A stretch of 64,000 nt of DNA from Geothrix oryzisoli (GTDB lineage Bacteria; Acidobacteriota; Holophagae; Holophagales; Holophagaceae), in NCBI RefSeq assembly GCF_022808865.1, contig NZ_JAKZLB010000001.1, positions 558,001 through 622,000 on the forward strand, read 5' to 3'. This document shows positions 1-64,000 of this stretch, in pieces (position 1 is the stretch's first letter; the number at the start of each line of letters is the position of its first letter). The translations under genes and the position numbers were made by a program. The notes below the pieces were generated by a model that saw only the letters and a list, made by a program, of their open reading frames with translations, searched no databases and was not told where the DNA came from.

Positions 1-468
1 GGCGACCTGGCCCTGAAGCAGGTGGCGGACGTCCTCCGGCGCGAAGCCCGCGAGTCCGACTTCCTCATCCGCTGGGGCGGCGAGGAGATCCTCTTCGTGG
101 GCCACACCTCTGACCTGGACGGCGCCGCCACCGTGGTGGCGCGTCTCCATCAGGCGCTGCGGGAGCATCCCTTCGACCTGGGCCTGCCGCAGCCCGTGAC
201 CATCACCTGCTCCATCGGCTTCTCGCTCTTCCCCTTCCAGTCGGACCACCTGGAGGCCGCCTCCTGGGAGGACCAGGTGCGCGTGGCCGACCGGTGCCTC
301 TACGCCGCCAAGCGGTCCGGCCGCGACGGCTGGGTGGGTGTGGCGGCCCGGCCCGGCCTCCCCGAGGGCCTGGCCCAGCGCTTCGACCAGGGCCCTGCCC
401 TCTGCGTCCAGGCCGGCGCCGTGGAGCTGCGCCACAGCCCCCGCGAGGGGGACCTGATCTGGCACTGA
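1..468 (+). CDS. Diguanylate cyclase (GGDEF domain), C-terminal part
   Basis: The reading frame is open from base 1, so the N-terminus lies outside the window. What remains is the second half of a GGDEF domain. GGDEF enzymes make cyclic di-GMP from two GTP. The active-site signature is present as RWGGEEI, the GGEEF-type variant, around residues 24-30 of the visible part. A typical CSIGFS strand follows, and then the helix with ADRCLYAAKRSGRD that closes the fold. About 40 residues beyond the domain form a short tail without a recognised motif. The sensor part cannot be seen, so the input signal is unknown. The signature is intact, so catalytic activity is likely. Confidence 0.9.
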   Translation, partial: GDLALKQVADVLRREARESDFLIRWGGEEILFVGHTSDLDGAATVVARLHQALREHPFDLGLPQPVTITCSIGFSLFPFQSDHLEAASWEDQVRVADRCLYAAKRSGRDGWVGVAARPGLPEGLAQRFDQGPALCVQAGAVELRHSPREGDLIWH

Positions 469-500
469 GGCGGGGTCCTGCTCTGGGTCGAACCCAGCCG

Positions 501-1229
501 CTAGAAGGCTTTCGCCTCCATCTCCTTCACCACCTGCTCCCCGCCCAGCTGGCGCATCTGGCCGAGGATCCAGGCCTGGCGGCCGCGGATGTACTCGCTG
601 GGGGCGTTCGCGCGGAACTTGCGGGGATTGGGCAGCACCGCCGCGAGCAGCGCGGCCTCGCCCGGCGTCAGGCGCTTGGCGGACTTGCCGAAGTAGGTTC
701 GGGCGGCGGCCTCGGCGCCGTAGACGCCATCCCCGAATTCCACGATGTTCAGGTAGACCTCCAGGATCCGCTTCTTCGACCAGCCCACCTCGAGCATCAG
801 CGTGAACCAGGTTTCGGCGCCCTTCCGCACCCAGGAGCGGGTGTTCCACAGGAAGAGGTTCTTGGCCGTCTGCTGGGACACCGTGGAGGCGCCGCGCTTC
901 TTCCGGCTGTGCTCGTTGTGCTGGATGGCCTTCTCGATGGCGTCCCAGTCGAAGCCGAAGTGGTCCGGGAAGTTCTGGTCCTCGGCGGCGATGACGGCCG
1001 CGCCCAGGCTGGGCGAAATGTCCTCCAGGGGCACCCAGGTGTGGTGCGAGGTGTAGCACCGGTCGCTGGACCAGGATTCCACCCGGCGCTGCACCATGAG
1101 CGCCGACACCGGCACCGGTACGAACCGGAACACCAGCACCAGCAGGAAGCTGAGCCCCAGGAACAGGCCCAGGGCCCAGCCCACGAGTCGCAGGATCCGT
1201 CCGCCCCAGCCGCGCGTCTTCTTCGCCAT
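501..1229 (-). CDS. mtgA: Monofunctional biosynthetic peptidoglycan transglycosylase
   Basis: The 242-residue GT51 protein polymerises lipid II into glycan strands at the outer face of the inner membrane. A single membrane anchor lies near residues 10-35 ([16 protein letters not shown]). The GT51 signature follows, with catalytic Glu in [14 protein letters not shown] and the [17 protein letters not shown] motif, then the second glutamate region [24 protein letters not shown]. Length and order match MtgA rather than a bifunctional PBP1, because no transpeptidase domain follows. I chose the ATG at 1229 because the membrane segment starts just after it. A GGAGGG lies immediately upstream, which is unusually close. 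The frame is open farther upstream, but that stretch looks like antisense of the next gene. Confidence 0.92.
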
Positions 1230-1284
1230 CCCTCCAGGATGCCAGCCCCGCCGCCCTGTGGCATCCTCGCAGGCGGAGGATGGC

Positions 1285-2433
1285 ATGAGCGAAGCCCTGA
1301 CGGGACCGGAACTGGTGGCGCTGGTGCGGCGGGTGTTCCAGCCCCGGCCGGAGGAGAAGGCCCTCGCGATCCTGGTGGACCTGCCGGATGCCAAGGTTCC
1401 GGACGATGCGAACTGGGCGGCCCGGCGTGCCATCGCCGCCGCCTGGGCTGCGGAGCTGAACGCCCACCGCGCCGAGCTGGGGCTGGAGACGCACCTGGCG
1501 GTGTACCCCAACGTCCACACCAACAACGGCGACCTGCCGGAGCGCGTCTGGCTCCACGGCGGCGGCCCCCTGCCTTCCGTAGAAGCCCTGGATCCCGCGG
1601 CCTCCGTCAGCTTCGCCGACCTCTACGCGGGCCACCCGATCCTCATCGCCCTCACGAAGTTCTCCGCCACGGCGCCCCTCAAGCTGGCCGCGAAGACCCA
1701 CCCCATCCGTGCCGCCACCATGCCCGGCTTCCGGGAGGACATGATCCCCGCCCTGCGCCTCGACTACACCGAGGTGAACCGCCGCGTGAACCTCCTCAAG
1801 GATCTGCTGGACCGGGCCGAAGGCGCGGCCTTCCGGTTCGCCACGCCCGCGGGCTCCTGCGACCTGCAGGTGGACCTGCGCCACCGCACGGGGCACGCCT
1901 CCGGTGGCCTGCTGCCCCAGCCCGGCGTGGCGGGCAACCTGCCCTCGGGCGAAGCCTATATCGTGCCCTACGAGGGTGAGCGCCCAGGCGACCCCAGCCG
2001 CACGGCGGGCGTCATGCCCGTGCAGTTCGGATCCGAGGTGGTGCGCTACCGCATCGAAGGCAACCAGGCCCTGGAAGTGCTCAGCGAAGGTCCCAAGTCC
2101 CGTGAAGAGGCCGCCCTGCTGGCCAGGGAGCCCGCCTACGGCAACCTCGCCGAGCTGGGCCTGGGCGTGCTCGCCGCCTTCGGCGTGAAGCCCATCGGCG
2201 AGATCCTCCTGGACGAGAAGCTGGGCCTCCACCTCGCCTTCGGCCGCAGCGACCACTTCGGCGGCCAGGTCGGGCCCGCCCAGTTCTCCAGCCCCGAAGC
2301 CGTCATCCACATCGACCGCGTCTATGTCCCCGAGACCCAGCCCGATGTGAAGGTGGTGAGCGTGGATCTTCAGATGGGGGATGGAACCACCGTGCCCCTC
2401 ATGCGGGATGGGGCGTATTCGGTAGGGTTCTGA
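1285..2433 (+). CDS. M29-like (thermophilic-type) aminopeptidase
   Basis: The 382-residue protein resembles the AmpS/aminopeptidase T family (M29), cytosolic dinuclear metal exopeptidases. The metal-binding features expected of M29 are visible in the right order: [11 protein letters not shown] (Glu ligand), [11 protein letters not shown] (Glu and His region) and, near the C-terminus, the HxD pair in VIHIDRVY. The N-terminal half (residues 1-200) is less typical. The ATG at 1285 has a GGAGGA about 6 bases upstream and starts only 55 bases from the divergent mtgA start. Nothing in the surroundings points to a particular peptide substrate. A non-peptidase member of the superfamily cannot be excluded. 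Confidence 0.75.
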
Positions 2434-2464
2434 GGCGGCTCAGCGCCTGGTCAGCGACTCCGCG

Positions 2465-2950
2465 TCAGCCAGGGGCGCTTCCCGTGAGCAGGTCTGAAGG
2501 GACCGGTTCACGGATGAGGTCGGCAAAAAGAGCGACCAGATCGGCCCGGTCTTTCGGTGAAATCTCGGGGGCCACCCTCACCCCGGCCCGGTCGATGTAG
2601 CCCCTCGCATAGAGCGCCTCGAGCAGTTTCCGCTGGGCATCCGCGGGCTGGGTCATCTCGCTGGGAATCGCCTTGAATGCCTTCCCGAGGGCCTTGGACC
2701 AGTTCGAGGTGCTCGAGAAGAGCCCTGCATCGGCGCCTTTCAAGCTGAGAGCGTAGGAGACCACGCGGACCGCATCCGCTTTCGAGGTGATCCGCTGGCC
2801 CGCTCCCTCGGCATAGGGCCAGAACCGCTGCAGTTTCTCCTCGTAGGGACGGTTCTCGGGAACCGCCGAAGCCTCCGGGGACCTGCACCCGGGTGCGGCG
2901 AGCAGCCCAAGGGCAAGGATCGTCGCGGTCGACCGGAAAAAGCTCAGCAT
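2465..2950 (-). CDS. Small secreted protein, possible lipoprotein
   Basis: The 161-residue product begins with a clear export signal: MLSFFRSTATILALGLLAAPGC. The cysteine after LAAPG is a plausible but non-canonical lipobox. The rest is soluble and helical, with repeated Lys/Ala stretches around residues 50-110, and has no recognised domain. The ATG at 2950 follows an AGGAGGT Shine-Dalgarno at 6 bases, which settles the start even though the frame stays open upstream. The gene stands alone between the convergent aminopeptidase and the CWC gene. Function unknown. Confidence 0.7.
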   Translation of the reverse strand: MLSFFRSTATILALGLLAAPGCRSPEASAVPENRPYEEKLQRFWPYAEGAGQRITSKADAVRVVSYALSLKGADAGLFSSTSNWSKALGKAFKAIPSEMTQPADAQRKLLEALYARGYIDRAGVRVAPEISPKDRADLVALFADLIREPVPSDLLTGSAPG

Positions 2951-3119
2951 GGCGCACCTCCTGATCAGGGCGGCCCAGCCTGGCTGTTTCCTCCCGCTGG
3001 CCTGCAAGCCTGGCCGGAACTCGGCATGTGATGCAAAAAAGCCACGAGAGATGGCGGCAGCACTATCCCACCGGGATCCACCCCTGTCCATCTCCGGTCC
3101 TGCTCTTTGGCGGGGCCGG

Positions 3120-3350
3120 TCAGAGCCGCCCATCCGCCGGGGGCGCCTCGGCACAGCGACGGCAGAGGCAGACCACGTTCCGAAGTTCGTCCGGAACCAG
3201 GGCCAGCGAGGCCGGATTGAAGGTGACGGTGGTGCACCAGCAAGGGGTGTCGGTGCGGCCGCAGGCGGAAGGCACGCACCCGTTCGGCCCGCCGCAGAGC
3301 GGGCAGGTCTGCCTCTGGGCGGTCGTCAGGCGGTGGTAGTCGGTGGACAT
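3120..3350 (-). CDS. CWC-type cysteine-rich protein
   Basis: The 76-residue protein matches the cysteine-rich CWC family: CPLCGGPNGC, then PCWC, then CLCRRC near the C-terminus, with about nine cysteines that probably bind zinc. Family function is unknown. The ATG at 3350 has no clear Shine-Dalgarno. If the preceding thioesterase gene were restored, its stop (3382) would lie 31 bases upstream, so the two look like a translationally linked pair. In the sequence as given, the frameshift upstream puts the thioesterase N-terminus in the same frame as this gene and yields an apparent fusion. Confidence 0.75.
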   Translation of the reverse strand: MSTDYHRLTTAQRQTCPLCGGPNGCVPSACGRTDTPCWCTTVTFNPASLALVPDELRNVVCLCRRCAEAPPADGRL

Positions 3351-3381
3351 GGAAAATCCGATGGGATCAGGAGCCGCGGCG

Positions 3382-3809
3382 TCATGGGCGCAGGGTGGCG
3401 ATGGTGGCCTGCATGAGCGCGACCACCTTGGGGCACCCCCCGTCGCGGAGAAAGCCTGGACCTCGCCCGTGCAGACCGTGAGAGACCGGCCTGCGTTCTG
3501 GACCCGCCCGATGGCCAGGAAGCGGTCGCCGAGGGCCGGCCGCAGGAGGTTGATCTTGAACTCGGCGGTGACGACCTCGCAGCCCGGCGGGGCCTTCGTC
3601 AGGGCCGCATAGCCGCAGGCGCTGTCGAGGATGCTGGTGATGGCGCCCGCATGCATGTACCCGTGCTGCTGGGACAGCCCTTCCGAAAAGGGCAGTGCGA
3701 TGTGCACCTCGCCCTTCGACACCCGGACCAGCTCCGCCCCGAGGGTGGCCATCAGGCCCTGGGCCCGGAAGCTGGTGGCGACTCGGTCTTGGAGGTTGGT
3801 CATCGGCAT
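3382..3809 (-). pseudogene. PaaI-type hotdog thioesterase, frameshifted
   Basis: The N-terminal 110 or so residues are a PaaI/YbgC-superfamily acyl-CoA thioesterase: HGYMHAGAITSILDSACGYAA carries the hotdog helix with its acidic residue, and INLLRPALGDRFLAIGRV is the following strand. After residue 124 the frame runs into nonsense (GAPRWSRSCRPPS). The proper C-terminus, CPKVVALMQATIATLRP plus stop at 3382, sits in another frame. The break is at a run of six C on the plus strand (3436-3441). One additional C restores a full-length protein of about 142 residues. Start is ATG 3809 or 3803. This could be a real mutation or a homopolymer sequencing error. Confidence 0.75.
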
Positions 3810-3903
3810 GGGGTTGGTCGCGAAGAGAGGCAGGCGGAAAGCGATGCAGGGAGGTCCGGGCCGATCGGCGGGTCGGGCCTGAGGGATGCCACGCGGCGTT
3901 GGC

Positions 3904-4479
3904 TTATCGTTTCTGCTTCGCCCTGCAATCGGGGCAGATCCCGTGCGTGAAATCCGCTTTCGAGTGGCTCTTCACATATTCCTCAAATTGGGACCAGTAG
4001 CCATCGTCATCTTTGATTCGCCGGCACCAGGCGCAAACCGGCAGCAGCCCGGTCAACTCCCTGACCTGGACGAGGATCTCGTCCTTCTCCCTTAAGGCCG
4101 ATTCCAGTGCGGCTTCACGCTCGCGAAGGAGGGTGACGTCGGCCACGAGGACCGAAAAACCAAGGACACGCCCATCCAGGATGTCCGGCGTATAGGTGGC
4201 GATGGTATCCCGGTGGCCACCCTGAGGCAGGGGAATCCGCCGCTCGAACACCTGCTTCTCCCCTTTGAGTGCCGCAAGGATGTGGGGGAGGTTCTTTTCA
4301 TAGAGCGGCCCGAGCAGCTCCTTCAGCGTCATCCCGACCATTTGCTGGGGCGTCTTCCCGAACCATTCGAGGTAGGCATCGTTCGAGAACACGCACCTTT
4401 GCTGACTGTCCCAGTAGGCCACCATCGCAGAGATGTGGTTGACGACGCGCAAGGCGATTTGTGAGGGTGTTTGCACCAT
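3904..4479 (-). CDS. PAS domain protein with C-terminal zinc-ribbon-like motif
   Basis: The 191-residue protein has one PAS domain (residues about 10-110, with SNDAYLEWFGKTPQQMVGM and the DVTLLREREA end). A short coiled coil follows (about 117-140), and then a Cys-rich tail with CAWC at 149-152 and CPDC at 182-185. That tail (ICA/VCAWC, dDxGYW, HGICPDC) recurs in stand-alone sensor or signalling proteins and may bind metal. There is no kinase, HTH or GGDEF output domain, so it probably acts by binding a partner. ATG 4479 has a GGAGG about 9 bases upstream. Base composition is less GC-rich than the flanking core genes. Confidence 0.8.
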   Translation of the reverse strand: MVQTPSQIALRVVNHISAMVAYWDSQQRCVFSNDAYLEWFGKTPQQMVGMTLKELLGPLYEKNLPHILAALKGEKQVFERRIPLPQGGHRDTIATYTPDILDGRVLGFSVLVADVTLLREREAALESALREKDEILVQVRELTGLLPVCAWCRRIKDDDGYWSQFEEYVKSHSKADFTHGICPDCRAKQKR

Positions 4480-4575
4480 CCCTGGAAACCTCCCATTCGC
4501 CAGTCGTTTCGGAAGACGATGATTTTACCATTCGAGGGCCATCAGGCCCGCTTTCCGCCCAGCGTGGATGGGACC

Positions 4576-5073
4576 TCAGGTGAGGGCGTGGAGGTTGCCT
4601 CTCCATACGGCCCAGGTGAACGCGGAGGCGAAAGAGACCCAGGCCCAATAAGGGAGCAGCAAAGCTCCGGCCACACGGCTATGACGCCAGAACATCCTGG
4701 CGGTGGCAAGGATCAGCAGCCACAGCAAGAGGATTTCAGCCAAGGCGAGACCGCCCCGGTGCCAGACGAAGAACAGCCAGGTCCACAAGGCATTCACGGA
4801 CAGCTGGAAAAGAAACAGAGAGAGGGCGCCGCCGGCCTTTCGAAAGCCCCTCTCTCTCCAGACAAGCCAAGCCGAAATGGCCATGAGGATGTAGAGAACC
4901 GTCCAGACGGGTCCAAACAGCCACCCAGGGGGCGCCCAATGGGGACGGGCAAGTGACTGATAGAAGGCACCTGCCTGCACGGAGGCCAGTGCACCCAGCG
5001 CCGCAGCGGCGAAGCAGATGCATAGCCACCCGAGGAGGCCGAGGATTTGTTTGGATGCGGGATGAAGAGTCAT
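4576..5073 (-). CDS. tspO: TspO/MBR family membrane protein
   Basis: The 165-residue integral membrane protein has five predicted helices and the TspO landmarks: YQSLARPHWAPPGWLFGPVWTVLY after helix 1, NALWTWLFFVWHRGGLALAEI, and the final LLPYWAWVSFASAFTWAVWR. TspO binds porphyrins and tryptophan-derived ligands and affects tetrapyrrole or stress responses. The ATG at 5073 gives the usual length; an in-frame ATG at 5106 would add a non-conserved 11 residues. It lies 39 bases downstream of a small membrane protein gene on the same strand, so the two may be co-transcribed. Confidence 0.92.
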   Translation of the reverse strand: MTLHPASKQILGLLGWLCICFAAAALGALASVQAGAFYQSLARPHWAPPGWLFGPVWTVLYILMAISAWLVWRERGFRKAGGALSLFLFQLSVNALWTWLFFVWHRGGLALAEILLLWLLILATARMFWRHSRVAGALLLPYWAWVSFASAFTWAVWRGNLHALT

Positions 5074-5112
5074 TGGTCTTCCGGGGGCACCCAGGCCAAA
5101 CCTCATGGGCGG

Positions 5113-5355
5113 CTAGTGGAGAAGGCTGCGGACAAGCGTCACCAGGACGAGTGTGACCAGGCCCCCGAAGACCGCATAGGCCACCATTCGCCCCCAATGG
5201 CGGGTCTGGGGAGGGAGCGCGTCTTGGACTTCCGGCGAGGACTGGATGGTCGAGGCCCCCAATCCAAAATCGACGCGTTGCCACGATTCGCCGACATGCC
5301 CCGGAAGGAAGGCGGGTTCTTCACCACGCTTTTCCACGAGTTTTCCGTGATCCAT
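5113..5355 (-). CDS. Small single-pass membrane protein, unknown
   Basis: The product has 80 residues when started at ATG 5355, which has GAGGTG about 5 bases upstream. An in-frame ATG at 5394 is also possible. The N-terminal 55 residues are polar. A single hydrophobic helix (VAYAVFGGLVTLVLVTLV) ends the protein, followed by RSLLH, so it looks tail-anchored. It precedes tspO in the same orientation. No family recognised. A sequence resembling an attC end (5376-5382) lies 21 bases upstream of the start. Confidence 0.55.
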   Translation of the reverse strand: MDHGKLVEKRGEEPAFLPGHVGESWQRVDFGLGASTIQSSPEVQDALPPQTRHWGRMVAYAVFGGLVTLVLVTLVRSLLH

Positions 5356-5375
5356 GGGGCACCTCGAAGGGTGGG

Positions 5376-5499
5376 GCCAAACGAATGAGGCCAATTGGAC
5401 CTGCCGATGTCAAAGCGACGAGCGAAACCGAGGGAGCGAGGTGCTGAAAGAAAGCGGAAGACAAAGCAGGTGGGGGCCGAGTTGAGCGGAGGGTTGGGC
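5376..5499 (-). repeat. attC-like recombination site 1 (degenerate)
   Basis: On the minus strand the element starts with GCCCAAC (5499-5493), which matches the attC R'' consensus RYYYAAC. A 5-base spacer and GCTCAAC, an L''-like box, follow. It then runs through a central arm and ends near GTTTGGC (5382-5376), one mismatch from GTTRRRY. CACCTGC near the left arm pairs with GCAGGT on the other side. Length is 124 bases, against 125 for site 2, and the first 85 or so bases align well with site 2. A second GCCCTAAC copy sits between this site and the stop of the cupin gene (5509-5516). No integrase gene is in the window. Confidence 0.4.
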
Positions 5500-5517
5500 C
5501 GCGGCAATGTTAGGGCA

Positions 5518-5889
5518 TCAGAGTGGTCGAAGTTGCTCCGCGATTGAGCGCGTCTTCTCAGTCTCTACATCCCCGGTATGTAACGTGGCTTTGCGCTCAA
5601 AGAGCATCAGGTAGCACACTTCCTCAGCAATCGGGTTGTGGCGTACACCTTTTGGGACAACAAACAGTTCCCCTTCGCTCAGTTCGACTGAACGATCCTC
5701 CATTTCGATGCGCAGATGGCCTTGAAGCACATAGAACAATTCATCTTCGTTCTCATGGCTATGCCAGGCCAGCGAACCATGGACCTTGGCGACTTTGACG
5801 AACGAGTCATCGACTTCGCCAATCACACGAGGAGACCATTGCTCCGTAAGCGACAGGGCCACGGACTTTGGGGAGATGGGATTCGACAC
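5518..5889 (-). CDS. Cupin domain protein
   Basis: The 123-residue single-domain cupin has both motifs. Motif 1 is WHSHENEDELFYVLQGHLRI with the metal-binding H-H-E pattern. Motif 2 is ELFVVPKGVRHNPIAEE with the third histidine. Such small cupins bind a divalent metal and act as isomerases, dioxygenases or sensors; nothing here fixes the substrate. The start is GTG at 5889, 6 bases after an AGGAG. The gene has lower GC than the core and is bracketed by two attC-like repeats, with its stop codon 1 base from a GCCCTAAC box. That arrangement resembles an integron cassette. Confidence 0.8.
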   Translation of the reverse strand: MSNPISPKSVALSLTEQWSPRVIGEVDDSFVKVAKVHGSLAWHSHENEDELFYVLQGHLRIEMEDRSVELSEGELFVVPKGVRHNPIAEEVCYLMLFERKATLHTGDVETEKTRSIAEQLRPL

Positions 5890-5902
5890 AGGAACTCCTG
5901 CG

Positions 5903-6027
5903 GACTAGCGAAGGAATCTAAGCGGCCACGCCTGTACCGAGACGCTGAGCGAAGTCGAGGAAAGCGGGAAGCTGAGAGAGAGCGGAAGGCAATGCAGGCG
6001 GGGGCCGAGTAGAGCGAGAGGTTAGGC
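5903..6027 (-). repeat. attC-like recombination site 2
   Basis: On the minus strand, GCCTAAC (6027-6021) matches the attC R'' consensus exactly and begins 1 base after the TAA stop of the orphan gene. GCTCTACTC follows after 5 bases, then GGCCCCCGCCTG (about 6006-5995). This pairs with CAGGCGTGGCC (5934-5924) with a single bulged base, like the extrahelical bases of folded attC sites. GCTTAGA and finally GCTAGTC (5909-5903) occupy the L' and R' positions, the last matching the complement of R'' at only 5 of 7 bases. The next gene starts 14 bases on. The layout fits a partly decayed 125-base attC. Confidence 0.5.
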
Positions 6028-6028
6028 A

Positions 6029-6637
6029 TTAGCGGCGCAAATGTGGTTTGAGATAGTTTTCGATCGCTGTGATAGCCGAAGTAAGATCTTGTGCATATTC
6101 ATCAGGTTCACCTTCGGATATTTCGTAAAGAATATCTCGTTTCATTCTCTTAATTTCAATGTAAGCCTTCTTGGTCTCGGGTTCTGTCGCTGGGTTAATG
6201 ATTGTGATGTAGTTACGCAGGGCAAGAAACAACTCTCGTTCTAGCTTGAATATTGAGTCGCATAGGACATTGAGTGCCTTTCCCCAAAGCACCTCTGCTT
6301 CGATGAGTTCCGCTTGGAGATCGGTTCGAACCTCAGTAACACGATCCCAGCGCTTCTGATAGGCACCAGACATTCCATAAAAATCGAGTTGCTGAAAGTT
6401 CATTTTCTTCGCCTCCTCGTCTGGAGGTTGAGGCTGTTCATTTACCCATACGGCGGGGTTCCTGACATTTTTGAGTGCGTCGCGGTGACGGTATACCGCT
6501 CGTAGAACTCGCCGTGCTAAATCGTATTCACTCGTTCCGCGTAACTGGCGATTCCAGGTGTTCAGCCCTCGAATGGCAACGTAGATGCCGACAAGTGCGC
6601 CGCATGTAAGAACAATGTCCTTGATTTCTGTGAGCAT
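6029..6637 (-). CDS. AT-rich orphan gene, membrane-anchored hypothetical protein
   Basis: The 202-residue product has one N-terminal transmembrane helix (IVLTCGALVGIYVAIRGL, about residues 8-25). A basic, helical cytoplasmic region follows that contains RRVLRAVYRHRDALK and several charged amphipathic helices, ending in LKPHLRR. No domain recognised. The ATG at 6637 is preferred to the upstream in-frame ATG (6739) because a perfect GTTAGGC (6667-6661) lies between them, 23 bases before 6637. The stop is followed after one base by GCCTAAC. This is the lowest-GC gene in the window and its codon use differs from its neighbours, so it was probably acquired by transfer. Confidence 0.6.
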   Translation of the reverse strand: MLTEIKDIVLTCGALVGIYVAIRGLNTWNRQLRGTSEYDLARRVLRAVYRHRDALKNVRNPAVWVNEQPQPPDEEAKKMNFQQLDFYGMSGAYQKRWDRVTEVRTDLQAELIEAEVLWGKALNVLCDSIFKLERELFLALRNYITIINPATEPETKKAYIEIKRMKRDILYEISEGEPDEYAQDLTSAITAIENYLKPHLRR

Positions 6638-6660
6638 GCGGTTGGCCTCGCAAATTGGAT

Positions 6661-6726
6661 GCCTAACTACCCTTAGATGGTAACGAACGAAGAAGACGGT
6701 GATGGGACCACTCTCCCACCACCGTC
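6661..6726 (-). repeat. attC-like R' end and adjacent hairpin (partial site 3)
   Basis: On the minus strand a perfect GTTRRRY box, GTTAGGC, spans 6667-6661, just upstream of the orphan gene start. Before it, a 13-base inverted repeat (6695-6707 with 6714-6726, one mismatch, 6-base loop) could form the arm of a further attC. No matching R'' was found before the tricorn-like gene ends at 6844, so the right boundary is undefined. The remaining 117 bases to 6844 show no gene. Confidence 0.3.
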
Positions 6727-6843
6727 CATCCTCGTCCATCAGCAGCTGGCTTTGTCTTTTCTTGGTGCCTTCTCGGCATCAGCTGCGCTGATACGCGAGA
6801 CATACAGAAACCTGATGGTGACTCCTGTTTCAGTCCGAACGGC

Positions 6844-9800
6844 CTACCGCTTCGGGTAGGCCGGCACCGCCGGGAAACTCGGCGTGGGGTTCTCCTTGAG
6901 CTGCTTCAGCAGGGTCTCGATGCCCACTTCGAGCTGGCGGTCATGGCCCTGCAGGAGGCTGGCGGGATCGTTCTCCACGGTGAGGTCGGGGTCGGCGCCG
7001 TGGTTCTCCACCCACCACTTCCCTTCCCGGCCGTAGAAGCCGTTGTTGCTCTGCTCCACGCGGCCGCCATCCAGGGTGAGCTGGGTGTTGATGATGCCCA
7101 CCAGGCCGCCCCAGCTGGGCACGCCCACGATGGGGCCCAGCTTGCGGGCCTTCACGTGCTCGAGGAAGGCCTCGCCGTCGCTGCCGTTCTGCTCGTTGGT
7201 GAGGAAGACGTAGCGACCGTCGCTGGCCGTGCCGGGGTAGCGGAAGGGGCCCATGCCGCGCAGCACGTTGAAGCCGACCTGCTTGCGTTCCAGCTTGTCG
7301 ATCATGAAGAACTCGGTCCAGCCGCCGCCGTTGCCGCGCACATCGATGACGATGCCCTTCTTGTAGCGGAAGGCGCGCCAGTACTTGTCGAACTGGCCGA
7401 TGTTCTGGTCGCCCATGGCCGTGAGGTGCATGTAGCCCAGCTGGCCGTTGGAGGCCTTGTCCACGGCGGCGATGTTGTCGGCCACCCAGCGCTCGTAGCG
7501 CAGGGGCCCCTCATTGGGGACGGGCTCGACCTCGATGGTGCGGGCCCCGTCCAGGGTGGGCTTCGCGTTCACCGTCAGCGTGACCTTCTGGCCCTTGATG
7601 ACCTGGAGGCGCGCCTCGATGGCCTCAGGCGCCTTGAGGGGCCTGCCGTCGATGGCCAGCAGGTAGTCGCCTTCCTTCACCTTGGGCGCGGGATCGGCCA
7701 GCGGTGCCTTGAGGTCGCGGGCGTAGGCCGTGGGGCCATAGACCTTGGCGAAGCGGTAGACGCCGTTCTCGGCCTTGTAGTCGGCGCCGAGGAATCCCGG
7801 ATAGACCGGGCTCGGGGCCAGCTTCGCCGGTCCCAGGTCGCCGCCCGACACATAGGTGTGGCTCACGCACAGCTCGCCCACCATCTGGCTCAGCAGCCAG
7901 TTCAGTTCCTGGCGGGAGTTCAGCTCGGGGAGCCAGGCGCGGTACTTGGCGCCGATGGCGGCCCAGTCGCTGCCGTTCATGTTCACGTCGTAGAAGAAGT
8001 CCCGGTACCAGCGCCAGGTGTCCTCGAAGATCTGCTTCCACTCGGCCCGGGGGTCGGCGGTCATGATCATCCGCTCCAGGTCCAGCTTCTCGGGGAGGGC
8101 CTTGGAGGCGAACACGGCCGCGGCCTCACCCACGTGGAAGTTCGGCCCCTTGCGGAGAAGCAGGCGCCGGCCCTCGGCATCGAAGGTCCACTCGCTGATG
8201 GCGTCGGTCAGCACCACCTCCTTGTCCTTCTTGGCGGTGGCATCGTAGAGGTGCAGCTTCCACTTGTCGGCGCCGCGGGGCGCGTAGAACTCTTCCACCA
8301 CGCTGTCATCCCAGCCCTCGACCTCGTCCCAGCCCACGAGGCCACGACCGGCCTTGAGGTGGAACAGGTTGCCGGGCTTCACCGGCAGGGGCGCGATGCG
8401 GTCGGACAGGCCCGCCACATCGATGCGGAAGGCCGAGGCGGACGAGAGCGATGACAGGACCGACGCCTTGTCCTCACCGGCCTTCAGCTTCACCGCCATG
8501 ACCTGCACGGGCGCGGACTGGATGTGGTTGTCCTGGCTGGGGTCGAGCCTCGTATGGAAGTTGCTGTAGCTCAGGAAGTAGAGGGTGCTGCCGTCCTGGT
8601 CGAAGGTGGGGTTCACGCAGTCGTAGAACCCGTCCGTGAGGGCCACCTTCTGCTTCGTGGCAAGGTTGAAGAGGTAGATGCGGCCGTTGCGGCTGGGCTC
8701 CACCACCGAGTAGGCCACCCACTGGGAGTCCGGCGCCCAGGCGTAGTCGCTCACTTCCCAGGTGAACTGGTCGTTCTTCAGGTCGTGGAACTCGTCCACC
8801 TTGGTGAGCTTCTTCGTGGCCACGTCCATGACATAGATGGCGAAGCTCTTGTCACCGAAGAGGACCTTCGTGCCATCCGGGCTCCACTCCAGGTGGTAGA
8901 GGGCGGTCTTGAGGCCCGTGGGAACGCGCTCCGCCGCGCCGCCCTCCGCAGGCTGGACATACAGGTCGTAGTCGCCGCTGGCATCGCTGAAGTAGGCCAC
9001 GCGCTTGCCGTCCGGGGACAGGCGCGGGAAGCGCTCGCGCACGCCCGGCGTCTGCGTGAGGTTCTTCGCGGGCTTCGTCGCGTCCGTGGGCAGGAGGAAG
9101 ACTTCGCCCCGGGCCTCGAAGACGGCGGTCTGGCCCGTCAGGCTCATGGCCTGGATCCACTCCTTGGGGTTCACGGGATGGGGCGCCACCTTCCAGCCGT
9201 CGCTGGCGGTGGTGACGGGGACGGCGTGGACGGCCTTCGTGGTCAGGTCGAGGGCCTGGAGATGGCCACCCTGCACGAAGACGACCGTACGGCCGTCCGT
9301 GCAGGGCTGCTGCACATCGAAGTCCTTGAGGTCCGTCAGCTGCTCCACCGCCTTGGTGGCGGGATCCACGGCGTAGAGGTTGGTGATGCCGTTGGCGCCG
9401 CGGTCGGATTCGAAGAGCACCTTGCCGTTCGCCCAGATGGGGGCGCCGTTGCGGCCCACGTAGTCCGTCAGCTTCGTGAAGCCGCCGGTCTTCAGGTCCG
9501 CCAGCCAGAGGTCCTGGTGCAGGCCGCCCTTGTAGCGTTTCCAGTAGTACTCGACATGCCCCTTGGAGCTGTAGGCCAGGCGCTGGCCATCCGGCGACAG
9601 CGTGCCCTGGACGGCCCGCGGAACCGCGAGGGCGGTGGGTTCGTGCCCGTCCAGGTCCACGGTGAAGAGCCGCTCGATGGCGCGGCGATCATATCCGCCG
9701 AGGGCCTTGACCACCACCTGGCGGCTGTCCGGCGTCCAGCCCTGCACGGAGGCGTACCCGCCCCAGGTGAGGCGCTTCGGCGTGCCGCCCTCGGCCGGCA

Positions 9801-10068
9801 TGACATAGGCCTCGGTGGCCCCGTCGTACTGGGCGCTGAAGGCGATCCACTTGCCATCGGGGCTGAAGCGGGCCGCGGTCTCCAGGCCGGGATGCGTCGT
9901 CAGGCGCCGGGCCGCGCCGCCCTTGAGGGAGCCGAGCCAGAGGTCGCTTTCCCAGGTGAACACGACGCGATCGCCATGCACATCCGGCGAGCTGATGAAG
10001 CGGGGGGCGCGGTCCTGGGCCACCAGGGCGCAGGCCACGAGAAGCACGGCGGAAGCACGAAAGCGCAT
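6844..10068 (-). CDS. Tricorn-like S41 protease, secreted
   Basis: The 1074-residue protein starts with a signal peptide (MRFRASAVLLVACALVAQ). It continues with TolB/WD-like propeller repeats (about 25-330 and 340-680, with blades such as FSPDGKWIAFSAQYDG), a tricorn core domain, a PDZ domain (about 765-850) and the S41 catalytic domain. Tricorn catalytic elements are present: the Ser-His pair in CVSHTYV near residue 736, the nucleophile in NGSDGEAF near 964, and the C-terminal glutamate in WWVENHGADPD. Unlike archaeal tricorn it is exported, so it probably degrades peptides in the periplasm. ATG 10068 has GGAG 6 bases upstream. The ORF extends upstream, but the signal peptide fixes the start. 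Confidence 0.92.
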   Translation of the reverse strand: MRFRASAVLLVACALVAQDRAPRFISSPDVHGDRVVFTWESDLWLGSLKGGAARRLTTHPGLETAARFSPDGKWIAFSAQYDGATEAYVMPAEGGTPKRLTWGGYASVQGWTPDSRQVVVKALGGYDRRAIERLFTVDLDGHEPTALAVPRAVQGTLSPDGQRLAYSSKGHVEYYWKRYKGGLHQDLWLADLKTGGFTKLTDYVGRNGAPIWANGKVLFESDRGANGITNLYAVDPATKAVEQLTDLKDFDVQQPCTDGRTVVFVQGGHLQALDLTTKAVHAVPVTTASDGWKVAPHPVNPKEWIQAMSLTGQTAVFEARGEVFLLPTDATKPAKNLTQTPGVRERFPRLSPDGKRVAYFSDASGDYDLYVQPAEGGAAERVPTGLKTALYHLEWSPDGTKVLFGDKSFAIYVMDVATKKLTKVDEFHDLKNDQFTWEVSDYAWAPDSQWVAYSVVEPSRNGRIYLFNLATKQKVALTDGFYDCVNPTFDQDGSTLYFLSYSNFHTRLDPSQDNHIQSAPVQVMAVKLKAGEDKASVLSSLSSASAFRIDVAGLSDRIAPLPVKPGNLFHLKAGRGLVGWDEVEGWDDSVVEEFYAPRGADKWKLHLYDATAKKDKEVVLTDAISEWTFDAEGRRLLLRKGPNFHVGEAAAVFASKALPEKLDLERMIMTADPRAEWKQIFEDTWRWYRDFFYDVNMNGSDWAAIGAKYRAWLPELNSRQELNWLLSQMVGELCVSHTYVSGGDLGPAKLAPSPVYPGFLGADYKAENGVYRFAKVYGPTAYARDLKAPLADPAPKVKEGDYLLAIDGRPLKAPEAIEARLQVIKGQKVTLTVNAKPTLDGARTIEVEPVPNEGPLRYERWVADNIAAVDKASNGQLGYMHLTAMGDQNIGQFDKYWRAFRYKKGIVIDVRGNGGGWTEFFMIDKLERKQVGFNVLRGMGPFRYPGTASDGRYVFLTNEQNGSDGEAFLEHVKARKLGPIVGVPSWGGLVGIINTQLTLDGGRVEQSNNGFYGREGKWWVENHGADPDLTVENDPASLLQGHDRQLEVGIETLLKQLKENPTPSFPAVPAYPKR

Positions 10069-10212
10069 CAAAGACTCCGGTGAACGGTGGGTCACTATAC
10101 CTCGTTTAGCGATGAGTATGGAATCCAATCCGGGCCGGACCGGGGTGGCCACCTCGAATCGCCTTGTGGCGCCTGGAAACTGGTGATAGGTTGAAGTTCC
10201 AACAGGCTTCCC

Positions 10213-10281
10213 ATGTCCCACGCCGGTTTCGCCCTCATTCCCGCCGCCATCGCGATTATTCGGTCGCGCGAGGGGGCATAG
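10213..10281 (+). CDS. Ile-rich leader peptide of ilvA (attenuation)
   Basis: The 22-codon ORF reads M-S-H-A-G-F-A-L-I-P-A-A-I-A-I-I-R-S-R-E-G-A. It has four isoleucines among codons 9-16, including a tandem ATT ATT pair, plus one leucine. It lies 73 bases before ilvA, the first committed enzyme of isoleucine synthesis, and directly precedes a strong GC hairpin with a U-rich tail. The pattern matches ribosome-mediated attenuation leaders such as those of ilv operons. Only a weak Shine-Dalgarno (AGG about 8 bases upstream) is visible. Recognition rests on position, codon content and the following terminator. Confidence 0.65.
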   Translation: MSHAGFALIPAAIAIIRSREGA

Positions 10282-10303
10282 GCCGGATCCGATCCACGAT
10301 TCC

Positions 10304-10340
10304 AAGCCCCCCGCACCGCAAGGTCGGGGGGTTCTTCTTT
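10304..10340 (+). terminator. Attenuator terminator upstream of ilvA
   Basis: CCCCCCG (10307-10313) pairs with CGGGGGG (10325-10331). An inner ACC/GGT stem is capped by a GCAA tetraloop, with one bulged C. The hairpin is followed by GUUCUUCUUU. A run of five G at 10272-10276, inside the last leader codons, could pair instead with the C run and act as antiterminator. A ribosome paused on the ATT codons (10255-10260) would leave those G exposed, whereas one at the stop codon would cover them. Confidence 0.65.
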
Positions 10341-10354
10341 ATCCCGGAGCACCC

Positions 10355-11893
10355 ATGAGCCCAGACACGGTCCAGCCTCCCCAGGATCTCCTCGAGCGGA
10401 TCCTCACGGCCCTGGTCTACGACGTGGCCATCGAGTCGCCTTTGGAGGCGGCGCCGCGCCTCTCCAGCCGGGTGGGCTGCCCCGTGTGGCTGAAGCGGGA
10501 GGACCTCCAGCCCGTGTTCTCCTTCAAGCTCCGCGGCGCCTACAACAAGATCGCCCAGCTCGAACCGGGCCAGCGGGCCCAGGGCGTCATCGCCGCCTCG
10601 GCCGGCAATCACGCGCAGGGCGTGGCCCTGGCGGCCCGCAAGCTGGGCTGCGACGCGGTGATCGTCATGCCCGTGACCACGCCCCGCATCAAGGTGGACG
10701 CGGTGCGTCGCCTGGGGGCGCGGGTGGTCCTCCACGGGGATTCCTTCGACGAAGCCTACGCCCATTCCCAGGCCCTCATGGCCGCCGAAGGCAAGGTCTA
10801 CATCCATCCCTACGACGATCCCGAGGTGATCGCGGGCCAGGGCACCATCGGCCTGGAGCTGCTGCGCCAGATGCCCCGGGGGCTGCGGGCGGTCTTCGTC
10901 CCGGTGGGCGGCGGCGGCCTCATCGCGGGCATCGCCGCCTACCTCAAGCGGCTCCGGCCCGGGATCAAGATCATCGGCGTGGAGCCCGTGGATGCGGACG
11001 CCATGACCCGCTCCCTGGCGGCAGGCCACCGGGTGCGGCTGGAGCGCGTGGGCCTGTTCGCGGACGGCGTGGCCGTCAGCCAGGTGGGCGCCATGCCCTT
11101 CGAGCTCTGCCGGCAGTATGTGGACGAGATGGTGCTGGTGAACACCGACGAGATCTGCGCCGCCATCAAGGATGTCTTCGAGGAGACCCGCTCCATCCTG
11201 GAACCCGCGGGCGCCCTGGCGCTGGCGGGGCTCAAGGCCTGGGCGGCCCGCCAGGGCGCCGACCCGGCGGCGGGAAACCTCGTGGCCATCCTCTCCGGAG
11301 CCAACGCCAACTTCGACAACCTGCGCTTCGTGGCGGAGCAGGCCGAACTGGGTGAGAAGCGGGAGGCCATCCTCGCCGTCACCATCCCCGAGCGGCCCGG
11401 CAGCTTCAAGGCTTTCTGCGAACTCATCGGTGCCCGCGCCATCACCGAGTTCAACTACCGGCTGGCAGACCCGGAGCGGGCGCACATCTTCGTGGGCCTG
11501 CAGATGGCGGACCGCTCGGAACTCGAACCCCTGCTCGCCCGCCTGCGGGCCGAGGGACTGGAAGCCCAGGACCTGAGCGACAACGAGATGGCCAAGCTCC
11601 ACGTCCGCCACCTGGTGGGCGGCCACGCCCCCGCGGCGACCCACGAGCGGCTCTACCGCTTCGAGTTTCCCGAACGCCCGGGCGCCCTGCTCCGCTTCCT
11701 GGAGCGCATGAGCCGTGGCTGGAACATCTCCCTCTTCCACTACCGCAACCACGGCGCCGACTACGGCCGCGTCCTGGCGGGCATCCAGGTGCCCCCACAG
11801 GATCAGGCCGCCTTCCAGGCCTTCCTGGTGGACCTGGGCTACCAGTTCGTGGATGAGGGGGAGAACCCGGCGTACCGGCTGTTCCTGGGCTAG
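10355..11893 (+). CDS. ilvA: Threonine ammonia-lyase, biosynthetic type
   Basis: The 512-residue PLP enzyme deaminates threonine to 2-oxobutanoate, the first step to isoleucine. The PLP lysine is Lys58 in SFKLRGAYNK. SAGNHAQGVA and the glycine loop VPVGGGGLIAGIA bind the cofactor phosphate. The C-terminal 170 residues carry two ACT-like regulatory domains (LAVTIPERPGSFKAFCELIG and YRFEFPERPGALLRFLERM), typical of the isoleucine-inhibited biosynthetic form and absent from the catabolic form. ATG 10355 has GGAG 5 bases upstream. An Ile-rich leader peptide and attenuator precede it. Its TAG stop overlaps the rsmE stop in a shared CTAG. Confidence 0.95.
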   Translation: MSPDTVQPPQDLLERILTALVYDVAIESPLEAAPRLSSRVGCPVWLKREDLQPVFSFKLRGAYNKIAQLEPGQRAQGVIAASAGNHAQGVALAARKLGCDAVIVMPVTTPRIKVDAVRRLGARVVLHGDSFDEAYAHSQALMAAEGKVYIHPYDDPEVIAGQGTIGLELLRQMPRGLRAVFVPVGGGGLIAGIAAYLKRLRPGIKIIGVEPVDADAMTRSLAAGHRVRLERVGLFADGVAVSQVGAMPFELCRQYVDEMVLVNTDEICAAIKDVFEETRSILEPAGALALAGLKAWAARQGADPAAGNLVAILSGANANFDNLRFVAEQAELGEKREAILAVTIPERPGSFKAFCELIGARAITEFNYRLADPERAHIFVGLQMADRSELEPLLARLRAEGLEAQDLSDNEMAKLHVRHLVGGHAPAATHERLYRFEFPERPGALLRFLERMSRGWNISLFHYRNHGADYGRVLAGIQVPPQDQAAFQAFLVDLGYQFVDEGENPAYRLFLG

Positions 11894-12597
11894 AACAGCT
11901 TCCCCACCAGGGCCGCCAGGGCTGTCTCGGTGCGGAGGATGCGGGGACCGAGGTCGAGCGGCTGCAGGCCGGCCTTCAGGAGGCTCTGGACCTCGGCTTC
12001 GACCCAGCCGCCCTCGGGGCCGATGGCGAGGGTGACGGGAGCCACCAGCACCTTCGGCTGCGCGGCGCCGGTGCCGGGATGGGCCATGAGGCCGGTGCCG
12101 CCCGCCAGCAGGCCGGGCAGCTCGTCCTCCACGAAGGGGCGGAAGAGCCGCGCCAGGCGCAGCTCCGGCAGCACCGTGTCCTTGGCCTGCTCCAGGCCCA
12201 GGAGCAGCTGCTCGCGCAGGTTCTCGGCCTTCATTTTCGGGCTGGCCCAGTAGGCCTTCTCCACCTTCCAGGCGTTCAGCAGCACGATGCGGGCGGCGCC
12301 GAGGCTGGCGGCAGCGGCCACCACGCGGTTCAGCACCTTGGGACGGGGTACGGCGATGAGCAGCGTCAGCGGCAGCTTGGGCGGCGGCGCCTGATCCAGC
12401 GTCAGAGCCAGTTCCAGGGCCTCGTCGTCGAGGCGCAGCACTCGGCCACAGCCCATCTTTCCGTCCAGCAGGCCCACGGCCAGCTCGTCACCCACGGCGG
12501 CGCGATGGACCTCGCGGACATGGGCCAGACGCCGGCCCGTGAGCCGGGCCTGATCCGGCGCCGTCAGGTCCTCCGCCAGCAGTAGCACGAGGTTCAA
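11890..12597 (-). CDS. rsmE: 16S rRNA m3U1498 methyltransferase
   Basis: The 235-residue SPOUT-class enzyme methylates N3 of U1498 in 16S rRNA using S-adenosylmethionine. The SAM-binding trefoil knot is visible in LAIGPEGGWVEAEV and LGPRILRTETALAALVG at the C-terminus. The N-terminal PUA-like part (GRRLAHVREVHRAAVGDEL) binds RNA. The start is probably TTG 12597, which overlaps the stop of the GNAT gene (TTGA) and has AAGGA about 6 bases upstream; a GTG three codons on is the alternative. Third gene of the TfoX-GNAT-rsmE cluster. Confidence 0.92.
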   Translation of the reverse strand: MNLVLLLAEDLTAPDQARLTGRRLAHVREVHRAAVGDELAVGLLDGKMGCGRVLRLDDEALELALTLDQAPPPKLPLTLLIAVPRPKVLNRVVAAAASLGAARIVLLNAWKVEKAYWASPKMKAENLREQLLLGLEQAKDTVLPELRLARLFRPFVEDELPGLLAGGTGLMAHPGTGAAQPKVLVAPVTLAIGPEGGWVEAEVQSLLKAGLQPLDLGPRILRTETALAALVGKLF

Positions 12598-13115
12598 AGC
12601 AGGTCCTTCGCCAGGATCAGGTCGCGGTCGACCTGGTCCCCCACCTGGAAGATGTGGTCGCCCACTTCGCGGAAGCCGCTCCTGGCGTAGAAGGCCAGGG
12701 CCTTGAGGTTGTTCTCCCACACGCCCAGCCAGAGGACGTCCGCGCCCCAGGCCCGCGCCATCTCCAGCGCCTCCGCCATCAGGGCCGCGCCGCGGCCGCC
12801 CCCCTGGGCCGTGCGCAGCACATAGATGCGCTGCAGTTCGACCGGGCGTTCGCCGGGGACGCCGGGCTCCCGGTGGCCCAGGCGCAGCTGGAGGAAGCCC
12901 GTGGGTACGCCCTCGACCTCCAGGATCCGGGCGGGCCGGGCGGGATCGGCCAGTCCCGCGCGCTGGATGGCCTCGCCATAGGCGGCCGCCAGAAAAGCCT
13001 CCAGGTCCGGGCCGGAGACGTGCTGCTCGAAGGTCTCGCGGAAGGTGCGGGCACCGAGATCCGCGACGATGGCGGCATCAGCTGATGTGGCGGGACGGAT
13101 GCTGAAGGCAGACAT
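12594..13115 (-). CDS. GNAT family N-acetyltransferase
   Basis: The 173-residue single GNAT domain transfers an acetyl group from acetyl-CoA to an amine. The acetyl-CoA pyrophosphate loop is QGGGRGAALM in motif A (residues about 105-115), preceded by the strand VELQRIYVL. Motif B is LWLGVWENNLKALAFYARSGFREVG, with the usual Tyr and the NxxAxxFY pattern. The N-terminus (IRPATSADAAIVADLGARTFRETF) resembles the PaiA-like spermidine or diamine acetyltransferase subgroup, but the substrate cannot be inferred. It starts 5 bases after the TfoX-like gene and overlaps rsmE. Confidence 0.88.
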   Translation of the reverse strand: MSAFSIRPATSADAAIVADLGARTFRETFEQHVSGPDLEAFLAAAYGEAIQRAGLADPARPARILEVEGVPTGFLQLRLGHREPGVPGERPVELQRIYVLRTAQGGGRGAALMAEALEMARAWGADVLWLGVWENNLKALAFYARSGFREVGDHIFQVGDQVDRDLILAKDLL

Positions 13116-13120
13116 GGGCG

Positions 13121-13477
13121 CTACTTTCGTTTGGGATTGGAACGTACTTTCGATTTGGCGCGGGCGGCCACGGCGATGGCCTTGGCCATCCAGACCGCGA
13201 GCTGGTCCGGGTCCTCCAGCACCTCGGCGGGCAGCTCGTAGTACCCCATCGGCTTGGCGGGATCCCCGAAAGGCAGGAAGGGGCCCATGCCGGCGGCCTC
13301 GAAATCAGGGCGGTTCGTATCGTCCACCTTGAAGTAGAGCGTGTCCCCGGCCACCAGGGCGAAGGCCCGGCCCTCGGCGAAGAAACAGAGACCGCCGAAC
13401 ATGGGTCGGCTGGTCACCGGGCGGATCTGCCCCATCTGCTCCTGGAGGTATGTGCGGAAGCTCACGGAAACGGCCAT
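13121..13477 (-). CDS. TfoX N-terminal domain protein
   Basis: The 118-residue protein consists of the TfoX/Sxy N-terminal fold: MGQIRPVTSRPMFGGLCFFAEGRAFALV, then LYFKVDD and the MGYYELPAEVLEDPDQLAVWM end. In gammaproteobacteria Sxy/TfoX helps CRP switch on competence genes, but stand-alone N-terminal-domain proteins like this are widespread and of unknown role. A basic tail (RAKSKVRSNPKRK) could contact nucleic acid. First gene of a tight three-gene minus-strand cluster with a GNAT enzyme and rsmE. Starts 61 bases from the divergent phosphotransacylase gene. Confidence 0.85.
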   Translation of the reverse strand: MAVSVSFRTYLQEQMGQIRPVTSRPMFGGLCFFAEGRAFALVAGDTLYFKVDDTNRPDFEAAGMGPFLPFGDPAKPMGYYELPAEVLEDPDQLAVWMAKAIAVAARAKSKVRSNPKRK

Positions 13478-13538
13478 GGTGCCATGGTACTCTCCTCGCG
13501 GTACCGCCGGGGCGCCCGGCGTTTTCACAGGATCCCCC

Positions 13539-14441
13539 ATGCGGATCAATACCCTCGACGACCTGCTCCGCGCCGTGAAGGACCGCCCCCACAAGCGGCT
13601 GGTGGTGGCCTGGGCCAACGACGCCCACACGCTGGAGGCCGTGAACGCCGCCGTGGAGGCGGGCCTGGTGGAGGCCATCCTCGTCGGCGACGAGCCCGTC
13701 ATGGTGAAGGTCTGCCAGGATCACGGCATGCCGAAGGAGCGGTTCCGTATGGTCCACGCGGCCACGGCCACGGAGGCCGCCGCCAAGGCCGTGGCCATGG
13801 TGCGCTTCGGCGAGGCGGACCTGCTGATGAAGGGTCTGCTGAGCACCGAGCTCTACATGAAGGCCATCCTCAACAAGGACCAGGGCCTGCTCGAGCCCGG
13901 CGCCATCCTCAGCCACGTGACCGTGATGGAGCATCCCGGCCACGCCAAGCTCATGATCGCCGGCGATGTGGCCGTGATCCCGGAACCTGAGCTTCACGAG
14001 AAGGTGGCCATCCTGGGCTACCTGGTGAAGACGGCCCGGGCCCTGGGCATCGAGACGCCGAAGGTCGCCGTGCTGGCGGCCTCGGAACAGGTGCAGCCGA
14101 AGATGCGGGCCAGCGCCGAGGCCGCCCTGCTCTCGAAGATGGCCGACCGTGGCCAGATCAAGGGCGCCCTGGTGGACGGCCCCATGGCGCTGGACGGCGC
14201 CATCGACCCCGAGTCCGCCCGCATCAAGAACATGACCGGCCCCGTGGCCGGCGATGCCGACTGCCTGCTCTTCCCCAACCTGGAGGCCGGCAACACCTTC
14301 TACAAGGCCGGCACCAAGCTGGGCGGCGCCGAGATCGCGGCTGTCGTGGCCGGCGCCAAGGTCCCCTGCGTCCTCAGCAGCCGCGGCGACAGCGCCAAGA
14401 CCAAGCTCAGCTCCATCGCCCTGGCGGCGCTCCTGGCCTGA
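13539..14441 (+). CDS. Phosphate acyl(butyryl)transferase
   Basis: The 300-residue protein of the phosphate acetyl/butyryltransferase family interconverts acyl-CoA plus phosphate with acyl phosphate plus CoA. Family landmarks are DDLLRAVKDRPHKRLVVAWAND at the N-terminus, GEADLLMKGLLSTELYMKAIL, LSHVTVMEHPGHAKLMIAGD and DCLLFPNLEAGNTFYKAGTKLGG. The length and the SHV-type motif favour phosphate butyryltransferase (Ptb) over phosphate acetyltransferase. ATG 13539 has an AGGA 6 bases upstream. A fused phosphotransacylase-butyrate kinase gene lies 950 bases downstream on the other strand and would complete acyl-CoA to acid plus ATP. Confidence 0.85.
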   Translation: MRINTLDDLLRAVKDRPHKRLVVAWANDAHTLEAVNAAVEAGLVEAILVGDEPVMVKVCQDHGMPKERFRMVHAATATEAAAKAVAMVRFGEADLLMKGLLSTELYMKAILNKDQGLLEPGAILSHVTVMEHPGHAKLMIAGDVAVIPEPELHEKVAILGYLVKTARALGIETPKVAVLAASEQVQPKMRASAEAALLSKMADRGQIKGALVDGPMALDGAIDPESARIKNMTGPVAGDADCLLFPNLEAGNTFYKAGTKLGGAEIAAVVAGAKVPCVLSSRGDSAKTKLSSIALAALLA

Positions 14442-14447
14442 GATCCC

Positions 14448-15296
14448 CTACTTCTTCTGCAGGCTGGCCTCGATGAAGGCCATGACGATGTGGTTCTTGC
14501 TGTCTCCGATCCAGGCCGTGAGGTCCAGGTCCGAGGGCACCAGGAGACCCTGGACCGGCTGGTTCCTGATCAGAACCGCGATGCGGATCGGGACCGCAGG
14601 CGCCTTCTCCCTGTATTCAGCCTCGTAGCTGACCAGGACCAGCCCACCCGGCGCCTGGTGGAAGACCGGGCGGATGGTGGAATCGAAGGCCGGGGTGCTG
14701 ACCTTCATCTCCGTGACGGCAAAGGTCCGGTCCGCCAGGATATCCACCTGGGTGTTCCCGGCTTCCGTCCACCGGATGCGGTACTGGGCGCCGATGCTCT
14801 CGACCTTCAGGTCGCTGCCGATGTTGGAGAACGGGGTCTCGATCATGAAGGGGGTCCAGGTCTGGAAGAACCCCGTGAGCATCTGATCCATCCCGCCGTA
14901 GACCTGCGTCAAGCCGGCCCGGGTCTGTTCGTTGGGAGCATCCACCTCGTTGTGCGAGATCTTCGCCTGGCCATGCGCGTCCACCACGACATCGAAGCGC
15001 AGCTTCGCGAAGATGGCCAGCGCGGCCTCGTAGCCCGCGGGGTTGGTCTTCGCCTGGTCCCCAAGCATGACCGCCCAGTCCGGCTTGGCCTGGAAACGGT
15101 ACTGCTGGTACCCCCGCGACGACAGGTTGTAGTAGGCGGCCCGTGCCTGGGCGAGGACGCCCTTGGGATCGCGGCTGGCCACCGGGGCCTGGGCGCGCAG
15201 GGAGACCGACCCGGTCAGCGCTCCGAGGCTGGCGAGGAGGGTGGGCAGAATCAGGACAAAGTGTCGGCTGCGGCTCAAGGGGCCCCCGGGAAGCAT
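14448..15296 (-). CDS. Secreted hypothetical protein
   Basis: The 282-residue product starts with a basic N-terminus and hydrophobic signal (FVLILPTLLASLGALTGSVSLRAQ), so it is exported. The mature part begins with a helical segment (DPKGVLAQARAAYYNLSSRGYQQYRF). It continues as a beta-rich domain with AGNTQVDILADRTFAVTEMKV, reminiscent of lipoprotein carrier-like half-barrels, but I assign no family. The ATG at 15296 lacks a clear Shine-Dalgarno. It sits alone between two acyl-phosphate genes and its stop is 6 bases from the convergent phosphotransacylase stop. Confidence 0.65.
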   Translation of the reverse strand: MLPGGPLSRSRHFVLILPTLLASLGALTGSVSLRAQAPVASRDPKGVLAQARAAYYNLSSRGYQQYRFQAKPDWAVMLGDQAKTNPAGYEAALAIFAKLRFDVVVDAHGQAKISHNEVDAPNEQTRAGLTQVYGGMDQMLTGFFQTWTPFMIETPFSNIGSDLKVESIGAQYRIRWTEAGNTQVDILADRTFAVTEMKVSTPAFDSTIRPVFHQAPGGLVLVSYEAEYREKAPAVPIRIAVLIRNQPVQGLLVPSDLDLTAWIGDSKNHIVMAFIEASLQKK

Positions 15297-15391
15297 GGAA
15301 TGTGGAACCTAGAACGGGATGGCCCATTCTAGGCGGATCTCCAACCCAGATCACAGATTCCTAGGACCCATCCCGCAATTTATCGGTTTCT

Positions 15392-17602
15392 TCAAATCGC
15401 AGGCGGATAGTCCTTGGCCCCTTCCCGTCCCGACAGGACGCGCAGCGCGCCTTTGGCCAGGGCCGCCATCTCGTTCTCGCCGGGGTAGACCTTCACGGGG
15501 CAGCCCAGGGCCGCGGTGAGGCGGGTCAGTTCCGCCACGAGCTTGGGCGAGCGGGCCATGCCGCCGGTGAGCAGGATGGCATCGATGGACGCCCCCTCGA
15601 AGGCGGGCACCAGGGCCGTGATGGCCTTGGCGATCTGGTAGGTCATGGCGTCATAAACCAGCGTGGCCTCGGCGTCTCCGGCCTCGACGCGGCGCTCGAC
15701 TTCCCGCATGTCGGAGGTGCCCAGCAGATCGATGACGCCGCCCCGCCCCTTGTTCTTCAGCTTCAGTTCGGCCTTGGTGTACTTGCCGGAGAAGCAGAGG
15801 TCGATGAGCTGGCCCGCAGGCAGGGTGCCCGTGCGCTGGGGCGAGAATGGCCCCTCGCCGTCCAGCCCGTTGTTCACGTCGATGTAGCGGCCCTTGCGGT
15901 GGGCGCCCACGGTGATGCCGCCCCCCATGTGGGCCACGATGACATTGACGCGCTCGTAGAAGGTCTCGTGCTCCTCGGCGTAGCGGCGGGCCGTGGCGAT
16001 CTGGTTGAGGGCGTGGCTGATGACCCGGCGGGGCAGCTCCTTCAGTCCGGAGATTTTGACCTTGGGATCGGCCTCGTCCACCACCACGGGATCCACGATG
16101 TAGGCCGGCTTGTCCGTCCCCGCCACCAGCTCGGCGGCGATGAGGGCGCCGAGGTTCGAGGCGTGCTCACCGCGGCCCCCGGCCTTCAGATCCGCCAGCA
16201 TGGCCGGCCCCACCTTCCAGGTGCCGTGGGGGATGGGCCGCAGCAGGCCGCCGCGCCCGGCTACGGCATCGAGGTCGGCCAAGGCGAGGCTCCGGCCCGC
16301 CAGGAACCGCAGCACGGCCTCCTTGCGGAAGGTGAACTGTTCGGTGATCGGCTTGCCCTCGAAGGCCTTCAGGTCTTCGGCGGAGTGCTGGAGCTCCTCG
16401 GTGAACCGCTCCTCGTCCCCCTCGAAGATCGAGGTCTTGGTGGAGGTGGAGCCGGGATTCAGCACCAGCACCCGGTGCCGCCGGAAGAAGGTGTCCTTGG
16501 GGGTGCGCTTCCACTCGCCGTAGGCGTGCAGCCGCATGAGCGACGCCTTCAGGGCCAGACGGATGTCCTCGGGCGTGCAGTCCATGGGGAGGTCCACGCC
16601 CTGGAACCAGAGGCCGAACATCACGGGGAACTTCTTGGCCTCCGGGAAGCGCGTGGCATAGAGGTGGTAGAGCAGGTTGCCCATGTCCAGATTGGGGCAG
16701 ACGATCACGTTGGGCACGCCTTCCCAGGGCAGCCCGTCCGAGTGGTAGAGGCCCGCCGAGCGGCGCGAGAGCGCCACGCTGACCTTCACCTCGCCCCGGA
16801 TCTGGATGCTGGCGTACCGGGGGCTGTGGGCGATGCGCTCCGCGAGGATGTCCGGCACCAGGTCCGCCGCCTGCCGCACCAGCTCCGGGGAGGGGCCCTC
16901 GTCGCTGCCGCGGTTCGAGTAGGACACCATGGCGCAGCGGATCTCGGGCAGCACCTCCTCGGGGATGAGGTCCCGGGCCACGGCACAGGTGCCCACGGCC
17001 ACCTCCGCCAGGGTGCGGGGCGTCATGCTGGCGTTCACGCCCACGTCCCCGAAGACCACGATGTTGTGGGGGTAGACCTCTTCGGGATGCTCGTCCGGCA
17101 GCACGAACACACCCGCCTCGCAGGTGACGCTGCGCTGGGCCAGGATGTCCACCATGGGCCGGAAGAAGGCCTTGGGCTCGTGGATGGCGCCGCCCACCAC
17201 CATGTCGGCGTGCCCCAGCTTCACCGCCCAGATGCCGAAGCGGCCGGGCTCGGACACCAGCCTCCGAGCCTCCTCCTGGCCCATGGATCGCCCCTGCCCC
17301 CGGCTGAAGGCCACGCAGGCCGTGGCGAAGGACTCCACCAGGTCGGGCCGGGAGAGCGGATCCACGAAGGCGCTCTCGGACAGGGTGTAGGCCACCCGGT
17401 CCGCCCCCAGGTGCGCCAGCCGCTGGGCGGCCACGGCCCGGACCTCGGCCTCCGGCGCCAGGAAGACCGGCCGGATGAAGCGGCCCAGAAAGCAGGCGGC
17501 TTCGAGCGTGCGAGGATCCAGGGCCTCGGGGAACACCACCGTGGGCCGGTTCCGGGGTACGGCCAGCAGTCGGCTGTCGAGGGACGCTTCGATGTCAAAC
17601 AT
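15392..17602 (-). CDS. Phosphotransacylase-butyrate kinase fusion
   Basis: The 736-residue protein joins two enzymes that usually are separate. Residues 1-370 form a phosphate acetyl/butyryltransferase domain (KLGHADMVVGGAIHEPKAFF, SYSNRGSDEGPSPELVRQA, PNLDMGNLLYHLYATR). Residues about 378-736 form a butyrate kinase of the acetokinase family (VLVLNPGSTSTKTSIFEGD nucleotide motif, VAGRGGLLRPIPHGTWKV, VNVIVAHMGGGITVGAHR, ILLTGGMARSPKLV). In sequence it would convert an acyl-CoA to acyl phosphate and then to acid plus ATP, possibly channelling the intermediate. ATG 17602 has GGAG 4 bases upstream and the junction is uninterrupted, so the fusion is not a sequencing break. Which acid is used is unknown. 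Confidence 0.88.
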   Translation of the reverse strand: MFDIEASLDSRLLAVPRNRPTVVFPEALDPRTLEAACFLGRFIRPVFLAPEAEVRAVAAQRLAHLGADRVAYTLSESAFVDPLSRPDLVESFATACVAFSRGQGRSMGQEEARRLVSEPGRFGIWAVKLGHADMVVGGAIHEPKAFFRPMVDILAQRSVTCEAGVFVLPDEHPEEVYPHNIVVFGDVGVNASMTPRTLAEVAVGTCAVARDLIPEEVLPEIRCAMVSYSNRGSDEGPSPELVRQAADLVPDILAERIAHSPRYASIQIRGEVKVSVALSRRSAGLYHSDGLPWEGVPNVIVCPNLDMGNLLYHLYATRFPEAKKFPVMFGLWFQGVDLPMDCTPEDIRLALKASLMRLHAYGEWKRTPKDTFFRRHRVLVLNPGSTSTKTSIFEGDEERFTEELQHSAEDLKAFEGKPITEQFTFRKEAVLRFLAGRSLALADLDAVAGRGGLLRPIPHGTWKVGPAMLADLKAGGRGEHASNLGALIAAELVAGTDKPAYIVDPVVVDEADPKVKISGLKELPRRVISHALNQIATARRYAEEHETFYERVNVIVAHMGGGITVGAHRKGRYIDVNNGLDGEGPFSPQRTGTLPAGQLIDLCFSGKYTKAELKLKNKGRGGVIDLLGTSDMREVERRVEAGDAEATLVYDAMTYQIAKAITALVPAFEGASIDAILLTGGMARSPKLVAELTRLTAALGCPVKVYPGENEMAALAKGALRVLSGREGAKDYPPAI

Positions 17603-17678
17603 GGGGCTCCGCGGGGCTTGGAAAGCCTTACGGCGCTGAGTCTAGCAGGCGGCGGATTCTATTTATCCGATCGGTTGG

Positions 17679-18314
17679 TCACATATCGGGCGGCCGGTCT
17701 GCGACCGTGGCCGACTGCACCCAGATCACCTCGCAGGAGCCATCCCCGGTATCCGTCCGGCTCAGGCTGCTGACCCAGTGCCAGCCATCCTTTCCGTCGG
17801 CCCTCACCAGCTGGCCCTTCAGGTGCACCAGCTGTCCCACCCGGGCCGCCTTCAAGCGCCGGGCGATGCCTTCGTCCGCGGGGATCATGTGCATGTTGGC
17901 GCTGTGGCTGATGACCTCGGCTTCCGGAATGGGCATGTGGGCCGCCCGCCAGAAGTACCAGCGGTCCCGCTGCTCGATGGTGAAGGCCTCGAGGACCCGC
18001 GAATCGGACATGGGACCCCACCCCAGGGTCAAGTCCACCGGCGACAGCTCCGCGGGCCGGTCGAACCGGTAGCGTTCCACGCTCAGCACCCGCGCGCGGA
18101 TCTCGAAGGCCGCCAGCGGCGTGAGGAGGTGGTCGTGGAAGGTCCAGGCCGTCGCGGCTTCCGGCGAGGTCTGCACGGGGTCCTCCGGGGCGAGGATTCC
18201 CGCCGGCTGGGGCCTGGCGCGACCGCCCCACCACCAGAGCCCCAGGACCCCGATGAGGGCCGCCGCCACCAGGGTTCCCCGCTGCTCACGGATCCGATCG
18301 AGCCAGTCATCCAT
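17679..18314 (-). CDS. Membrane-anchored conserved hypothetical protein
   Basis: The 211-residue protein has one transmembrane helix close to the N-terminus (TLVAAALIGVLGLWWW, about residues 14-29). The remaining part is extracytoplasmic: FEIRARVLSVERYRFDRP, then LGWGPMSDSRVL, then ISHSANMHMIPAD and the end WHWVSSLSRTDTGDGSCEVIWV. I recall similar proteins of unknown function in several phyla but cannot name a domain. ATG 18314 lacks an obvious Shine-Dalgarno. It lies between the outer-membrane barrel gene (38 bases upstream) and the fusion enzyme (76 bases downstream), all on the minus strand. Confidence 0.7.
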   Translation of the reverse strand: MDDWLDRIREQRGTLVAAALIGVLGLWWWGGRARPQPAGILAPEDPVQTSPEAATAWTFHDHLLTPLAAFEIRARVLSVERYRFDRPAELSPVDLTLGWGPMSDSRVLEAFTIEQRDRWYFWRAAHMPIPEAEVISHSANMHMIPADEGIARRLKAARVGQLVHLKGQLVRADGKDGWHWVSSLSRTDTGDGSCEVIWVQSATVADRPPDM

Positions 18315-18352
18315 CCGACAAGGCTACCCGGAGCCCGGGAGCCACCTTCCGG

Positions 18353-19993
18353 TCAGAATTTCACGAGGTCGCTGATGACGAACTGATGGTGTTCCGTGCC
18401 GGGATCCCGGACCAGGGGATAGGCGATGGTGAGCAGGAACACCCGGCCGACCGAGCTCTTCAGGTTGCCCAGGCGCAAGCCGCCGCCCACGTCCGCGTAG
18501 GTGCGGCTCCAGCGCCCCGTGTCGCTCCGGTGGATGGCGCCGCCATCGGCGTACACCACGAACCCGAGCCGCAGGATGCCCAGCCAGTCATAAGAGGTGT
18601 TGAGGCGCTCCTCGAGCGAGGCCAGCCACCGTCGATCGCCCAGCAGCAGGTGGTTCCCGTACCCCCGCAGACCCTCCAGCCCGCCCAGGTAGAGGTAGGA
18701 CTCGGGCTCCGGCCGGTGGACTGCATCCACCTGCAGGTAGGCCGCCTGGGTCTGGGAGCGGAAGCCCTGGTGATAGGCGGTCACGCTGAGATTCAGGGAG
18801 GCGGCCTGCCAGCCGTCGGTTTCATGCCGGGCCGCCCCCTTGGCCCGGAGCAGGAGGAGGGAATCGGCCCCCGGCGTCCACCCCTTGGCCGCGCTGAACC
18901 GGAAGAAGGGTGCGCTGACGCTGCTTCCCATGGCCCGCAGGTAGGACCCCACGCTGAGGTTCGCCTCCCACCCGAGGTTGTAGTCCTCGGAGTGGGTCAT
19001 GCCCGCAAGATCCCTGAAGGTCCGGAACCGGTCCTCGAACAGGCTCCATGAACCATGCAGGCCCCGCAACAGGCGGTCCTGCAGCCAGGGGGCGGGCAGG
19101 CTCCCGGCGGCGAGGGTCTGGATCGGGCCATACCGTGACTGCCTCAGGTCCAGGCCACCCCCCAGCCGCAAGGCCCGCCCATCCAGCACGGCCGTGGTCA
19201 TGGACCCCTCGGCGAGGGCGCTCTCCTGCCGAGAGGGGAAGGTATAGGCGGTCTGCTCCAGGTTGTAGACCGATTCGATGGCCTCCGAAGACCAGGCCTG
19301 GAAGGTCATGGACCAGGGCGTCTCCAGCCCACGGTAGGGTTTCGCCAACTCCAGGAAGCGTGTCTTCCCATCGGAGAGCACCTGGTAGCGGGAGTCCAGG
19401 GTCCACTGGGTACCGAGGATCTGGCGGTCCCGGTACTGCACGGTGTCGATGGACCGCTCGGGGGTCTTCTCGTGGGCCAGGATCAGGTCCTTGCCGAAGC
19501 CCAGGAGGTTGGCTTCGTGGAGGGAAAAGCCGAAATCCCGCTGGCCGCCCACCTGGGTGAACCCGGCGCTCCCCTTCAGGGTCCAGGCATCCCGGGTGCG
19601 GACCACGGCGTGGACCGCCCCGGCCTCGTCCACCTGCGGATCGATCTGGGCGTCCTTGAAAAAGCGGAAGGTCCGCAGGTTCCGTTCAGTCTCATGGATC
19701 AGCCGGGCGTTCACGGGGTCGCCCAGCTTGAAGAGGAGCTCCCGGCGCACCACCTGTTCGCGGGTCTGGATGTGCAGGGCATTCGCCATGCGGCCGATCC
19801 AGTGGTTCTCCTGGGGCAGCTCGGGGTCGAAGACATCGCCGATGCGGAGGTCGATGCCCGCGATGCGCGCCTGCCGGGCCTCCAGTTCCTCCCAGGTGGG
19901 CGGGACCTGGGCGGCGAGGAGGGAACCTGCCAGAAAGACGGGGAGCCACACCGCGCTGCCCTGGCCGTGCCCTCTTTCCGGGAAGATCTCCAT
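18353..19993 (-). CDS. BamA/TamA-like outer membrane protein
   Basis: The 546-residue protein has a signal sequence (AVWLPVFLAGSLLAAQ) and an N-terminal POTRA-like region (about residues 70-150: LLFKLGDPVNARLIHETERNLRTFRFF). About 380 residues of alternating beta strands follow, ending in ISDLVKF with the C-terminal aromatic typical of outer-membrane barrels. LYLGGLEGLRGYGNHLLLGD resembles the conserved Omp85 GLRGY motif, in line with the surface-antigen (D15) family. It has one POTRA-like unit instead of five, so it is not BamA itself. Possible roles are assembly or secretion of a specific partner. Starts at ATG 19993 with a close GGAG. Confidence 0.8.
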   Translation of the reverse strand: MEIFPERGHGQGSAVWLPVFLAGSLLAAQVPPTWEELEARQARIAGIDLRIGDVFDPELPQENHWIGRMANALHIQTREQVVRRELLFKLGDPVNARLIHETERNLRTFRFFKDAQIDPQVDEAGAVHAVVRTRDAWTLKGSAGFTQVGGQRDFGFSLHEANLLGFGKDLILAHEKTPERSIDTVQYRDRQILGTQWTLDSRYQVLSDGKTRFLELAKPYRGLETPWSMTFQAWSSEAIESVYNLEQTAYTFPSRQESALAEGSMTTAVLDGRALRLGGGLDLRQSRYGPIQTLAAGSLPAPWLQDRLLRGLHGSWSLFEDRFRTFRDLAGMTHSEDYNLGWEANLSVGSYLRAMGSSVSAPFFRFSAAKGWTPGADSLLLLRAKGAARHETDGWQAASLNLSVTAYHQGFRSQTQAAYLQVDAVHRPEPESYLYLGGLEGLRGYGNHLLLGDRRWLASLEERLNTSYDWLGILRLGFVVYADGGAIHRSDTGRWSRTYADVGGGLRLGNLKSSVGRVFLLTIAYPLVRDPGTEHHQFVISDLVKF

Positions 19994-20203
19994 GCTCCAG
20001 CCTAGGCGGAATGGTGATGTCCGTCACGGCGCAGCCGCCGGACCCGCCTATGATTCGAGCCTTCGTATGGTTCTTTCCGCGTCGGATCCCAGTTGCCCAC
20101 CCCTCCAGGCGTGCGGGCGCGGGACCGCGGACGAACCCCGGAACCCGGGCGGGACGGCGCCCCGGAACGGTACACTCCTCAAAACCCGTCCCCTGGAGTC
20201 CTC

Positions 20204-22237
20204 ATGGACCTCACCTGGCTATCCGCCAACCCCGGCCTGAGCCTGCTGGCTTTTCTCGCCGCCGCCTTCACTGGGATCCTCCTCAGCAAGTGGATCCGCT
20301 ACATCCCCAACAACCGCGTGGGCATCGTCGAGAAGCTCATCAGCCGGAAGGGCTCGGTCAAGACCGGCCTCATCGCCCTCAATGGCGAGGCCGGCTACCA
20401 GCCCCAGCTCCTGCGTGGTGGTTGGCACCTGCTCACGCCCTTCCAGTACCGCATCCACAAGATGCCCCTGGTGACCATCCCCCAGGGCAAGATCGGCTAC
20501 ATCTTCGCGCGCGACGGCCATGACCTGCCGCCCTCCCAGGCCCTGGCCAGCAATGCCCACGGTGCGGACTTCCAGGATGTGGTGGCCTTCATCCAGGGCG
20601 GCGGCGAAAAGGGCCCCCAGCGCCAGATCCTGCGCGAGGGCATCTACGCCATCAACCTGGTGCAGTTCGTGGTGCTCACCGAGGACCGGCTCTTCTACCT
20701 CCCCCTGGATCCCGGCGAGCTGGAGACCTTCCAGAAGATGAGCGCCATCATCACCGAGCGGGCCGGTTGGCGCCCGGTGATCATCAAGGGCACGGACGAC
20801 GCCGTGGGCATCGTGACCGTGCATGACGGCCCTTCCCTGGCCAGCGGCGAGATCATCGCCTCCACCGTGGGCGAGGATCCCCACCAGGCCTCGACCTACC
20901 ACAACAACTTCCAGGACGCGGACAAGTTCCTGGTGGCGGGCGGCCAACGCGGGCGCCAGTACCAGGTGCTGGTGGAAGGCACCTACTACATCAACCGCCT
21001 CTTCGCCACGGTGGAGCTGATCCCCAAGACCGTCGTGGAAGTGGGCACCGTGGGTGTGGTGGTGAGCTACACCGGCGAAGTGGGCACGGACATCAGCGGC
21101 CAGGAATACCGCCATGGCGAGCTGGTGGCCAAGGGCACCCGCGGCGTGTGGAGCGACCCGCTCCTGCCCGGCAAGTACGCCTTCAACACCTACGCCGGCA
21201 AGGTGCTCATGGTGCCGACCACGAACTTCATCCTGAAGTGGACGAAGGGCGAGGTGGGCAGCCACAAGTTCGACGAGAACCTGACCGAGGTGAGCCTCAT
21301 CACCAAGGACGCCTTCGAGCCCAGCCTGCCCCTCTCGGTGGTCGTCCACATCGACTACCGCAAGGCGCCCCTGGTCATCCAGCGCTTCGGCGACATCAAA
21401 AAGCTGGTGGAGCAGACCCTCGACCCCATGGTCAGCGCCTACTTCAAGAACATCGGCCAGACCCGCACCCTCATCCAGCTCATCCAGGACCGCAGCGCCA
21501 TCCAGGAGCAGAGCGGCGTCCAGATGAAGGAGAAGTTCTCCCAGTACAACCTGGAACTCCAGGAGGTCCTCATCGGCACGCCCACCAGCGGCGCGCCCGG
21601 CGGGCAGATCGAGCAGATCCTCGTCCAGCTCCGCAGCCGCCAGATCGCCGACGAGCAGGTGGAGACCTACGGCCGCCAGCAGAGCGCCGCGGTGAAGGAA
21701 CGTGAGCTCCGCGAGGCCGAGGCCCGGGCCAAGCAGCAGACCCTGCTGACGGAATCCGCCATCGGCATCGAGGTGCAGAGCAACCAGGGCAAGGCCGAGT
21801 ATGCCAAGGCCCAGCAGCAGGCGGCGCAGATCCAGACGCTCGCGGGCGCCGAGGCGGAGAAGGTGCGCCTCATGGGCGAAGGCGAGGCCAAGCGCATCAA
21901 GGTCATGGCCGAGGCCCAGGCCGAGCAGGCGGCGCGTGTCGGCATCGCCCAGGCCATGGCCATCGAAGAGCAGGTCCGCGCCTACGGCGGTCCCCAGTTC
22001 CAGCTGGTGCAGCAGGTCATGAACCGCTTTGCCGAGGCCATCGAGAAGTCCCAGGTGGATGTGGTCCCCAAGATCCACATGGGCGGCGGCGACAAGGGCG
22101 GCGGCAGCCTCATCGAGAGCCTCCTGGGCCTCCTGCTCAGCGAAAAGGCCGGGCAGCTGGCGGGCGTCGTGCCCACCGCGGCCAATCCCGAGGCCGAAGC
22201 GCTGAAGGCGACCCTGCGGCAGAACCTCACCAGGTAG
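20204..22237 (+). CDS. SPFH (flotillin/band 7) family protein, large
   Basis: The 677-residue protein has an N-terminal membrane helix (LSLLAFLAAAFTGILLSKW, residues about 9-27). An SPFH region extends to about residue 440, including VVEVGTVGVVVSYTGEVGTD and the LSVVVHIDYRKAPLVIQRFG strand. A long Ala/Glu/Gln-rich coiled coil follows (about 485-610: VKERELREAEARAKQQTLL), then a Gly-rich tail (GGGDKGGGSLIES). Flotillin-like proteins form membrane-associated oligomers that organise lipid domains. It is longer than typical flotillins because of extra sequence inside the SPFH half. No NfeD partner is adjacent. ATG 20204 has GGAG 6 bases upstream. Confidence 0.85.
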   Translation: MDLTWLSANPGLSLLAFLAAAFTGILLSKWIRYIPNNRVGIVEKLISRKGSVKTGLIALNGEAGYQPQLLRGGWHLLTPFQYRIHKMPLVTIPQGKIGYIFARDGHDLPPSQALASNAHGADFQDVVAFIQGGGEKGPQRQILREGIYAINLVQFVVLTEDRLFYLPLDPGELETFQKMSAIITERAGWRPVIIKGTDDAVGIVTVHDGPSLASGEIIASTVGEDPHQASTYHNNFQDADKFLVAGGQRGRQYQVLVEGTYYINRLFATVELIPKTVVEVGTVGVVVSYTGEVGTDISGQEYRHGELVAKGTRGVWSDPLLPGKYAFNTYAGKVLMVPTTNFILKWTKGEVGSHKFDENLTEVSLITKDAFEPSLPLSVVVHIDYRKAPLVIQRFGDIKKLVEQTLDPMVSAYFKNIGQTRTLIQLIQDRSAIQEQSGVQMKEKFSQYNLELQEVLIGTPTSGAPGGQIEQILVQLRSRQIADEQVETYGRQQSAAVKERELREAEARAKQQTLLTESAIGIEVQSNQGKAEYAKAQQQAAQIQTLAGAEAEKVRLMGEGEAKRIKVMAEAQAEQAARVGIAQAMAIEEQVRAYGGPQFQLVQQVMNRFAEAIEKSQVDVVPKIHMGGGDKGGGSLIESLLGLLLSEKAGQLAGVVPTAANPEAEALKATLRQNLTR

Positions 22238-22246
22238 CAGACACGT

Positions 22247-22286
22247 GCATGCGGCCGGGGCGGCTTCCGCCGTCCCGGTCGCATGC
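22247..22286 (+). terminator. Long perfect hairpin after the SPFH gene
   Basis: GCATGCG (22247-22253) pairs with CGCATGC (22280-22286). The stem continues inward through CCGGG/CCCGG and CGGC/GCCG with two G-U pairs to a TTCC loop. It begins 9 bases after the stop codon. No U tract follows, so it is either a factor-dependent 3' end or an mRNA-stabilising structure, not a textbook intrinsic terminator. Confidence 0.5.
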
Positions 22287-22381
22287 TAGGTTGATTCCAC
22301 CCGACCTCCTCGTAACAGTGGCTGTACGACCAGCTTTCCACGATCAGCCGGTTTCAATGCCTTTCTTCCACGGGTGCTCCC

Positions 22382-23260
22382 ATGATCGCCTTCCTCCCCT
22401 TCCAGGCCCCTGCCCCAGCACCCCAGGTCCAGTCCCAGCCCCTGGCCATCACCATGGGAGATGGGCTGCCGCCCGCGATGGACGCCCTGATCAAAGGGAA
22501 AAACTGGGCTGGGCTGGCCGACTGGTTCGAGTCCGTGCCCCCGGCCACCCGCGGCAAGTACTACGAGTGGTGGATCCAGGCTCTCAACCGGAGCCAGCGC
22601 TGGGAACGGCTCGTGGCTGTCTGCGAAGCCCTGCAGCCTCAGCTGGAGGCGAAAACCGGCCCCCGCCTGGCCACCTACCGGCTCTATCGGGCCCAGGCTC
22701 TGAGTCAGTTGGGGCGCCATGCCGAATCGGCCCAGGCCCACGGGGAAAACGGCCGGCTCGGCTACCAGGATGGCTTTCCCAACGCCTGCGCCGAGGCCCG
22801 ACTGGCCCAGGACTGGAATGCCTTGCTCTCCTTCGCCGACGAGTTCCTGCAGAAGCGCCCCGAGGAGGCCCTGGGGCTGGCCTGGAGGGGCGAGGCTCTC
22901 GCCCGCCTGGGGCGCCTGACCGAGGCCGAGCCCGCCCTCCGCGCCGCCGTGGCCAAGGATCCGAAGATCGCCTTCGCCTGGAACAATCTGGGCCGCTGCC
23001 TCAACGAGGAGAAGGCCTGGGCTGAGGCCTGTGAGGCGATGGACAAGGCCCTGGCCCTGGAGCCCAATCAGCTCGAGGCCCTCTTCAATCGGGGCCGGGC
23101 CCGCTTCGAACTGAAGCGGTACAAAGAGAGCCGGGACGATTTCCGCGCAGCCCTCGCGCTCCGCCCTGACGATCCCGTACTCGCGGAGAACCTGCGCCAA
23201 GCAGAGCGCTATGCGGCCCTGCCCGAGCCCAGGAAAGCTACCACCGCCAAGAAACGCTGA
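22382..23260 (+). CDS. TPR repeat protein
   Basis: The 292-residue protein is built mostly from tetratricopeptide repeats. The clearest are in the C-terminal half: PKIAFAWNNLGRCLNEEKAW (about 195-215), NQLEALFNRGRARFELKRYKESRDDF and LAWRGEALARLGRLTEAEPALR. The N-terminus has a short hydrophobic stretch (MIAFLPFQAPAPAPQ) that is a poor signal peptide, so location is uncertain. TPR proteins are scaffolds; no partner is suggested by context except the class II aldolase gene 21 bases downstream. ATG 22382 has only a weak Shine-Dalgarno. Confidence 0.8.
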   Translation: MIAFLPFQAPAPAPQVQSQPLAITMGDGLPPAMDALIKGKNWAGLADWFESVPPATRGKYYEWWIQALNRSQRWERLVAVCEALQPQLEAKTGPRLATYRLYRAQALSQLGRHAESAQAHGENGRLGYQDGFPNACAEARLAQDWNALLSFADEFLQKRPEEALGLAWRGEALARLGRLTEAEPALRAAVAKDPKIAFAWNNLGRCLNEEKAWAEACEAMDKALALEPNQLEALFNRGRARFELKRYKESRDDFRAALALRPDDPVLAENLRQAERYAALPEPRKATTAKKR

Positions 23261-23281
23261 GGATTCCTCTACACTGGTCCC

Positions 23282-23929
23282 ATGGCCGACGCGCTGCTCC
23301 ACGATCTCCTCGACGGCTGCCGCCGCCTGCACGCGGGCGGCCTGCTGGCGGCGTCGGACGGCAACCTGTCCGTGCGCCTGCCCAACGGCCTCCTCGCCAT
23401 GACCCCCAGTGGCGTACCCAAGGCCAAGGTGAGGCTGGAAGATCTGGCCCACCTCACGCTGGAGGGTGAGGTCCTTGCGGGTCGCCCCAGCAGCGAGCGG
23501 GCCATGCACCTGGCCATCTATCGCGCTGTGCCCGAGGCCAAGGCCGTCGTGCACGCCCACCCACCCACGGCCATCGCCTGGTCCCTGGCACGCCCCGAAC
23601 TGGGGGAACTGCCTTCGGAGGGCCTCCCGGAAGTGATCCTCGCCGCGGGCCGCATCCCCATCGTGCCCATGGCCATCCCCGGCACGGAGGCCATGGGCGC
23701 GAACCTCCTGCCCTTCCTGCCCGCACACCGCCTGATGATCCTGGCCCGCCACGGGGGCCTCTGCTGGGGCGAGTCCCTGGACGAGGCCGTGGGCGGCCTG
23801 GAGCGCCTGGAGCAGGTGGCCCAGATCCTGTGGAAGGCCGAGGCCCTGGGCGGCGCCAGGCCTTTGGCGGCCTCCGACCTTCAGGAATTGCGCGCGCTTC
23901 GGGCCAAACTCGGCCCCAGGATCATCTGA
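23282..23929 (+). CDS. Class II aldolase/adducin family, probable methylthioribulose-1-phosphate enzyme
   Basis: The 215-residue class II aldolase-fold protein has the zinc site HAHPPTAIAW (His-x-His) and a further histidine in MILARHGGLCWGESLDEAV. It overlaps mtnA by one base (TGATG). That supports use of MtnA's product, 5-methylthioribulose 1-phosphate, either dehydrated as MtnB in the methionine salvage pathway or cleaved to DHAP plus methylthioacetaldehyde as the Ald2-type aldolase of the DHAP shunt. No mtnC, mtnD, mtnK or enolase-phosphatase is in the window. Sequence reading alone cannot separate the two activities. ATG 23282 has no obvious Shine-Dalgarno. Confidence 0.78.
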   Translation: MADALLHDLLDGCRRLHAGGLLAASDGNLSVRLPNGLLAMTPSGVPKAKVRLEDLAHLTLEGEVLAGRPSSERAMHLAIYRAVPEAKAVVHAHPPTAIAWSLARPELGELPSEGLPEVILAAGRIPIVPMAIPGTEAMGANLLPFLPAHRLMILARHGGLCWGESLDEAVGGLERLEQVAQILWKAEALGGARPLAASDLQELRALRAKLGPRII

Positions 23930-24918
23930 TGCAGCCTTTCGAATCCCTCGGCCTCCGCCACGACGGCCGCACGCTCTGGGTGCTCGATCAGACTCAGCTT
24001 CCCGATGCTGAAGTCTGGCTCGATGGGAGTGCCCCGGAGGTGATGATCGCCCTCATCAAGCGCTTGGCCGTACGCGGCGCGCCGCTCATCGGCGTGGCGG
24101 CTGCGGCCAGCCTGGCCACCTTCGCGCACCGGGGCGCATCCGCCTCGGAGTATGCCGCCGCCTGCGCGGCCCTGCGCGCGGCCCGGCCCACGGCCGTGAA
24201 CCTCATGTGGGCCATGGACCGCATGAAGGGCGCCACCGACCCCGTGGCCGAGGCCCAGGCCATCTTCGAGGAGGATGTCCGCCTCTGCGAAGGCATGGCC
24301 CAGCACGGCGCGGCGCTCATCCAGGACGGCGAAGGTATCCTCACCCACTGCAACACGGGCGGCCTCGCCACCGCGGGTATCGGCACAGCGCTCGGCGTCA
24401 TCCGACGCGCGCATGAGCAGGGCAAGCGCATCCATGTCTATGCGGACGAGACCCGGCCCCTGCTGCAGGGCGGCCGCCTCACAGCCTGGGAGCTGCGGAA
24501 GCTGGGCATCCCCTCGACGCTCATCACGGACAGCATGGCAGCCCTGCTGCTGCGCGACGGCAGGGTGCAGCGTGTGCTGGTGGGCTCGGACCGCGTGGCC
24601 GCCAACGGCGACTTCGCCAACAAGGTGGGCACCTATGGCGTCGCGGTGCAGGCGCGGTACCACGGCGTGCCGTTCCACCCCGTGGCCCCCTTCTCCACCG
24701 TGGACCTGGCCTGCCCGAACGGCGCGGCCATCCCCATCGAGCTGCGGGACCCCACCGAGGTCCGCGGCTATGGCGCCTGGCGCTGGGCCCCCGAGGCCAT
24801 GCCGGCCTGGAACCCCAGCTTCGACATCACGCCCGTGGACCTCGTCACCAGCCTGGTGCTGGATCGCGGCGTGTACAGCGGGGCCCAGCTGAAGGCAGGC
24901 GCGCTCACGAAGGGCTAG
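23929..24918 (+). CDS. mtnA: S-methyl-5-thioribose-1-phosphate isomerase
   Basis: The 329-residue protein of the eIF2B-alpha/MtnA family isomerises methylthioribose 1-phosphate to methylthioribulose 1-phosphate. Diagnostic motifs are RGAPLIGVAAA, the catalytic cysteine in THCNTGGLATAGIGTA, ADETRPLLQGGRLTAWEL, and the active-site aspartate in VLVGSDRVAANGDFANKVGT. Length matches bacterial MtnA. The start ATG overlaps the stop of the class II aldolase gene, so the two are translationally coupled and work in the same pathway. The stop codon lies inside the left arm of a 64-base inverted repeat. Confidence 0.93.
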   Translation: MQPFESLGLRHDGRTLWVLDQTQLPDAEVWLDGSAPEVMIALIKRLAVRGAPLIGVAAAASLATFAHRGASASEYAAACAALRAARPTAVNLMWAMDRMKGATDPVAEAQAIFEEDVRLCEGMAQHGAALIQDGEGILTHCNTGGLATAGIGTALGVIRRAHEQGKRIHVYADETRPLLQGGRLTAWELRKLGIPSTLITDSMAALLLRDGRVQRVLVGSDRVAANGDFANKVGTYGVAVQARYHGVPFHPVAPFSTVDLACPNGAAIPIELRDPTEVRGYGAWRWAPEAMPAWNPSFDITPVDLVTSLVLDRGVYSGAQLKAGALTKG

Positions 24919-24978
24919 GGTCCGTTTTCAAGGTGGGGCGCGGCCGCGGCTCGCATCCACCTTGGAAACAGACCCTAG
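24915..24978. repeat. 64-base inverted repeat at the mtnA end
   Basis: Arms at 24915-24936 and 24957-24978 are 22 bases each with only two mismatches. Both begin or end with the CTAGGGTC/GACCCTAG core. The 20-base loop (24937-24956) is very GC-rich and contains GCGGCCGC. The left arm includes the mtnA stop codon. A U tract is lacking, so a simple intrinsic terminator is unlikely; it resembles a small palindromic interspersed element or the joined ends of a MITE. Confidence 0.6.
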
Positions 24979-25037
24979 TGCCGCTTCTTTCCATCTCTGC
25001 TTCAATGGATGGAAAGTTCTCGAGCACTGGAGCATCT

Positions 25038-27041
25038 ATGATTCCCAAGCGCCCTGCGATGGCGGGACTGACCTTCCTGCTGTCGACGCTGTCCCTCACT
25101 CTGTTGGCGCAGGAGCCCGGGCCCGCCCCTCAAGGCGCGCCGGGCGGACCTCCGCAGGAGAAGCCGCGGGAGTCCTGGGCGGCCGAGACTCGGCCGGTGG
25201 CCGTCGGCCGGACACCCGGTCAGGTGGTCCTCTTCGACGAGGACGATATCCTCCGCTCGGGAGCCCGCACCCTGGGTGCGTTCCTCCTGCGGGAGCTGCC
25301 GGCCCAGGTGCAGAACCAGGGCGGCCCGGGCCTTCCCTCGCGCATCTACCTCGGGGGCAGCCGCCCCCAGGACACGCTCGTGACGGTGGATGGCATGCCC
25401 CTCATGGATCCGGGCCGCCTGGGCCAGGACCTCAACGAAGTGCCCCTCCTCGGCGTCACCCGCATCGAAGTGATCACCGGTTCGCCCGGCTCGGGCCCCA
25501 GCGGTCAGGGCGGCACCATCGCTCTCTACACCGGCAAGCCCGTCCGGCCCGGAGCCTCTGGGGACCTGAGCGGCCTGGGCGGCAACAACGGGCAGGGACA
25601 GAGCACCGCCACGCCAGGCTACGCCTGGGAGGGCGGCTACCTTCGCGGCGGCAACCTCAGCGCCGAGGAGAAACAGGCGACGCCCACGGACCGGCCTTAT
25701 CGCCAAGTCACCAATTTCCTCGGCCTGGGCCAGACCTGGGGGTCGGCCGCCTGGAGCCTCGCCTGGCGCGGCACCTCCTTCGGCGTGCCCGAGCCCTACC
25801 AGGAGTCCTCGGACACGCTCCGCATCTACGATCCGGCACGGGAGAGCCGCCAGCGCAGCGACAGCGGCCAGCTGCGGGTCGATTGGGCCCTGGGCCCCGG
25901 CCTGAGCCTGGAGACCAGCCTGGGCCTCGCCCGCTTCCGGCACGATCAGCCCAACATCGGGGCGGTCCAGCCCACCCATTTCGAGGGCCGCGAGTCCCGC
26001 TTCCAGTCCCTGCTGCGCCTCACGACCGGGCCGCGGTCGGGCCTGAGCCTCCGGCTCGAGGGCCAGGACACCCACCAGGACGGGGATGTGGATCCAGCGG
26101 TACTCGGGGGCGCCAAGGGCACCCAGGTCGGCCTCGGGGTGGAGTGGACCTTCGAGCCCAGACCCGGCTTGCGCCTCCTCGGGCAGGCCCGGACCACCCG
26201 TGAACGCCAGTCCATCGTCCAGGGGGGTGCCGACACGGAGGTCCTGAGGGCCTCGGGTCACAGCTTCCGTCTGGGGGTCAACCAGGACCTCGGCGGTGGC
26301 TTCCGCCTGTACGCCGCCGGCGGCGGCGGCCGCACCGCGCCGGCCCTCCTCCAGCAGCTCCGCAACAGCCAGGTCCCGGGCGCCGCGCCCCTCCGCATGG
26401 AGCGGCTCACCTCCCTGCAGATCGGCCTCGGCTGGGGCCAGGGCAACTGGTACGGCAAGCTGGAGAGCCAGCAGCAGGCCGGAAGGGATCTCATCGCCCT
26501 GGACGGGCTCACCTATGTGAACCAGGACCGGGTCCGGGTGCGGGGAACGGAGGCCGCCCTCGGCTGGCGCACCGCGAAGAAACGGGGCCTGGAGGCCTTT
26601 CTGCGCACCCAGGAGGCCCGCGACCTGAATGCCCCGGAAGACCGGCAGTACAGCACCCCGGCCTCCCAGCGGCGGCCCTTCTCCGCCCACGGGCTCAAAG
26701 GCTTCATGGGCTGGAGCCGGGTGCAGGCGGAGGTGCACTACACCCTCCAGGGCCACCAGTATTCATCCTTCGGCGACGGGGGCGGGCGCGCCGCCGCCAA
26801 CGGCCTCCCACCCGTCATCCGCCCCACCCGGGTGGTCTACCGCGAGGCCGGCATGTCCACCACCGTGACGGCGGGCCGGCATTGGACCTTCATCCTGCGG
26901 GGCGACCACCTGCTCCAGCCGAAGACAACCGCCGACCAATGGCTGGCCGCCTCCCGGGAGGGCCAGAACGACGCCTACATCATCGACGGCTATCCCGCCC
27001 CCTCGCCCAGCTACAGCCTCGAGGCCCGGGTCCGCTTCTAG
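25038..27041 (+). CDS. TonB-dependent outer membrane receptor
   Basis: The 667-residue protein begins with a signal peptide (PAMAGLTFLLSTLSLTLLAQ) followed by a Pro/Gly-rich stretch. The plug domain covers about residues 60-180 (VVLFDEDDILRSGARTLGAFLL, IYLGGSRPQDTLVTVDGMPL, VTRIEVITGSPGSGPSGQGG). The rest is a beta-barrel of alternating strands ending in YSLEARVRF with the terminal aromatic. It imports an unidentified ligand using TonB-transmitted energy. No N-terminal carboxypeptidase-like domain, unlike the receptor at 59593. ATG 25038 has GGAG 7 bases upstream. Its stop shares CTAG with the convergent purF stop. Confidence 0.88.
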   Translation: MIPKRPAMAGLTFLLSTLSLTLLAQEPGPAPQGAPGGPPQEKPRESWAAETRPVAVGRTPGQVVLFDEDDILRSGARTLGAFLLRELPAQVQNQGGPGLPSRIYLGGSRPQDTLVTVDGMPLMDPGRLGQDLNEVPLLGVTRIEVITGSPGSGPSGQGGTIALYTGKPVRPGASGDLSGLGGNNGQGQSTATPGYAWEGGYLRGGNLSAEEKQATPTDRPYRQVTNFLGLGQTWGSAAWSLAWRGTSFGVPEPYQESSDTLRIYDPARESRQRSDSGQLRVDWALGPGLSLETSLGLARFRHDQPNIGAVQPTHFEGRESRFQSLLRLTTGPRSGLSLRLEGQDTHQDGDVDPAVLGGAKGTQVGLGVEWTFEPRPGLRLLGQARTTRERQSIVQGGADTEVLRASGHSFRLGVNQDLGGGFRLYAAGGGGRTAPALLQQLRNSQVPGAAPLRMERLTSLQIGLGWGQGNWYGKLESQQQAGRDLIALDGLTYVNQDRVRVRGTEAALGWRTAKKRGLEAFLRTQEARDLNAPEDRQYSTPASQRRPFSAHGLKGFMGWSRVQAEVHYTLQGHQYSSFGDGGGRAAANGLPPVIRPTRVVYREAGMSTTVTAGRHWTFILRGDHLLQPKTTADQWLAASREGQNDAYIIDGYPAPSPSYSLEARVRF

Positions 27042-28471
27042 CCCCGCGCCGCCGGGGCATTCGTCTTGGCGGCGAAACCCTCGGGCGGATAGATGTAGTC
27101 CAGGTCGAAGCAGGCGGTGCAGAACTCCTGGCGGCGGCCGGGCAGCAGGCTTTCGAAGTCGTCCACCTCCAGCCAGCGCAGGCTGTCGGCACCCAGGTAC
27201 TCGCAGATCTCCATCTCGGACATGCGGTTGGCGATGAGCTCCTCCCGCGTGGGGGTGTCGATGCCGTAGAAGCAGCGCCCGATGACCTTGGGTGAGCCGA
27301 TGCGCACGTGGATCTCCCGGGCGCCGGCCGAACGGACCATGCGCACGAGCTTCCGCAGGCTGGTGCCCCGCACGATGGAATCGTCGATGAGCACCACCCG
27401 CCGGCCCGGGAAGAAGTCCGGCAGGGGGTTGAACTTCTGCTTCACGCCCTCGTCGCGGCTGGCCTGGGTGGGCTTGATGAAGGTCCGGCCCACGTAGTGG
27501 TTGCGCAGCAGGCCCATGCCGAACTCGGCCCGCTTGGCCCGGGCATAGCCGAGGGCGATGAAGTTGGAGGAGTCGGGCACCGGGATCACCACCAGGTCGT
27601 CACCGTTGGCCAGCGCCTGGTCCTTGGCGGCCATGCAGGCCCCGATGCGCTCGCGGGCCTGGTAGACCGATTCCTCGAAGAGGGTGCTATCCGGCCGGGA
27701 GAAGTAGATGAGCTCGAACACGCAGTGCCGTGGCTGCAGCGGCGCATGCGCCACGGAGACCACGGGCTTCCCCTTCTCCAGGCGCAGGATCTCGCCGGGC
27801 TTCACCTCCCGGAGGCGGCGGGCCCCGATGATGCCGAAGCCGCAGCATTCCGACCCGAAGACGGTGCCCTCGCTGGCCGGCTCGCCCTCCCCCGCGTGGT
27901 CCAGGTGGCCCATCACGAAGGGGCGGAAGCCGTGGGGATCCCGGAAGGCGTAGAGGCGGTCCTTGTACATCAGCACCGTGGAGAAAGCGCCCTTCAGCTC
28001 CACCTGCACGCGGGCGATGGCCTGCTCGATCGCCAGCCCGTCCCGCACATGATAGAGGGCGATGAGCCGGCCGATGAGCTCGGCGTCGTTGTCGCTCTTG
28101 AAGACCACGCCCTCCTGCTCCATCCGGGCCCGGACCTCGCCGTAGTTGATGAGGTCCCCATTAGAGGCGATGGCCATGACCGGCCCCTCGGCCAGTTCGA
28201 TGGCATGAGGCTGGGCATTCACCACGTCGCTGCAACCTGCGGTGGGGTACCGGACATGGCCGATGGCCGTCGTGCCGGCCAGGCGGGTCTGGACCTCCTC
28301 GTCCAGCACCTGCTTCACGAGCCCCATGCCCTTGTGGGCCACGATCCGGCCCGCCCCGTCCCGGGCGGCGGCTCCGCAGCTCTCCTGTCCCCGGTGCTGG
28401 ATGGCGAAGAGGATGGAGGCCACGAGCCCCGAGGCACCCTCTGTTTCAAATACGCCTGCGATGCCGCACAT
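27038..28471 (-). CDS. purF: Amidophosphoribosyltransferase
   Basis: The 477-residue enzyme makes phosphoribosylamine from PRPP and glutamine, the first step of purine synthesis. The N-terminal Ntn hydrolase begins MCGIAGVFE with Cys2 as the nucleophile and no propeptide. QHRGQESCG and NGDLINYGEVR are glutaminase landmarks. The PRPP loop is VVLIDDSIVRGTSLRKLV. Two features of Fe-S-type PurF enzymes, scattered cysteines such as SECCGFGIIG and EFCTACFDLDYIYP, suggest a cluster may be bound. ATG 28471 has GGAGG 6 bases upstream. A 16-base perfect hairpin (28521-28536) lies in the leader; no riboswitch recognised. Confidence 0.95.
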   Translation of the reverse strand: MCGIAGVFETEGASGLVASILFAIQHRGQESCGAAARDGAGRIVAHKGMGLVKQVLDEEVQTRLAGTTAIGHVRYPTAGCSDVVNAQPHAIELAEGPVMAIASNGDLINYGEVRARMEQEGVVFKSDNDAELIGRLIALYHVRDGLAIEQAIARVQVELKGAFSTVLMYKDRLYAFRDPHGFRPFVMGHLDHAGEGEPASEGTVFGSECCGFGIIGARRLREVKPGEILRLEKGKPVVSVAHAPLQPRHCVFELIYFSRPDSTLFEESVYQARERIGACMAAKDQALANGDDLVVIPVPDSSNFIALGYARAKRAEFGMGLLRNHYVGRTFIKPTQASRDEGVKQKFNPLPDFFPGRRVVLIDDSIVRGTSLRKLVRMVRSAGAREIHVRIGSPKVIGRCFYGIDTPTREELIANRMSEMEICEYLGADSLRWLEVDDFESLLPGRRQEFCTACFDLDYIYPPEGFAAKTNAPAARG

Positions 28472-28591
28472 GCCTGGCCTCCGGGGATGGACCGCCGCTG
28501 CACCCGGTTGAAGCCCAGGGGGACCTGCCCAGGTCCGGACGAGGGTCCCAGAATACCAAGCCGCTCCCCGGCACCGGGGCGAAGCTCGGCC

Positions 28592-28969
28592 TCAGTGGCC
28601 CCGTCCGCTCAAGGCCTGCAGCCCCACCCCGATGACGATGACGGTGAGGGCGACCCAGCGCATGGGCGTCATGGCTTCCCCGAGGAAGGTACGGGCCATG
28701 AGGGCATTGGCCACGAAGCCGAGGGCGAGGAAGGGATAGGCGTAGTTCACCTGCACCATGGACAGGGCGCCCAGCCACACCACCACGCTCACCGCGTAGC
28801 AGGCCAGACCGGCGATCACCCAGGGCTCGAGCATGAGCTTCACCAGCGGCCCAGCGGCCAGCTGCATGCCGCCCGCGGCCTGAAGGCCTTTCTTCAGGCA
28901 GATCTGCGCGGCGGCATTGAGCAGCACCCCCAGCACGATGAGCGGGATGGCCTTCACATTGGGGCTCAT
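28592..28969 (-). CDS. SMR/EamA-type small membrane transporter (ArnE-like)
   Basis: The 125-residue protein has four predicted helices (KAIPLIVLGVLLNAAAQICLKKG, WVIAGLACYAVSVVVWLG, YAYPFLALGFVANALMA, WVALTVIVIGVGLQAL). The layout is that of the small multidrug resistance/ArnE-ArnF fold. ArnE and ArnF flip undecaprenyl-phosphate-aminoarabinose across the inner membrane. Its ATG overlaps the stop of the GT9 gene (ATGA) and GGAGG precedes it by 4 bases. Position at the end of an envelope glycosylation cluster with ArnA- and ArnT-like genes makes a lipid-linked sugar flippase the best guess, but a general drug transporter is possible. Confidence 0.7.
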   Translation of the reverse strand: MSPNVKAIPLIVLGVLLNAAAQICLKKGLQAAGGMQLAAGPLVKLMLEPWVIAGLACYAVSVVVWLGALSMVQVNYAYPFLALGFVANALMARTFLGEAMTPMRWVALTVIVIGVGLQALSGRGH

Positions 28970-29985
28970 GGGGCCTCCGGGACTGGGGTGGCGAGGTGGA
29001 CTTCGAGAGCGGACCAGATGAGGCTGGCGGGCACCTGGGTCATGCAGGGGTGGTCCGGCAGGGGACAGTGCCACTTCTGGCACTCGAGGCAGGCGAGGTC
29101 CTCCTTCCGCACCACGGTCACCTTCGGCCCCCGCGGAGCCGTGTGCCGGGGGATGGTGGGCCCGAACACCGCCACCACCGGCGCGCCGACGACGGCCGCC
29201 AGGTGGGCCAGGCCGGAGTCGTTGGCCAGCACGGCCCGCGCCCCGGCCAGCCAGGCGGCACTCTGGGACCAGGGAATCCGCGCGGTCAGGTCCAGCGCCT
29301 CGGGCACGCGCTGCCGGAACGCCTCGGCCCGAGTCACATCGTCGCCGGGCCCGCCCAGCACCACGATGCGAAAGCCCGCCGCCAGGGTGCGGTGGGCCAG
29401 GTCCACCAGCAGATCCAGGCCCAGGCGCTTGGCGCCCGCCGCAGCGCCGATGGCGAAGGCCAGGTAGGGATCCCGGTCGAGGTCCTGGTCCCGACGGGCC
29501 GCCGCCACGCAGGCAAGGCTTTCCTCCCGGGGGCGGAAGGGCCGGAAGCCCGGTTCCTCCAGTTCGGGGTAGCCGAGCCGCACGATGTCGCGGTACCGGT
29601 CCAGGGAATGGTCATCCCGGCTCCAGTACTTGAGGCTGGCAGTGAGCAGCAGGGACGCGCCCCCATCGCCGCAGCCCACCCGCCGCGGCACGCGGGCCGC
29701 GAAGGCGGCGGCGGGGGCGCGCAGGCTCTTGGCCAGGGCCAGTACCGAGGCTGGCCGGTGGGCCCGCAGCAGGCGGGCGCCTTCCAGGAGGCTGGTCTTC
29801 TTCGCCGGATCCGCGCAGACCCCGACGTACCCCTGGGAGCCCTGGAAGAGCTCCACCGTGGCCGCGGGACCCCAGGCCACCAGCGGCAGGCCCTCCGCCA
29901 GGAGCGGCGTGGCGGCCTGGTGCATCAGGATGGCGTCGCCCACGAAGCGCGGCAGGCGGATCCAGTGGGCTTCGGCAGGAATCAT
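28966..29985 (-). CDS. Glycosyltransferase family 9 (heptosyltransferase-like)
   Basis: The 339-residue GT-B enzyme resembles ADP-heptose:LPS heptosyltransferases. The N-terminus RLPRFVGDAILMHQAATPLL matches the GT9 start. The donor-binding half has FRIVVLGGPGDD and the conserved VLANDSGLAHLAAVVGAPVVAVFGPT motif. The C-terminus carries a cysteine cluster, CLECQKWHCPLPDHPC, also seen in some GT9 proteins. It probably adds a heptose-type sugar to the LPS core in the cytoplasm. Start ATG 29985 overlaps the stop of the ArnT-like gene (ATGA), so translation is coupled. Confidence 0.88.
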   Translation of the reverse strand: MIPAEAHWIRLPRFVGDAILMHQAATPLLAEGLPLVAWGPAATVELFQGSQGYVGVCADPAKKTSLLEGARLLRAHRPASVLALAKSLRAPAAAFAARVPRRVGCGDGGASLLLTASLKYWSRDDHSLDRYRDIVRLGYPELEEPGFRPFRPREESLACVAAARRDQDLDRDPYLAFAIGAAAGAKRLGLDLLVDLAHRTLAAGFRIVVLGGPGDDVTRAEAFRQRVPEALDLTARIPWSQSAAWLAGARAVLANDSGLAHLAAVVGAPVVAVFGPTIPRHTAPRGPKVTVVRKEDLACLECQKWHCPLPDHPCMTQVPASLIWSALEVHLATPVPEAP

Positions 29986-31670
29986 GGCTTCTTCTTCAGC
30001 AGCAGGATCTCACCGCCGCCCGTGGGCACCGCCGCCAGCACTTCGAAGCGGGCGCGCAGGGCGGGAGTCATCCCCCAGGCGTCCTGTTCCCACTCGCCGC
30101 GCTGGGCCACCAGCCGGGCCTCCGGGTCCAGGCGCTCCAGGGCGCCGGCACTGCGCAGTTCAGGCATGAGGTGGTCCGTGTAGACCATGACGCCGCTGCG
30201 GATGGTCTGCCAGTAGAAGACCTGGCGACCGGCGATCTGGGGCTGGACGGCGGCGGTCCAGCGACGGTAGGACTTGGCGGGATCCAGCAGCTTGAACCCC
30301 CAGGTGCCACCCACCAGGTAGAGCAGGCCCAGGCTCAGGGCGGCGGCCCGAACCAGATTCCCAGCGCGCTTGCCCCAGACCTGGACCGCCACGAGGACCG
30401 TGCCGCCGATCATCGCCAGAGCCATGAGCCGGATCGGACCCAGGAACGGGATCACCTGCAGTCGCAGCTTCGTGCCGCCCGCGCCCAGGGCCAGGGCCGC
30501 CAGCGCGAGGGTCGGCACGGCGAGACCGGCCATGAGCAGGAGGCCCAGGCGGCGGGCGCGGGCACCGTCCAGCCGCCGGAACAGATCCCCAAGCAGAAGG
30601 GCCAGGAAGGGATAGCTCATCAGCAGGTACTTGCCCTGCTTGCTCTGGACGGCACTGAGAAAGACGAAGGGCACCACGAAGGCCGCCAGCAGGAACCTCG
30701 GCGCAGCTCCGCTTAGCCCCCGTTCCCGCAGCAGCTGCAGGGCCAGCGCCGGCAGCAGGAGCACCCAGGGGAAGAAGTCCCCCAGGATGTACTCGGCATA
30801 CCGCCACCAGGGCTGGATGTGGTCCCAGGCATGCGTGGCGCGCTGGAAGTTCTGGAAGATGATCAGCTCGTAGGCGTAGTGCGCCCCGCCCTTCAGGCCC
30901 GCGGCGACATACCAGGGCGCCACGAGCAGGAGCGTGATGACTAGGCCCGCCACGATGCCTGCGCGGCGCAGCGCGGCGAGGTCCCGCTGCCAGGCGAGGA
31001 AGGCCGCCAGCACCAGCACCGACAGCACCGGCGCCAGCGGCCCCTTGGCGAGGAAGGCCAGGGCCAGCCAGAAATACGCCTTCAGGAACCAGCGCCGGTG
31101 CTCGCCCGGCGTGGCCTCGACGCTGGGTCCGCGCAGCAGCAGGTAGCCACCCAGCCAGGCCAGCCAGCTCCAGGCCAGTAGGGCCGCAAAGAGCAGATCG
31201 ATCTGGATGAACTGGCTCTGCCAGAACCAGAGGGGTGTGGTGGCGAGGATCAGGGCCGCGGGTTCGGCGGTGCCCGGCTCGAGGAACCGCACGGCCCAGC
31301 GCCGGAAGGCGGACAGGAAGGCCACGGCCGCGATCACCGACGGCAGTCGCAGAGCCCAGGCCGCCACGCCCTGGGTGAACCCCAGGCCGCCCGTGAGGGT
31401 ATCGAACAGGACGGAGGAGGCCTTCATCACCCAGTAGTAGAGGATGGGCTTCTCGCTGTAGGGCACCCCGTTCAGATAGGGCAACAGCCAGTCCCCGCGC
31501 AGGCGCATCTCCTTCACGCACTGGGCGAAATCCGGCTCGTCCGGCGCCCAGAGATCCCGCATGGGCAGCACAGCCAGCAGCAACAGGGCGAAGAGCAGTT
31601 CAGGGGCGTGGGCCCGCAGCCACGCCGCGAGACGGGAAGCCTGGGGGGGCCGGGTCGGGGATCCATCCAT
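29982..31670 (-). CDS. ArnT/PMT-type lipid-linked glycosyltransferase
   Basis: The 562-residue polytopic protein of the GT39/GT83 clan has about twelve hydrophobic segments. The first periplasmic loop contains DLWAPDEPDFAQCVKEM, which has the D-E catalytic pair expected after helix 1, and DWLLPYLNGVPYSEKPILYYW matches the ArnT family. It would transfer a sugar from undecaprenyl phosphate to lipid A or another acceptor on the periplasmic side. Start ATG 31670 lies almost directly after GGAGGG, an unusually short spacing; the open frame upstream covers an antisense gene and is not used. Overlaps the GT9 gene. Confidence 0.85.
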   Translation of the reverse strand: MDGSPTRPPQASRLAAWLRAHAPELLFALLLLAVLPMRDLWAPDEPDFAQCVKEMRLRGDWLLPYLNGVPYSEKPILYYWVMKASSVLFDTLTGGLGFTQGVAAWALRLPSVIAAVAFLSAFRRWAVRFLEPGTAEPAALILATTPLWFWQSQFIQIDLLFAALLAWSWLAWLGGYLLLRGPSVEATPGEHRRWFLKAYFWLALAFLAKGPLAPVLSVLVLAAFLAWQRDLAALRRAGIVAGLVITLLLVAPWYVAAGLKGGAHYAYELIIFQNFQRATHAWDHIQPWWRYAEYILGDFFPWVLLLPALALQLLRERGLSGAAPRFLLAAFVVPFVFLSAVQSKQGKYLLMSYPFLALLLGDLFRRLDGARARRLGLLLMAGLAVPTLALAALALGAGGTKLRLQVIPFLGPIRLMALAMIGGTVLVAVQVWGKRAGNLVRAAALSLGLLYLVGGTWGFKLLDPAKSYRRWTAAVQPQIAGRQVFYWQTIRSGVMVYTDHLMPELRSAGALERLDPEARLVAQRGEWEQDAWGMTPALRARFEVLAAVPTGGGEILLLKKKP

Positions 31671-31724
31671 CCCTCCATCTTCGCCTGGAAGCGCCCCTCT
31701 CGCCCAGCAGGGTAGAATGGTTCC

Positions 31725-32033
31725 ATGATCCCAGCCCTCCTCACCCTCCTGTTGGTCACCACGCCGGCTCCGGCCGATGGTGTGAAGGAGGACGTCAAGC
31801 AGGCCGGCAAGCAGATCGGCCAGGGCGTCAAGAAGGGCGGCCAGGCGATCGGCCAGGCGGCCAGGAAGGGCGGCAAGGCCATCGGCCACGCGGCGAAGGA
31901 AGGCGGCAAGGCTGTGGGCCAAGGTGCCAAGGAAGGTGGCAAGGCCGTGGGCCAAGGCGCCAAGACCGCCGGCAAGGGCGTCGCCAAGGGCGCCAAGGAT
32001 GCCGGACATGGCATCAAAGAAGCGGTGAAGTAG
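31725..32033 (+). CDS. Secreted protein of seven 11-residue Lys/Gly repeats
   Basis: The 102-residue protein begins with a signal-like segment (MIPALLTLLLVTTPAPADG). From residue 25 to 101 it consists of seven consecutive 11-residue repeats starting at 25, 36, 47, 58, 69, 80 and 91. The consensus is K-x-G-G-K-A-(I/V)-G-x-(G/A)-A. At DNA level the two middle repeats (31896-31928 and 31929-31961) are almost identical. Periodic 11-mers of this kind form amphipathic 11/3 helices in LEA proteins and synucleins, which bind membranes or protect dry cells. The protein is very basic. It is embedded against the strand of the ArnT-like genes. No strong Shine-Dalgarno. Confidence 0.65.
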   Translation: MIPALLTLLLVTTPAPADGVKEDVKQAGKQIGQGVKKGGQAIGQAARKGGKAIGHAAKEGGKAVGQGAKEGGKAVGQGAKTAGKGVAKGAKDAGHGIKEAVK

Positions 32034-32062
32034 CTCTCTGGAAGCTGGCGCGAACGCCGGCC

Positions 32063-33727
32063 CTACCGCCGTCGCGCCACCACGGCGCCGGGGTTGCGGG
32101 CCACTTCCTCCCAGCGGGCCTTCTCTTCCGGAGTGAGCTGCTTCCAGCTGGCGACCTTCGCCATCACGAAGACGGGCCGGGAGGGCTCCTCCTGCCGCAG
32201 GCGATCGGCCACGACGCCCAGGGCGGCGGGGTCCTCGTCGAACCATCTCTCCGCACCAGCCAGGTGGTCGCGCCCATAGGCCAGCTCTCCAGTACCTGCC
32301 ACGACCACGGCCCGGGTGCGGGCATAGAACGGCAGCCCCTGGAAGTAGGTCCCGTAGCTGATCCACTGCGCCCGGGGTGGAGCGAGCCGCGCGAGGTCGG
32401 CCACGGACTTGCCGGGGCCCGCGGCGGCCTGGGACGCCAGGACCAGCACCCACAGGGCGGCGCCGAGGCCCGCCATCAGGCGGGGACCGCTGAGTCCCCT
32501 GGGCCGCAGGGCCCAGAGCCCCAGGCCTGCGAAGACGGCCCCCAGGGCCGCCATCCACGCCAGTCCGTCCAGATCCTTCCGGAAGACCGCCGTCGCCAGG
32601 AGGAAGATGGCGCCGAGCACCAGCAGCTCCCAGCCCATGCGCCGCAGGGCCGCGGGCTCCTCACCCTCCCGCTCGAAGGCGCAGGCCAGCGCCGCCAGGG
32701 GCACGAGGACCGGCAGGATGTAGGGGGGCAGCTTGGAGCCGGACAGGCTGAAGAAGGCCAGCGGCCAGAGGAAGGCCACGCCGGCGGCCCCGACGATCCA
32801 GCGGGCGAGCTGGTCCGTGCTCCGAGGGCCCCGGCCCATAAGGAAGGCCCAGGCGCGCCTCAGGCCGAGGACCGTGGCTGACAGCCAGGGCAGCAGACCC
32901 ACGCCGAGGATCCCGATGAAGTAGAGCTTGTCCAGCAGCCAGTTGTTGGAGCCCTGGCGCGCGTGCTCGTGGGTGAGGAAGCGGGTGAAGTGCTCGTGGA
33001 TGAAGAAGAACTGCGCGTGGCCCGGATTGGCCCGGTCGACGAGCCAGAACCAGGGCGCCACCAGGATCAGGTAGAGCAGCCACCCGAACGGATCAAACCC
33101 GGTGCGCAGCACGGCCCGGCGCAGGGCCGCGTCCTTCCAGGCGAAGGGCAGCGAGAACACCAGGATGCCCCCCATGAGGATCACCTGGGCCAGCCCCTTG
33201 GTGAGCATGGCGCCAGCCATGAAGAGGAAGGCCGCCAGCGTCCAGCCGAGCGCGCCCCGTCCTTCCATCCGCCGGGCCACGGCCTCCACGAAAGCGGCCA
33301 GCGCGGCCACCAGGAAGGCGCTGAAGAGGGCGTCCAGCGTGAGGATCTGGCCCACCACGAAGGCCAGCAGACCCGTGGCCGCCATGAACGGCGCCCAACG
33401 CGCATCCCGGGCACCCAGGCGTTTGGCCAGGCGCCAGGCGGCCCAGATCATGAGGCCCGAGGCCAGGGCCAGGGGCAGTCGCGCCGCCGCACCATGGAGC
33501 CCGAAGAGCTTCATGCTGAGGGCCGACAGCCAGTACTGCAGCGGCGGCTTCTCGAAGTAGAGCACCCCGTTGAGGCGCGGCGTCAGCCAGTCTCCGGTAG
33601 CCAGCATCTCCCGCGGGACCTCGGCGTAGCGCCCCTCGTCCGGTTCCCACAGGGGCCGCACCAGCAGCGGCAGCAGGCCCAGGAAGAACCAGAGGGCGAG
33701 GAGCGTGTACCGTTCGCGGCGCGTCAT
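32063..33727 (-). CDS. arnT: ArnT-like lipid A glycosyltransferase
   Basis: The 554-residue polytopic membrane protein matches ArnT, which moves 4-amino-4-deoxy-L-arabinose from undecaprenyl phosphate to lipid A phosphates. The first loop has RPLWEPDEGRYAEVPREM with the conserved D-E pair, and DWLTPRLNGVLYFEKPPLQYW is the family signature. LTKGLAQVILMG and SLSGSKLPPYILP are further landmarks; SGSKLPxY is typical of this family. ATG 33727 is taken as start (a GTG two codons earlier is possible). It lies 17 bases after the ArnA-like gene. The real donor sugar is not certain, since arnB, arnC and arnD are not in the window. Confidence 0.85.
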   Translation of the reverse strand: MTRRERYTLLALWFFLGLLPLLVRPLWEPDEGRYAEVPREMLATGDWLTPRLNGVLYFEKPPLQYWLSALSMKLFGLHGAAARLPLALASGLMIWAAWRLAKRLGARDARWAPFMAATGLLAFVVGQILTLDALFSAFLVAALAAFVEAVARRMEGRGALGWTLAAFLFMAGAMLTKGLAQVILMGGILVFSLPFAWKDAALRRAVLRTGFDPFGWLLYLILVAPWFWLVDRANPGHAQFFFIHEHFTRFLTHEHARQGSNNWLLDKLYFIGILGVGLLPWLSATVLGLRRAWAFLMGRGPRSTDQLARWIVGAAGVAFLWPLAFFSLSGSKLPPYILPVLVPLAALACAFEREGEEPAALRRMGWELLVLGAIFLLATAVFRKDLDGLAWMAALGAVFAGLGLWALRPRGLSGPRLMAGLGAALWVLVLASQAAAGPGKSVADLARLAPPRAQWISYGTYFQGLPFYARTRAVVVAGTGELAYGRDHLAGAERWFDEDPAALGVVADRLRQEEPSRPVFVMAKVASWKQLTPEEKARWEEVARNPGAVVARRR

Positions 33728-33744
33728 GGGCACGGAGGCAGAGG

Positions 33745-34797
33745 CTAGTTCTCGGTCTCGACGACCTTCTCCAGCGCCTTGTGCTCTTCCACGAAGAAGT
33801 CGATGGCCTTCTTGAGGGAATCCTTCATGGAGACCTTGGGCTGGAAGCCGAAGGTGCTCTGCATCCGCTTGATGCTGGGGGTGCGGCGGGCCACGTCCTG
33901 ATAGCCCTTGCCGTAGAACTCGCCGCTGCCCGTCTCCACCATGGTGCCTTCGGGGATGCCACGCTCGATGCGGAACGGATGGTCCTTCCAGATGGCGATC
34001 ATCATCTCCGCGATCTCACGGACGCTGTAGTCGTTCGCGGGGTTGCCGATGTTGAAGATCTGGCCGTCGGCCTTGCCGCCCTCATTGCGCAGCACGGCCA
34101 TGAGGCCGTCCAGGGCGTCCGCCACGTCGATGAAGCAGCGGCGGGCCGTGCCGCCGTCCACCAGCTGCAGGGGCTCGCCGTTGAACAGGTTCCAGCTGAA
34201 CTGCGTCACCAGGCGGCTGCTGCCTTCCTTGGCGGTGTTCAGGCTGTCGAGCTTGGGGCCCATCCAGTTGAAGGGGCGGAAGAGGGTGAACTTCAGGCCC
34301 TGCTGGAAGCCGTAGGCCCAGATCACGCGGTCGAGCAGCTGCTTGCTGGTGCTGTAGATCCAGCGGTTCATGGGGATGGGCCCCGTCACCAGGGGCGACT
34401 CATGTTCGTCGAACTCCGCGTCCGGGCACATGCCGTAGACCTCGGAAGTGCTGGGGAACACCACGCGCTTCTTGTACTTCACGCACTGGCGGACCACGCG
34501 GAGGTTCTCCTCGAAGTCCAGTTCGAAGACGCGCAGAGGGTCCGTGACATAGACCTTGGGCGTGGCGATGGCCACCAGAGGCAGCACCACGTCGCACTTC
34601 TTGATGTGGTACTCGATCCACTCCTTGGAGATGGTCACGTCGCCCTCCACGAAGTGGAAGCGCGGGTTGGCCAGGTGATCGGCCACCTTGTGGGTGCCCA
34701 GGTCGAGGCCGTAGACCTCCCAGTCCGTGTCCTGCATGATGCGGTCCACCAGATGGGAACCGATGAAGCCGTTGACACCCAGGATGAGGACTTTCAC
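33745..34797 (-). CDS. UDP-glucuronate decarboxylating dehydrogenase (ArnA C-domain-like)
   Basis: The 350-residue SDR-fold enzyme corresponds to the C-terminal half of ArnA, without the formyltransferase half. It has the NAD-binding GVNGFIGSHLVDRI, the catalytic Tyr-x-x-x-Lys in YSTSKQLLDR, PSTSEVYGMC with the ArnA-type Ser-Glu pair, and LFRPFNWMGPKLDS. ArnA oxidises and decarboxylates UDP-glucuronate to UDP-4-keto-pentose; stand-alone homologues can also release UDP-xylose. The start codon is GTG at 34797 with AAGGAG 5 bases upstream. First gene of the envelope cluster that continues with arnT. Confidence 0.88.
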   Translation of the reverse strand: MKVLILGVNGFIGSHLVDRIMQDTDWEVYGLDLGTHKVADHLANPRFHFVEGDVTISKEWIEYHIKKCDVVLPLVAIATPKVYVTDPLRVFELDFEENLRVVRQCVKYKKRVVFPSTSEVYGMCPDAEFDEHESPLVTGPIPMNRWIYSTSKQLLDRVIWAYGFQQGLKFTLFRPFNWMGPKLDSLNTAKEGSSRLVTQFSWNLFNGEPLQLVDGGTARRCFIDVADALDGLMAVLRNEGGKADGQIFNIGNPANDYSVREIAEMMIAIWKDHPFRIERGIPEGTMVETGSGEFYGKGYQDVARRTPSIKRMQSTFGFQPKVSMKDSLKKAIDFFVEEHKALEKVVETEN

Positions 34798-34857
34798 GGG
34801 GACTCCTTGCGCAAACGTATCAGTCTAACCGCTTGGCAGCAGGGAGGCAGCAGGCGA

Positions 34858-35760
34858 TTACCGCAGCCACCCCTTGCGCCGGAACCAGGCCCAGATGCCC
34901 AGGGCCGTGAGGGCCATGGCCCCGATCACCAGGGGGTAGCCGAAGCGGTGCTCCAGCTCGGGCATCCGCCGGAAGTTCATGCCATAGACGCCGGCGATGA
35001 AGGTCAGGGGCAGGAAGAAAGCGCTGAAGACCGTGAGCACCCGCATGACTTCGTTGGTACGCTGGCTGGCCAGGTTGATCTCCAGGTTCATGAGGTGGGT
35101 GGCGTTCTCCAGCAACTCCTCCGCCCAGGTATGCAGGCGGTCGGCCTCTTCCACCACGTCCGCCAGCAGGCCCAGGTCATCCCGGACCTGGTCCTTGAGG
35201 GGTGCCAGGGCCGCCGTGATGCGCCCGAGGGTCCGCTTGATGACGGCGCAGCGGCGCTTGAGGCCGTAGACCTGCCGGATGCCCTGGTGCGGGAGCTTGC
35301 GGTGGAAGAGAGCGGCCTCGATCTCGTCGAGCTTCTCCTCGCTCTCTTTCAAGGGTTCGTCGAAGGACGCCACAGCCTTCGCACAGAGGGCCAGCACCAG
35401 CTGCTCCGGGCGGAGGGCCGACCCCACTGCCGCCCGCTGCGCGGCTTCGGCGAAGAAGGGCTGCTCCCGCCGGTGGACGGTGATGACGGCGCCCTCCAGC
35501 ATCAGCACCACCAGGCGGCGCGTCATGGCCTGGATGGTGTCGCCCCGCTTGGCCACCTCGTCGTAGGCCCGCAGGATGAGCAGTTGCTGGCCCGGCAGGC
35601 GCTCGTATTTGGGCAGGTGGGGCTGGTTGAGGAGGTCCCGCACCGCGGCCGGATGGAGCCCGTAGCGTCCGGCCACCTCGGCCATCTCGGCGGCGGTGGG
35701 ATCCACGAGGTCCACCCAGGTGAAGGTCGAGCCCTCGGGCAGCGGGAGATTCCGCAACAT
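34858..35760 (-). CDS. corA: CorA-type magnesium/divalent cation transporter
   Basis: The 300-residue protein has the CorA layout: a large cytoplasmic N-terminal domain with long helices (about residues 1-235) and two C-terminal transmembrane helices. The pore signature YGMNF ends the first helix (VFSAFFLPLTFIAGVYGMNF). The second is LVIGAMALTALGIWAWF, followed by a basic tail. It forms pentamers and imports Mg2+ or related ions. The start ATG overlaps the stop of the dehydrogenase gene (TGATG), so it is the last gene of a translationally coupled group. ZntB-type efflux activity cannot be ruled out. Confidence 0.9.
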   Translation of the reverse strand: MLRNLPLPEGSTFTWVDLVDPTAAEMAEVAGRYGLHPAAVRDLLNQPHLPKYERLPGQQLLILRAYDEVAKRGDTIQAMTRRLVVLMLEGAVITVHRREQPFFAEAAQRAAVGSALRPEQLVLALCAKAVASFDEPLKESEEKLDEIEAALFHRKLPHQGIRQVYGLKRRCAVIKRTLGRITAALAPLKDQVRDDLGLLADVVEEADRLHTWAEELLENATHLMNLEINLASQRTNEVMRVLTVFSAFFLPLTFIAGVYGMNFRRMPELEHRFGYPLVIGAMALTALGIWAWFRRKGWLR

Positions 35761-36824
35761 CAGGACACCCGGCAGACGACCTTGCCGAACCCCTGCCCCG
35801 CTTCGAGGTGGCGCTGGGCCTCGGGGTACTCGGCCAGGTCGAAGGTGCGGTCGATGACAGGGCGGAAGGGCGGATTGGTGGGGTTCTTCTTCACCAGCGA
35901 GAGCAGCGTCCAGAGGTGCTCGCGGCGACCCATGTACGAGCCGAGGATCCGGATCTGCTTGGCGAACAGGGCCCGCAGGTCGAAGGGCGTCTCCCGGCCT
36001 GTGGTGGCGCCGCAGGTGACGATGCGCCCGCCGCGTGCGCAGACGCCGAGGCTCGTGCCCCAGGTGGCCGCGCCCGTGTGCTCGAAGACCACCTCCACGC
36101 CCCGCTTGACAGTCAGCTCACGGACCTTCGCGGCCAGGGCCTTCAGGTCGCCCCGGACCAGCACGTGCTCGGCGCCCAGGTCCCAGCACTTCATGGCCTT
36201 GGCCTCGCTGCCCACCACCGCGATGGCGGAGCCGCCCAGGGCCTTCACCAGCTGGATGGCCGCGCTGCCCACTCCGCTGCCCCCGCCCCACACCAGCACG
36301 GTCTCGCCGGGCCGCAGGGCCGCCTTGTGTACGAGCATCTCCCAGGCCGTGAGGAACACCAGGGGGAAGGCCGCCGCCTGCTCGAAATCCCAGTTCTGCG
36401 GGATGGGCAGCAGGTTGGCCGCGGGCACCAGGACATGGGTGGCCGCCGTGCCGTCGCAGACGTGGCCCAGCACGCCGTAGGAGGGACAGAGCATGTCGTC
36501 GCCCCGCAGGCAGGCGGGGCACACACCGCAGCCCAGCCCCGGCGCGATCATCACGCTGCCGCCGACCTCGACGCCCGGTGGGAGGACCGTGCCCTCGCCC
36601 GCGGCGGCGAGGATTCCCGCGCCGTCGCAGCCGGGCGTGAGGGGCAGCGGCAGCGGGAAGCCCGGGATGCCCTCCGTGGTCCAGAGGTCCAGGCGGTTCA
36701 TCGCCATGGCCTTCAGGTCGAGGCGGACCCAGCCCGGCTTCGGCTCGGCGGGCGTGAAGGCCTCGCGAACGGGAGAGCCTGCCGGACCGTGCTGGAGGAT
36801 GCGGAAACGGAACGGAGCGGCCAT
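35760..36824 (-). CDS. Zinc-type alcohol dehydrogenase (MDR family)
   Basis: The 354-residue medium-chain dehydrogenase has an N-terminal GroES-like catalytic domain with PGCDGAGILAAAGEG and the structural zinc cluster CGVCPACLRGDDMLC. The Rossmann domain has VLVWGGGSGVGSAAIQLVKALG, whose GGGSGVG loop binds NAD(P). LTPGCDGAG replaces the usual HE after the first zinc ligand region, so the catalytic zinc site may be incomplete, as in quinone reductase-like members. Substrate unknown. Lies 9 bases after gpsA and overlaps corA. Confidence 0.88.
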   Translation of the reverse strand: MAAPFRFRILQHGPAGSPVREAFTPAEPKPGWVRLDLKAMAMNRLDLWTTEGIPGFPLPLPLTPGCDGAGILAAAGEGTVLPPGVEVGGSVMIAPGLGCGVCPACLRGDDMLCPSYGVLGHVCDGTAATHVLVPAANLLPIPQNWDFEQAAAFPLVFLTAWEMLVHKAALRPGETVLVWGGGSGVGSAAIQLVKALGGSAIAVVGSEAKAMKCWDLGAEHVLVRGDLKALAAKVRELTVKRGVEVVFEHTGAATWGTSLGVCARGGRIVTCGATTGRETPFDLRALFAKQIRILGSYMGRREHLWTLLSLVKKNPTNPPFRPVIDRTFDLAEYPEAQRHLEAGQGFGKVVCRVS

Positions 36825-36833
36825 GGCGGCCTC

Positions 36834-37832
36834 CTATTCGGACTTCAATGACCTCGTCATCAACCGCCGCACGGCCTCCTCGGGGCGTTCGCCGTTGAGG
36901 AGGCGCTGGACCTCGGCGGCGATGGGCAGGTCGAGGCCATGCTCCCGGGCCAGGGCCAGGGCCGCCTCGGTGGTGAACATGCCCTCGATGATCTGGCCGC
37001 CGAGCGCGTCCCGGGCCGCCTCCACGCTGTTGCCCTTCCCCACCATCTCTCCGAAGGTGCGGTTGCGGCTCTGGGGGCCCGTGGCCGTGAGGAGCAGGTC
37101 GCCCATGCCGGCCAGGCCCATCACGGTGGAGGGCTGGCCGCCCAGCACTTCCACCAGGCGGGCCATCTCCGCCAGGCCCCGGGTGATGAGGGCCGCCCGG
37201 GCGTTGTAGCCCAGCTTCAGGCCATCCACCAGGCCCGCGGCGATGGCGAGGACGTTCTTGAGAGCGCCGCAGAGCTCGGTGCCCACGACGTCGCGGCTGA
37301 GGTAGATGCGCAGCTTCTCGGAGGCCAGCTGGGCCTGGAGGGCCTTGGCCCGGGCGTCGGACACGGTGTCCGGCAGGGCCAGTACGATGGCGGAAGGCAC
37401 CCCGCGGCTGACCTCATCCGCGAAGGTGGGACCGGAGAGGGCCCCCACAGGCACGTCCAGCACGCCCGTCAGCGCCTGGGACAGCGTCTGGTGGGTGCTC
37501 TGCAGAATGCCCTTGCTGACGTGGATCACCAGCTCGGGGGCTCCTGGTGCCTTGGGCCGCAGGCTGCGCCAGGCATCGGGGGTCACCTGGGTGGGCATGG
37601 CGGAGATCCAGAGCGGAGCGGCGAAGGCCGCGGCCGGATCATCCGAGGTTTCCAGGCGATCAGGAAATTCGACGTCCTTGAGCCGCAGGTGCCGCCGCGT
37701 GGCGGCCATCTGGGCCATTTCGTCGGGGAAGCTGCCCCACAGCGCCACCTTGGCGCCCGCCCGGGCCCAGGTGATGGCCAGGGCCGTGCCCCAGGCGCCG
37801 GAGCCGAAGACGCCGATGTCAGCCCTGGACAT
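36834..37832 (-). CDS. gpsA: Glycerol-3-phosphate dehydrogenase [NAD(P)+]
   Basis: The 332-residue enzyme reduces dihydroxyacetone phosphate to sn-glycerol 3-phosphate, the backbone of phospholipids. The N-terminal NAD loop is GVFGSGAWGTALA. The catalytic lysine region is VSKGI followed by LSGPTFADEVSRGVPSA. VVGTELCGALKNVLAIAAGLVDGL and the G-N-A-R-A-A-L motif (LGYNARAALITRGLAEM) define the substrate site. ATG 37832 has GGAGG 6 bases upstream and overlaps plsY by 14 bases, so the two consecutive phospholipid steps are coupled. An in-frame ATG at 37853 is less likely. Confidence 0.95.
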   Translation of the reverse strand: MSRADIGVFGSGAWGTALAITWARAGAKVALWGSFPDEMAQMAATRRHLRLKDVEFPDRLETSDDPAAAFAAPLWISAMPTQVTPDAWRSLRPKAPGAPELVIHVSKGILQSTHQTLSQALTGVLDVPVGALSGPTFADEVSRGVPSAIVLALPDTVSDARAKALQAQLASEKLRIYLSRDVVGTELCGALKNVLAIAAGLVDGLKLGYNARAALITRGLAEMARLVEVLGGQPSTVMGLAGMGDLLLTATGPQSRNRTFGEMVGKGNSVEAARDALGGQIIEGMFTTEAALALAREHGLDLPIAAEVQRLLNGERPEEAVRRLMTRSLKSE

Positions 37833-38484
37833 GCGCGTCCTCCTTCTTCGCACCCCAGAGTTTGGATTCCGTCCCCGCCTGGAGGCGCAGGATGTTCTCC
37901 CGGTGCTTCCAGATCACCAGGATGGCCAGGGCCGCCCAGGGGAGGACCGGCGCCGGCCCTTGGCCGAGCAGCTCCGCCACGGGGCCGTGCGAGCCCCGGG
38001 TCAGGAAGAGCTGCACCGGCACCATGGCCGCCGCCAGGATGCTGCCCAGGCTCACGTGCCGCGTGAGCCACAGGGCGAAGACGAAGATCCCCAGCGGCAG
38101 GAGGACCATGGAGGCGTCCGCGGCCAGGATCACACCCAGGGCCGTGGCCACGCCCTTCCCGCCCTGGAACTTCAGCCAGGGGGTGAACACGTGGCCCAGC
38201 ACCGCGGCCAGGGCCATGAGTGCCAGCAGATCCACGCCCACGCCCGCCTTCTTCGCCAGGAACACCGGCAGGAAGCCCTTGGCGATATCCAGCAGCAGGG
38301 TGACGACGCCCAGGGCCTTGCCGCCCACCCGGCTCACGTTGGTGGCGCCGATGTTGCCGCTGCCGTGGGCGCGGACATCCCCCTTCCCGGCCAGCTTCAC
38401 CAGCAGGAGGCCGAAGGGGATGCTGCCGCACAGGAAGGCGGCGAGACACCAGAGGATCGGGGAAGGGACGGGCAGCGATGGCAT
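37819..38484 (-). CDS. plsY: Acyl-phosphate:glycerol-3-phosphate acyltransferase
   Basis: The 221-residue membrane protein transfers an acyl group from acyl phosphate to glycerol 3-phosphate, making lysophosphatidate. The PlsY motifs are in order: GSIPFGLLLVKLAGKGDVRAHGSGNIGATNVSR (motif 1 with SGNIGATN), KFQGGKGVATALG (motif 2) and the final IWKHRENILRLQAGTESKL (motif 3 with HRxNI). It uses the product of the overlapping downstream gpsA. A polar tail of about 15 residues is part of the gpsA overlap. Lies 12 bases after the cinA stop. Confidence 0.95.
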   Translation of the reverse strand: MPSLPVPSPILWCLAAFLCGSIPFGLLLVKLAGKGDVRAHGSGNIGATNVSRVGGKALGVVTLLLDIAKGFLPVFLAKKAGVGVDLLALMALAAVLGHVFTPWLKFQGGKGVATALGVILAADASMVLLPLGIFVFALWLTRHVSLGSILAAAMVPVQLFLTRGSHGPVAELLGQGPAPVLPWAALAILVIWKHRENILRLQAGTESKLWGAKKEDAHVQG

Positions 38485-38496
38485 GGACGCAGTGTA

Positions 38497-39723
38497 TCAG
38501 CCGATCCGCGTGGCCCGCCTCAGCAGATCCAAAGCCGAGGCCATGCCTCGCAACTGCGCATCCAGGCGATCCCCGGGGATGGTGAGCGCTTTCGCGACCG
38601 TTCCGCCCGGCCCAGCCAGGGCGATGAACAGGGCTCCCACGGGAGCGCCCCCTTCGGCGCTGGGGCCGGCGTTGCCGGTGATTCCCAGCCCCCAGGTCGC
38701 ACCCAGCCGGTCCCGGACCGCCTCCGCCAGCGCCCGGCTGGTGGCTTCGGATACGGTGCCCTCCTGGGCGAGGCGCAGTGCATCCAGGCCGAGCAGGGCG
38801 ACCTTGGCCTTCGCGGAATAGACCGTGGCGCCACCGAGGAACACCTCGCTGGCGCCGGGGATGGCCGTGAGCCGGGAGGCCAGGAGCCCTCCGGTCACGC
38901 TCTCCGCCACGGCCAGCGTCTCGCCCCGGGCCTTCAGGGCGGCCAGCACGGCGTCCTCCAGATTGCCGTCCCCCACCCCCACGAGGTCCTCGCCCAGCAC
39001 GGGGAGGAAGTCGGTCCGGGCGGTAGCCAGAGCTGCAGGATCGGCCCCACGGGCCAGCAGCTCCACCTGCGTGAGGCTGGCGAGGATGGTCCAGTCCAGG
39101 TGGCCGTGCCGCTGCCGCGCCTCTCGGGTGCGCTCGTCCAGGGTGCTCTCGGGCACGCCCGCCACCACCATGCGCAGGGTGTGGGTGGCGGCCCCCGCCA
39201 GGGCGCGCAGGCGGGGCTCCACCTGCTCCTCCCACATGCGCTTCATCTCGCGGGGCACGCCGGGCAGCATCACGATGCGCACCCCGGGGTGGGCCGGAGG
39301 ATCCTGCCACCACACACCGGGAGCCGTCCCCACCGGATTGCGCAGCGCCTCCGCCCCCATCGGCAACAGGGCCTGCTTGAAGTTGGAGGCCGGCGGGACG
39401 CGCTGGCGGGCGGCGTAGAAGGCCAGCATGTCCTCGCGGCTCTGGACATCCTCGCGCAGGTCCACGCCAAGCAGTTCCGCGAAGCACTCCTTCGTGAAAT
39501 CGTCAAAGGTCGGCCCCAGGCCTCCGGTGGTGACGATGAGATCGGACCTCGTCAGGGCCTCCCGGAGGAGCATGGTCAGGTCCTCCCGGCTGTCCCCCAC
39601 AGCGGTCTTGCGGTGGAAGGCCAGGCCGAGACTGGCCAGGCGCTCGCCCAGCCACACCGAGTTGGTGTCCAGGCGCCGCGTCGTGAGCAGCTCGGTCCCG
39701 ATGGCGATGCATTCGATGCGCAT
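38497..39723 (-). CDS. cinA: CinA-like protein (NMN deamidase / ADP-ribose pyrophosphatase)
   Basis: The 408-residue two-domain protein. The N-terminal MoCF-like domain has GTELLTTRRLDTNSVWLGERL and TGGLGPTFDDFTKECFAELLG, associated with ADP-ribose pyrophosphatase activity. The C-terminal domain (about 245-408) is PncC-like: AESVTGGLLASRLTAIPG, GGATVYSAKAKVALLG and GITGNAGPS, associated with nicotinamide mononucleotide deamidation in NAD recycling. CinA is also linked to competence in some bacteria. Start ATG 39723, 29 bases from a divergent small gene. First gene of the cinA-plsY-gpsA-MDR-corA run. Confidence 0.92.
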   Translation of the reverse strand: MRIECIAIGTELLTTRRLDTNSVWLGERLASLGLAFHRKTAVGDSREDLTMLLREALTRSDLIVTTGGLGPTFDDFTKECFAELLGVDLREDVQSREDMLAFYAARQRVPPASNFKQALLPMGAEALRNPVGTAPGVWWQDPPAHPGVRIVMLPGVPREMKRMWEEQVEPRLRALAGAATHTLRMVVAGVPESTLDERTREARQRHGHLDWTILASLTQVELLARGADPAALATARTDFLPVLGEDLVGVGDGNLEDAVLAALKARGETLAVAESVTGGLLASRLTAIPGASEVFLGGATVYSAKAKVALLGLDALRLAQEGTVSEATSRALAEAVRDRLGATWGLGITGNAGPSAEGGAPVGALFIALAGPGGTVAKALTIPGDRLDAQLRGMASALDLLRRATRIG

Positions 39724-39752
39724 CGTAGAATCATGCCTCAGAAGGAGCCCCC

Positions 39753-40049
39753 ATGATCATTCCGGACCTGGACGACCTGATCCTGGAATCTGACGAGGAG
39801 TCCGGCATCCAGGAGGTGGGCCGGCGATTCCTCGCCCGGGGCCCGTGGACCACGGTGGCCTTCCTGGTCAGGACGAAGACCGACCCGGAAGGCGACTGGG
39901 AGGGCCCCTTCCTCTGGCTGCACCGCTATCAGAAGGTGGCCCAGGGCTGGAAGCTGGTGAGCCGCTTCCGCACCACGGAAACCGCCCAGCTGGAGAAGCT
40001 GGCGGACGCCCTGGAAGGGTGGAAAGACTATTTCAGCGCCGGCAGGTAG
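39753..40049 (+). CDS. Small conserved-looking hypothetical protein
   Basis: The 98-residue soluble protein is acidic at its N-terminus (IIPDLDDLILESDEESGIQEVG), with WTTVAFLVRTKTDPEGDWEGPFLWLHRYQKV and a helical end. No family recognised. GGAG lies 6 bases before ATG 39753, and the coding pattern is clean. It faces cinA across 29 bases and its last 22 bases overlap the end of the convergent DinB gene, which argues that both are real genes with tight packing. Function unknown. Confidence 0.65.
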   Translation: MIIPDLDDLILESDEESGIQEVGRRFLARGPWTTVAFLVRTKTDPEGDWEGPFLWLHRYQKVAQGWKLVSRFRTTETAQLEKLADALEGWKDYFSAGR

Positions 40050-40555
40050 CGCTCCCGGATCACCGCAAGGTGGTGCGCCGCATGGCCCAACGCGATGTAG
40101 GGGATGCAACGGGCGGTGATGCCGCGGTTGTTGGTGGTGCCCTGGTTCAGCCAGGCCCCGTCCGGCAGGCTGCGGAAGAGGGTGAGGCTCGCCGTGCGCA
40201 CGGCGCGGAAATCCGCCAGCAGGTCGGCCATGGTGCGCGCATCGGCCTGGGCCGCGGCAGCGTAGGCATCCTCGTCGAAGCCCGGCATGGGCGTGCTGTC
40301 GCCCCGGCCGATGCGCAGGCAGCGGTAGGCGAAGATGCGCTCGGCGTCGCTGAGGTGCAGGAGCAGGTCCTTCAGGCTCCACTTGCCGGGAGCGTAGCGG
40401 AAGGCGCCCTGGGTGTCTGACAGCCCTGCGAACAGGGCGGCCACTTCGCCCATCTGCCCCTGAAGCAGGGCCAGGACATCGCCCTCCGGAGCCTCGGCGA
40501 TGTAGGGCGCGTAACCTTCGGCATATTCACCGGGAAGAGGTCGCGTGAGGCTCAT
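40028..40555 (-). CDS. DinB/YfiT-family putative metal-dependent protein
   Basis: The 175-residue four-helix-bundle protein of the DinB superfamily. The three expected metal histidines are placed as usual: one in LLLHLSDAERIFAYRC (about residue 67) and two in YIALGHAAHHLAVIRERY near the C-terminus. Family members bind Ni or Zn and include thiol transferases and damage-induced proteins. GGAGG lies 5 bases upstream of ATG 40555. It begins 10 bases after the pyruvate kinase stop, so it is probably co-transcribed with it. Confidence 0.88.
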   Translation of the reverse strand: MSLTRPLPGEYAEGYAPYIAEAPEGDVLALLQGQMGEVAALFAGLSDTQGAFRYAPGKWSLKDLLLHLSDAERIFAYRCLRIGRGDSTPMPGFDEDAYAAAAQADARTMADLLADFRAVRTASLTLFRSLPDGAWLNQGTTNNRGITARCIPYIALGHAAHHLAVIRERYLPALK

Positions 40556-40565
40556 GGGCCCTCCT

Positions 40566-42014
40566 TCAGAAGGTCATCACCTTCATGGTGTTCGTGCTGC
40601 CGGTCTTCCACAAGGGCAGACCCATGGTCATGACGACCCGGTCGAGGCTCACCAGCTCGTGCTTGGCCGCCAGGAGTTCGCGGACCACGGCCACCATCTC
40701 GTCCGTGCTGCTGACCCGGGGGATCATCAGGGCGGTGACCCCCCGCAGCAGGCCCATGCGCCGGGCCGTGACCTCGTCCACCGTGGCGCCCAGCACCGGG
40801 GTGCGGCCCGCCAGCCGGCTCACCATGCGGGCCGTACCGCCGCCTTCGGTGAAGGCCACGATCCAGCGGGCGTTGATCTCGTCTGCCGTGCGGCAGGCGG
40901 CGAAAGCCACGGAGATGTCCGTGCGGGAGAGGACCTTCTCCGCCAGCTCGTCGGGCAGCGTGGGGGTGCGCTGCTTGACGTTGGCGTCGGCCTCCGCGGC
41001 GATGCGGGCGAGCCACTGGACGGCCTCCACGGGATGGGCGCCCGTGGCGCTCTCGGCGCTCAGCATCACGGCATCGGTCCCGTCCCAGATGGCGTTGGCC
41101 ACGTCGCTGGCCTCGGCGCGGGTGGGCTGGGCATGCTCGATCATGCTCTCGAGCATCTGCGTGGCCGTGATCACGGGCTTCAGGGCCTTGCGGGCCGCCG
41201 CGATGATCTGCTTCTGGAGGCCGGGAACCCGCTCCACGCCCAGTTCCACGCCCAGGTCGCCACGAGCCACCATCACGCCCCAGGACACATCCAGGATCTC
41301 ACCGAGGTGCGAGAGTGCTGTCGGGTGCTCGATCTTGGCGATGATGGGCTGGGTGCCGCCCAGGTGCTGGATGATGGCCTGGAGCTGCTGCACGTCGGAA
41401 GCCCGGCGGACGAAGCTCTGGGCGAAGAGGTCCACCTCGTGCTCCACGCCCCATCGGATGTCCGCGTGATCCTTCTCGGTCAGGGGATCCATGTTGATGT
41501 CCATGCCGATGGGATGGACGCCCTTCCTCGCCTTCAGGGGGCCGCCGATGACCACCTTGGCCTTCAGCAGCTCCGGGCCCTTCGCAAGGATCTTCACGGT
41601 GATGGCACCGTCATCCAGGAGCCAGAGCTGGCCCGGCTCCGCTCCCTCGAAGAGTTCCGGATGAGGCAGGGGCACGGCCCAGGCCACACCCGCAGGGGCG
41701 GCCGCCCCGGGTACACAGAAGACGCCTTCGCTGCCGTCCACCAGGTCGATGGGGGCTTCCAGCAGGCCCACCCGCCACTTCGGGCCCTGGAGGTCCAGGA
41801 ACACGGGGATGGAACGGCCCAGCTCGACCGCCAGCGCCCGGACCCTCTGGAGGGCCTCCAGCCGAGTCGCGAGGTCCCCGTGGCTGGCGTTCAGACGAAC
41901 GGCATCGGCTTCCCGGAGGGATTCCCGCAGACGGTCACCCTGCATCAAGGCGGGTCCCAAGGTCATCACGAGTTTGGTCTTGCGCACGTCAACTCCCATC
42001 GCCCGCACAGGCAT
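40566..42014 (-). CDS. pyk: Pyruvate kinase
   Basis: The 482-residue enzyme converts phosphoenolpyruvate and ADP to pyruvate and ATP. KTKLVMTLGPAL starts the barrel. The catalytic lysine is in IIAKIEHPTAL, and the Mg-binding PK signature is GVMVARGDLGVELG followed by ITATQMLESMIEHAQPTRAEASDVANAIWDGTDAVMLSAESA. The N-terminal motif reads RLNASHGD where most enzymes have RxNFSHG. The C-domain (about 350-482) is complete. Start is ATG 42014, or ATG 41999, five codons later; neither has a clean Shine-Dalgarno. The divergent neighbour is a small HTH gene 113 bases away. Confidence 0.93.
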   Translation of the reverse strand: MPVRAMGVDVRKTKLVMTLGPALMQGDRLRESLREADAVRLNASHGDLATRLEALQRVRALAVELGRSIPVFLDLQGPKWRVGLLEAPIDLVDGSEGVFCVPGAAAPAGVAWAVPLPHPELFEGAEPGQLWLLDDGAITVKILAKGPELLKAKVVIGGPLKARKGVHPIGMDINMDPLTEKDHADIRWGVEHEVDLFAQSFVRRASDVQQLQAIIQHLGGTQPIIAKIEHPTALSHLGEILDVSWGVMVARGDLGVELGVERVPGLQKQIIAAARKALKPVITATQMLESMIEHAQPTRAEASDVANAIWDGTDAVMLSAESATGAHPVEAVQWLARIAAEADANVKQRTPTLPDELAEKVLSRTDISVAFAACRTADEINARWIVAFTEGGGTARMVSRLAGRTPVLGATVDEVTARRMGLLRGVTALMIPRVSSTDEMVAVVRELLAAKHELVSLDRVVMTMGLPLWKTGSTNTMKVMTF

Positions 42015-42127
42015 TCCACATACTTTTCCACAGTCTGAGCCTGCGTTTGGAAGTTGTCACGGGGCTTTCACTCTTGTCATCGCGGTGCTACCTTCGTTGT
42101 CCCGATACGGTTGATGGAGAAGATGGA

Positions 42128-42352
42128 ATGCGCGAAAAGCTGCGTATCCTCGTGGCCGAAATGGTGCGTGGTGGCGTGCCCCTGGACTTGGCCAGACGCG
42201 AGTTTGAACGGGTGTACCTGGAGGAAGTGCTGGCGACCCACGAGGGGAACCACAGCGCCGCGGCCCGCGAGCTGGGCATCCACCGGAACACCCTCGCCAA
42301 GAAGCTGGAGGCGCCACCCAGCCGGCTCAGACGAGTGAGCCTGGCGAGCTGA
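42128..42352 (+). CDS. Minimal Fis-type helix-turn-helix protein
   Basis: The 74-residue protein ends in an HTH_8/Fis-type DNA-binding helix pair: YLEEVLATHEGNHSAAARELGIHRNTLAKKL. The preceding 35 residues (MREKLRILVAEMVRGGVPLDLARREFERV) could provide a dimerisation helix as in Fis. No AAA+ or receiver domain is attached. GGAG lies about 9 bases before ATG 42128. It sits between divergent pyk and downstream gap, followed by a strong terminator, so it is a separate transcript and a candidate regulator of the neighbouring glycolytic genes or a nucleoid protein. Confidence 0.8.
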   Translation: MREKLRILVAEMVRGGVPLDLARREFERVYLEEVLATHEGNHSAAARELGIHRNTLAKKLEAPPSRLRRVSLAS

Positions 42353-42375
42353 CCCCAGCGCCCTCCCCGAGGATG

Positions 42376-42400
42376 AAAACCCGGCCTGGCCGGGTTTTTC
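42376..42400 (+). terminator. Intrinsic terminator after the Fis-like gene
   Basis: AAAACCCGG (42376-42384) pairs with CCGGGTTTT (42390-42398) around a CCTGG loop, and the T run continues to 42399. This is a classic Rho-independent terminator, 23 bases after the stop of the Fis-like gene. Because of the A run on the other side it could also act on the minus strand. Confidence 0.85.
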
Positions 42401-42474
42401 ATTTCGCATACCGCGCCGCCTTTTCTTTCGACAGAGCCCGCCTGGGCCGGTACAACAAGGATTCGGAGGGCGCC

Positions 42475-43479
42475 ATGAAGAAGGTGGCCATCAATGGGCT
42501 GGGGCGGATCGGACGGCTGGTGCTGAGGCACTTGATGAAAGTGCCCCATGTCCGCGTGGTGGCGGTGAACGACCTCACCGATGCGGCCACGCTCGCCCAC
42601 CTCATGAAGTACGACTCCGTCCACGGATCGGCGGATTTCCCCGTGGCCTCCGACGGGAACTACCTGGTGCTGGACGGCCGCCGGATCCGGGTCTATGCAG
42701 AGAAGGACCCCCAGCTCATCCCCTTCGGCGCCCAGGGAGCCCAGGTGGTGCTGGAGTGCACGGGAAGATTCACCAAGCGCGCCCAGGCCGCCGCCCACCT
42801 CCAGGGCAGCGTCAGCCACGTGCTGATCAGCGCCCCCTCCGGTGACGCCGACCGCACCGTGGTCATGGGCGTGAACGAGACGACGCTCGATCTCGTCAAC
42901 GAGCACGTGATCTCCAATGCCAGCTGCACGACCAACTGCCTGGGCCCGGTCGTGAAGGTGATGGATGAAGCCTTCGGCATCGAATACGGCTTCATGACCA
43001 CCGTGCACAGCTACACCAACGACCAGCGCCTGCTGGACCTGCCCCACAAGGACCTGCGCCGGGCCCGGGCCGCGGCCCTCAGCATGATCCCCACCAGCAC
43101 GGGCGCCGCCAAGGCCATCGGCCTGGTCCTGCCCCACCTCAAGGGCCGCATGGACGGCCTGGCGGTGCGGGTCCCCACCCCGGATGTGAGCATCGTCGAC
43201 CTCACGGCGACCCTCAAGTCCGACGCCACCCTGGAGGCCGTGCAGGAGGCCTTCCGGCAGGCCGCCGAGACCGGCCCCCTGGCGCCCTACCTGGAGGTCC
43301 TCGATGCGGAGCTGGTGAGCGCGGATCTGCGGGGGCGCACCGCCAGCAGCCTGTACGACCCCTACCTCACGAAGCTGCTGGGCCCCCGGCTCGTCAAGGT
43401 CTTCGCCTGGTACGACAACGAGTTCGGCTATGCCGCCCGCCTCAAGGACCTCTGCGTGCACGTGCTGGAGCGCATCTAG
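42475..43479 (+). CDS. gap: Glyceraldehyde-3-phosphate dehydrogenase, type I
   Basis: The 334-residue enzyme oxidises and phosphorylates glyceraldehyde 3-phosphate with NAD(P). The Rossmann loop is INGLGRIGRLVLR. The catalytic Cys151 is in SNASCTTNCLGPVVKV and the catalytic His in TTVHSYTNDQR. The phosphate site is MIPTSTGAAKAIG, and WYDNEFGYAARL closes the fold. ATG 42475 has GGAGG 6 bases upstream; an upstream open frame is not conserved. A second, diverged copy begins 3 bases after the stop. Confidence 0.95.
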   Translation: MKKVAINGLGRIGRLVLRHLMKVPHVRVVAVNDLTDAATLAHLMKYDSVHGSADFPVASDGNYLVLDGRRIRVYAEKDPQLIPFGAQGAQVVLECTGRFTKRAQAAAHLQGSVSHVLISAPSGDADRTVVMGVNETTLDLVNEHVISNASCTTNCLGPVVKVMDEAFGIEYGFMTTVHSYTNDQRLLDLPHKDLRRARAAALSMIPTSTGAAKAIGLVLPHLKGRMDGLAVRVPTPDVSIVDLTATLKSDATLEAVQEAFRQAAETGPLAPYLEVLDAELVSADLRGRTASSLYDPYLTKLLGPRLVKVFAWYDNEFGYAARLKDLCVHVLERI

Positions 43480-43482
43480 TCG

Positions 43483-44493
43483 ATGACCACCCTAGCCCTG
43501 AACGGCCTCGGCCGCATCGGCCGCTTGCTGGTGCGTCGGCTCGGCGCTTCCAGGCCCGGGCTCCTGGGCGCCGTGAACGACCCTGCACCCCTGGAACAGC
43601 TGGTCCATCTGCTGAGGTACGACTCGGTCCACGGCCCCTCGGAGCGGCCCATCGAGGGCTTCGCCGAGGGAGGGCAGGACTTCCTCCTCCTGGGCGATCA
43701 TCGCGTCCCCCTCTTCCATGCCAGCGATCCGGCGGAGATCCCCTTCCCCTCGCCCACCCGGCTGGTCGTGGAGGCCAGCGGGCGCTTCACCCGGCGGGCG
43801 GATGCAGCCCGGCACCTCAAGGGCGGCGTCACCCACGTGCTGATCAGCGCTCCGAGCCCCGATGCGGACTACACCGTCATCGCCCCGGTGAACCGCGCCG
43901 GGCTCGATCCCGGCCGGCACCGCGTGATCTCCAACGCCAGCTGCACCGCCCATGCGACGGCGCCCATGCTCAAGATCCTGGACGATGCCTTCGGCCTCGA
44001 GCACGCGGGCATGAGCACCGTGCACGTGGTCACCAACGACCAGCGCCTGCTGGACCTTCCCCACAAGGACCTCCGCCGGGCCCGCGCCGCCTTCCAGAGC
44101 ATCATCCCGACGACCTCGAGCGCCTTCGGAGCCCTGCACCGCGCCCTGCCGGACCTGCCCCCGGGCTTTGACGGCGTGGCCCTCCGGGTGCCCACGCTCA
44201 ACGTCAACCTGGTGGACGTGGTGGCCACCCTCCGGCGGGACGCGGACCCTGCCTCCATCAAGGCCGCCTACGCCTCCGCCCTGGCCGGCCCGTGGAAGGG
44301 TCTCGTCGGCTTGGCGCCGCCCCACGCCGTGAGCTGCGACATCACCGGGCGGGCCGAAAGCGTGCTGATGGACCTGGACCTGACGCTGATGCTCGGGCCG
44401 CGGTTCGTGAAGGTCTTCGGCTGGCACGACAACGAGACCGGCTATGCGGCCCGACTCGGTGAACTGGTCCTGGACCTGACGGAACGGCTCTAG
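43483..44493 (+). CDS. Diverged GAPDH paralogue (tandem copy)
   Basis: The 336-residue protein is clearly homologous to the gap product just upstream; a 60-base stretch around the NDQRLLDLPHKDLRRARA motif is nearly identical. Cys154 and the histidine in STVHVVTNDQR are kept, but the active-site motif reads SNASCTAHATAPM instead of SCTTN. The phosphate-binding segment reads IIPTTSSAFGALHRAL instead of IPTSTGAAKA, and the end motif is GWHDNETGYAARL. It may have a different substrate or be non-phosphorylating; erythrose-4-phosphate dehydrogenase is possible but unproven. Its TAG shares CTAG with the next gene's stop. Confidence 0.85.
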   Translation: MTTLALNGLGRIGRLLVRRLGASRPGLLGAVNDPAPLEQLVHLLRYDSVHGPSERPIEGFAEGGQDFLLLGDHRVPLFHASDPAEIPFPSPTRLVVEASGRFTRRADAARHLKGGVTHVLISAPSPDADYTVIAPVNRAGLDPGRHRVISNASCTAHATAPMLKILDDAFGLEHAGMSTVHVVTNDQRLLDLPHKDLRRARAAFQSIIPTTSSAFGALHRALPDLPPGFDGVALRVPTLNVNLVDVVATLRRDADPASIKAAYASALAGPWKGLVGLAPPHAVSCDITGRAESVLMDLDLTLMLGPRFVKVFGWHDNETGYAARLGELVLDLTERL

Positions 44494-45719
44494 ATCGTCC
44501 CCGCCGCGTAGCCGGTGCTGAAGGCGGCCTGGAGGTTGTAGCCCCCCACGGGGCCGTCGACGTCCAGCAGTTCCCCGCAGACCCGCAGGTTCTCCCAGCC
44601 CCGGAGGGCCATGGTGCGGGCGTCCACCGCCGCCAGATCCACGCCGCCCGCGGCCACTTCGCCCCGGGCCAGCGGCACGGGCTGAGGCTCGCCGAGCGGC
44701 AGGGCCGTGATCAGACCCACCAGGGCCTTTCGCGCGGCCTTCGACAGGTCCTTCAGCATGAGGGCCCGATCCACCCCAGCCTCGTCCAGAAGAGGGCCCA
44801 CCAGCCGCTCCGGCAAGTGCCGCTGCAGCCAGGTGGCCGCCAGCAGCCGGGGGTGGGCGCGGGCTTCGGCCTGGAGGGAGGCATCCACGGCTTCCGGAGT
44901 GTCGAGGCGCGAGGCGTAGGCGAGCCAGGCGGCCCCGCCGCGGCGCGCACCCTCCACGGCCTGGCTCAATTCCAGCGCGGCGGGGCCACTGATACCGACC
45001 TTCGTGAAGACGACATCTCCGGCGAAGGCGCCCAGGCGGCGACCCTGCGGGCCGGCACTCAGGCGCAACTCCCCGTCCCGCAGAGCCACACCCTCCCAGC
45101 CGGGCCGGGACCGGAGCAAGGGGATGGGCGCCAGGGCCGGGAACCAGGGCTTCACCGGGACGCCCAGCTGCTTCAGCCAGCCGAGCACCTCACCCCGGGT
45201 TCCGGTTTCCGGGTAGCTGGCGCCTCCGGTGGCGAGAATGAAAGCATCGGCGGCGAGCCGCTCGTCTCCCACGCGCAGGGCGATCATCCGGGGCTCCCTG
45301 CCCTCCAGTGCCGTCACCCGGTCGCCCGTGCGCACCGCCACGCCCGCCCGGCGCACCAGGGCCTCGAAGGCGGCCACCACCGCCGCCGCACTGCCGGGGC
45401 GATCCTGGGGGAACACCCGGCCGTTGTCGCGGGCGTAGGTGTCCACGCCCTCCCGCCGCAGCAGCTCCAGCACGGCCCGGTTGTCGAAGGCGTGCAGGGC
45501 CGGCCGCAGGAAGCGCGCCTGCTCGACCGGAAAGGCCGCCATCAGGGCCTTCGGCGGGCCGTCGTGCGTGATGTTGCACTTGCCGCCTCCGCTGATGCGG
45601 AGTTTCACGCCCAGCCGGCCATTGGCCTCCAGCAGCGTGACGGCGTGTCCCAGGGAAGCCGCCCGCCAGGCCGCCACCAGCCCCGCCGCACCTCCGCCCA
45701 CCACGATCACCTTGGCCAT
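44490..45719 (-). CDS. HI0933/YhiN-family FAD-dependent protein
   Basis: The 409-residue flavoprotein has an N-terminal FAD-binding Rossmann motif, VIVVGGGAAGLVAAWRAASLGH, followed by LLEANGRLGVKLRISGGGKCNITH, the hallmark of the HI0933/BaiN-like family. FILATGGASYPETGTRGEVLGWL and the C-terminal LRVCGELLDVDGPVGGYNLQAAFSTG motif complete the pattern. Family activity is uncertain. ATG 45719 has no strong Shine-Dalgarno. A 93-base palindromic element lies just upstream, between this gene and the kinase. Confidence 0.9.
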   Translation of the reverse strand: MAKVIVVGGGAAGLVAAWRAASLGHAVTLLEANGRLGVKLRISGGGKCNITHDGPPKALMAAFPVEQARFLRPALHAFDNRAVLELLRREGVDTYARDNGRVFPQDRPGSAAAVVAAFEALVRRAGVAVRTGDRVTALEGREPRMIALRVGDERLAADAFILATGGASYPETGTRGEVLGWLKQLGVPVKPWFPALAPIPLLRSRPGWEGVALRDGELRLSAGPQGRRLGAFAGDVVFTKVGISGPAALELSQAVEGARRGGAAWLAYASRLDTPEAVDASLQAEARAHPRLLAATWLQRHLPERLVGPLLDEAGVDRALMLKDLSKAARKALVGLITALPLGEPQPVPLARGEVAAGGVDLAAVDARTMALRGWENLRVCGELLDVDGPVGGYNLQAAFSTGYAAGTI

Positions 45720-45741
45720 GGATCCATCATGGCGGAAATGG

Positions 45742-45834
45742 CTGTCGGCTCTCAGCTATCGGCTTTCAGTCACGGCACGGCGGCCCTTGGGCCGCCGTTT
45801 CTTTTGCGGAGAGCTGACAGCTGAGAACGGACAG
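45742..45834. repeat. Nested palindromic element, 93 bases
   Basis: Outer arms 45742-45767 and 45809-45834 (26 bases each, about six mismatches, CTGTC..TCTCAGCT core) flank an inner perfect hairpin, ACGGCGGCCC/GGGCCGCCGT with a TT loop (45777-45798). TTCTTTT follows it. The inner part looks like an intrinsic terminator for plus-strand transcription, but no plus-strand gene precedes it. It may act on antisense transcripts, or the whole element may be an interspersed palindromic repeat. Confidence 0.5.
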
Positions 45835-45838
45835 CCCC

Positions 45839-47290
45839 CTACTGGAAGATCCCCTTGAAGAACTTCCTGATCTTGCCGTCGCCGGGGCCCTTCTTCCCGC
45901 GGTGCTTCTGGAGATGGATGGGGTCCGGCAGGGGTTTGTGGCGCTCCGGCACGGCAAGCCAGGACTGGTAGCCCTCCAGGTCGAGGCGCAGCTGATGGCT
46001 GCCCTCCCCCGGGATCTCGACGGCCGCGGGCGTCTTGCCCTTGGCTTCACCGTCCAGGAAGATCTCGGCGCCCGGGGGGTCGCTGGCCACCTGGACCTGG
46101 AAGGGCGCGGGCTGAAGCCGCAGGGCCAGGTCCTTGTCCTCGGCCTTCAGATGGTAGGCCAGCGGCAGGAAGTCGGGCTTCTCCAGACGCAGCAGATCGG
46201 CTTTACCCTTCACCACCACCTGGCGGAGCGGGGTCCGCCCCAGCGAGGTCCCATCCAGAAACACCTCGGCGCCGGCGGGCCTCGATTCGATGGAGAGCAC
46301 CCGGCTGGGTTCGGGTCGCAGGAAGAAGAAGCCGAGCCCCAGGACCGCGAGGAGCGCACCCCCACGCCAGAACCAGCGGTGCCGTAATGAGGTGGCCGGG
46401 GCCAGGCGCTCGATCCTCAGGGTGCCTGTGGCCTTCACCGGTGCCGTGGAGGCCAGCTGGGCCAGATGCGCAGACTGGCGCTCCGGCGCCAGGGGAAGCG
46501 CCTCGATCAGGGCCCGGAGGAACGAGGTGAGATCCGGGAACCGCTGCTCCGGATCCTTCTCCAGGGCCTTCCCGAAGACGGCCGCCAGGGCCGGCGGGAA
46601 GTCCTGCGGCCATTGGGGGGCCTCGTGGACGATGCGATAGAGGGTCGCGCCCACACTGTCGGCGGCGAAGGGCAGCGTTCCCGTCAACATCTCGAAGGCC
46701 GTGAGCACCAGGGCCCACTGGTCGGAGGCGGGCCTGGCCTTGGCGCCGTTCAGAACCTCCGGCGCCGCATAGGCCGGAGTGCCCAGGAACGAGGAGGTGG
46801 TGGTCAGGCGTCCCTGGTCCCCCCGGGCGATGCCGAAATCCATGAGCTTCAGGCGACCGTCCTTGGCCACCATGAAGTTGTCGGGCTTGATGTCCCGGTG
46901 GAGGATGCCCAGGCCATGGACGGCTTCCAGCGCATCCGCCGCCTGGATCAGCAGGCCCACCGCCTCGTCGGGGTCCAGGGGTCCCCGCCGGATCCGGTCC
47001 GACAGGGACTCCCCTTCCACATATTCCATGACCAGATACGGCCCCAGATCCCGCTCTTCGCCCACGTCGAAGACGGTGACGGCATTGGGATGGTTCAGCC
47101 GGGCCGAGATTTCGGCCTCGCGCTTGAAGCGGAGCAGCACCTCGGCATCACCGGTGCCCTCGCGGACCACCTTGATGGCCAGAGCTCGCTTGAGCAGGGG
47201 ATCTTCCGCCAGGTACACCGTGCCCATCGCGCCGGAGCCGAGGGTACCCAGGACCTTGAAGCGGCCGATGATGGAAGGATCCAGACTCAT
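45839..47290 (-). CDS. Serine/threonine protein kinase with PEGA domains
   Basis: The 483-residue Hanks-type kinase has the kinase domain at residues 10-270: GSGAMGTVYLAEDPLLKRALAIKVV (P-loop and lysine), ILHRDIKPDNFMVAKDG (catalytic loop), LMDFGIARGDQGRL (DFG) and GTPAYAAPEVL (activation segment end). A linker and one transmembrane helix follow (about 307-325). Outside are two PEGA-like repeats, SRPAGAEVFLDGTSLGRTPL and SDPPGAEIFLDGEAKGKTPA, which probably bind wall or surface ligands. ATG 47290 with GGTGG 4 bases upstream. The minus frame stays open for another 2.3 kb across two other genes, but that is antisense. Starts 57 bases from the divergent lipB fusion. Confidence 0.92.
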   Translation of the reverse strand: MSLDPSIIGRFKVLGTLGSGAMGTVYLAEDPLLKRALAIKVVREGTGDAEVLLRFKREAEISARLNHPNAVTVFDVGEERDLGPYLVMEYVEGESLSDRIRRGPLDPDEAVGLLIQAADALEAVHGLGILHRDIKPDNFMVAKDGRLKLMDFGIARGDQGRLTTTSSFLGTPAYAAPEVLNGAKARPASDQWALVLTAFEMLTGTLPFAADSVGATLYRIVHEAPQWPQDFPPALAAVFGKALEKDPEQRFPDLTSFLRALIEALPLAPERQSAHLAQLASTAPVKATGTLRIERLAPATSLRHRWFWRGGALLAVLGLGFFFLRPEPSRVLSIESRPAGAEVFLDGTSLGRTPLRQVVVKGKADLLRLEKPDFLPLAYHLKAEDKDLALRLQPAPFQVQVASDPPGAEIFLDGEAKGKTPAAVEIPGEGSHQLRLDLEGYQSWLAVPERHKPLPDPIHLQKHRGKKGPGDGKIRKFFKGIFQ

Positions 47291-47347
47291 CCTTCCACCG
47301 ATCATGCCAGAGCCGGACCGGACCGTCGCCCCGGCTACACTCGAAGC

Positions 47348-48472
47348 ATGTCCGAAGCCGGCTTCTCCGTCTCCCGTCCCGCCCAGCTCCGCCGCTTCGG
47401 GCGGGTGTTCTACCCGGCCGGACTCCGCCTGCAGAAGGCCCTGGCGGCCCATGTCAGCCTTGAGGGAAATCCCGATCAGCTCGTGATCCTCGAGCACGAT
47501 CCGGTCTTCACACTGGGCAGAAACGCCACGCCGGCGGACATCCACATGAGCGACGACTTCCTCGCCGCCCAGGGCGTGAGTGTCCATCGCACGGACCGCG
47601 GCGGCGAGGTCACCTACCACGGCCCCGGCCAGATCGTGGCCTATCCCATCTGCAACCTGCGGGGCGGCCGGGAGGATGTCGGCCGCCTGGTGCGGGGCCT
47701 GGAAGAGGCCATGATCCGCACCGCCGCGGAGTTCGGGGTGACCGCCGACCGCCTCAAGGGCGCGCCGGGCATCTGGGTCGAGACCCCGCGGGGCCTGGAG
47801 AAGCTCGGAGCCGTCGGTCTCCACCTCAGCCGCTGGATCACCACCCACGGCATCGCGTTCAACGTGCACCCCAACCTCGACCACTTCCGCTGGATCACCC
47901 CCTGCGGCTTCACGGACAAGGGTGTGTGCAGCCTCCAGTCGCTGCTGGGCGAAGACGCGCCTTCCTGGGAGACCGCCGCGGATCGCCTCCAGGCCCACCT
48001 GGTCCGCTGCCTGGCGCTGGACCTCCAGCCGGTGCGCGAACCCAGCCGCAGCGTCTCGGCCATGACCTGGCGCCGCGGCGCCGCAGGCCCGGAAATCCTC
48101 ATGATGCTGCGTGTTCCCGAGCACGGGCTCTGGTGGCAGAGCGTCACCGGCATGATGGAGCCCGGCGAGACCCCCGAGCAGACCGCCCACCGCGAGCTCA
48201 TGGAGGAGACCGGCCTCACCGGCACGCTGCGGCCCCTCGGGCTGTCCCACAGCTTCTGGGTGGACCCGGCCATCGTACGCTTCCCCGACGCCGAACCCCG
48301 CTTCAACACCGAGACCTGCTTCTCCATGGAAGTCCCTCCCGAGGCCCCGGTCCGCCTGGAACCCATGGAGCACAGCGAGTTCAAGTGGTGCGGGCTCGAC
48401 GAGGCCCACGCCCTGATGAAGTGGGAGGGGTCCAAGGCGGCCCTGAGGCTTCTCGAGGCTTGGCTGGCCTGA
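47348..48472 (+). CDS. lipB: Lipoyl(octanoyl)transferase fused to a Nudix (NudB-like) hydrolase
   Basis: The 374-residue protein contains two domains. LipB (about 1-235) moves octanoyl groups from ACP to lipoyl domains; its motifs are RGGEVTYHGPGQIVAYPICNL, KLGAVGLHLSRWITTHGIAFNV and the catalytic cysteine in TPCGFTDKGVCSLQS. From about residue 240 a complete Nudix domain follows, with the Nudix box GMMEPGETPEQTAHRELMEETGL. NTETCFSMEVP and EHSEFKWCGLDEA resemble dihydroneopterin triphosphate diphosphatase (NudB). The frame is continuous and the coding pattern uniform. ATG 47348 has no visible Shine-Dalgarno. The pairing suggests linked lipoate and folate synthesis, but the link is not established. 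Confidence 0.88.
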   Translation: MSEAGFSVSRPAQLRRFGRVFYPAGLRLQKALAAHVSLEGNPDQLVILEHDPVFTLGRNATPADIHMSDDFLAAQGVSVHRTDRGGEVTYHGPGQIVAYPICNLRGGREDVGRLVRGLEEAMIRTAAEFGVTADRLKGAPGIWVETPRGLEKLGAVGLHLSRWITTHGIAFNVHPNLDHFRWITPCGFTDKGVCSLQSLLGEDAPSWETAADRLQAHLVRCLALDLQPVREPSRSVSAMTWRRGAAGPEILMMLRVPEHGLWWQSVTGMMEPGETPEQTAHRELMEETGLTGTLRPLGLSHSFWVDPAIVRFPDAEPRFNTETCFSMEVPPEAPVRLEPMEHSEFKWCGLDEAHALMKWEGSKAALRLLEAWLA

Positions 48473-48625
48473 ACCTCGGGCCCCGGGGGCCCGCAGACCT
48501 GGCTCCCCGGGTCCGCCGGCGGAGCCTGTGCCGGCGCGTGGTCTGTGATCCGCGGCACGCCCTGATCGACGGTCCGGAAGGCCTCGGGTGGGGTTGCTAA
48601 CCTGGAGCCGTTGCCTGGAGTGCCC

Positions 48626-49765
<1,140 letters not shown>

Positions 49766-49916
49766 GTTCTTTTCAACGGCCGATGAAATACCCTCTTGCC
49801 CTCATCTTGCGAGGGAGGCATGCTGCTTCAGGTGGGGCCCTCTAAACCGGCCCCCGGAACTGTCCGTAGGCACCTTGTCCCCGTGGCGGTTCTTTCCGGT
49901 CTTCTAAGGAGTGGTG

Positions 49917-51449
49917 ATGATGCGTCCCCCGATCCTCCCGGCCCTGCTTGTGGCCTTCTCTCTGGTTGGCCAGGAGGCTCCCAAGGCTGAGGGTACCCAG
50001 CCTGCCGCCACCCGGCTGACGCTTCAGAACGCCATCGAAACCTCGCTGAAGAACAACCTGCAGGTGCAGATCGCCGTCGAGACCCGCGACTTCACGCGGG
50101 CGGGCCTCACCATCGAGCAGGGCGCCTTCGACTGGAACCTCACCAGCAGCCTGAACATCGGCAAGTCCGAGGATGCCACCCGCGGCCAGAACTTCCCGGG
50201 CGGCCCCCTCACCTCCTCCGAGACGACGACCTTCAACCGGAGCTTCACCCTCGGTTCCACCAAGGCTTTCGGCTGGGGCGGCAACCTGAGCCTGAACTAC
50301 GCCCCGACCTACCGGTTCAGCAAGGGCACGGTGAACGGCGGGCCAGAGGCTCCCTTCACCACCAACCCCTATGACGGCAGCTTCTCGGCCACCTACACGC
50401 AGAGCCTGCTGAAGGGCTTCGGCCGGGACACGACCGAGAGCCGTCTCATCGTGGCCCGCAAGAGCGCCCAGGCCGCGGACCTGAACTTCCAGCTCTCGAT
50501 CATCAGCCTGGTGGCCAGCACGGAGTCCCTCTATTGGGACGTGGTCTACGCCCAGCGGAACCTGGACAACAAGCAGCAGGCCCTGGCCCTGGCCCAGAAG
50601 CAGCTCAAGGAGAACCAGATCCGCGTGCAGGTGGGCACCCTGGCGCCCATCGAGGTCACCTCCTCCGAGGCTTCCGTCGCCCAGGCCCAGCAGGACATCA
50701 TCGCGGCCGAGGCCCAGCTCCTCAATGCCAAGGACGCCCTGATCCGCGCCCTGTACCCCTCCTCCGAGCGGCCCGCGACCATGGAGCCGGCGGACGCCCC
50801 CGACCTCAAGCCCCTGGCGCTGGACGAAAAGGCCGCCGAGAAGCAGGCCCTGGCCAACCGCATCGAGCTGAAGACCGCCCGGCTCGATCTGGAATCCAAG
50901 CTGGCCCTGGAGACCGCCGCCAACAACCGCACCCTGCCCCAGTTGGACGCCTTCGCCTCCTATAACGGCAACGCCGCCGCCCAGATCCCCTCGGAGGGCC
51001 TCTCCGCGGTCAACAAGGACCTCACCAAGGGTGCCTACCCCGGCTACACCGTGGGCCTCCAGTTCTCCATGCCCATCCAGAACCGCGCCGCCCGGGGCAA
51101 TCAGGCCCAGGCCCGCGCCAACCGCCGGCAGAGCGAGCTGACCCTGCGCGACCTCGAGCTGGGCATCACGCTGGAAGTCCGCCAGGCCCTCCGCAACCTG
51201 GATGCCTCCGGGAAGGGCGTGGTCGCCGCCGAGAAGACGCGGATCTTCCGCGAGAAGGATCTCGAAGCCGAGCAGAAGAAGTTCGAGAACGGCATGAGCA
51301 CCAACTTCCTCGTGCTTTCCAAGCTCAACGACCTGAACACCGCCAAGGGCAATGAACTGCAGGCCCAGATCACCTACGCCAAGGCCGTCACGGCCCTGGA
51401 GAAGGCCCTGGGACACCTGCTGGAGGCGCGGAAGCTGGAAGTGAAGTAG
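49917..51449 (+). CDS. TolC-family outer membrane efflux protein
   Basis: The 510-residue protein has a short signal (PILPALLVAFSLVGQ) and the TolC/OEP repeat structure: long coiled-coil helices (LDNKQQALALAQKQLKENQ, SVAQAQQDIIAAEAQLLNAK, LEVRQALRNLDASGKGVVAAE) separated by beta strands. LTLQNAIETSLKNNLQVQIA is the typical first repeat. It forms the outer-membrane channel of an efflux pump or type I secretion system. No pump or adaptor gene is adjacent. ATG 49917 is preferred (AAGGAG 6 bases upstream); GTG codons at 49911 and 49914 also fit. The 150 bases upstream show no gene. A terminator follows. Confidence 0.9.
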   Translation: MMRPPILPALLVAFSLVGQEAPKAEGTQPAATRLTLQNAIETSLKNNLQVQIAVETRDFTRAGLTIEQGAFDWNLTSSLNIGKSEDATRGQNFPGGPLTSSETTTFNRSFTLGSTKAFGWGGNLSLNYAPTYRFSKGTVNGGPEAPFTTNPYDGSFSATYTQSLLKGFGRDTTESRLIVARKSAQAADLNFQLSIISLVASTESLYWDVVYAQRNLDNKQQALALAQKQLKENQIRVQVGTLAPIEVTSSEASVAQAQQDIIAAEAQLLNAKDALIRALYPSSERPATMEPADAPDLKPLALDEKAAEKQALANRIELKTARLDLESKLALETAANNRTLPQLDAFASYNGNAAAQIPSEGLSAVNKDLTKGAYPGYTVGLQFSMPIQNRAARGNQAQARANRRQSELTLRDLELGITLEVRQALRNLDASGKGVVAAEKTRIFREKDLEAEQKKFENGMSTNFLVLSKLNDLNTAKGNELQAQITYAKAVTALEKALGHLLEARKLEVK

Positions 51450-51482
51450 GAAGCGCGCTTCGCGCGCACTCCCGAATCCCAC

Positions 51483-51515
51483 GAAGAAGCCCGGCCAAGC
51501 CGGGCTTCTTCTTTC
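51483..51515 (+). terminator. Intrinsic terminator after the TolC-family gene
   Basis: GAAGAAGCCCGGC (51483-51495) pairs perfectly with GCCGGGCTTCTTC (51499-51511) around a CAA loop, followed by TTTCT. It lies 33 bases after the stop of the TolC-family gene and 25 bases before the stop of the convergent S9 peptidase. Confidence 0.88.
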
Positions 51516-51540
51516 TCCTCCCCTCTTGGGCTCAGTATCG

Positions 51541-53748
51541 CTACCTCCGCCTTGAGGCAGGGGCGGTGGGATCAGGTTTGGCCTCCGCGTCCGCCGGCAG
51601 GGTGTCCAGCAGGGTCTTCCACTCGAACCAGTCCTTCTGGCCCTTGATCCACTTCTCGAACCAGTTGAACTCGCTGACCATCTTCACCAGCTGGTAGCGC
51701 GGCTCGATCAGGCCGTGGGGCATGCCGGGATAGACGAGGTACTCCACGGGCACCCCCAGCTTCTTCAGGGCCATGTAGAGCTCGTCGCTCTGGGGCTTGG
51801 GCACGCGCTGGTCCGCCTCCCCCACGTGAATGAGGGTCGGCGTCTTCGCATTCCGGATGAACTTGAGGGCCGATTCGTTCACGAAGTTGTCCCAGGCGTC
51901 GTAGGGCCGCCCGCCCAGGTAGAACTCCCGCACGCTCTGGACGTCGCTCTCGGCGTACATGGAGATCCAGTTCACCGCGCCGGCGCCGGTGCTGATGGCC
52001 TTGAAGCGGTCCGTCTGGGTCAGCGCCCAGCTGGACAGATGGCCGCCGGCGCTCCAGCCCATCAGGCCGAGCCGGTCGGGATCCGCGATGCCTTCGCGGA
52101 TCAGGTGATCCACGCCCGCCATGATGTCGCCGTAGGAGATCCGCAGGAAGTTCCCGCCGATCTGCCGTGCGAAGGCCTCGCCATAGTTCGTCGAGCCCCG
52201 GTAGTTCGGCTGGAGCACCGCATAGCCCGCGGCCGCATAGATGTGCGGATAGGTGACGTAGCGTCCCTGGAAGGTGTTCATGTCCGCGGCGGCCGGCCCT
52301 CCGTGGATCTGCACGATGAGCGGGTAGCGCCTGCCCTTCTCGTAGCCCAGCGGCTTGATGAGCAGGCCTTCCACGGTCACACCATCCTTGGCCTTCCAGC
52401 GCACAGTCTCGGTCTCACCCAGAGCCAGCTTCGCCACCTGGGGATTCCCGTCGCTGACCTTCACCCAGGCAGCGACCTGGCCCACGGTGGCCACCTTCGC
52501 CACATAGAGGTCCATGGGCTTCCTCGGGTGGCTGTAGGTCAGCAGGAAGGCCCTGGCCTCATCGTGATAGCCTCCCCCGACCACGCCCGTCAGCTTCGTG
52601 AGCTGGGTCATGGCCCCGTCCGCCACGGAGAGGGCGAACAGGTGCTGGTCCACCCCCACGGCCTCGGTGAAGTAGAGGGTGCGGGAGTCCTCGCCCCAAC
52701 TGGCGCCGGACACGCTCAGGTCCTTCCCGGCCAGGAGGTTCTTGGCCGGCCCTCCGGCGGTGGGCGTCACCCAGAGCTTTTCGTTGCGCAGTCGCTCGAA
52801 GCGTTCCGGGGCGGCATAGGCCAGCCAGTGCCCATCCGGCGAGAAGGCCGAGAATCCGGCAAATCGTTCGAGCACCTGCCGGACCTGCCCACTGGCCAGA
52901 TCCAGCAGATGCAGGCTCGCCTCCTCGCGGGTGATGTCGCCCACCCGGCGTGCCGCCGGGAAGGCCCGGTACGAAGCCCAGTGGCCGTCCTTCGACAGCT
53001 GGAAGGCGGACACGGTGAAGCCCGCTCCCTCAGTCCACCGCTTCTCGGTCCTGTCGCTCAGCTCCACGGACCAGAGGTGGACCGGCGGCTGTTCCGGGTC
53101 CGCCACGCGGACGTCGAACTTCTTCTCCTTCCGCTTCAGATCATCCTTGTCCACACGATCGGGGCTGGTGAAGAAGAGGCGCCTCCCATCTTCGCTGAAG
53201 GCGAAGTCCCGGATGGGCGTGGCGTGCCTGGGCAGCGCCGTGATCGGGAAATCCTCCAGGGTCAGGTCGACCAGGGAGACCTGGCGATCCTCGGCCTTCC
53301 CCGCGCTGAAGGCCAGCCACTTCCCGTCGCGGCTGAAGGCGAAGGCGTGGACCCCATCCTTGGCCTCCGTGAGCTTCCGGGCCTCGCCACCTTCCACGGA
53401 CATGAGGTAGACCTGCTGGCTGCCCTCGCGGTCGCTGAGGAACGCGAAGCGCCGGCCATCCCGCGCCCACTGGGGGGCGGTCTCGCTCTTGTCGCGGGTG
53501 AAGGTCATCTGCCGGATCCGTCCCGTGGCGGCCTCCGCCACGAAGATGTCCGTGTAGACCTTGCCGGATTTCCAGTGAGGGACGCCGACGGTGTAGACCA
53601 CGCGGCTGCCGTCCGGCGAAAGCTGGCCCGCGGCCACGCTGCGCATCCCCATCACGTCCATGAAGGTCATGGTCCGCACGGCCTGGGCTGCCAGCGGCAG
53701 CACTGCCATGAGGATCGCTGAGGTCACCCCCCATTGGATCGAACGCAT
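51541..53748 (-). CDS. S9 family (prolyl oligopeptidase-type) peptidase, secreted
   Basis: The 735-residue protein has a signal peptide (GVTSAILMAVLPLAAQA), a beta-propeller with TolB-like blades (for example LSPDGSRVVYTVGVP and FSRDGKWLAFSAG, residues about 40-430) and a C-terminal alpha/beta hydrolase. The catalytic triad is visible: Ser in GLMGWSAGGHLSSW, Asp in HVGEADQRVP and His in YPGMPHGLIEP. It cleaves short peptides, probably in the periplasm. ATG 53748 is chosen because the signal peptide starts there; the frame extends 35 codons upstream without a signal. It lies 52 bases downstream of nadC on the same strand. Confidence 0.93.
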   Translation of the reverse strand: MRSIQWGVTSAILMAVLPLAAQAVRTMTFMDVMGMRSVAAGQLSPDGSRVVYTVGVPHWKSGKVYTDIFVAEAATGRIRQMTFTRDKSETAPQWARDGRRFAFLSDREGSQQVYLMSVEGGEARKLTEAKDGVHAFAFSRDGKWLAFSAGKAEDRQVSLVDLTLEDFPITALPRHATPIRDFAFSEDGRRLFFTSPDRVDKDDLKRKEKKFDVRVADPEQPPVHLWSVELSDRTEKRWTEGAGFTVSAFQLSKDGHWASYRAFPAARRVGDITREEASLHLLDLASGQVRQVLERFAGFSAFSPDGHWLAYAAPERFERLRNEKLWVTPTAGGPAKNLLAGKDLSVSGASWGEDSRTLYFTEAVGVDQHLFALSVADGAMTQLTKLTGVVGGGYHDEARAFLLTYSHPRKPMDLYVAKVATVGQVAAWVKVSDGNPQVAKLALGETETVRWKAKDGVTVEGLLIKPLGYEKGRRYPLIVQIHGGPAAADMNTFQGRYVTYPHIYAAAGYAVLQPNYRGSTNYGEAFARQIGGNFLRISYGDIMAGVDHLIREGIADPDRLGLMGWSAGGHLSSWALTQTDRFKAISTGAGAVNWISMYAESDVQSVREFYLGGRPYDAWDNFVNESALKFIRNAKTPTLIHVGEADQRVPKPQSDELYMALKKLGVPVEYLVYPGMPHGLIEPRYQLVKMVSEFNWFEKWIKGQKDWFEWKTLLDTLPADAEAKPDPTAPASRRR

Positions 53749-53800
53749 ACCGCCCCCTGCCTCGTGAGTTGAGGCTCTCATGATGTCCGAGGTCCGCCCC

Positions 53801-54649
53801 TCAGTCCATCCGCAGGCTGAGGTCCGCGGCAGGTGCGCTGTGGGTGAGCGCACCCACGCTCAGGAAGTCCACGCCGGTCTCGGCCACGGCCCGGGCCCGG
53901 TCCAGGGTGATGTTGCCGCTGGCTTCCAGGAAGAGGCGCCGCCCGCTGCGATCCCGCAGGGCCACGGCCTCGCTCATCTGCTCCAGGGACATGTTGTCCA
54001 GCAGCACGCCGTCGACATCCGGCAGGTCCAGGCAGGCTTTGAGCTGACCCAGGGTCTCCACCTCGACCTCGATCTTCACGAGGTTCGGGGCCGTCCGGCG
54101 GGCCGCCTCCACCGCGGACCGGACGCCTCCCGCCGCGGCCAAGTGGTTTTCCTTCAGGAGCACGCCATCCCCCAGCGTCAGCCGATGGTTCACGCCGCCA
54201 CCGCAGCGCACGGCGTACTTCTCCAGCAGCTTCAGGCCGGGCGTGGTCTTGCGCGTGTCGAGGATGCGGGCGCCGGTGCCCTCGACCGCGTCCACGAACC
54301 TCCGCGTCAGGGTGGCGGTGCCGGACAGCCGCTGCAGCAGGTTCAGCATGACCCGCTCGGCCAGCAGGATGCCGTGGCTGGAACCGCGCAGGCGCATCAC
54401 CTCGGTCCCCGGACCGACCCGCTGGCCGTCGTGCCGTGCCAGGTCCGCGTTGACGTTCGGACAGGTGAGCCGGAGGGTCTCCACCGCCATGGGAAGTCCC
54501 GCCAGCACCAGGTCGGCCTTGGCCACCACGCGCGCGGTCATGGGCCGGTCCGGCACGGCTGCGGTGCTCCAGTCCTGGGTGCCCCAGTCCTCTCGCAGGA
54601 AGGCGCGCAGCTGGTCGCGATAGGTCTCGGGGTGCGGGGGATGGAACAT
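53801..54649 (-). CDS. nadC: Nicotinate-nucleotide pyrophosphorylase (carboxylating)
   Basis: The 282-residue enzyme turns quinolinate and PRPP into nicotinate mononucleotide in NAD synthesis. LREDWGTQDWSTAAVPDRP is the N-terminal signature. ILDTRKTTPGLKLLEKYAVRCGGGVNHRLTLGDGVLLKENH carries the basic substrate-binding residues, and EVEVETLGQLKACLD, VDGVLLDNMS and LEASGNITL are the barrel strands. Length is normal. GGAG lies 6 bases before ATG 54649. It is divergent from the enoyl-CoA hydratase gene across 58 bases. Confidence 0.95.
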   Translation of the reverse strand: MFHPPHPETYRDQLRAFLREDWGTQDWSTAAVPDRPMTARVVAKADLVLAGLPMAVETLRLTCPNVNADLARHDGQRVGPGTEVMRLRGSSHGILLAERVMLNLLQRLSGTATLTRRFVDAVEGTGARILDTRKTTPGLKLLEKYAVRCGGGVNHRLTLGDGVLLKENHLAAAGGVRSAVEAARRTAPNLVKIEVEVETLGQLKACLDLPDVDGVLLDNMSLEQMSEAVALRDRSGRRLFLEASGNITLDRARAVAETGVDFLSVGALTHSAPAADLSLRMD

Positions 54650-54707
54650 CGGTCACTCCGGCCCCAGCGTACAATGCTCGACACCGATCCCAAACCAGGA
54701 GCCTCTC

Positions 54708-55484
<777 letters not shown>

Positions 55485-55498
55485 CGTTCCGCTGGTGT

Positions 55499-55532
55499 CC
55501 AAAAAGGCGGGCCGGGCGGCCCGCCTTTTTGG
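55499..55532. terminator. Bidirectional intrinsic terminator
   Basis: CCAAAAAGGCGGGCC (55499-55513) pairs with GGCCCGCCTTTTTGG (55518-55532) around a GGGC loop. The A run on one side and T run on the other let it serve both the enoyl-CoA hydratase gene (stop at 55484) and the convergent propeller gene (stop at 55545). Confidence 0.88.
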
Positions 55533-55544
55533 CGCTTGCGCCAG

Positions 55545-57650
55545 CTACCGCTTGGCGGCAGCCCCCACGCTGACCGCGGCCGTCTGCTCGTTGCCGTTCT
55601 GGTCGGCGACCTTCACGAGGATGCGGTCGCCCCGCACGGCGTCGCGGGGCACGAGCACGTCGAAGCGCTCCTCCTTCTGGTCGAAGACCCGGTCCTCGGG
55701 GACGATCTGGAGCCAGCGCTCGCCGTCGGCGCTGATGGCGGCCTCCTTCAGCGTGGAGCTGTCATCCCGCGCCACGAAGCGGACGCGGACTCCTTCGCCT
55801 TCGGTCGTGGCGCTGAGGTCGGAGATGGCCGGAGGCGTATGGTCGATGATGAAGGGCGCCGTCCGCCAGACGCTGGTGAGCACGGCATTGAAGGGGGCGC
55901 TGGGCGCGTCGGAGGCGGTCACCTCCAGGCGGTAGCGGCCATCGGGCACCGGCAGGGTGTCGAAGCTGAAGAACTTCTCCTTCCAGGCCTTCTCCAGGAG
56001 GATCGGTCCGCCCCGGTCCGGCAGCAGCCGGATGGCGAACTGGAGCGTGTCGGCATTGGGATCGTTCACCCGGAAGACGAAACTCTGCCCGCCTCGCCGG
56101 AAGCTGCGCTTCTCGGCGCCCATGTACCCCAGGGCCGGGATGAGCTTCTGGGTCTCCAGGGGCACCCGCTCGATGCCGATGTCATCCGGCGGAGCCGTGC
56201 GGGTGATGATCAGGCCCGGCGGCATGATGTCCACGCCTTCCCAGACCGGCGCCAGGTTCCGGTGGGCCCAGTACACAGTGACGGTCTCCACCGTCGGGCT
56301 GGCACCACCGCGGGTGCTGCTGAGGCGCAGGCGGAACTGCGCGAAGCGGGAGGCAGGCAGGGCCGGCCGTTCGCCGCTGCGCAGCGGCGGGGTCCAGGGA
56401 CTCCAGGTGGCGTCCGGCGTTTCGGTGCTCCCCGTGCGGAACTGGAACTCCACATTGGTGCCCGTGGGCGTATCCGCATCGAGGTAGGCACGACCCCAAT
56501 CCGCCAGGGGCGCACCCTTGAGGATCCTGGACTCCACCGTGCCCTCCGCGGCCTGGGCCTCGGAAAGAAGGTGCAGTTCGGCCGGGTTGGAGCCCACCAC
56601 CAGCAGGTCCCCGCCCGAGGGCAGGAAGGCCGTGGCCTGGGCCGTGCCCAGCTCCTGCACCACGGCGAAGGGGTCGGTGTCATGGGTTTTGCCCAGCGGC
56701 AGCGAGAACAGGCGGGAGCGGTTGCCCGTGCCGACCAGCAGCTGACCCTTCCAGGCCGCCAGGGCGTAGACCTGGCTCTGGGCGCTCTGCCAAAGGGTCT
56801 CGGGCACGCGGTCCCGGTCGAGGCGGATGACCGCAGACCGCGCGGCGACAGCCGTGTCCGCCTGCAGGTAGCCCTCCCGCCGCTCCAGCTGACCCGTGCT
56901 GAATTTCGGCGTGAGCCCGTTGTCGGCGCCGATGTAGAGCTGCCCGTCCGCCAGCGCCAGGGCCCGCACCTCCTCGAAGGGGGTGTCCATCAAGGTCTCC
57001 AGGCGGTCGCCCTGGCGACTGTAGCGGAGCACCAGGCCCCGGCCGTGGCTGCCCAAGTACCACCCGCCCTGCCCGTCCGGCGCCAGGGCCGTAAAGGACG
57101 TCTCGTCCGCCAGCTCCGCGAGGCGGCGGCTGGAGCCGCTCCGGGCCTGCACCAGCACGGCCCCCTTCTCGGAACCGCCCGCGGCAATGACCGCGTCACC
57201 TTCCACAGCGAGGGCCCAGACGATGCGGGCCTCGATGTCCGCGAAGGGTTTCACATCGCCATTGGGGGCCACCCGGAACAGCTTGCCCTCACCCGTGGGG
57301 GCGACGATCAGATCCTGACCCAGCCGTGCCAGGGCGAAGACGATGCCGCCCTTGACCTGCCCCAGGGGCTTCACCTGACCGCCGGTGTAGTGGAACAGCT
57401 TGCCGTCCGTGCCGGCGGACAAGTAGGCCCCGCCGGAACCATCCGGCACCGCGGCCCATATCACCCCTTCCGGCAGCTGGCCCACGCGGCGCAGGCTCGG
57501 GGCCAGGCGCAGGCGGCCATCGGCGCCGATGCGGACGCCGTGGGTCTCGGAACCCAGCCAGTCGTTGAAGCCGGAAAACGTGGCCGTCGGCTGATCCGCC
57601 AGGGCGGTCATCCCCACGGCCATGGAAAGGAGGAAGCTCATCCAGCGCAT
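55545..57650 (-). CDS. Secreted beta-propeller protein of unknown function
   Basis: The 701-residue protein starts with a signal peptide (MRWMSFLLSMAVGMTALA). It carries a propeller made of repeated blades such as VIWAAVPDGSGGAYLSAGTDGKLF and VRALALADGQLYIGADNG (about residues 60-380). Ig/fibronectin-like beta domains follow in the C-terminal half (PDGRYRLEVTASDAPSAPFN, DHTPPAISDLSATTEGEGVRVRFVARD). No catalytic motif seen. It begins 24 bases after the S55 peptidase stop; an upstream GTG (57674) would even overlap that stop. The two genes form a tight pair and may work together in the envelope. ATG 57650 has AAGGG 4 bases upstream. Confidence 0.75.
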   Translation of the reverse strand: MRWMSFLLSMAVGMTALADQPTATFSGFNDWLGSETHGVRIGADGRLRLAPSLRRVGQLPEGVIWAAVPDGSGGAYLSAGTDGKLFHYTGGQVKPLGQVKGGIVFALARLGQDLIVAPTGEGKLFRVAPNGDVKPFADIEARIVWALAVEGDAVIAAGGSEKGAVLVQARSGSSRRLAELADETSFTALAPDGQGGWYLGSHGRGLVLRYSRQGDRLETLMDTPFEEVRALALADGQLYIGADNGLTPKFSTGQLERREGYLQADTAVAARSAVIRLDRDRVPETLWQSAQSQVYALAAWKGQLLVGTGNRSRLFSLPLGKTHDTDPFAVVQELGTAQATAFLPSGGDLLVVGSNPAELHLLSEAQAAEGTVESRILKGAPLADWGRAYLDADTPTGTNVEFQFRTGSTETPDATWSPWTPPLRSGERPALPASRFAQFRLRLSSTRGGASPTVETVTVYWAHRNLAPVWEGVDIMPPGLIITRTAPPDDIGIERVPLETQKLIPALGYMGAEKRSFRRGGQSFVFRVNDPNADTLQFAIRLLPDRGGPILLEKAWKEKFFSFDTLPVPDGRYRLEVTASDAPSAPFNAVLTSVWRTAPFIIDHTPPAISDLSATTEGEGVRVRFVARDDSSTLKEAAISADGERWLQIVPEDRVFDQKEERFDVLVPRDAVRGDRILVKVADQNGNEQTAAVSVGAAAKR

Positions 57651-57673
57651 AGAACCCTTTCGTCCCAGATCCA

Positions 57674-59413
57674 CTACTCGATTTCCACATCCAGTTGACT
57701 GAGGCCCCGCACTTCCCGATCCAGGGGCAGCACCGCCCGGCCGACGATGCGCCGCTGCAGCTTGTTGTCGCTGCTGGCCCCGTCGCCGCTCACCAGACTG
57801 GCCACCGTCGGCGGGATGCCCTCGATGCGGGCGCCCCGGAGGCCGGCGCCAGGCTGGGCCTGCACCAGCAGGGCGTAGGCGTGGTTGTTCCGGAGGGCGC
57901 CATTCAGGAGGCGCACCACATCCCCGAGGTTCGATACTTCGATCATGCGCTCGTCGGGGTCCGCGGCCATGAGGCTGAAGCCGTCGCCCACCATGAGCGT
58001 GGCCTTGCCCTTGGCGGCGGAGGATGGGACCTGGATGTTGAAGGTGGCCGTCTCGCGCACACCCTGGATGTTCTGGAGGGTCACGAGCACCGGCAGCACC
58101 TCGCCCCGCTTCGCCCTGGCCTTCAGGAGGCGCACCCCGGCGATGCCCGACAGGTCCAGCCGCTCCTCCGCCTTGATGGTGATGGAGATGCCCTCGAACA
58201 CCGGTTTCTCGAAGGGGTTGAGGGTGATGGCTTGGAGCATGGCGCCGATGTACTGGGCCATGCGCGAGGGGTTCAGGTCGGCGATGACGTTCTCGATCAG
58301 GATGGCGGGGTGGCCGGCCAGCTTGATATTGCCCTGCATGGACAGGCTCTGGAGGCCGACGCCCCGGGTGTGGGCGTCCAGGGTCTGGGCGACGGCGGTA
58401 GCCACCAGGGCTGGTGTGGCCACGGGGTGGTCCATCAGTTCGAACCGGAAGTTCAGGGTGCGCTTGCCCGCCAGGTTCAACCCGATCCGCAAGGGGACCA
58501 TCCGGGCCTCAGCGCCCAGGATGCCCGCCACCCCCGAGCTGCGGTCCAGCCGCAAAGCACCGATGGGCGCCACCGGCATGGCCATCTTGAAGGAGCTCTG
58601 GTAGCTCGCCACGGTGCTGGCCACCGTGGCGGACCAGAGCGGCAGATCGACCGACCCGAGGTTGAACAGCTGGTGGCCGAAGAGCAGCACCCGCTTGCCG
58701 GAGACGAACGTGATGGTGCCGGCGGCGGCCAGATCCAGGTCCCCCTGCATGAGGGTGATGGCGGCCATGCCGCCCGGCTCGAGGGGGCTGGCTTCCTCCC
58801 GTCCTCCGGACAGGACCGGCGCGGCGGCAAAAGCGACCGGCAGCCCGGCCCACAGCCGCTGGGCCTCGGGCCCCAGGCTGCTGCCGACGAGGGTCATGGG
58901 AAGGGCCTGGGGATCCGCCTCGCCCATCAGGGACTGGAAGTCGAGCATCTTCCCGGAGAGGGCGGCCTTGAGGACCTTGGGGGGTTCCAGCTTGGGCAGG
59001 ATCAGGGGGGTGCGGCTGGGTGCGATCTCGGGGATATCCCGGAGCTGGTCCAACATCTCCGCAATGGGAGTGATGCCGCCAATGGCCTCCTTCTCAAAGA
59101 GGAGGCCCGTGCTCAACGCCCCGATGAGCTTCCCGTCGATGTAGCAGGGACTGCCGCTCATGCCGGCCAGGATGCCCGTGTCCGCCAGGGGGCCGCCCGA
59201 AGCACGGACCATGATGCGGCTTTTGCCTGGTGCTGCGTTCCGTTGCACACCCAGCACTTCGAACTCGAAGCGTTCGATCTTCCCGCCCTGGAAGACGGTC
59301 TTGCCATAGCCCTTCATGCCGGCCCGGATCTCGGACACGGCCAGGGTGGCGGGGCCCTGAGCCGCCAGGGGGATCAGGGAGAGGAAGGCAAGGGCTAGGG
59401 CGACCAGTCTCAT
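57674..59413 (-). CDS. SpoIVB-type S55 family peptidase
   Basis: The 579-residue protein has a signal peptide (LVALALAFLSLIPLAAQ). The catalytic serine is in the S55 signature GILAGMSGSPCYIDGKLIGALS (about residues 103-125), like the SpoIVB site. A GH-like segment, VLLFGHQLFNLGSV, and the long C-terminal region (MAAD, VRLLNGALRNNHAYALL) are typical of bacterial S55-like proteins outside spore formers. In Bacillus SpoIVB cuts a signalling partner across the spore membrane; here the organism is not a sporulator by content, so the target is unknown. It precedes the propeller gene. ATG 59413, no strong Shine-Dalgarno. Confidence 0.82.
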   Translation of the reverse strand: MRLVALALAFLSLIPLAAQGPATLAVSEIRAGMKGYGKTVFQGGKIERFEFEVLGVQRNAAPGKSRIMVRASGGPLADTGILAGMSGSPCYIDGKLIGALSTGLLFEKEAIGGITPIAEMLDQLRDIPEIAPSRTPLILPKLEPPKVLKAALSGKMLDFQSLMGEADPQALPMTLVGSSLGPEAQRLWAGLPVAFAAAPVLSGGREEASPLEPGGMAAITLMQGDLDLAAAGTITFVSGKRVLLFGHQLFNLGSVDLPLWSATVASTVASYQSSFKMAMPVAPIGALRLDRSSGVAGILGAEARMVPLRIGLNLAGKRTLNFRFELMDHPVATPALVATAVAQTLDAHTRGVGLQSLSMQGNIKLAGHPAILIENVIADLNPSRMAQYIGAMLQAITLNPFEKPVFEGISITIKAEERLDLSGIAGVRLLKARAKRGEVLPVLVTLQNIQGVRETATFNIQVPSSAAKGKATLMVGDGFSLMAADPDERMIEVSNLGDVVRLLNGALRNNHAYALLVQAQPGAGLRGARIEGIPPTVASLVSGDGASSDNKLQRRIVGRAVLPLDREVRGLSQLDVEIE

Positions 59414-59592
59414 CGATATCTCAAGGAATGAATGAAGCCTAGCAGGACCGGTCCCGGAAACCGGGACAGCCCCCGGCTGGGCGCCCCTGTGACCTTCGGA
59501 TGCCCTCTGTGACATTTTCGTTCCTTGACCATCAGATCCCTTTTAATGAGAGGCAAGCCGTGGATACTCTTTTCAATACGGAGGAACTTCTC

Positions 59593-62520
59593 ATGAGATC
59601 AAGGCATATCGGTGGTTCGTCTCTCATGGCCCTGCTGGTGGCAGCGGCCCCCCTCGTCGCCCAGGGTGTGTCCACCCAGCTGGGTGGCCGGGTGCTGGAT
59701 ACCAAGGGCGGAGCCATCGCCGGCGCCACCGTGGTCATCCGCAACACGGAGACCGGACTCACCCGCACCCTCCAGACCAGCGGCGAAGGCCGCTATCTGG
59801 CCACCCTGCTGCCCGTCGGCCCCTATACCGTCAGTGTCACCAAGGCCGGCTACCAGACCGCCAGCAACGTGAAGGTGAACCTGAACCTGGGTGATGCCGC
59901 CCCCCTGACCATCCGCCTCGCGGCCGAAACCGGCGCCGTGGTGGAAGTGGTCGCCGCGGCTTCCGCGGTGGATTCGGAGCGCGCCAGCGCCGCCGCCATC
60001 GTCTCTCCCGACAACCTCACCAACCTGCCCGTCTTCAACCGCAACTTCACGAACCTGGCCACCCTGACGCCGCAGGTCGTGGTGGACAGCAGCCGCGGCA
60101 ACCTCGCCATCGCCGGCCAGCGAGGTGTCAACACCTCCATCAACATCGACGGCGGCGACAACAACGAGCCCTTCTTCGGCGGTGCCACCGGCGCGGCCGA
60201 GGGCAAGACGCCCTTCACCATCTCCATCGAAGCGATCCGCGAGTACCAGGTGATCACCGACGGCGCCAGCGCGGAATTCGGCCGCATGGGCGGCGGCTAC
60301 GTGAACGCCATCACCAAGAATGGCACCAACGATCTGAGCGGCAGCCTCTTCTACTACCAGCGTCCCCGCAGCTGGGTGGAGGCCGGCCCGACCCTGCGCC
60401 AGCCCAACGGCTCCACGAGCACCTATCCCGTGGGCGCCTTCCAGCAGGAGCAGTTCGGCTTCAGCATCGGCGGACCCATCGTCAAGGACAAGCTCTTCTA
60501 CTTCGTGGCCTACGACGCGCAGCGGAAGAAGTCGCCCATCAACCAGGTGTGGGGCGGCAACAACCCGACCGTGTTCACCACCACCGATCTGGCCAACACC
60601 AATGTCCAGACCCTCCTCACCAAGAGCGGCAACTACTCCGTTCCCGAGGACTCGGACGTCTACTTCGTGCGGTTCGACTGGAATCCCACCGTCGACCAGA
60701 GCGTCCAGTTCCGCATCAACCACTCCAAGTTCAAGGGTGTGACCGGCGCCAGCAACATGGCCGCCTATGAGAACCTCGCCACGGATAACGTGACCACGGA
60801 CGCCTATGTGCTCCAGTGGAACTGGGTGCTCAATGCCAACTGGATGAACGAGTTCCGCATCAGCCACACCAAGGACGACATGCCGCGGTCCACGTTCTCG
60901 ACCAGCCCTGAGGTGGCCATCACCAACGTCGGCTACTACGGGGCCTATCCCTTCGACCGCACCTACAACACCAAGCGCACCCAGATCCAGGAGAACATCA
61001 GCTTCGTGACCCCGACCTTCCAGGTGAAGGCGGGCATCGATTACAACGACATCAACGTGTCCGAGTTCTTCGCCGGCAACTGGCAGGGCGTCTACAGCTT
61101 CAGCTCCCTCGCGAACTTCGAGGCGGGCAACTGGACCTACTACCGGCAGAACTTCGGCCTGAACAGCCCCGTGCAGCAGGCGGGTCTCTTCGACACCAGC
61201 TACAAGCAGATGGCCGCCTTTGTCCAGACGGAGTGGCGCCTCACCGACACCTTCAAGGTCGGCCTCGGTGTCCGCTGGGACAAGCAGGAGAACCCGGACT
61301 ACCCGATCCTGGACATGAGCGATCCGCTCGCGACCACCATGCCCATTTCCTCGAAGATTCCGAGCGACAGCCAGTTCTCGCCCCGGTTCTCCTTCACCTG
61401 GACCCCCGAGTTCGACCAGGGCAAGACCGTCATCCGCGGCAGCGTGGGCCGCTATGTCAGCACCACGCCCGCCGTGTTCTTCTACCAGGCCTATGCCGCC
61501 AACGGGGTCCGCACTGGTTCCAAGGACTTCTCCCCTGCTGATTCCACCACCTACGGCATCCCCCGCGGCAACGCGACCACCTTCACGGGCGGAGGGGCGT
61601 TCAATGCCGCGAATCCCTACTGGATTTCCGCCATGCCGACCGGGGTCACGCTCACCGGATTCAATATCTGGACCTTCAACCGGAACTTCAAGAACCCCTA
61701 CACCGACCGGGTGAACCTCGGCGCCGAGCGGCCCTTCTTCCGCGACCTGGTGGTGGGCGTGTCCGCCACCTACGCCAAGGCCAACCAGCTCGAGCGCACT
61801 GCCGACCTGAACCTCGGCACTCCGACCATGGGCGCCTACGGCCGCCTCATGTATCCCGCGCGTCCCAACGCCGCCTACGGCACGGAGGGGATGTACTTCT
61901 CCGACGCCACCAGCCTGTACCACGCCTACACCGTCAGCCTGAAGTACCACAAGGACGACAGCGCCTTCGATGCCCAGGTCTACTACACCTACAGCATCAA
62001 CAAGGACAGCGATTCCAACGAGCGCAACTACTCCGGCATCGGCATCCAGGATGCCGGCAACCTGGGTGCCCAGTGGGGCTACGCGGACACGGATCGCCGC
62101 CAGGTCCTCACCGGCTACCTGAGCTTCCTGGACAAGAACGTGACGGGGATCCTCTCCTCGCTCTCCTTCCGTTACCAGACCGGCACGCCCTACACCCTCC
62201 TCTACACCAAGGATGTGAACGGCGACGGAAACTCCAGCAATGACCGCTTCTACGCAAATGGCCAGGATTCGGGCCGCAACACCCTCCGGGCCGGCTCGAA
62301 CTTCTACATCGACTTGGGCCTGCGCCGCGACATCCTCTTCGCCAAGCGCGTGAAGATGACCCTCTCGGCGGACGTTTTCAACGTCCTGAACCGCCAGGAC
62401 ACCTACCTGTCCACCCGCATCAACTCCTCCAGCACGGACGCCGCCCCCAAGCTCGACTACTCCCAGAGCTGGGTGGGCTCCGCCCGTCAGATCCAGGTGG
62501 GCGCGCGCTTCGCGTTCTAG
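59593..62520 (+). CDS. TonB-dependent receptor with carboxypeptidase-regulatory-like domain
   Basis: The 975-residue Oar-like outer-membrane protein. After the signal peptide (SLMALLVAAAPLVAQ) come a CarboxypepD_reg-like domain (about 30-105: GGRVLDTKGGAIAGATVVIRN), a plug domain (about 120-240: NLTNLPVFNRNFTNLATLTP, GQRGVNTSINIDGGDNNEPF) and a barrel ending IQVGARFAF with terminal Phe. Such receptors are expanded in Acidobacteriota. AT-rich sequence upstream (TTGACC at 59525 and TTTAAT nearby) may hold a promoter, but the spacing is not ideal. GGAGG lies 8 bases before ATG 59593. A terminator follows. Ligand unknown. Confidence 0.93.
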   Translation: MRSRHIGGSSLMALLVAAAPLVAQGVSTQLGGRVLDTKGGAIAGATVVIRNTETGLTRTLQTSGEGRYLATLLPVGPYTVSVTKAGYQTASNVKVNLNLGDAAPLTIRLAAETGAVVEVVAAASAVDSERASAAAIVSPDNLTNLPVFNRNFTNLATLTPQVVVDSSRGNLAIAGQRGVNTSINIDGGDNNEPFFGGATGAAEGKTPFTISIEAIREYQVITDGASAEFGRMGGGYVNAITKNGTNDLSGSLFYYQRPRSWVEAGPTLRQPNGSTSTYPVGAFQQEQFGFSIGGPIVKDKLFYFVAYDAQRKKSPINQVWGGNNPTVFTTTDLANTNVQTLLTKSGNYSVPEDSDVYFVRFDWNPTVDQSVQFRINHSKFKGVTGASNMAAYENLATDNVTTDAYVLQWNWVLNANWMNEFRISHTKDDMPRSTFSTSPEVAITNVGYYGAYPFDRTYNTKRTQIQENISFVTPTFQVKAGIDYNDINVSEFFAGNWQGVYSFSSLANFEAGNWTYYRQNFGLNSPVQQAGLFDTSYKQMAAFVQTEWRLTDTFKVGLGVRWDKQENPDYPILDMSDPLATTMPISSKIPSDSQFSPRFSFTWTPEFDQGKTVIRGSVGRYVSTTPAVFFYQAYAANGVRTGSKDFSPADSTTYGIPRGNATTFTGGGAFNAANPYWISAMPTGVTLTGFNIWTFNRNFKNPYTDRVNLGAERPFFRDLVVGVSATYAKANQLERTADLNLGTPTMGAYGRLMYPARPNAAYGTEGMYFSDATSLYHAYTVSLKYHKDDSAFDAQVYYTYSINKDSDSNERNYSGIGIQDAGNLGAQWGYADTDRRQVLTGYLSFLDKNVTGILSSLSFRYQTGTPYTLLYTKDVNGDGNSSNDRFYANGQDSGRNTLRAGSNFYIDLGLRRDILFAKRVKMTLSADVFNVLNRQDTYLSTRINSSSTDAAPKLDYSQSWVGSARQIQVGARFAF

Positions 62521-62536
62521 TCCCACCCGCAACACC

Positions 62537-62567
62537 AAAAGGGCGGCGCACCAGCGCCGCCCTTTTT
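62537..62567 (+). terminator. Intrinsic terminator after the large TonB receptor
   Basis: AAAAGGGCGGCGC (62537-62549) pairs with GCGCCGCCCTTTT (62554-62566) around an ACCA loop, with the T run continuing to 62567. It lies 17 bases after the receptor stop and ends 16 bases before the YmdB-like gene, so that gene needs its own promoter or relies on readthrough. Confidence 0.88.
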
Positions 62568-62582
62568 CGATATGGTTGAAGC

Positions 62583-63353
62583 ATGAAGATCCTGGCGCTG
62601 GGCGATGTGGTGGGGGAACCGGGGCGACGGCTGGTGGAGGCCTTCGTGCCCGAGCTGCGCCGGGAGACCGGGGCCGACCTGGTGGTGGTGAACGGCGAGA
62701 ACGCCGCCCACGGCCACGGCATCACCGACACCATCGCCCGGGAGTGGTTCGACCGCTTCGGAGTGGACGTCATCACCACGGGCAACCACGCCTTCGACGT
62801 GAAGGGCATCGACACCTATTTCCGCCAGGAACCCCGCCTGCTGCGGCCCGCCAACCATCCCGCCGACACCCCGGGGAACGGCTGGGTGAAGCTGCACACG
62901 CCGTCCGGCGCCGAGGTGCTGGTCATCAACCTCATGGGCCGCGTGCACATGCCCGCCTGCGATTGCCCCTTCCGCGGCGTGGATGCGATCCTCCAGAAGG
63001 AACGGGCGGACCTCGTCATCGTGGACATGCACGCCGAGGCCACCAGCGAGGCCCAGGCCATGGGCTACTACCTGGAGGGCCGGGCCGCGGCCGTCCTGGG
63101 CACCCACACCCACGTGCCCACGCTGGATGCCAAGGTCCTGCCCGGCGGGACCGCCTACGTGACGGACATCGGCATGACCGGGCCCTACGGTGGCGTCATC
63201 GGCATGAAGAAGGAGTCCAGCCTGGGGCGCTTCCTGAAGGTGCAGCGCCCCAAGTACGAAGTCGCCGAGGGCGACCTCCAGCTCCACGCCGTGCTGGTCA
63301 CCACCGAGGGCCGCAAAGCGACCGGCATCGAGCGGATCCTCCGGCAGCTCTGA
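62583..63353 (+). CDS. YmdB-type metallophosphoesterase
   Basis: The 256-residue dinuclear metal phosphodiesterase of the TIGR00282/YmdB family. The metal-binding motifs are ILALGDVVGEPGR (Asp), VVNGENAAHGHGIT (Asn-Glu), VITTGNHAFDVKGI (Asn-His), VDMHAEATSEAQAM (His) and VLGTHTHVPTLDAKVLP (two His). In Bacillus YmdB hydrolyses 2',3'-cyclic nucleotides and affects biofilm and mRNA levels. GNHAFD has Phe where many members have Trp or Ile. ATG 62583 has no clean Shine-Dalgarno and lies only 16 bases after a terminator. Confidence 0.9.
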   Translation: MKILALGDVVGEPGRRLVEAFVPELRRETGADLVVVNGENAAHGHGITDTIAREWFDRFGVDVITTGNHAFDVKGIDTYFRQEPRLLRPANHPADTPGNGWVKLHTPSGAEVLVINLMGRVHMPACDCPFRGVDAILQKERADLVIVDMHAEATSEAQAMGYYLEGRAAAVLGTHTHVPTLDAKVLPGGTAYVTDIGMTGPYGGVIGMKKESSLGRFLKVQRPKYEVAEGDLQLHAVLVTTEGRKATGIERILRQL

Positions 63354-63364
63354 TCTGCTGGGCT

Positions 63365-64000
63365 TCAGTCCTCCAGCTTCGGGAAGAGCCAGCCTGCCAG
63401 GGCCGCACCGATCAGGGGCGCCACCCAGAAGAGCCAGAGCTGGCCGAGGGCCCAGCCGCCCACAAACAGCGCCGGACCGGTGCTGCGGGCGGGGTTCACC
63501 GAGGTGTTGGTGACGGGGATGCTGACGAGGTGGATGAGGGTCAGGCAGAGGCCGATGGCGATGGGGGCGAAGCCCGGGGCCGCCTTCTTGGCGGTGCTGC
63601 CCAGGATCACCATCAGGAAGAAGAAGGTCATCACCACTTCCGTCAGGAAGGCCGCGCCCAGCCCGTACCTGCCCGGGGAGTGGTCCCCGAAGCCATTGCT
63701 GGCGAAGCCGCCGATGGCGGAGCCGTTCCCCGTCGCGATGACATAGAGGATCAGGGAGGCCGCCACCGCGCCCAGGACCTGGGCGATCCAGTACCCGGCG
63801 ATGTCCTTGTAGGGGAAGCGCCCCCCCACGGCCAGGCCCAGGGTCACGGCCGGGTTCAGGTGGCAGCCGGAGATGGGACCGATGGCGAAGGCCATGGTCA
63901 GCACCGTGAGGCCGAACGCCAGGGCGACGCCGTGAAGGCCGATGCCCACGCCCGGGAAGGTGGCCGCCAGGACGGCACTCCCGCACCCGCCCAGGACCAG
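63365..64000 (-). CDS. aqpZ: Aquaporin Z-type water channel, 5' end outside the window
   Basis: The visible 211 residues form most of a MIP-family channel; the frame is open to the window edge, starting [14 protein letters not shown]. Both NPA boxes are present: [16 protein letters not shown] and [18 protein letters not shown]. The second is preceded by [13 protein letters not shown], whose histidine and the following NPAR arginine fit the narrow water-selective filter of AqpZ rather than glycerol facilitators. [17 protein letters not shown] is the fourth helix. About 20 N-terminal residues are missing. Its stop is 12 bases from the stop of the convergent YmdB-like gene. Confidence 0.92.

Follow-up and report, generated by a model that had tools for sequence, protein, structure and literature searches.

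Organization of the cassette locus

In the 64-kb stretch of Geothrix oryzisoli DNA analysed here (the window), a tricorn-type protease gene precedes a short locus on the same strand that has the layout of an integron gene cassette array. Its features, in window positions and read along the minus strand, are as follows.

6844-10305, minus: tricorn-type protease gene
6694-6727, minus: terminator-like hairpin with a 14-pair stem in the terminator scan, first half of a conserved platform
6661-6678, minus: attI-like core at the left border of the array, with L box ATCTAAG (6678-6672), 4-nt spacer GGTA and R box G^TTAGGC (6667-6661)
6029-6637, minus: first cassette gene, coding for a 202-aa orphan protein, GC 47%
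5903-6027, minus: attC of the orphan cassette, 125 nt, with R'' GCCTAAC and a degenerate R' GCTAGTC (5909-5903)
5518-5889, minus: second cassette gene, coding for a 123-aa cupin (PF07883), GC 53%
5376-5499, minus: attC of the cupin cassette, 124 nt, with R'' GCCCAAC (5499-5493) and R' GTTTGGC
5113-5355, minus: 80-aa gene, a former third cassette whose own attC is missing here

The orphan and cupin genes are both single genes that start soon after a G^TTRRRY sequence and are closely followed by an attC in the same orientation, as is typical of integron gene cassettes, and relatives show that such a unit passes between species as a whole. Their GC contents compare with 68% for the whole window. 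The two repeats are 80% identical over 65 nt according to a general repeat finder, and an Rfam scan of the window at gathering thresholds gave zero matches. Chance matches comparable to the hairpin are also expected in the terminator scan, and the hairpin sequence is kept in ten Geothrix genomes.

These results largely agree with an initial annotation of this DNA, which had described an integron cassette-like array without an integrase, a base composition of the two genes unlike that of their neighbours, a GTTAGGC 23 bases before the orphan start (the R box, with the ATG at 6637), and two related elements of 125 and 124 bases, one with a degenerate R'. The elements proved to be attC sites of these lengths, and the degenerate box is that of the orphan attC. 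Two of its statements held in part. The strings GCC(C)TAAC, reported one base after each stop, are present, but the R'' of the cupin attC is the GCCCAAC 18 nt past the stop and not GCCCTAAC at 5516-5509. The array had been confined to 5376-6726, which does contain two cassettes, but it extends further to the right, since in the sister species G024 the 80-aa gene forms a cassette and has an attC of its own.

TspO is encoded next, after the 80-aa gene. In the window, TspO and PAS genes (3904-5106) occupy the place of the third cassette's attC and/or of a conserved 116-aa gene found in G024 and several relatives. In most relatives, the matches to the TspO region are located elsewhere. This is a second exchange, on the right-hand side of the locus.

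Cassette genes

The orphan gene is present in 3 of 47 genomes, namely this one, G002 (at the same locus) and G018. The orphan proteins of this genome and G002 share 86% aa identity, with a dN/dS of 0.11. Pfam, NCBIfam and PADLOC gave no match for this protein and PHROG a single weak one (E 0.06); its structural model is all-helical at low confidence (pLDDT 53). The cupin cassette (dN/dS 0.06) also occurs at the window locus in G024 and at another locus in G017, where it is part of an array with five or more attCs and shares 97% aa identity. The 80-aa gene has a dN/dS of 0.11, and its G024 orthologue (91% aa identity) has an 88.9-bit attC behind it; the attC of the third cassette is thus preserved in G024 and absent in the window.

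Identity and decay of the attC sites

The initial annotation had proposed a covariance-model search for attCs. The model used here (CM R1) was built from 26 aligned attCs, all from the intI-linked array of the same genome and none from the window. It matched both sites strongly, 6027-5903 (minus strand) with 95.2 bits (E 1.8e-23) and 5499-5376 (minus strand) with 79.8 bits (E 3.2e-19), 404 nt apart, and found no third match in the 64-kb window. When each window repeat was compared with the genome by BLAST, more than 30 relatives were recovered (best E 2e-26 and 8e-35), the majority arranged head to tail on contig C2, with three others next to the integrase on C4. The main-array attCs are too alike for compensatory changes to be demonstrable, so the case for attC structure is based on fold energies and on the established rules for attCs.

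Neither window attC combines bottom-strand R and L stems with GTT in R', as a mobilisable attC does. The predicted fold of the orphan attC has no R stem. The cupin attC, with GTTTGGC in the window versus GTTAGGC in G024, keeps the GTT of R', and it folds no better than shuffled sequences (main-array control, z -4.3). GTT was present in R' of 30/32 main-array attCs versus 7/14 satellite attCs (p 0.0016), and a fold with R stem was predicted for 28/32 versus 6/14 (p 0.003), the window pair being among the worst. With the R stems lost, the two window cassettes are probably nearly immobile now. The dN/dS values of 0.06-0.11 in all three genes suggest that the cassette genes are kept by selection. 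We infer that capture of the cassettes was followed by their fixation as the sites decayed, and that they have been retained for their gene products.

The integrase and the main array

A TIGR02249 profile search found no intI in the 64-kb window, in line with the initial annotation, and a single full, intact copy elsewhere in the genome (C4:518770-519714; 466 bits versus a cut-off of 265). The contig of this gene, which is not the contig of the window, ends 2.3 kb away from it. The locus is a CALIN in the sense of IntegronFinder (Cury 2016), a group of attC sites without an integron integrase, in that at least two attCs matching the covariance model lie close together with no intI nearby.

The attI linked to intI, GTCCAATTCAAAG^TTAGGC, is followed by three attCs up to the contig end. 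The array on C2 terminates near a contig end in facing orientation to the C4 array, and the two are probably one main array of 32 detected attCs across an assembly gap. Two main-array attCs (C2:713379-713502 and 719174-719297) have the same score and sequence, and the cassettes before them are identical over 460 bp; one copy lies at the contig end, and the pair may reflect duplication or an assembly effect. Broken intI genes, split or cut by stops, were seen at G055:C1:774208-775153 and G047:C18:629153-629671, indicating decay of intI within the genus.

The attI-like core and its platform

The window core has the layout of an attI site, with an inverted L box, an R box, a predicted crossover at G^TT, and a position at the left border of the array. 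The same layout recurs at most other satellite arrays of the genome and at the intI-linked attI, which in Geothrix reads GTCCAAT-TCAAA-GTTAGGC. The window L box (ATCTAA) is one base off the genus form and the spacer is 4 nt long. No intI lies in cis beside the core. The distal attI accessory box TAGGCGAAC, present at many intI-linked sites and 13 orphan sites, is absent from the window platform. We also considered whether the platform is a decayed attC. Its flank can self-fold up to GTTAGGC, but the L box is inverted relative to the L' box of an attC, so that the attI reading fits better.

The platform was found in related species. Hairpin and core stand behind the same gene in ten genomes, this one included. 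The flanking genes keep their order in relatives, with the protease gene to the left and thioesterase and aminopeptidase genes to the right. In relatives the platform reads GTCTAAAGGTAG^TTAGGC, and the counterpart of the window core ATCTAAG-GGTA-GTTAGGC is GTCTAAAGGTAGTTAGGC. The sequences part directly after it: conservation among the ten genomes reaches as far as the R box, and what lies beyond is unrelated. The first genes belong to nine unrelated families, the orphan being common to this genome and G002 and the eight others all different. In G024, which keeps the platform, a different first gene is followed by the cupin and 80-aa genes known from the window, each with an attC. A hairpin of the platform kind, with neither core nor cassettes, stands in G007. 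A tree of the protease end, based on this single gene, resolves too weakly to tell if the platform arose once. Gene content at this locus is not conserved among the relatives; its presence in all of them, with core-like composition, would have spoken against the initial annotation. The gene immediately behind the core has been replaced repeatedly between species, a sign that the left border was used more than once.

Two other origins can be weighed at this point. The platform might be the left-over attI of a complete integron that once stood here and lost its intI. The core does have an attI layout, intI loss is one of the proposed CALIN origins, and broken intI copies exist in G047 and G055. 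However, no trace of an intI was found, and past the core the platform shares just short chance matches with the intI/attI region. Moreover, the platform starts shortly behind the protease stop, which leaves just 140-191 bp between stop and R box in the ten genomes. We regard this origin as very improbable for the window locus; intI loss may be the origin of larger orphan arrays with the distal box. Relocation of a piece of the main array by chromosome rearrangement would explain why the window attCs belong to the same family as those of the main array, but the flanking gene order is the same in relatives and no cassette is held in common with the main array. This makes relocation the least credible of the origins considered.

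Satellite arrays in the same genome

Besides the window locus, small attC satellites lie at C1:1022068-1023584, C4:372536-373161, C4:130000-131873, C3:83831-84848 and C3:181412. The left end of every satellite is a G^TTAGG box. A cassette can contribute only TTAGGC, so the sequence preceding it is target DNA. In this target DNA, RYYYAA stands 5-6 nt before G^TTAGG in five of six satellites (window included), three of them having exactly GTCTAA; the background in the window sequence is 0.0015 per position for RYYYAA and 0.00016 for exact GTCYAA. The sixth satellite (C4:371225) has no RYYYAA box and carries a distal attI box, TTTAGGCGAACC, upstream.

These borders bear on a further explanation, by which a cassette was inserted once, off target, at a low-specificity attG site and the array later changed through attC x attC exchange and deletion, its attI look being incidental. 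Off-target insertion by IntI is documented in the literature, and the window core indeed has a 4-nt spacer and no distal box. An L box at most satellites is less easily reconciled with this explanation, and so is the repeated replacement of the gene right behind the core, which suggests that the left border was reused. We consider a single off-target event unlikely.

No satellite cassette of this genome, the window locus included, has a copy in the main array. Traffic here would therefore be older, and recent traffic at the window locus is unsupported.

Proposed mode of insertion

In the established reaction, IntI joins the bottom strand of a cassette's attC, in folded form, to double-stranded attI at the G^TT of the R box, so that the new cassette stands first; attI itself consists of an L and an R box, sometimes with accessory sites (PMC4792948). 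By analogy, IntI from the main integron on C4 would recombine the attC of a free cassette with the G^TTAGGC of the window core in trans. The platform would supply the L and R boxes, and each insertion would place the new cassette directly behind the G. The newest cassette would then be first in line with the older ones to its right, which would account for the different first genes between species. Judging from sequence, IntI probably acts on this core. Taken together, our preferred reading, to which we assign a probability of roughly 0.78, is that the window locus is an orphan-attI (CALIN-type) array behind the protease-gene terminator, filled in trans by a remote IntI, with cassettes largely immobilised by attC decay.

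Orphan attI-like sites and shared cassettes in the genus

Forty-seven genomes of the genus were searched with the pattern GTCYAAN{5,6}GTTAGG, and 79 sites were read. An attC follows at 68 of them, ten lie where a contig ends within 460 bp and one has no attC, which gives 68 of 69 testable sites. A reversed-pattern control yields match counts of a similar order, so the raw count is not evidence in itself; the attC that follows nearly every match is. Since the pattern presets the L box, this census shows that a core predicts an array and not the reverse; two clusters have no visible core, G044:C1:3180692 and G002:C2:1005767. By context, 23 sites are linked to intI, 8 fall within arrays, and 48 show no intI and no attC just upstream, although in draft genomes some of these 48 may be contig fragments. 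The distal box was present at 13 of the 48.

Because of draft fragmentation we relied on three genomes with one intI over the cut-off apiece: G044 and G046, both assembled as a single contig, and G002, assembled as two. G044 has a 28-attC array at intI and a 31-attC orphan array almost 1 Mb distant. There are 21 attCs at intI and 19, 26 and 8 at three orphan sites in G046, and 18 at intI and 21, 27 and 4 at three orphan sites in G002. Several cassettes were shared between these arrays. In G046, the orphan arrays at 2604k and 2165k contain single cassettes with 100% identity (326-538 bp) to intI cassettes 5, 8, 9 and 12, cassette 14 is 99.8% identical to an orphan-array cassette, and one further cassette is common to two orphan arrays. 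Two cassettes are common to the intI array and the orphan array in G044, and one is shared between orphan arrays in G002. In these closed or near-closed genomes, as much as 1.9 Mb separates arrays that hold identical single cassettes. In the eight pairs with readable edges, identity stops on the right within 3 bases of the cassette's own attC G^TTAGG, and the neighbours differ, which makes the single cassette the moving unit; left edges are blurred in some pairs, where the preceding attCs are alike. This identity across arrays in the three genomes is the strongest evidence that IntI acts on distant arrays in trans.

Large attI-headed arrays lacking an integrase, with up to 31 attCs, include L315 (G044:C1:1530000-1548500), L311-L313 (G046) and L319-L320 (G002), and match or exceed the intI-linked array of the same genome in size. 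We also observed an ORF-less module of about 215 bp that starts with G^TTAGGCCGCCCAACCAGCGG and ends not in an attC but in a full attI (distal box and GTCCAAGTCTAG^TTAGG). It occurs at G000:C4:521126-521339 (L077:6126-6339) and C2 near 718526, and in G006, G014, G045, G002, G017, G043 and G052; in G006, G014 and G045 it lies directly behind the intI-linked attI. Such a module could be a vehicle for the spread of attI. Outside the genus, a pattern scan (loci L235-L294) located the core GTCYAATTYAAAGTTAGG in single records of Acidobacteria, Elusimicrobia, Photobacterium and Achromatium. It recurred in Nostoc and marine Alphaproteobacteria, and chance or unrelated repeats may account for many of the matches outside the genus.

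Relation to known systems

CALINs have been proposed to arise by off-target insertion by IntI elsewhere in the genome, by intI loss or by rearrangement (PMC8618304), and CALINs at conserved loci are reported from Xanthomonas (PMC12444791). What sets the window array apart is its start at an attI-like core shared between species, and sister Geothrix genomes add single-cassette identity between attI-headed arrays and the array linked to intI. Other than in class 1, attI sites go undetected by IntegronFinder (PMC9024848). In the Shewanella prophage M16-3, an intI-less CALIN begins with the same attI as a complete integron on that prophage (PMC9892861). That is a single prophage case, whereas the Geothrix arrays are chromosomal, numerous, and at fixed loci in many species.

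According to papers that cite the original report (Loot 2024, Nat Microbiol), attG sites receive IntI-inserted cassettes in the chromosome outside the integron and are non-classical and broadly distributed. Compared with attG as those citing papers describe it, the window border is attI-like in layout, and its reuse at a single locus spans ten species. The L box of attI1 in class 1 integrons is inverted and reads CCCTAAA (PMC4792948). The Geothrix intI-linked attI has the same L/R layout with a G^TT crossover; the window copy differs in its 4-nt spacer and in lacking an accessory box and intI in cis. In the deltaattI-type gene cassettes of mobile integrons, described for clinical integrons with resistance genes, attI sequence takes the place of the terminal attC (PMC12901181). 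The ORF-less Geothrix modules likewise end in attI, and they are not part of the window locus.

CALINs, off-target insertion, CALINs at conserved loci and one attI-headed CALIN, that of the Shewanella prophage, are therefore known already. In the open-access literature we found no paper on Geothrix integrons. Nor did we find in that literature a genus-wide set of attI-headed, intI-less arrays that exchange cassettes, and such a set appears undescribed there.

Implications for Geothrix integrons

Many integrase-less Geothrix arrays have attI-like heads and share identical single cassettes with the intI array, and at the window locus cassettes turn over behind a fixed border. This combination argues for insertion in trans at specific sites. 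It makes the question of CALIN origin testable with one IntI and natural cores that vary in L box, spacer and accessory box. In Geothrix the integron is more likely than not a distributed one, in which one IntI serves several chromosomal arrays headed by attI-like sites and single cassettes move between them. The fixed orphan sites, that of the window among them, would be landing pads of long standing, with their cargo exchanged in the course of species divergence, and attI itself may be spreading on ORF-less cassettes. Thus, the cassette repertoire of a genome may lie at several loci under one integrase.
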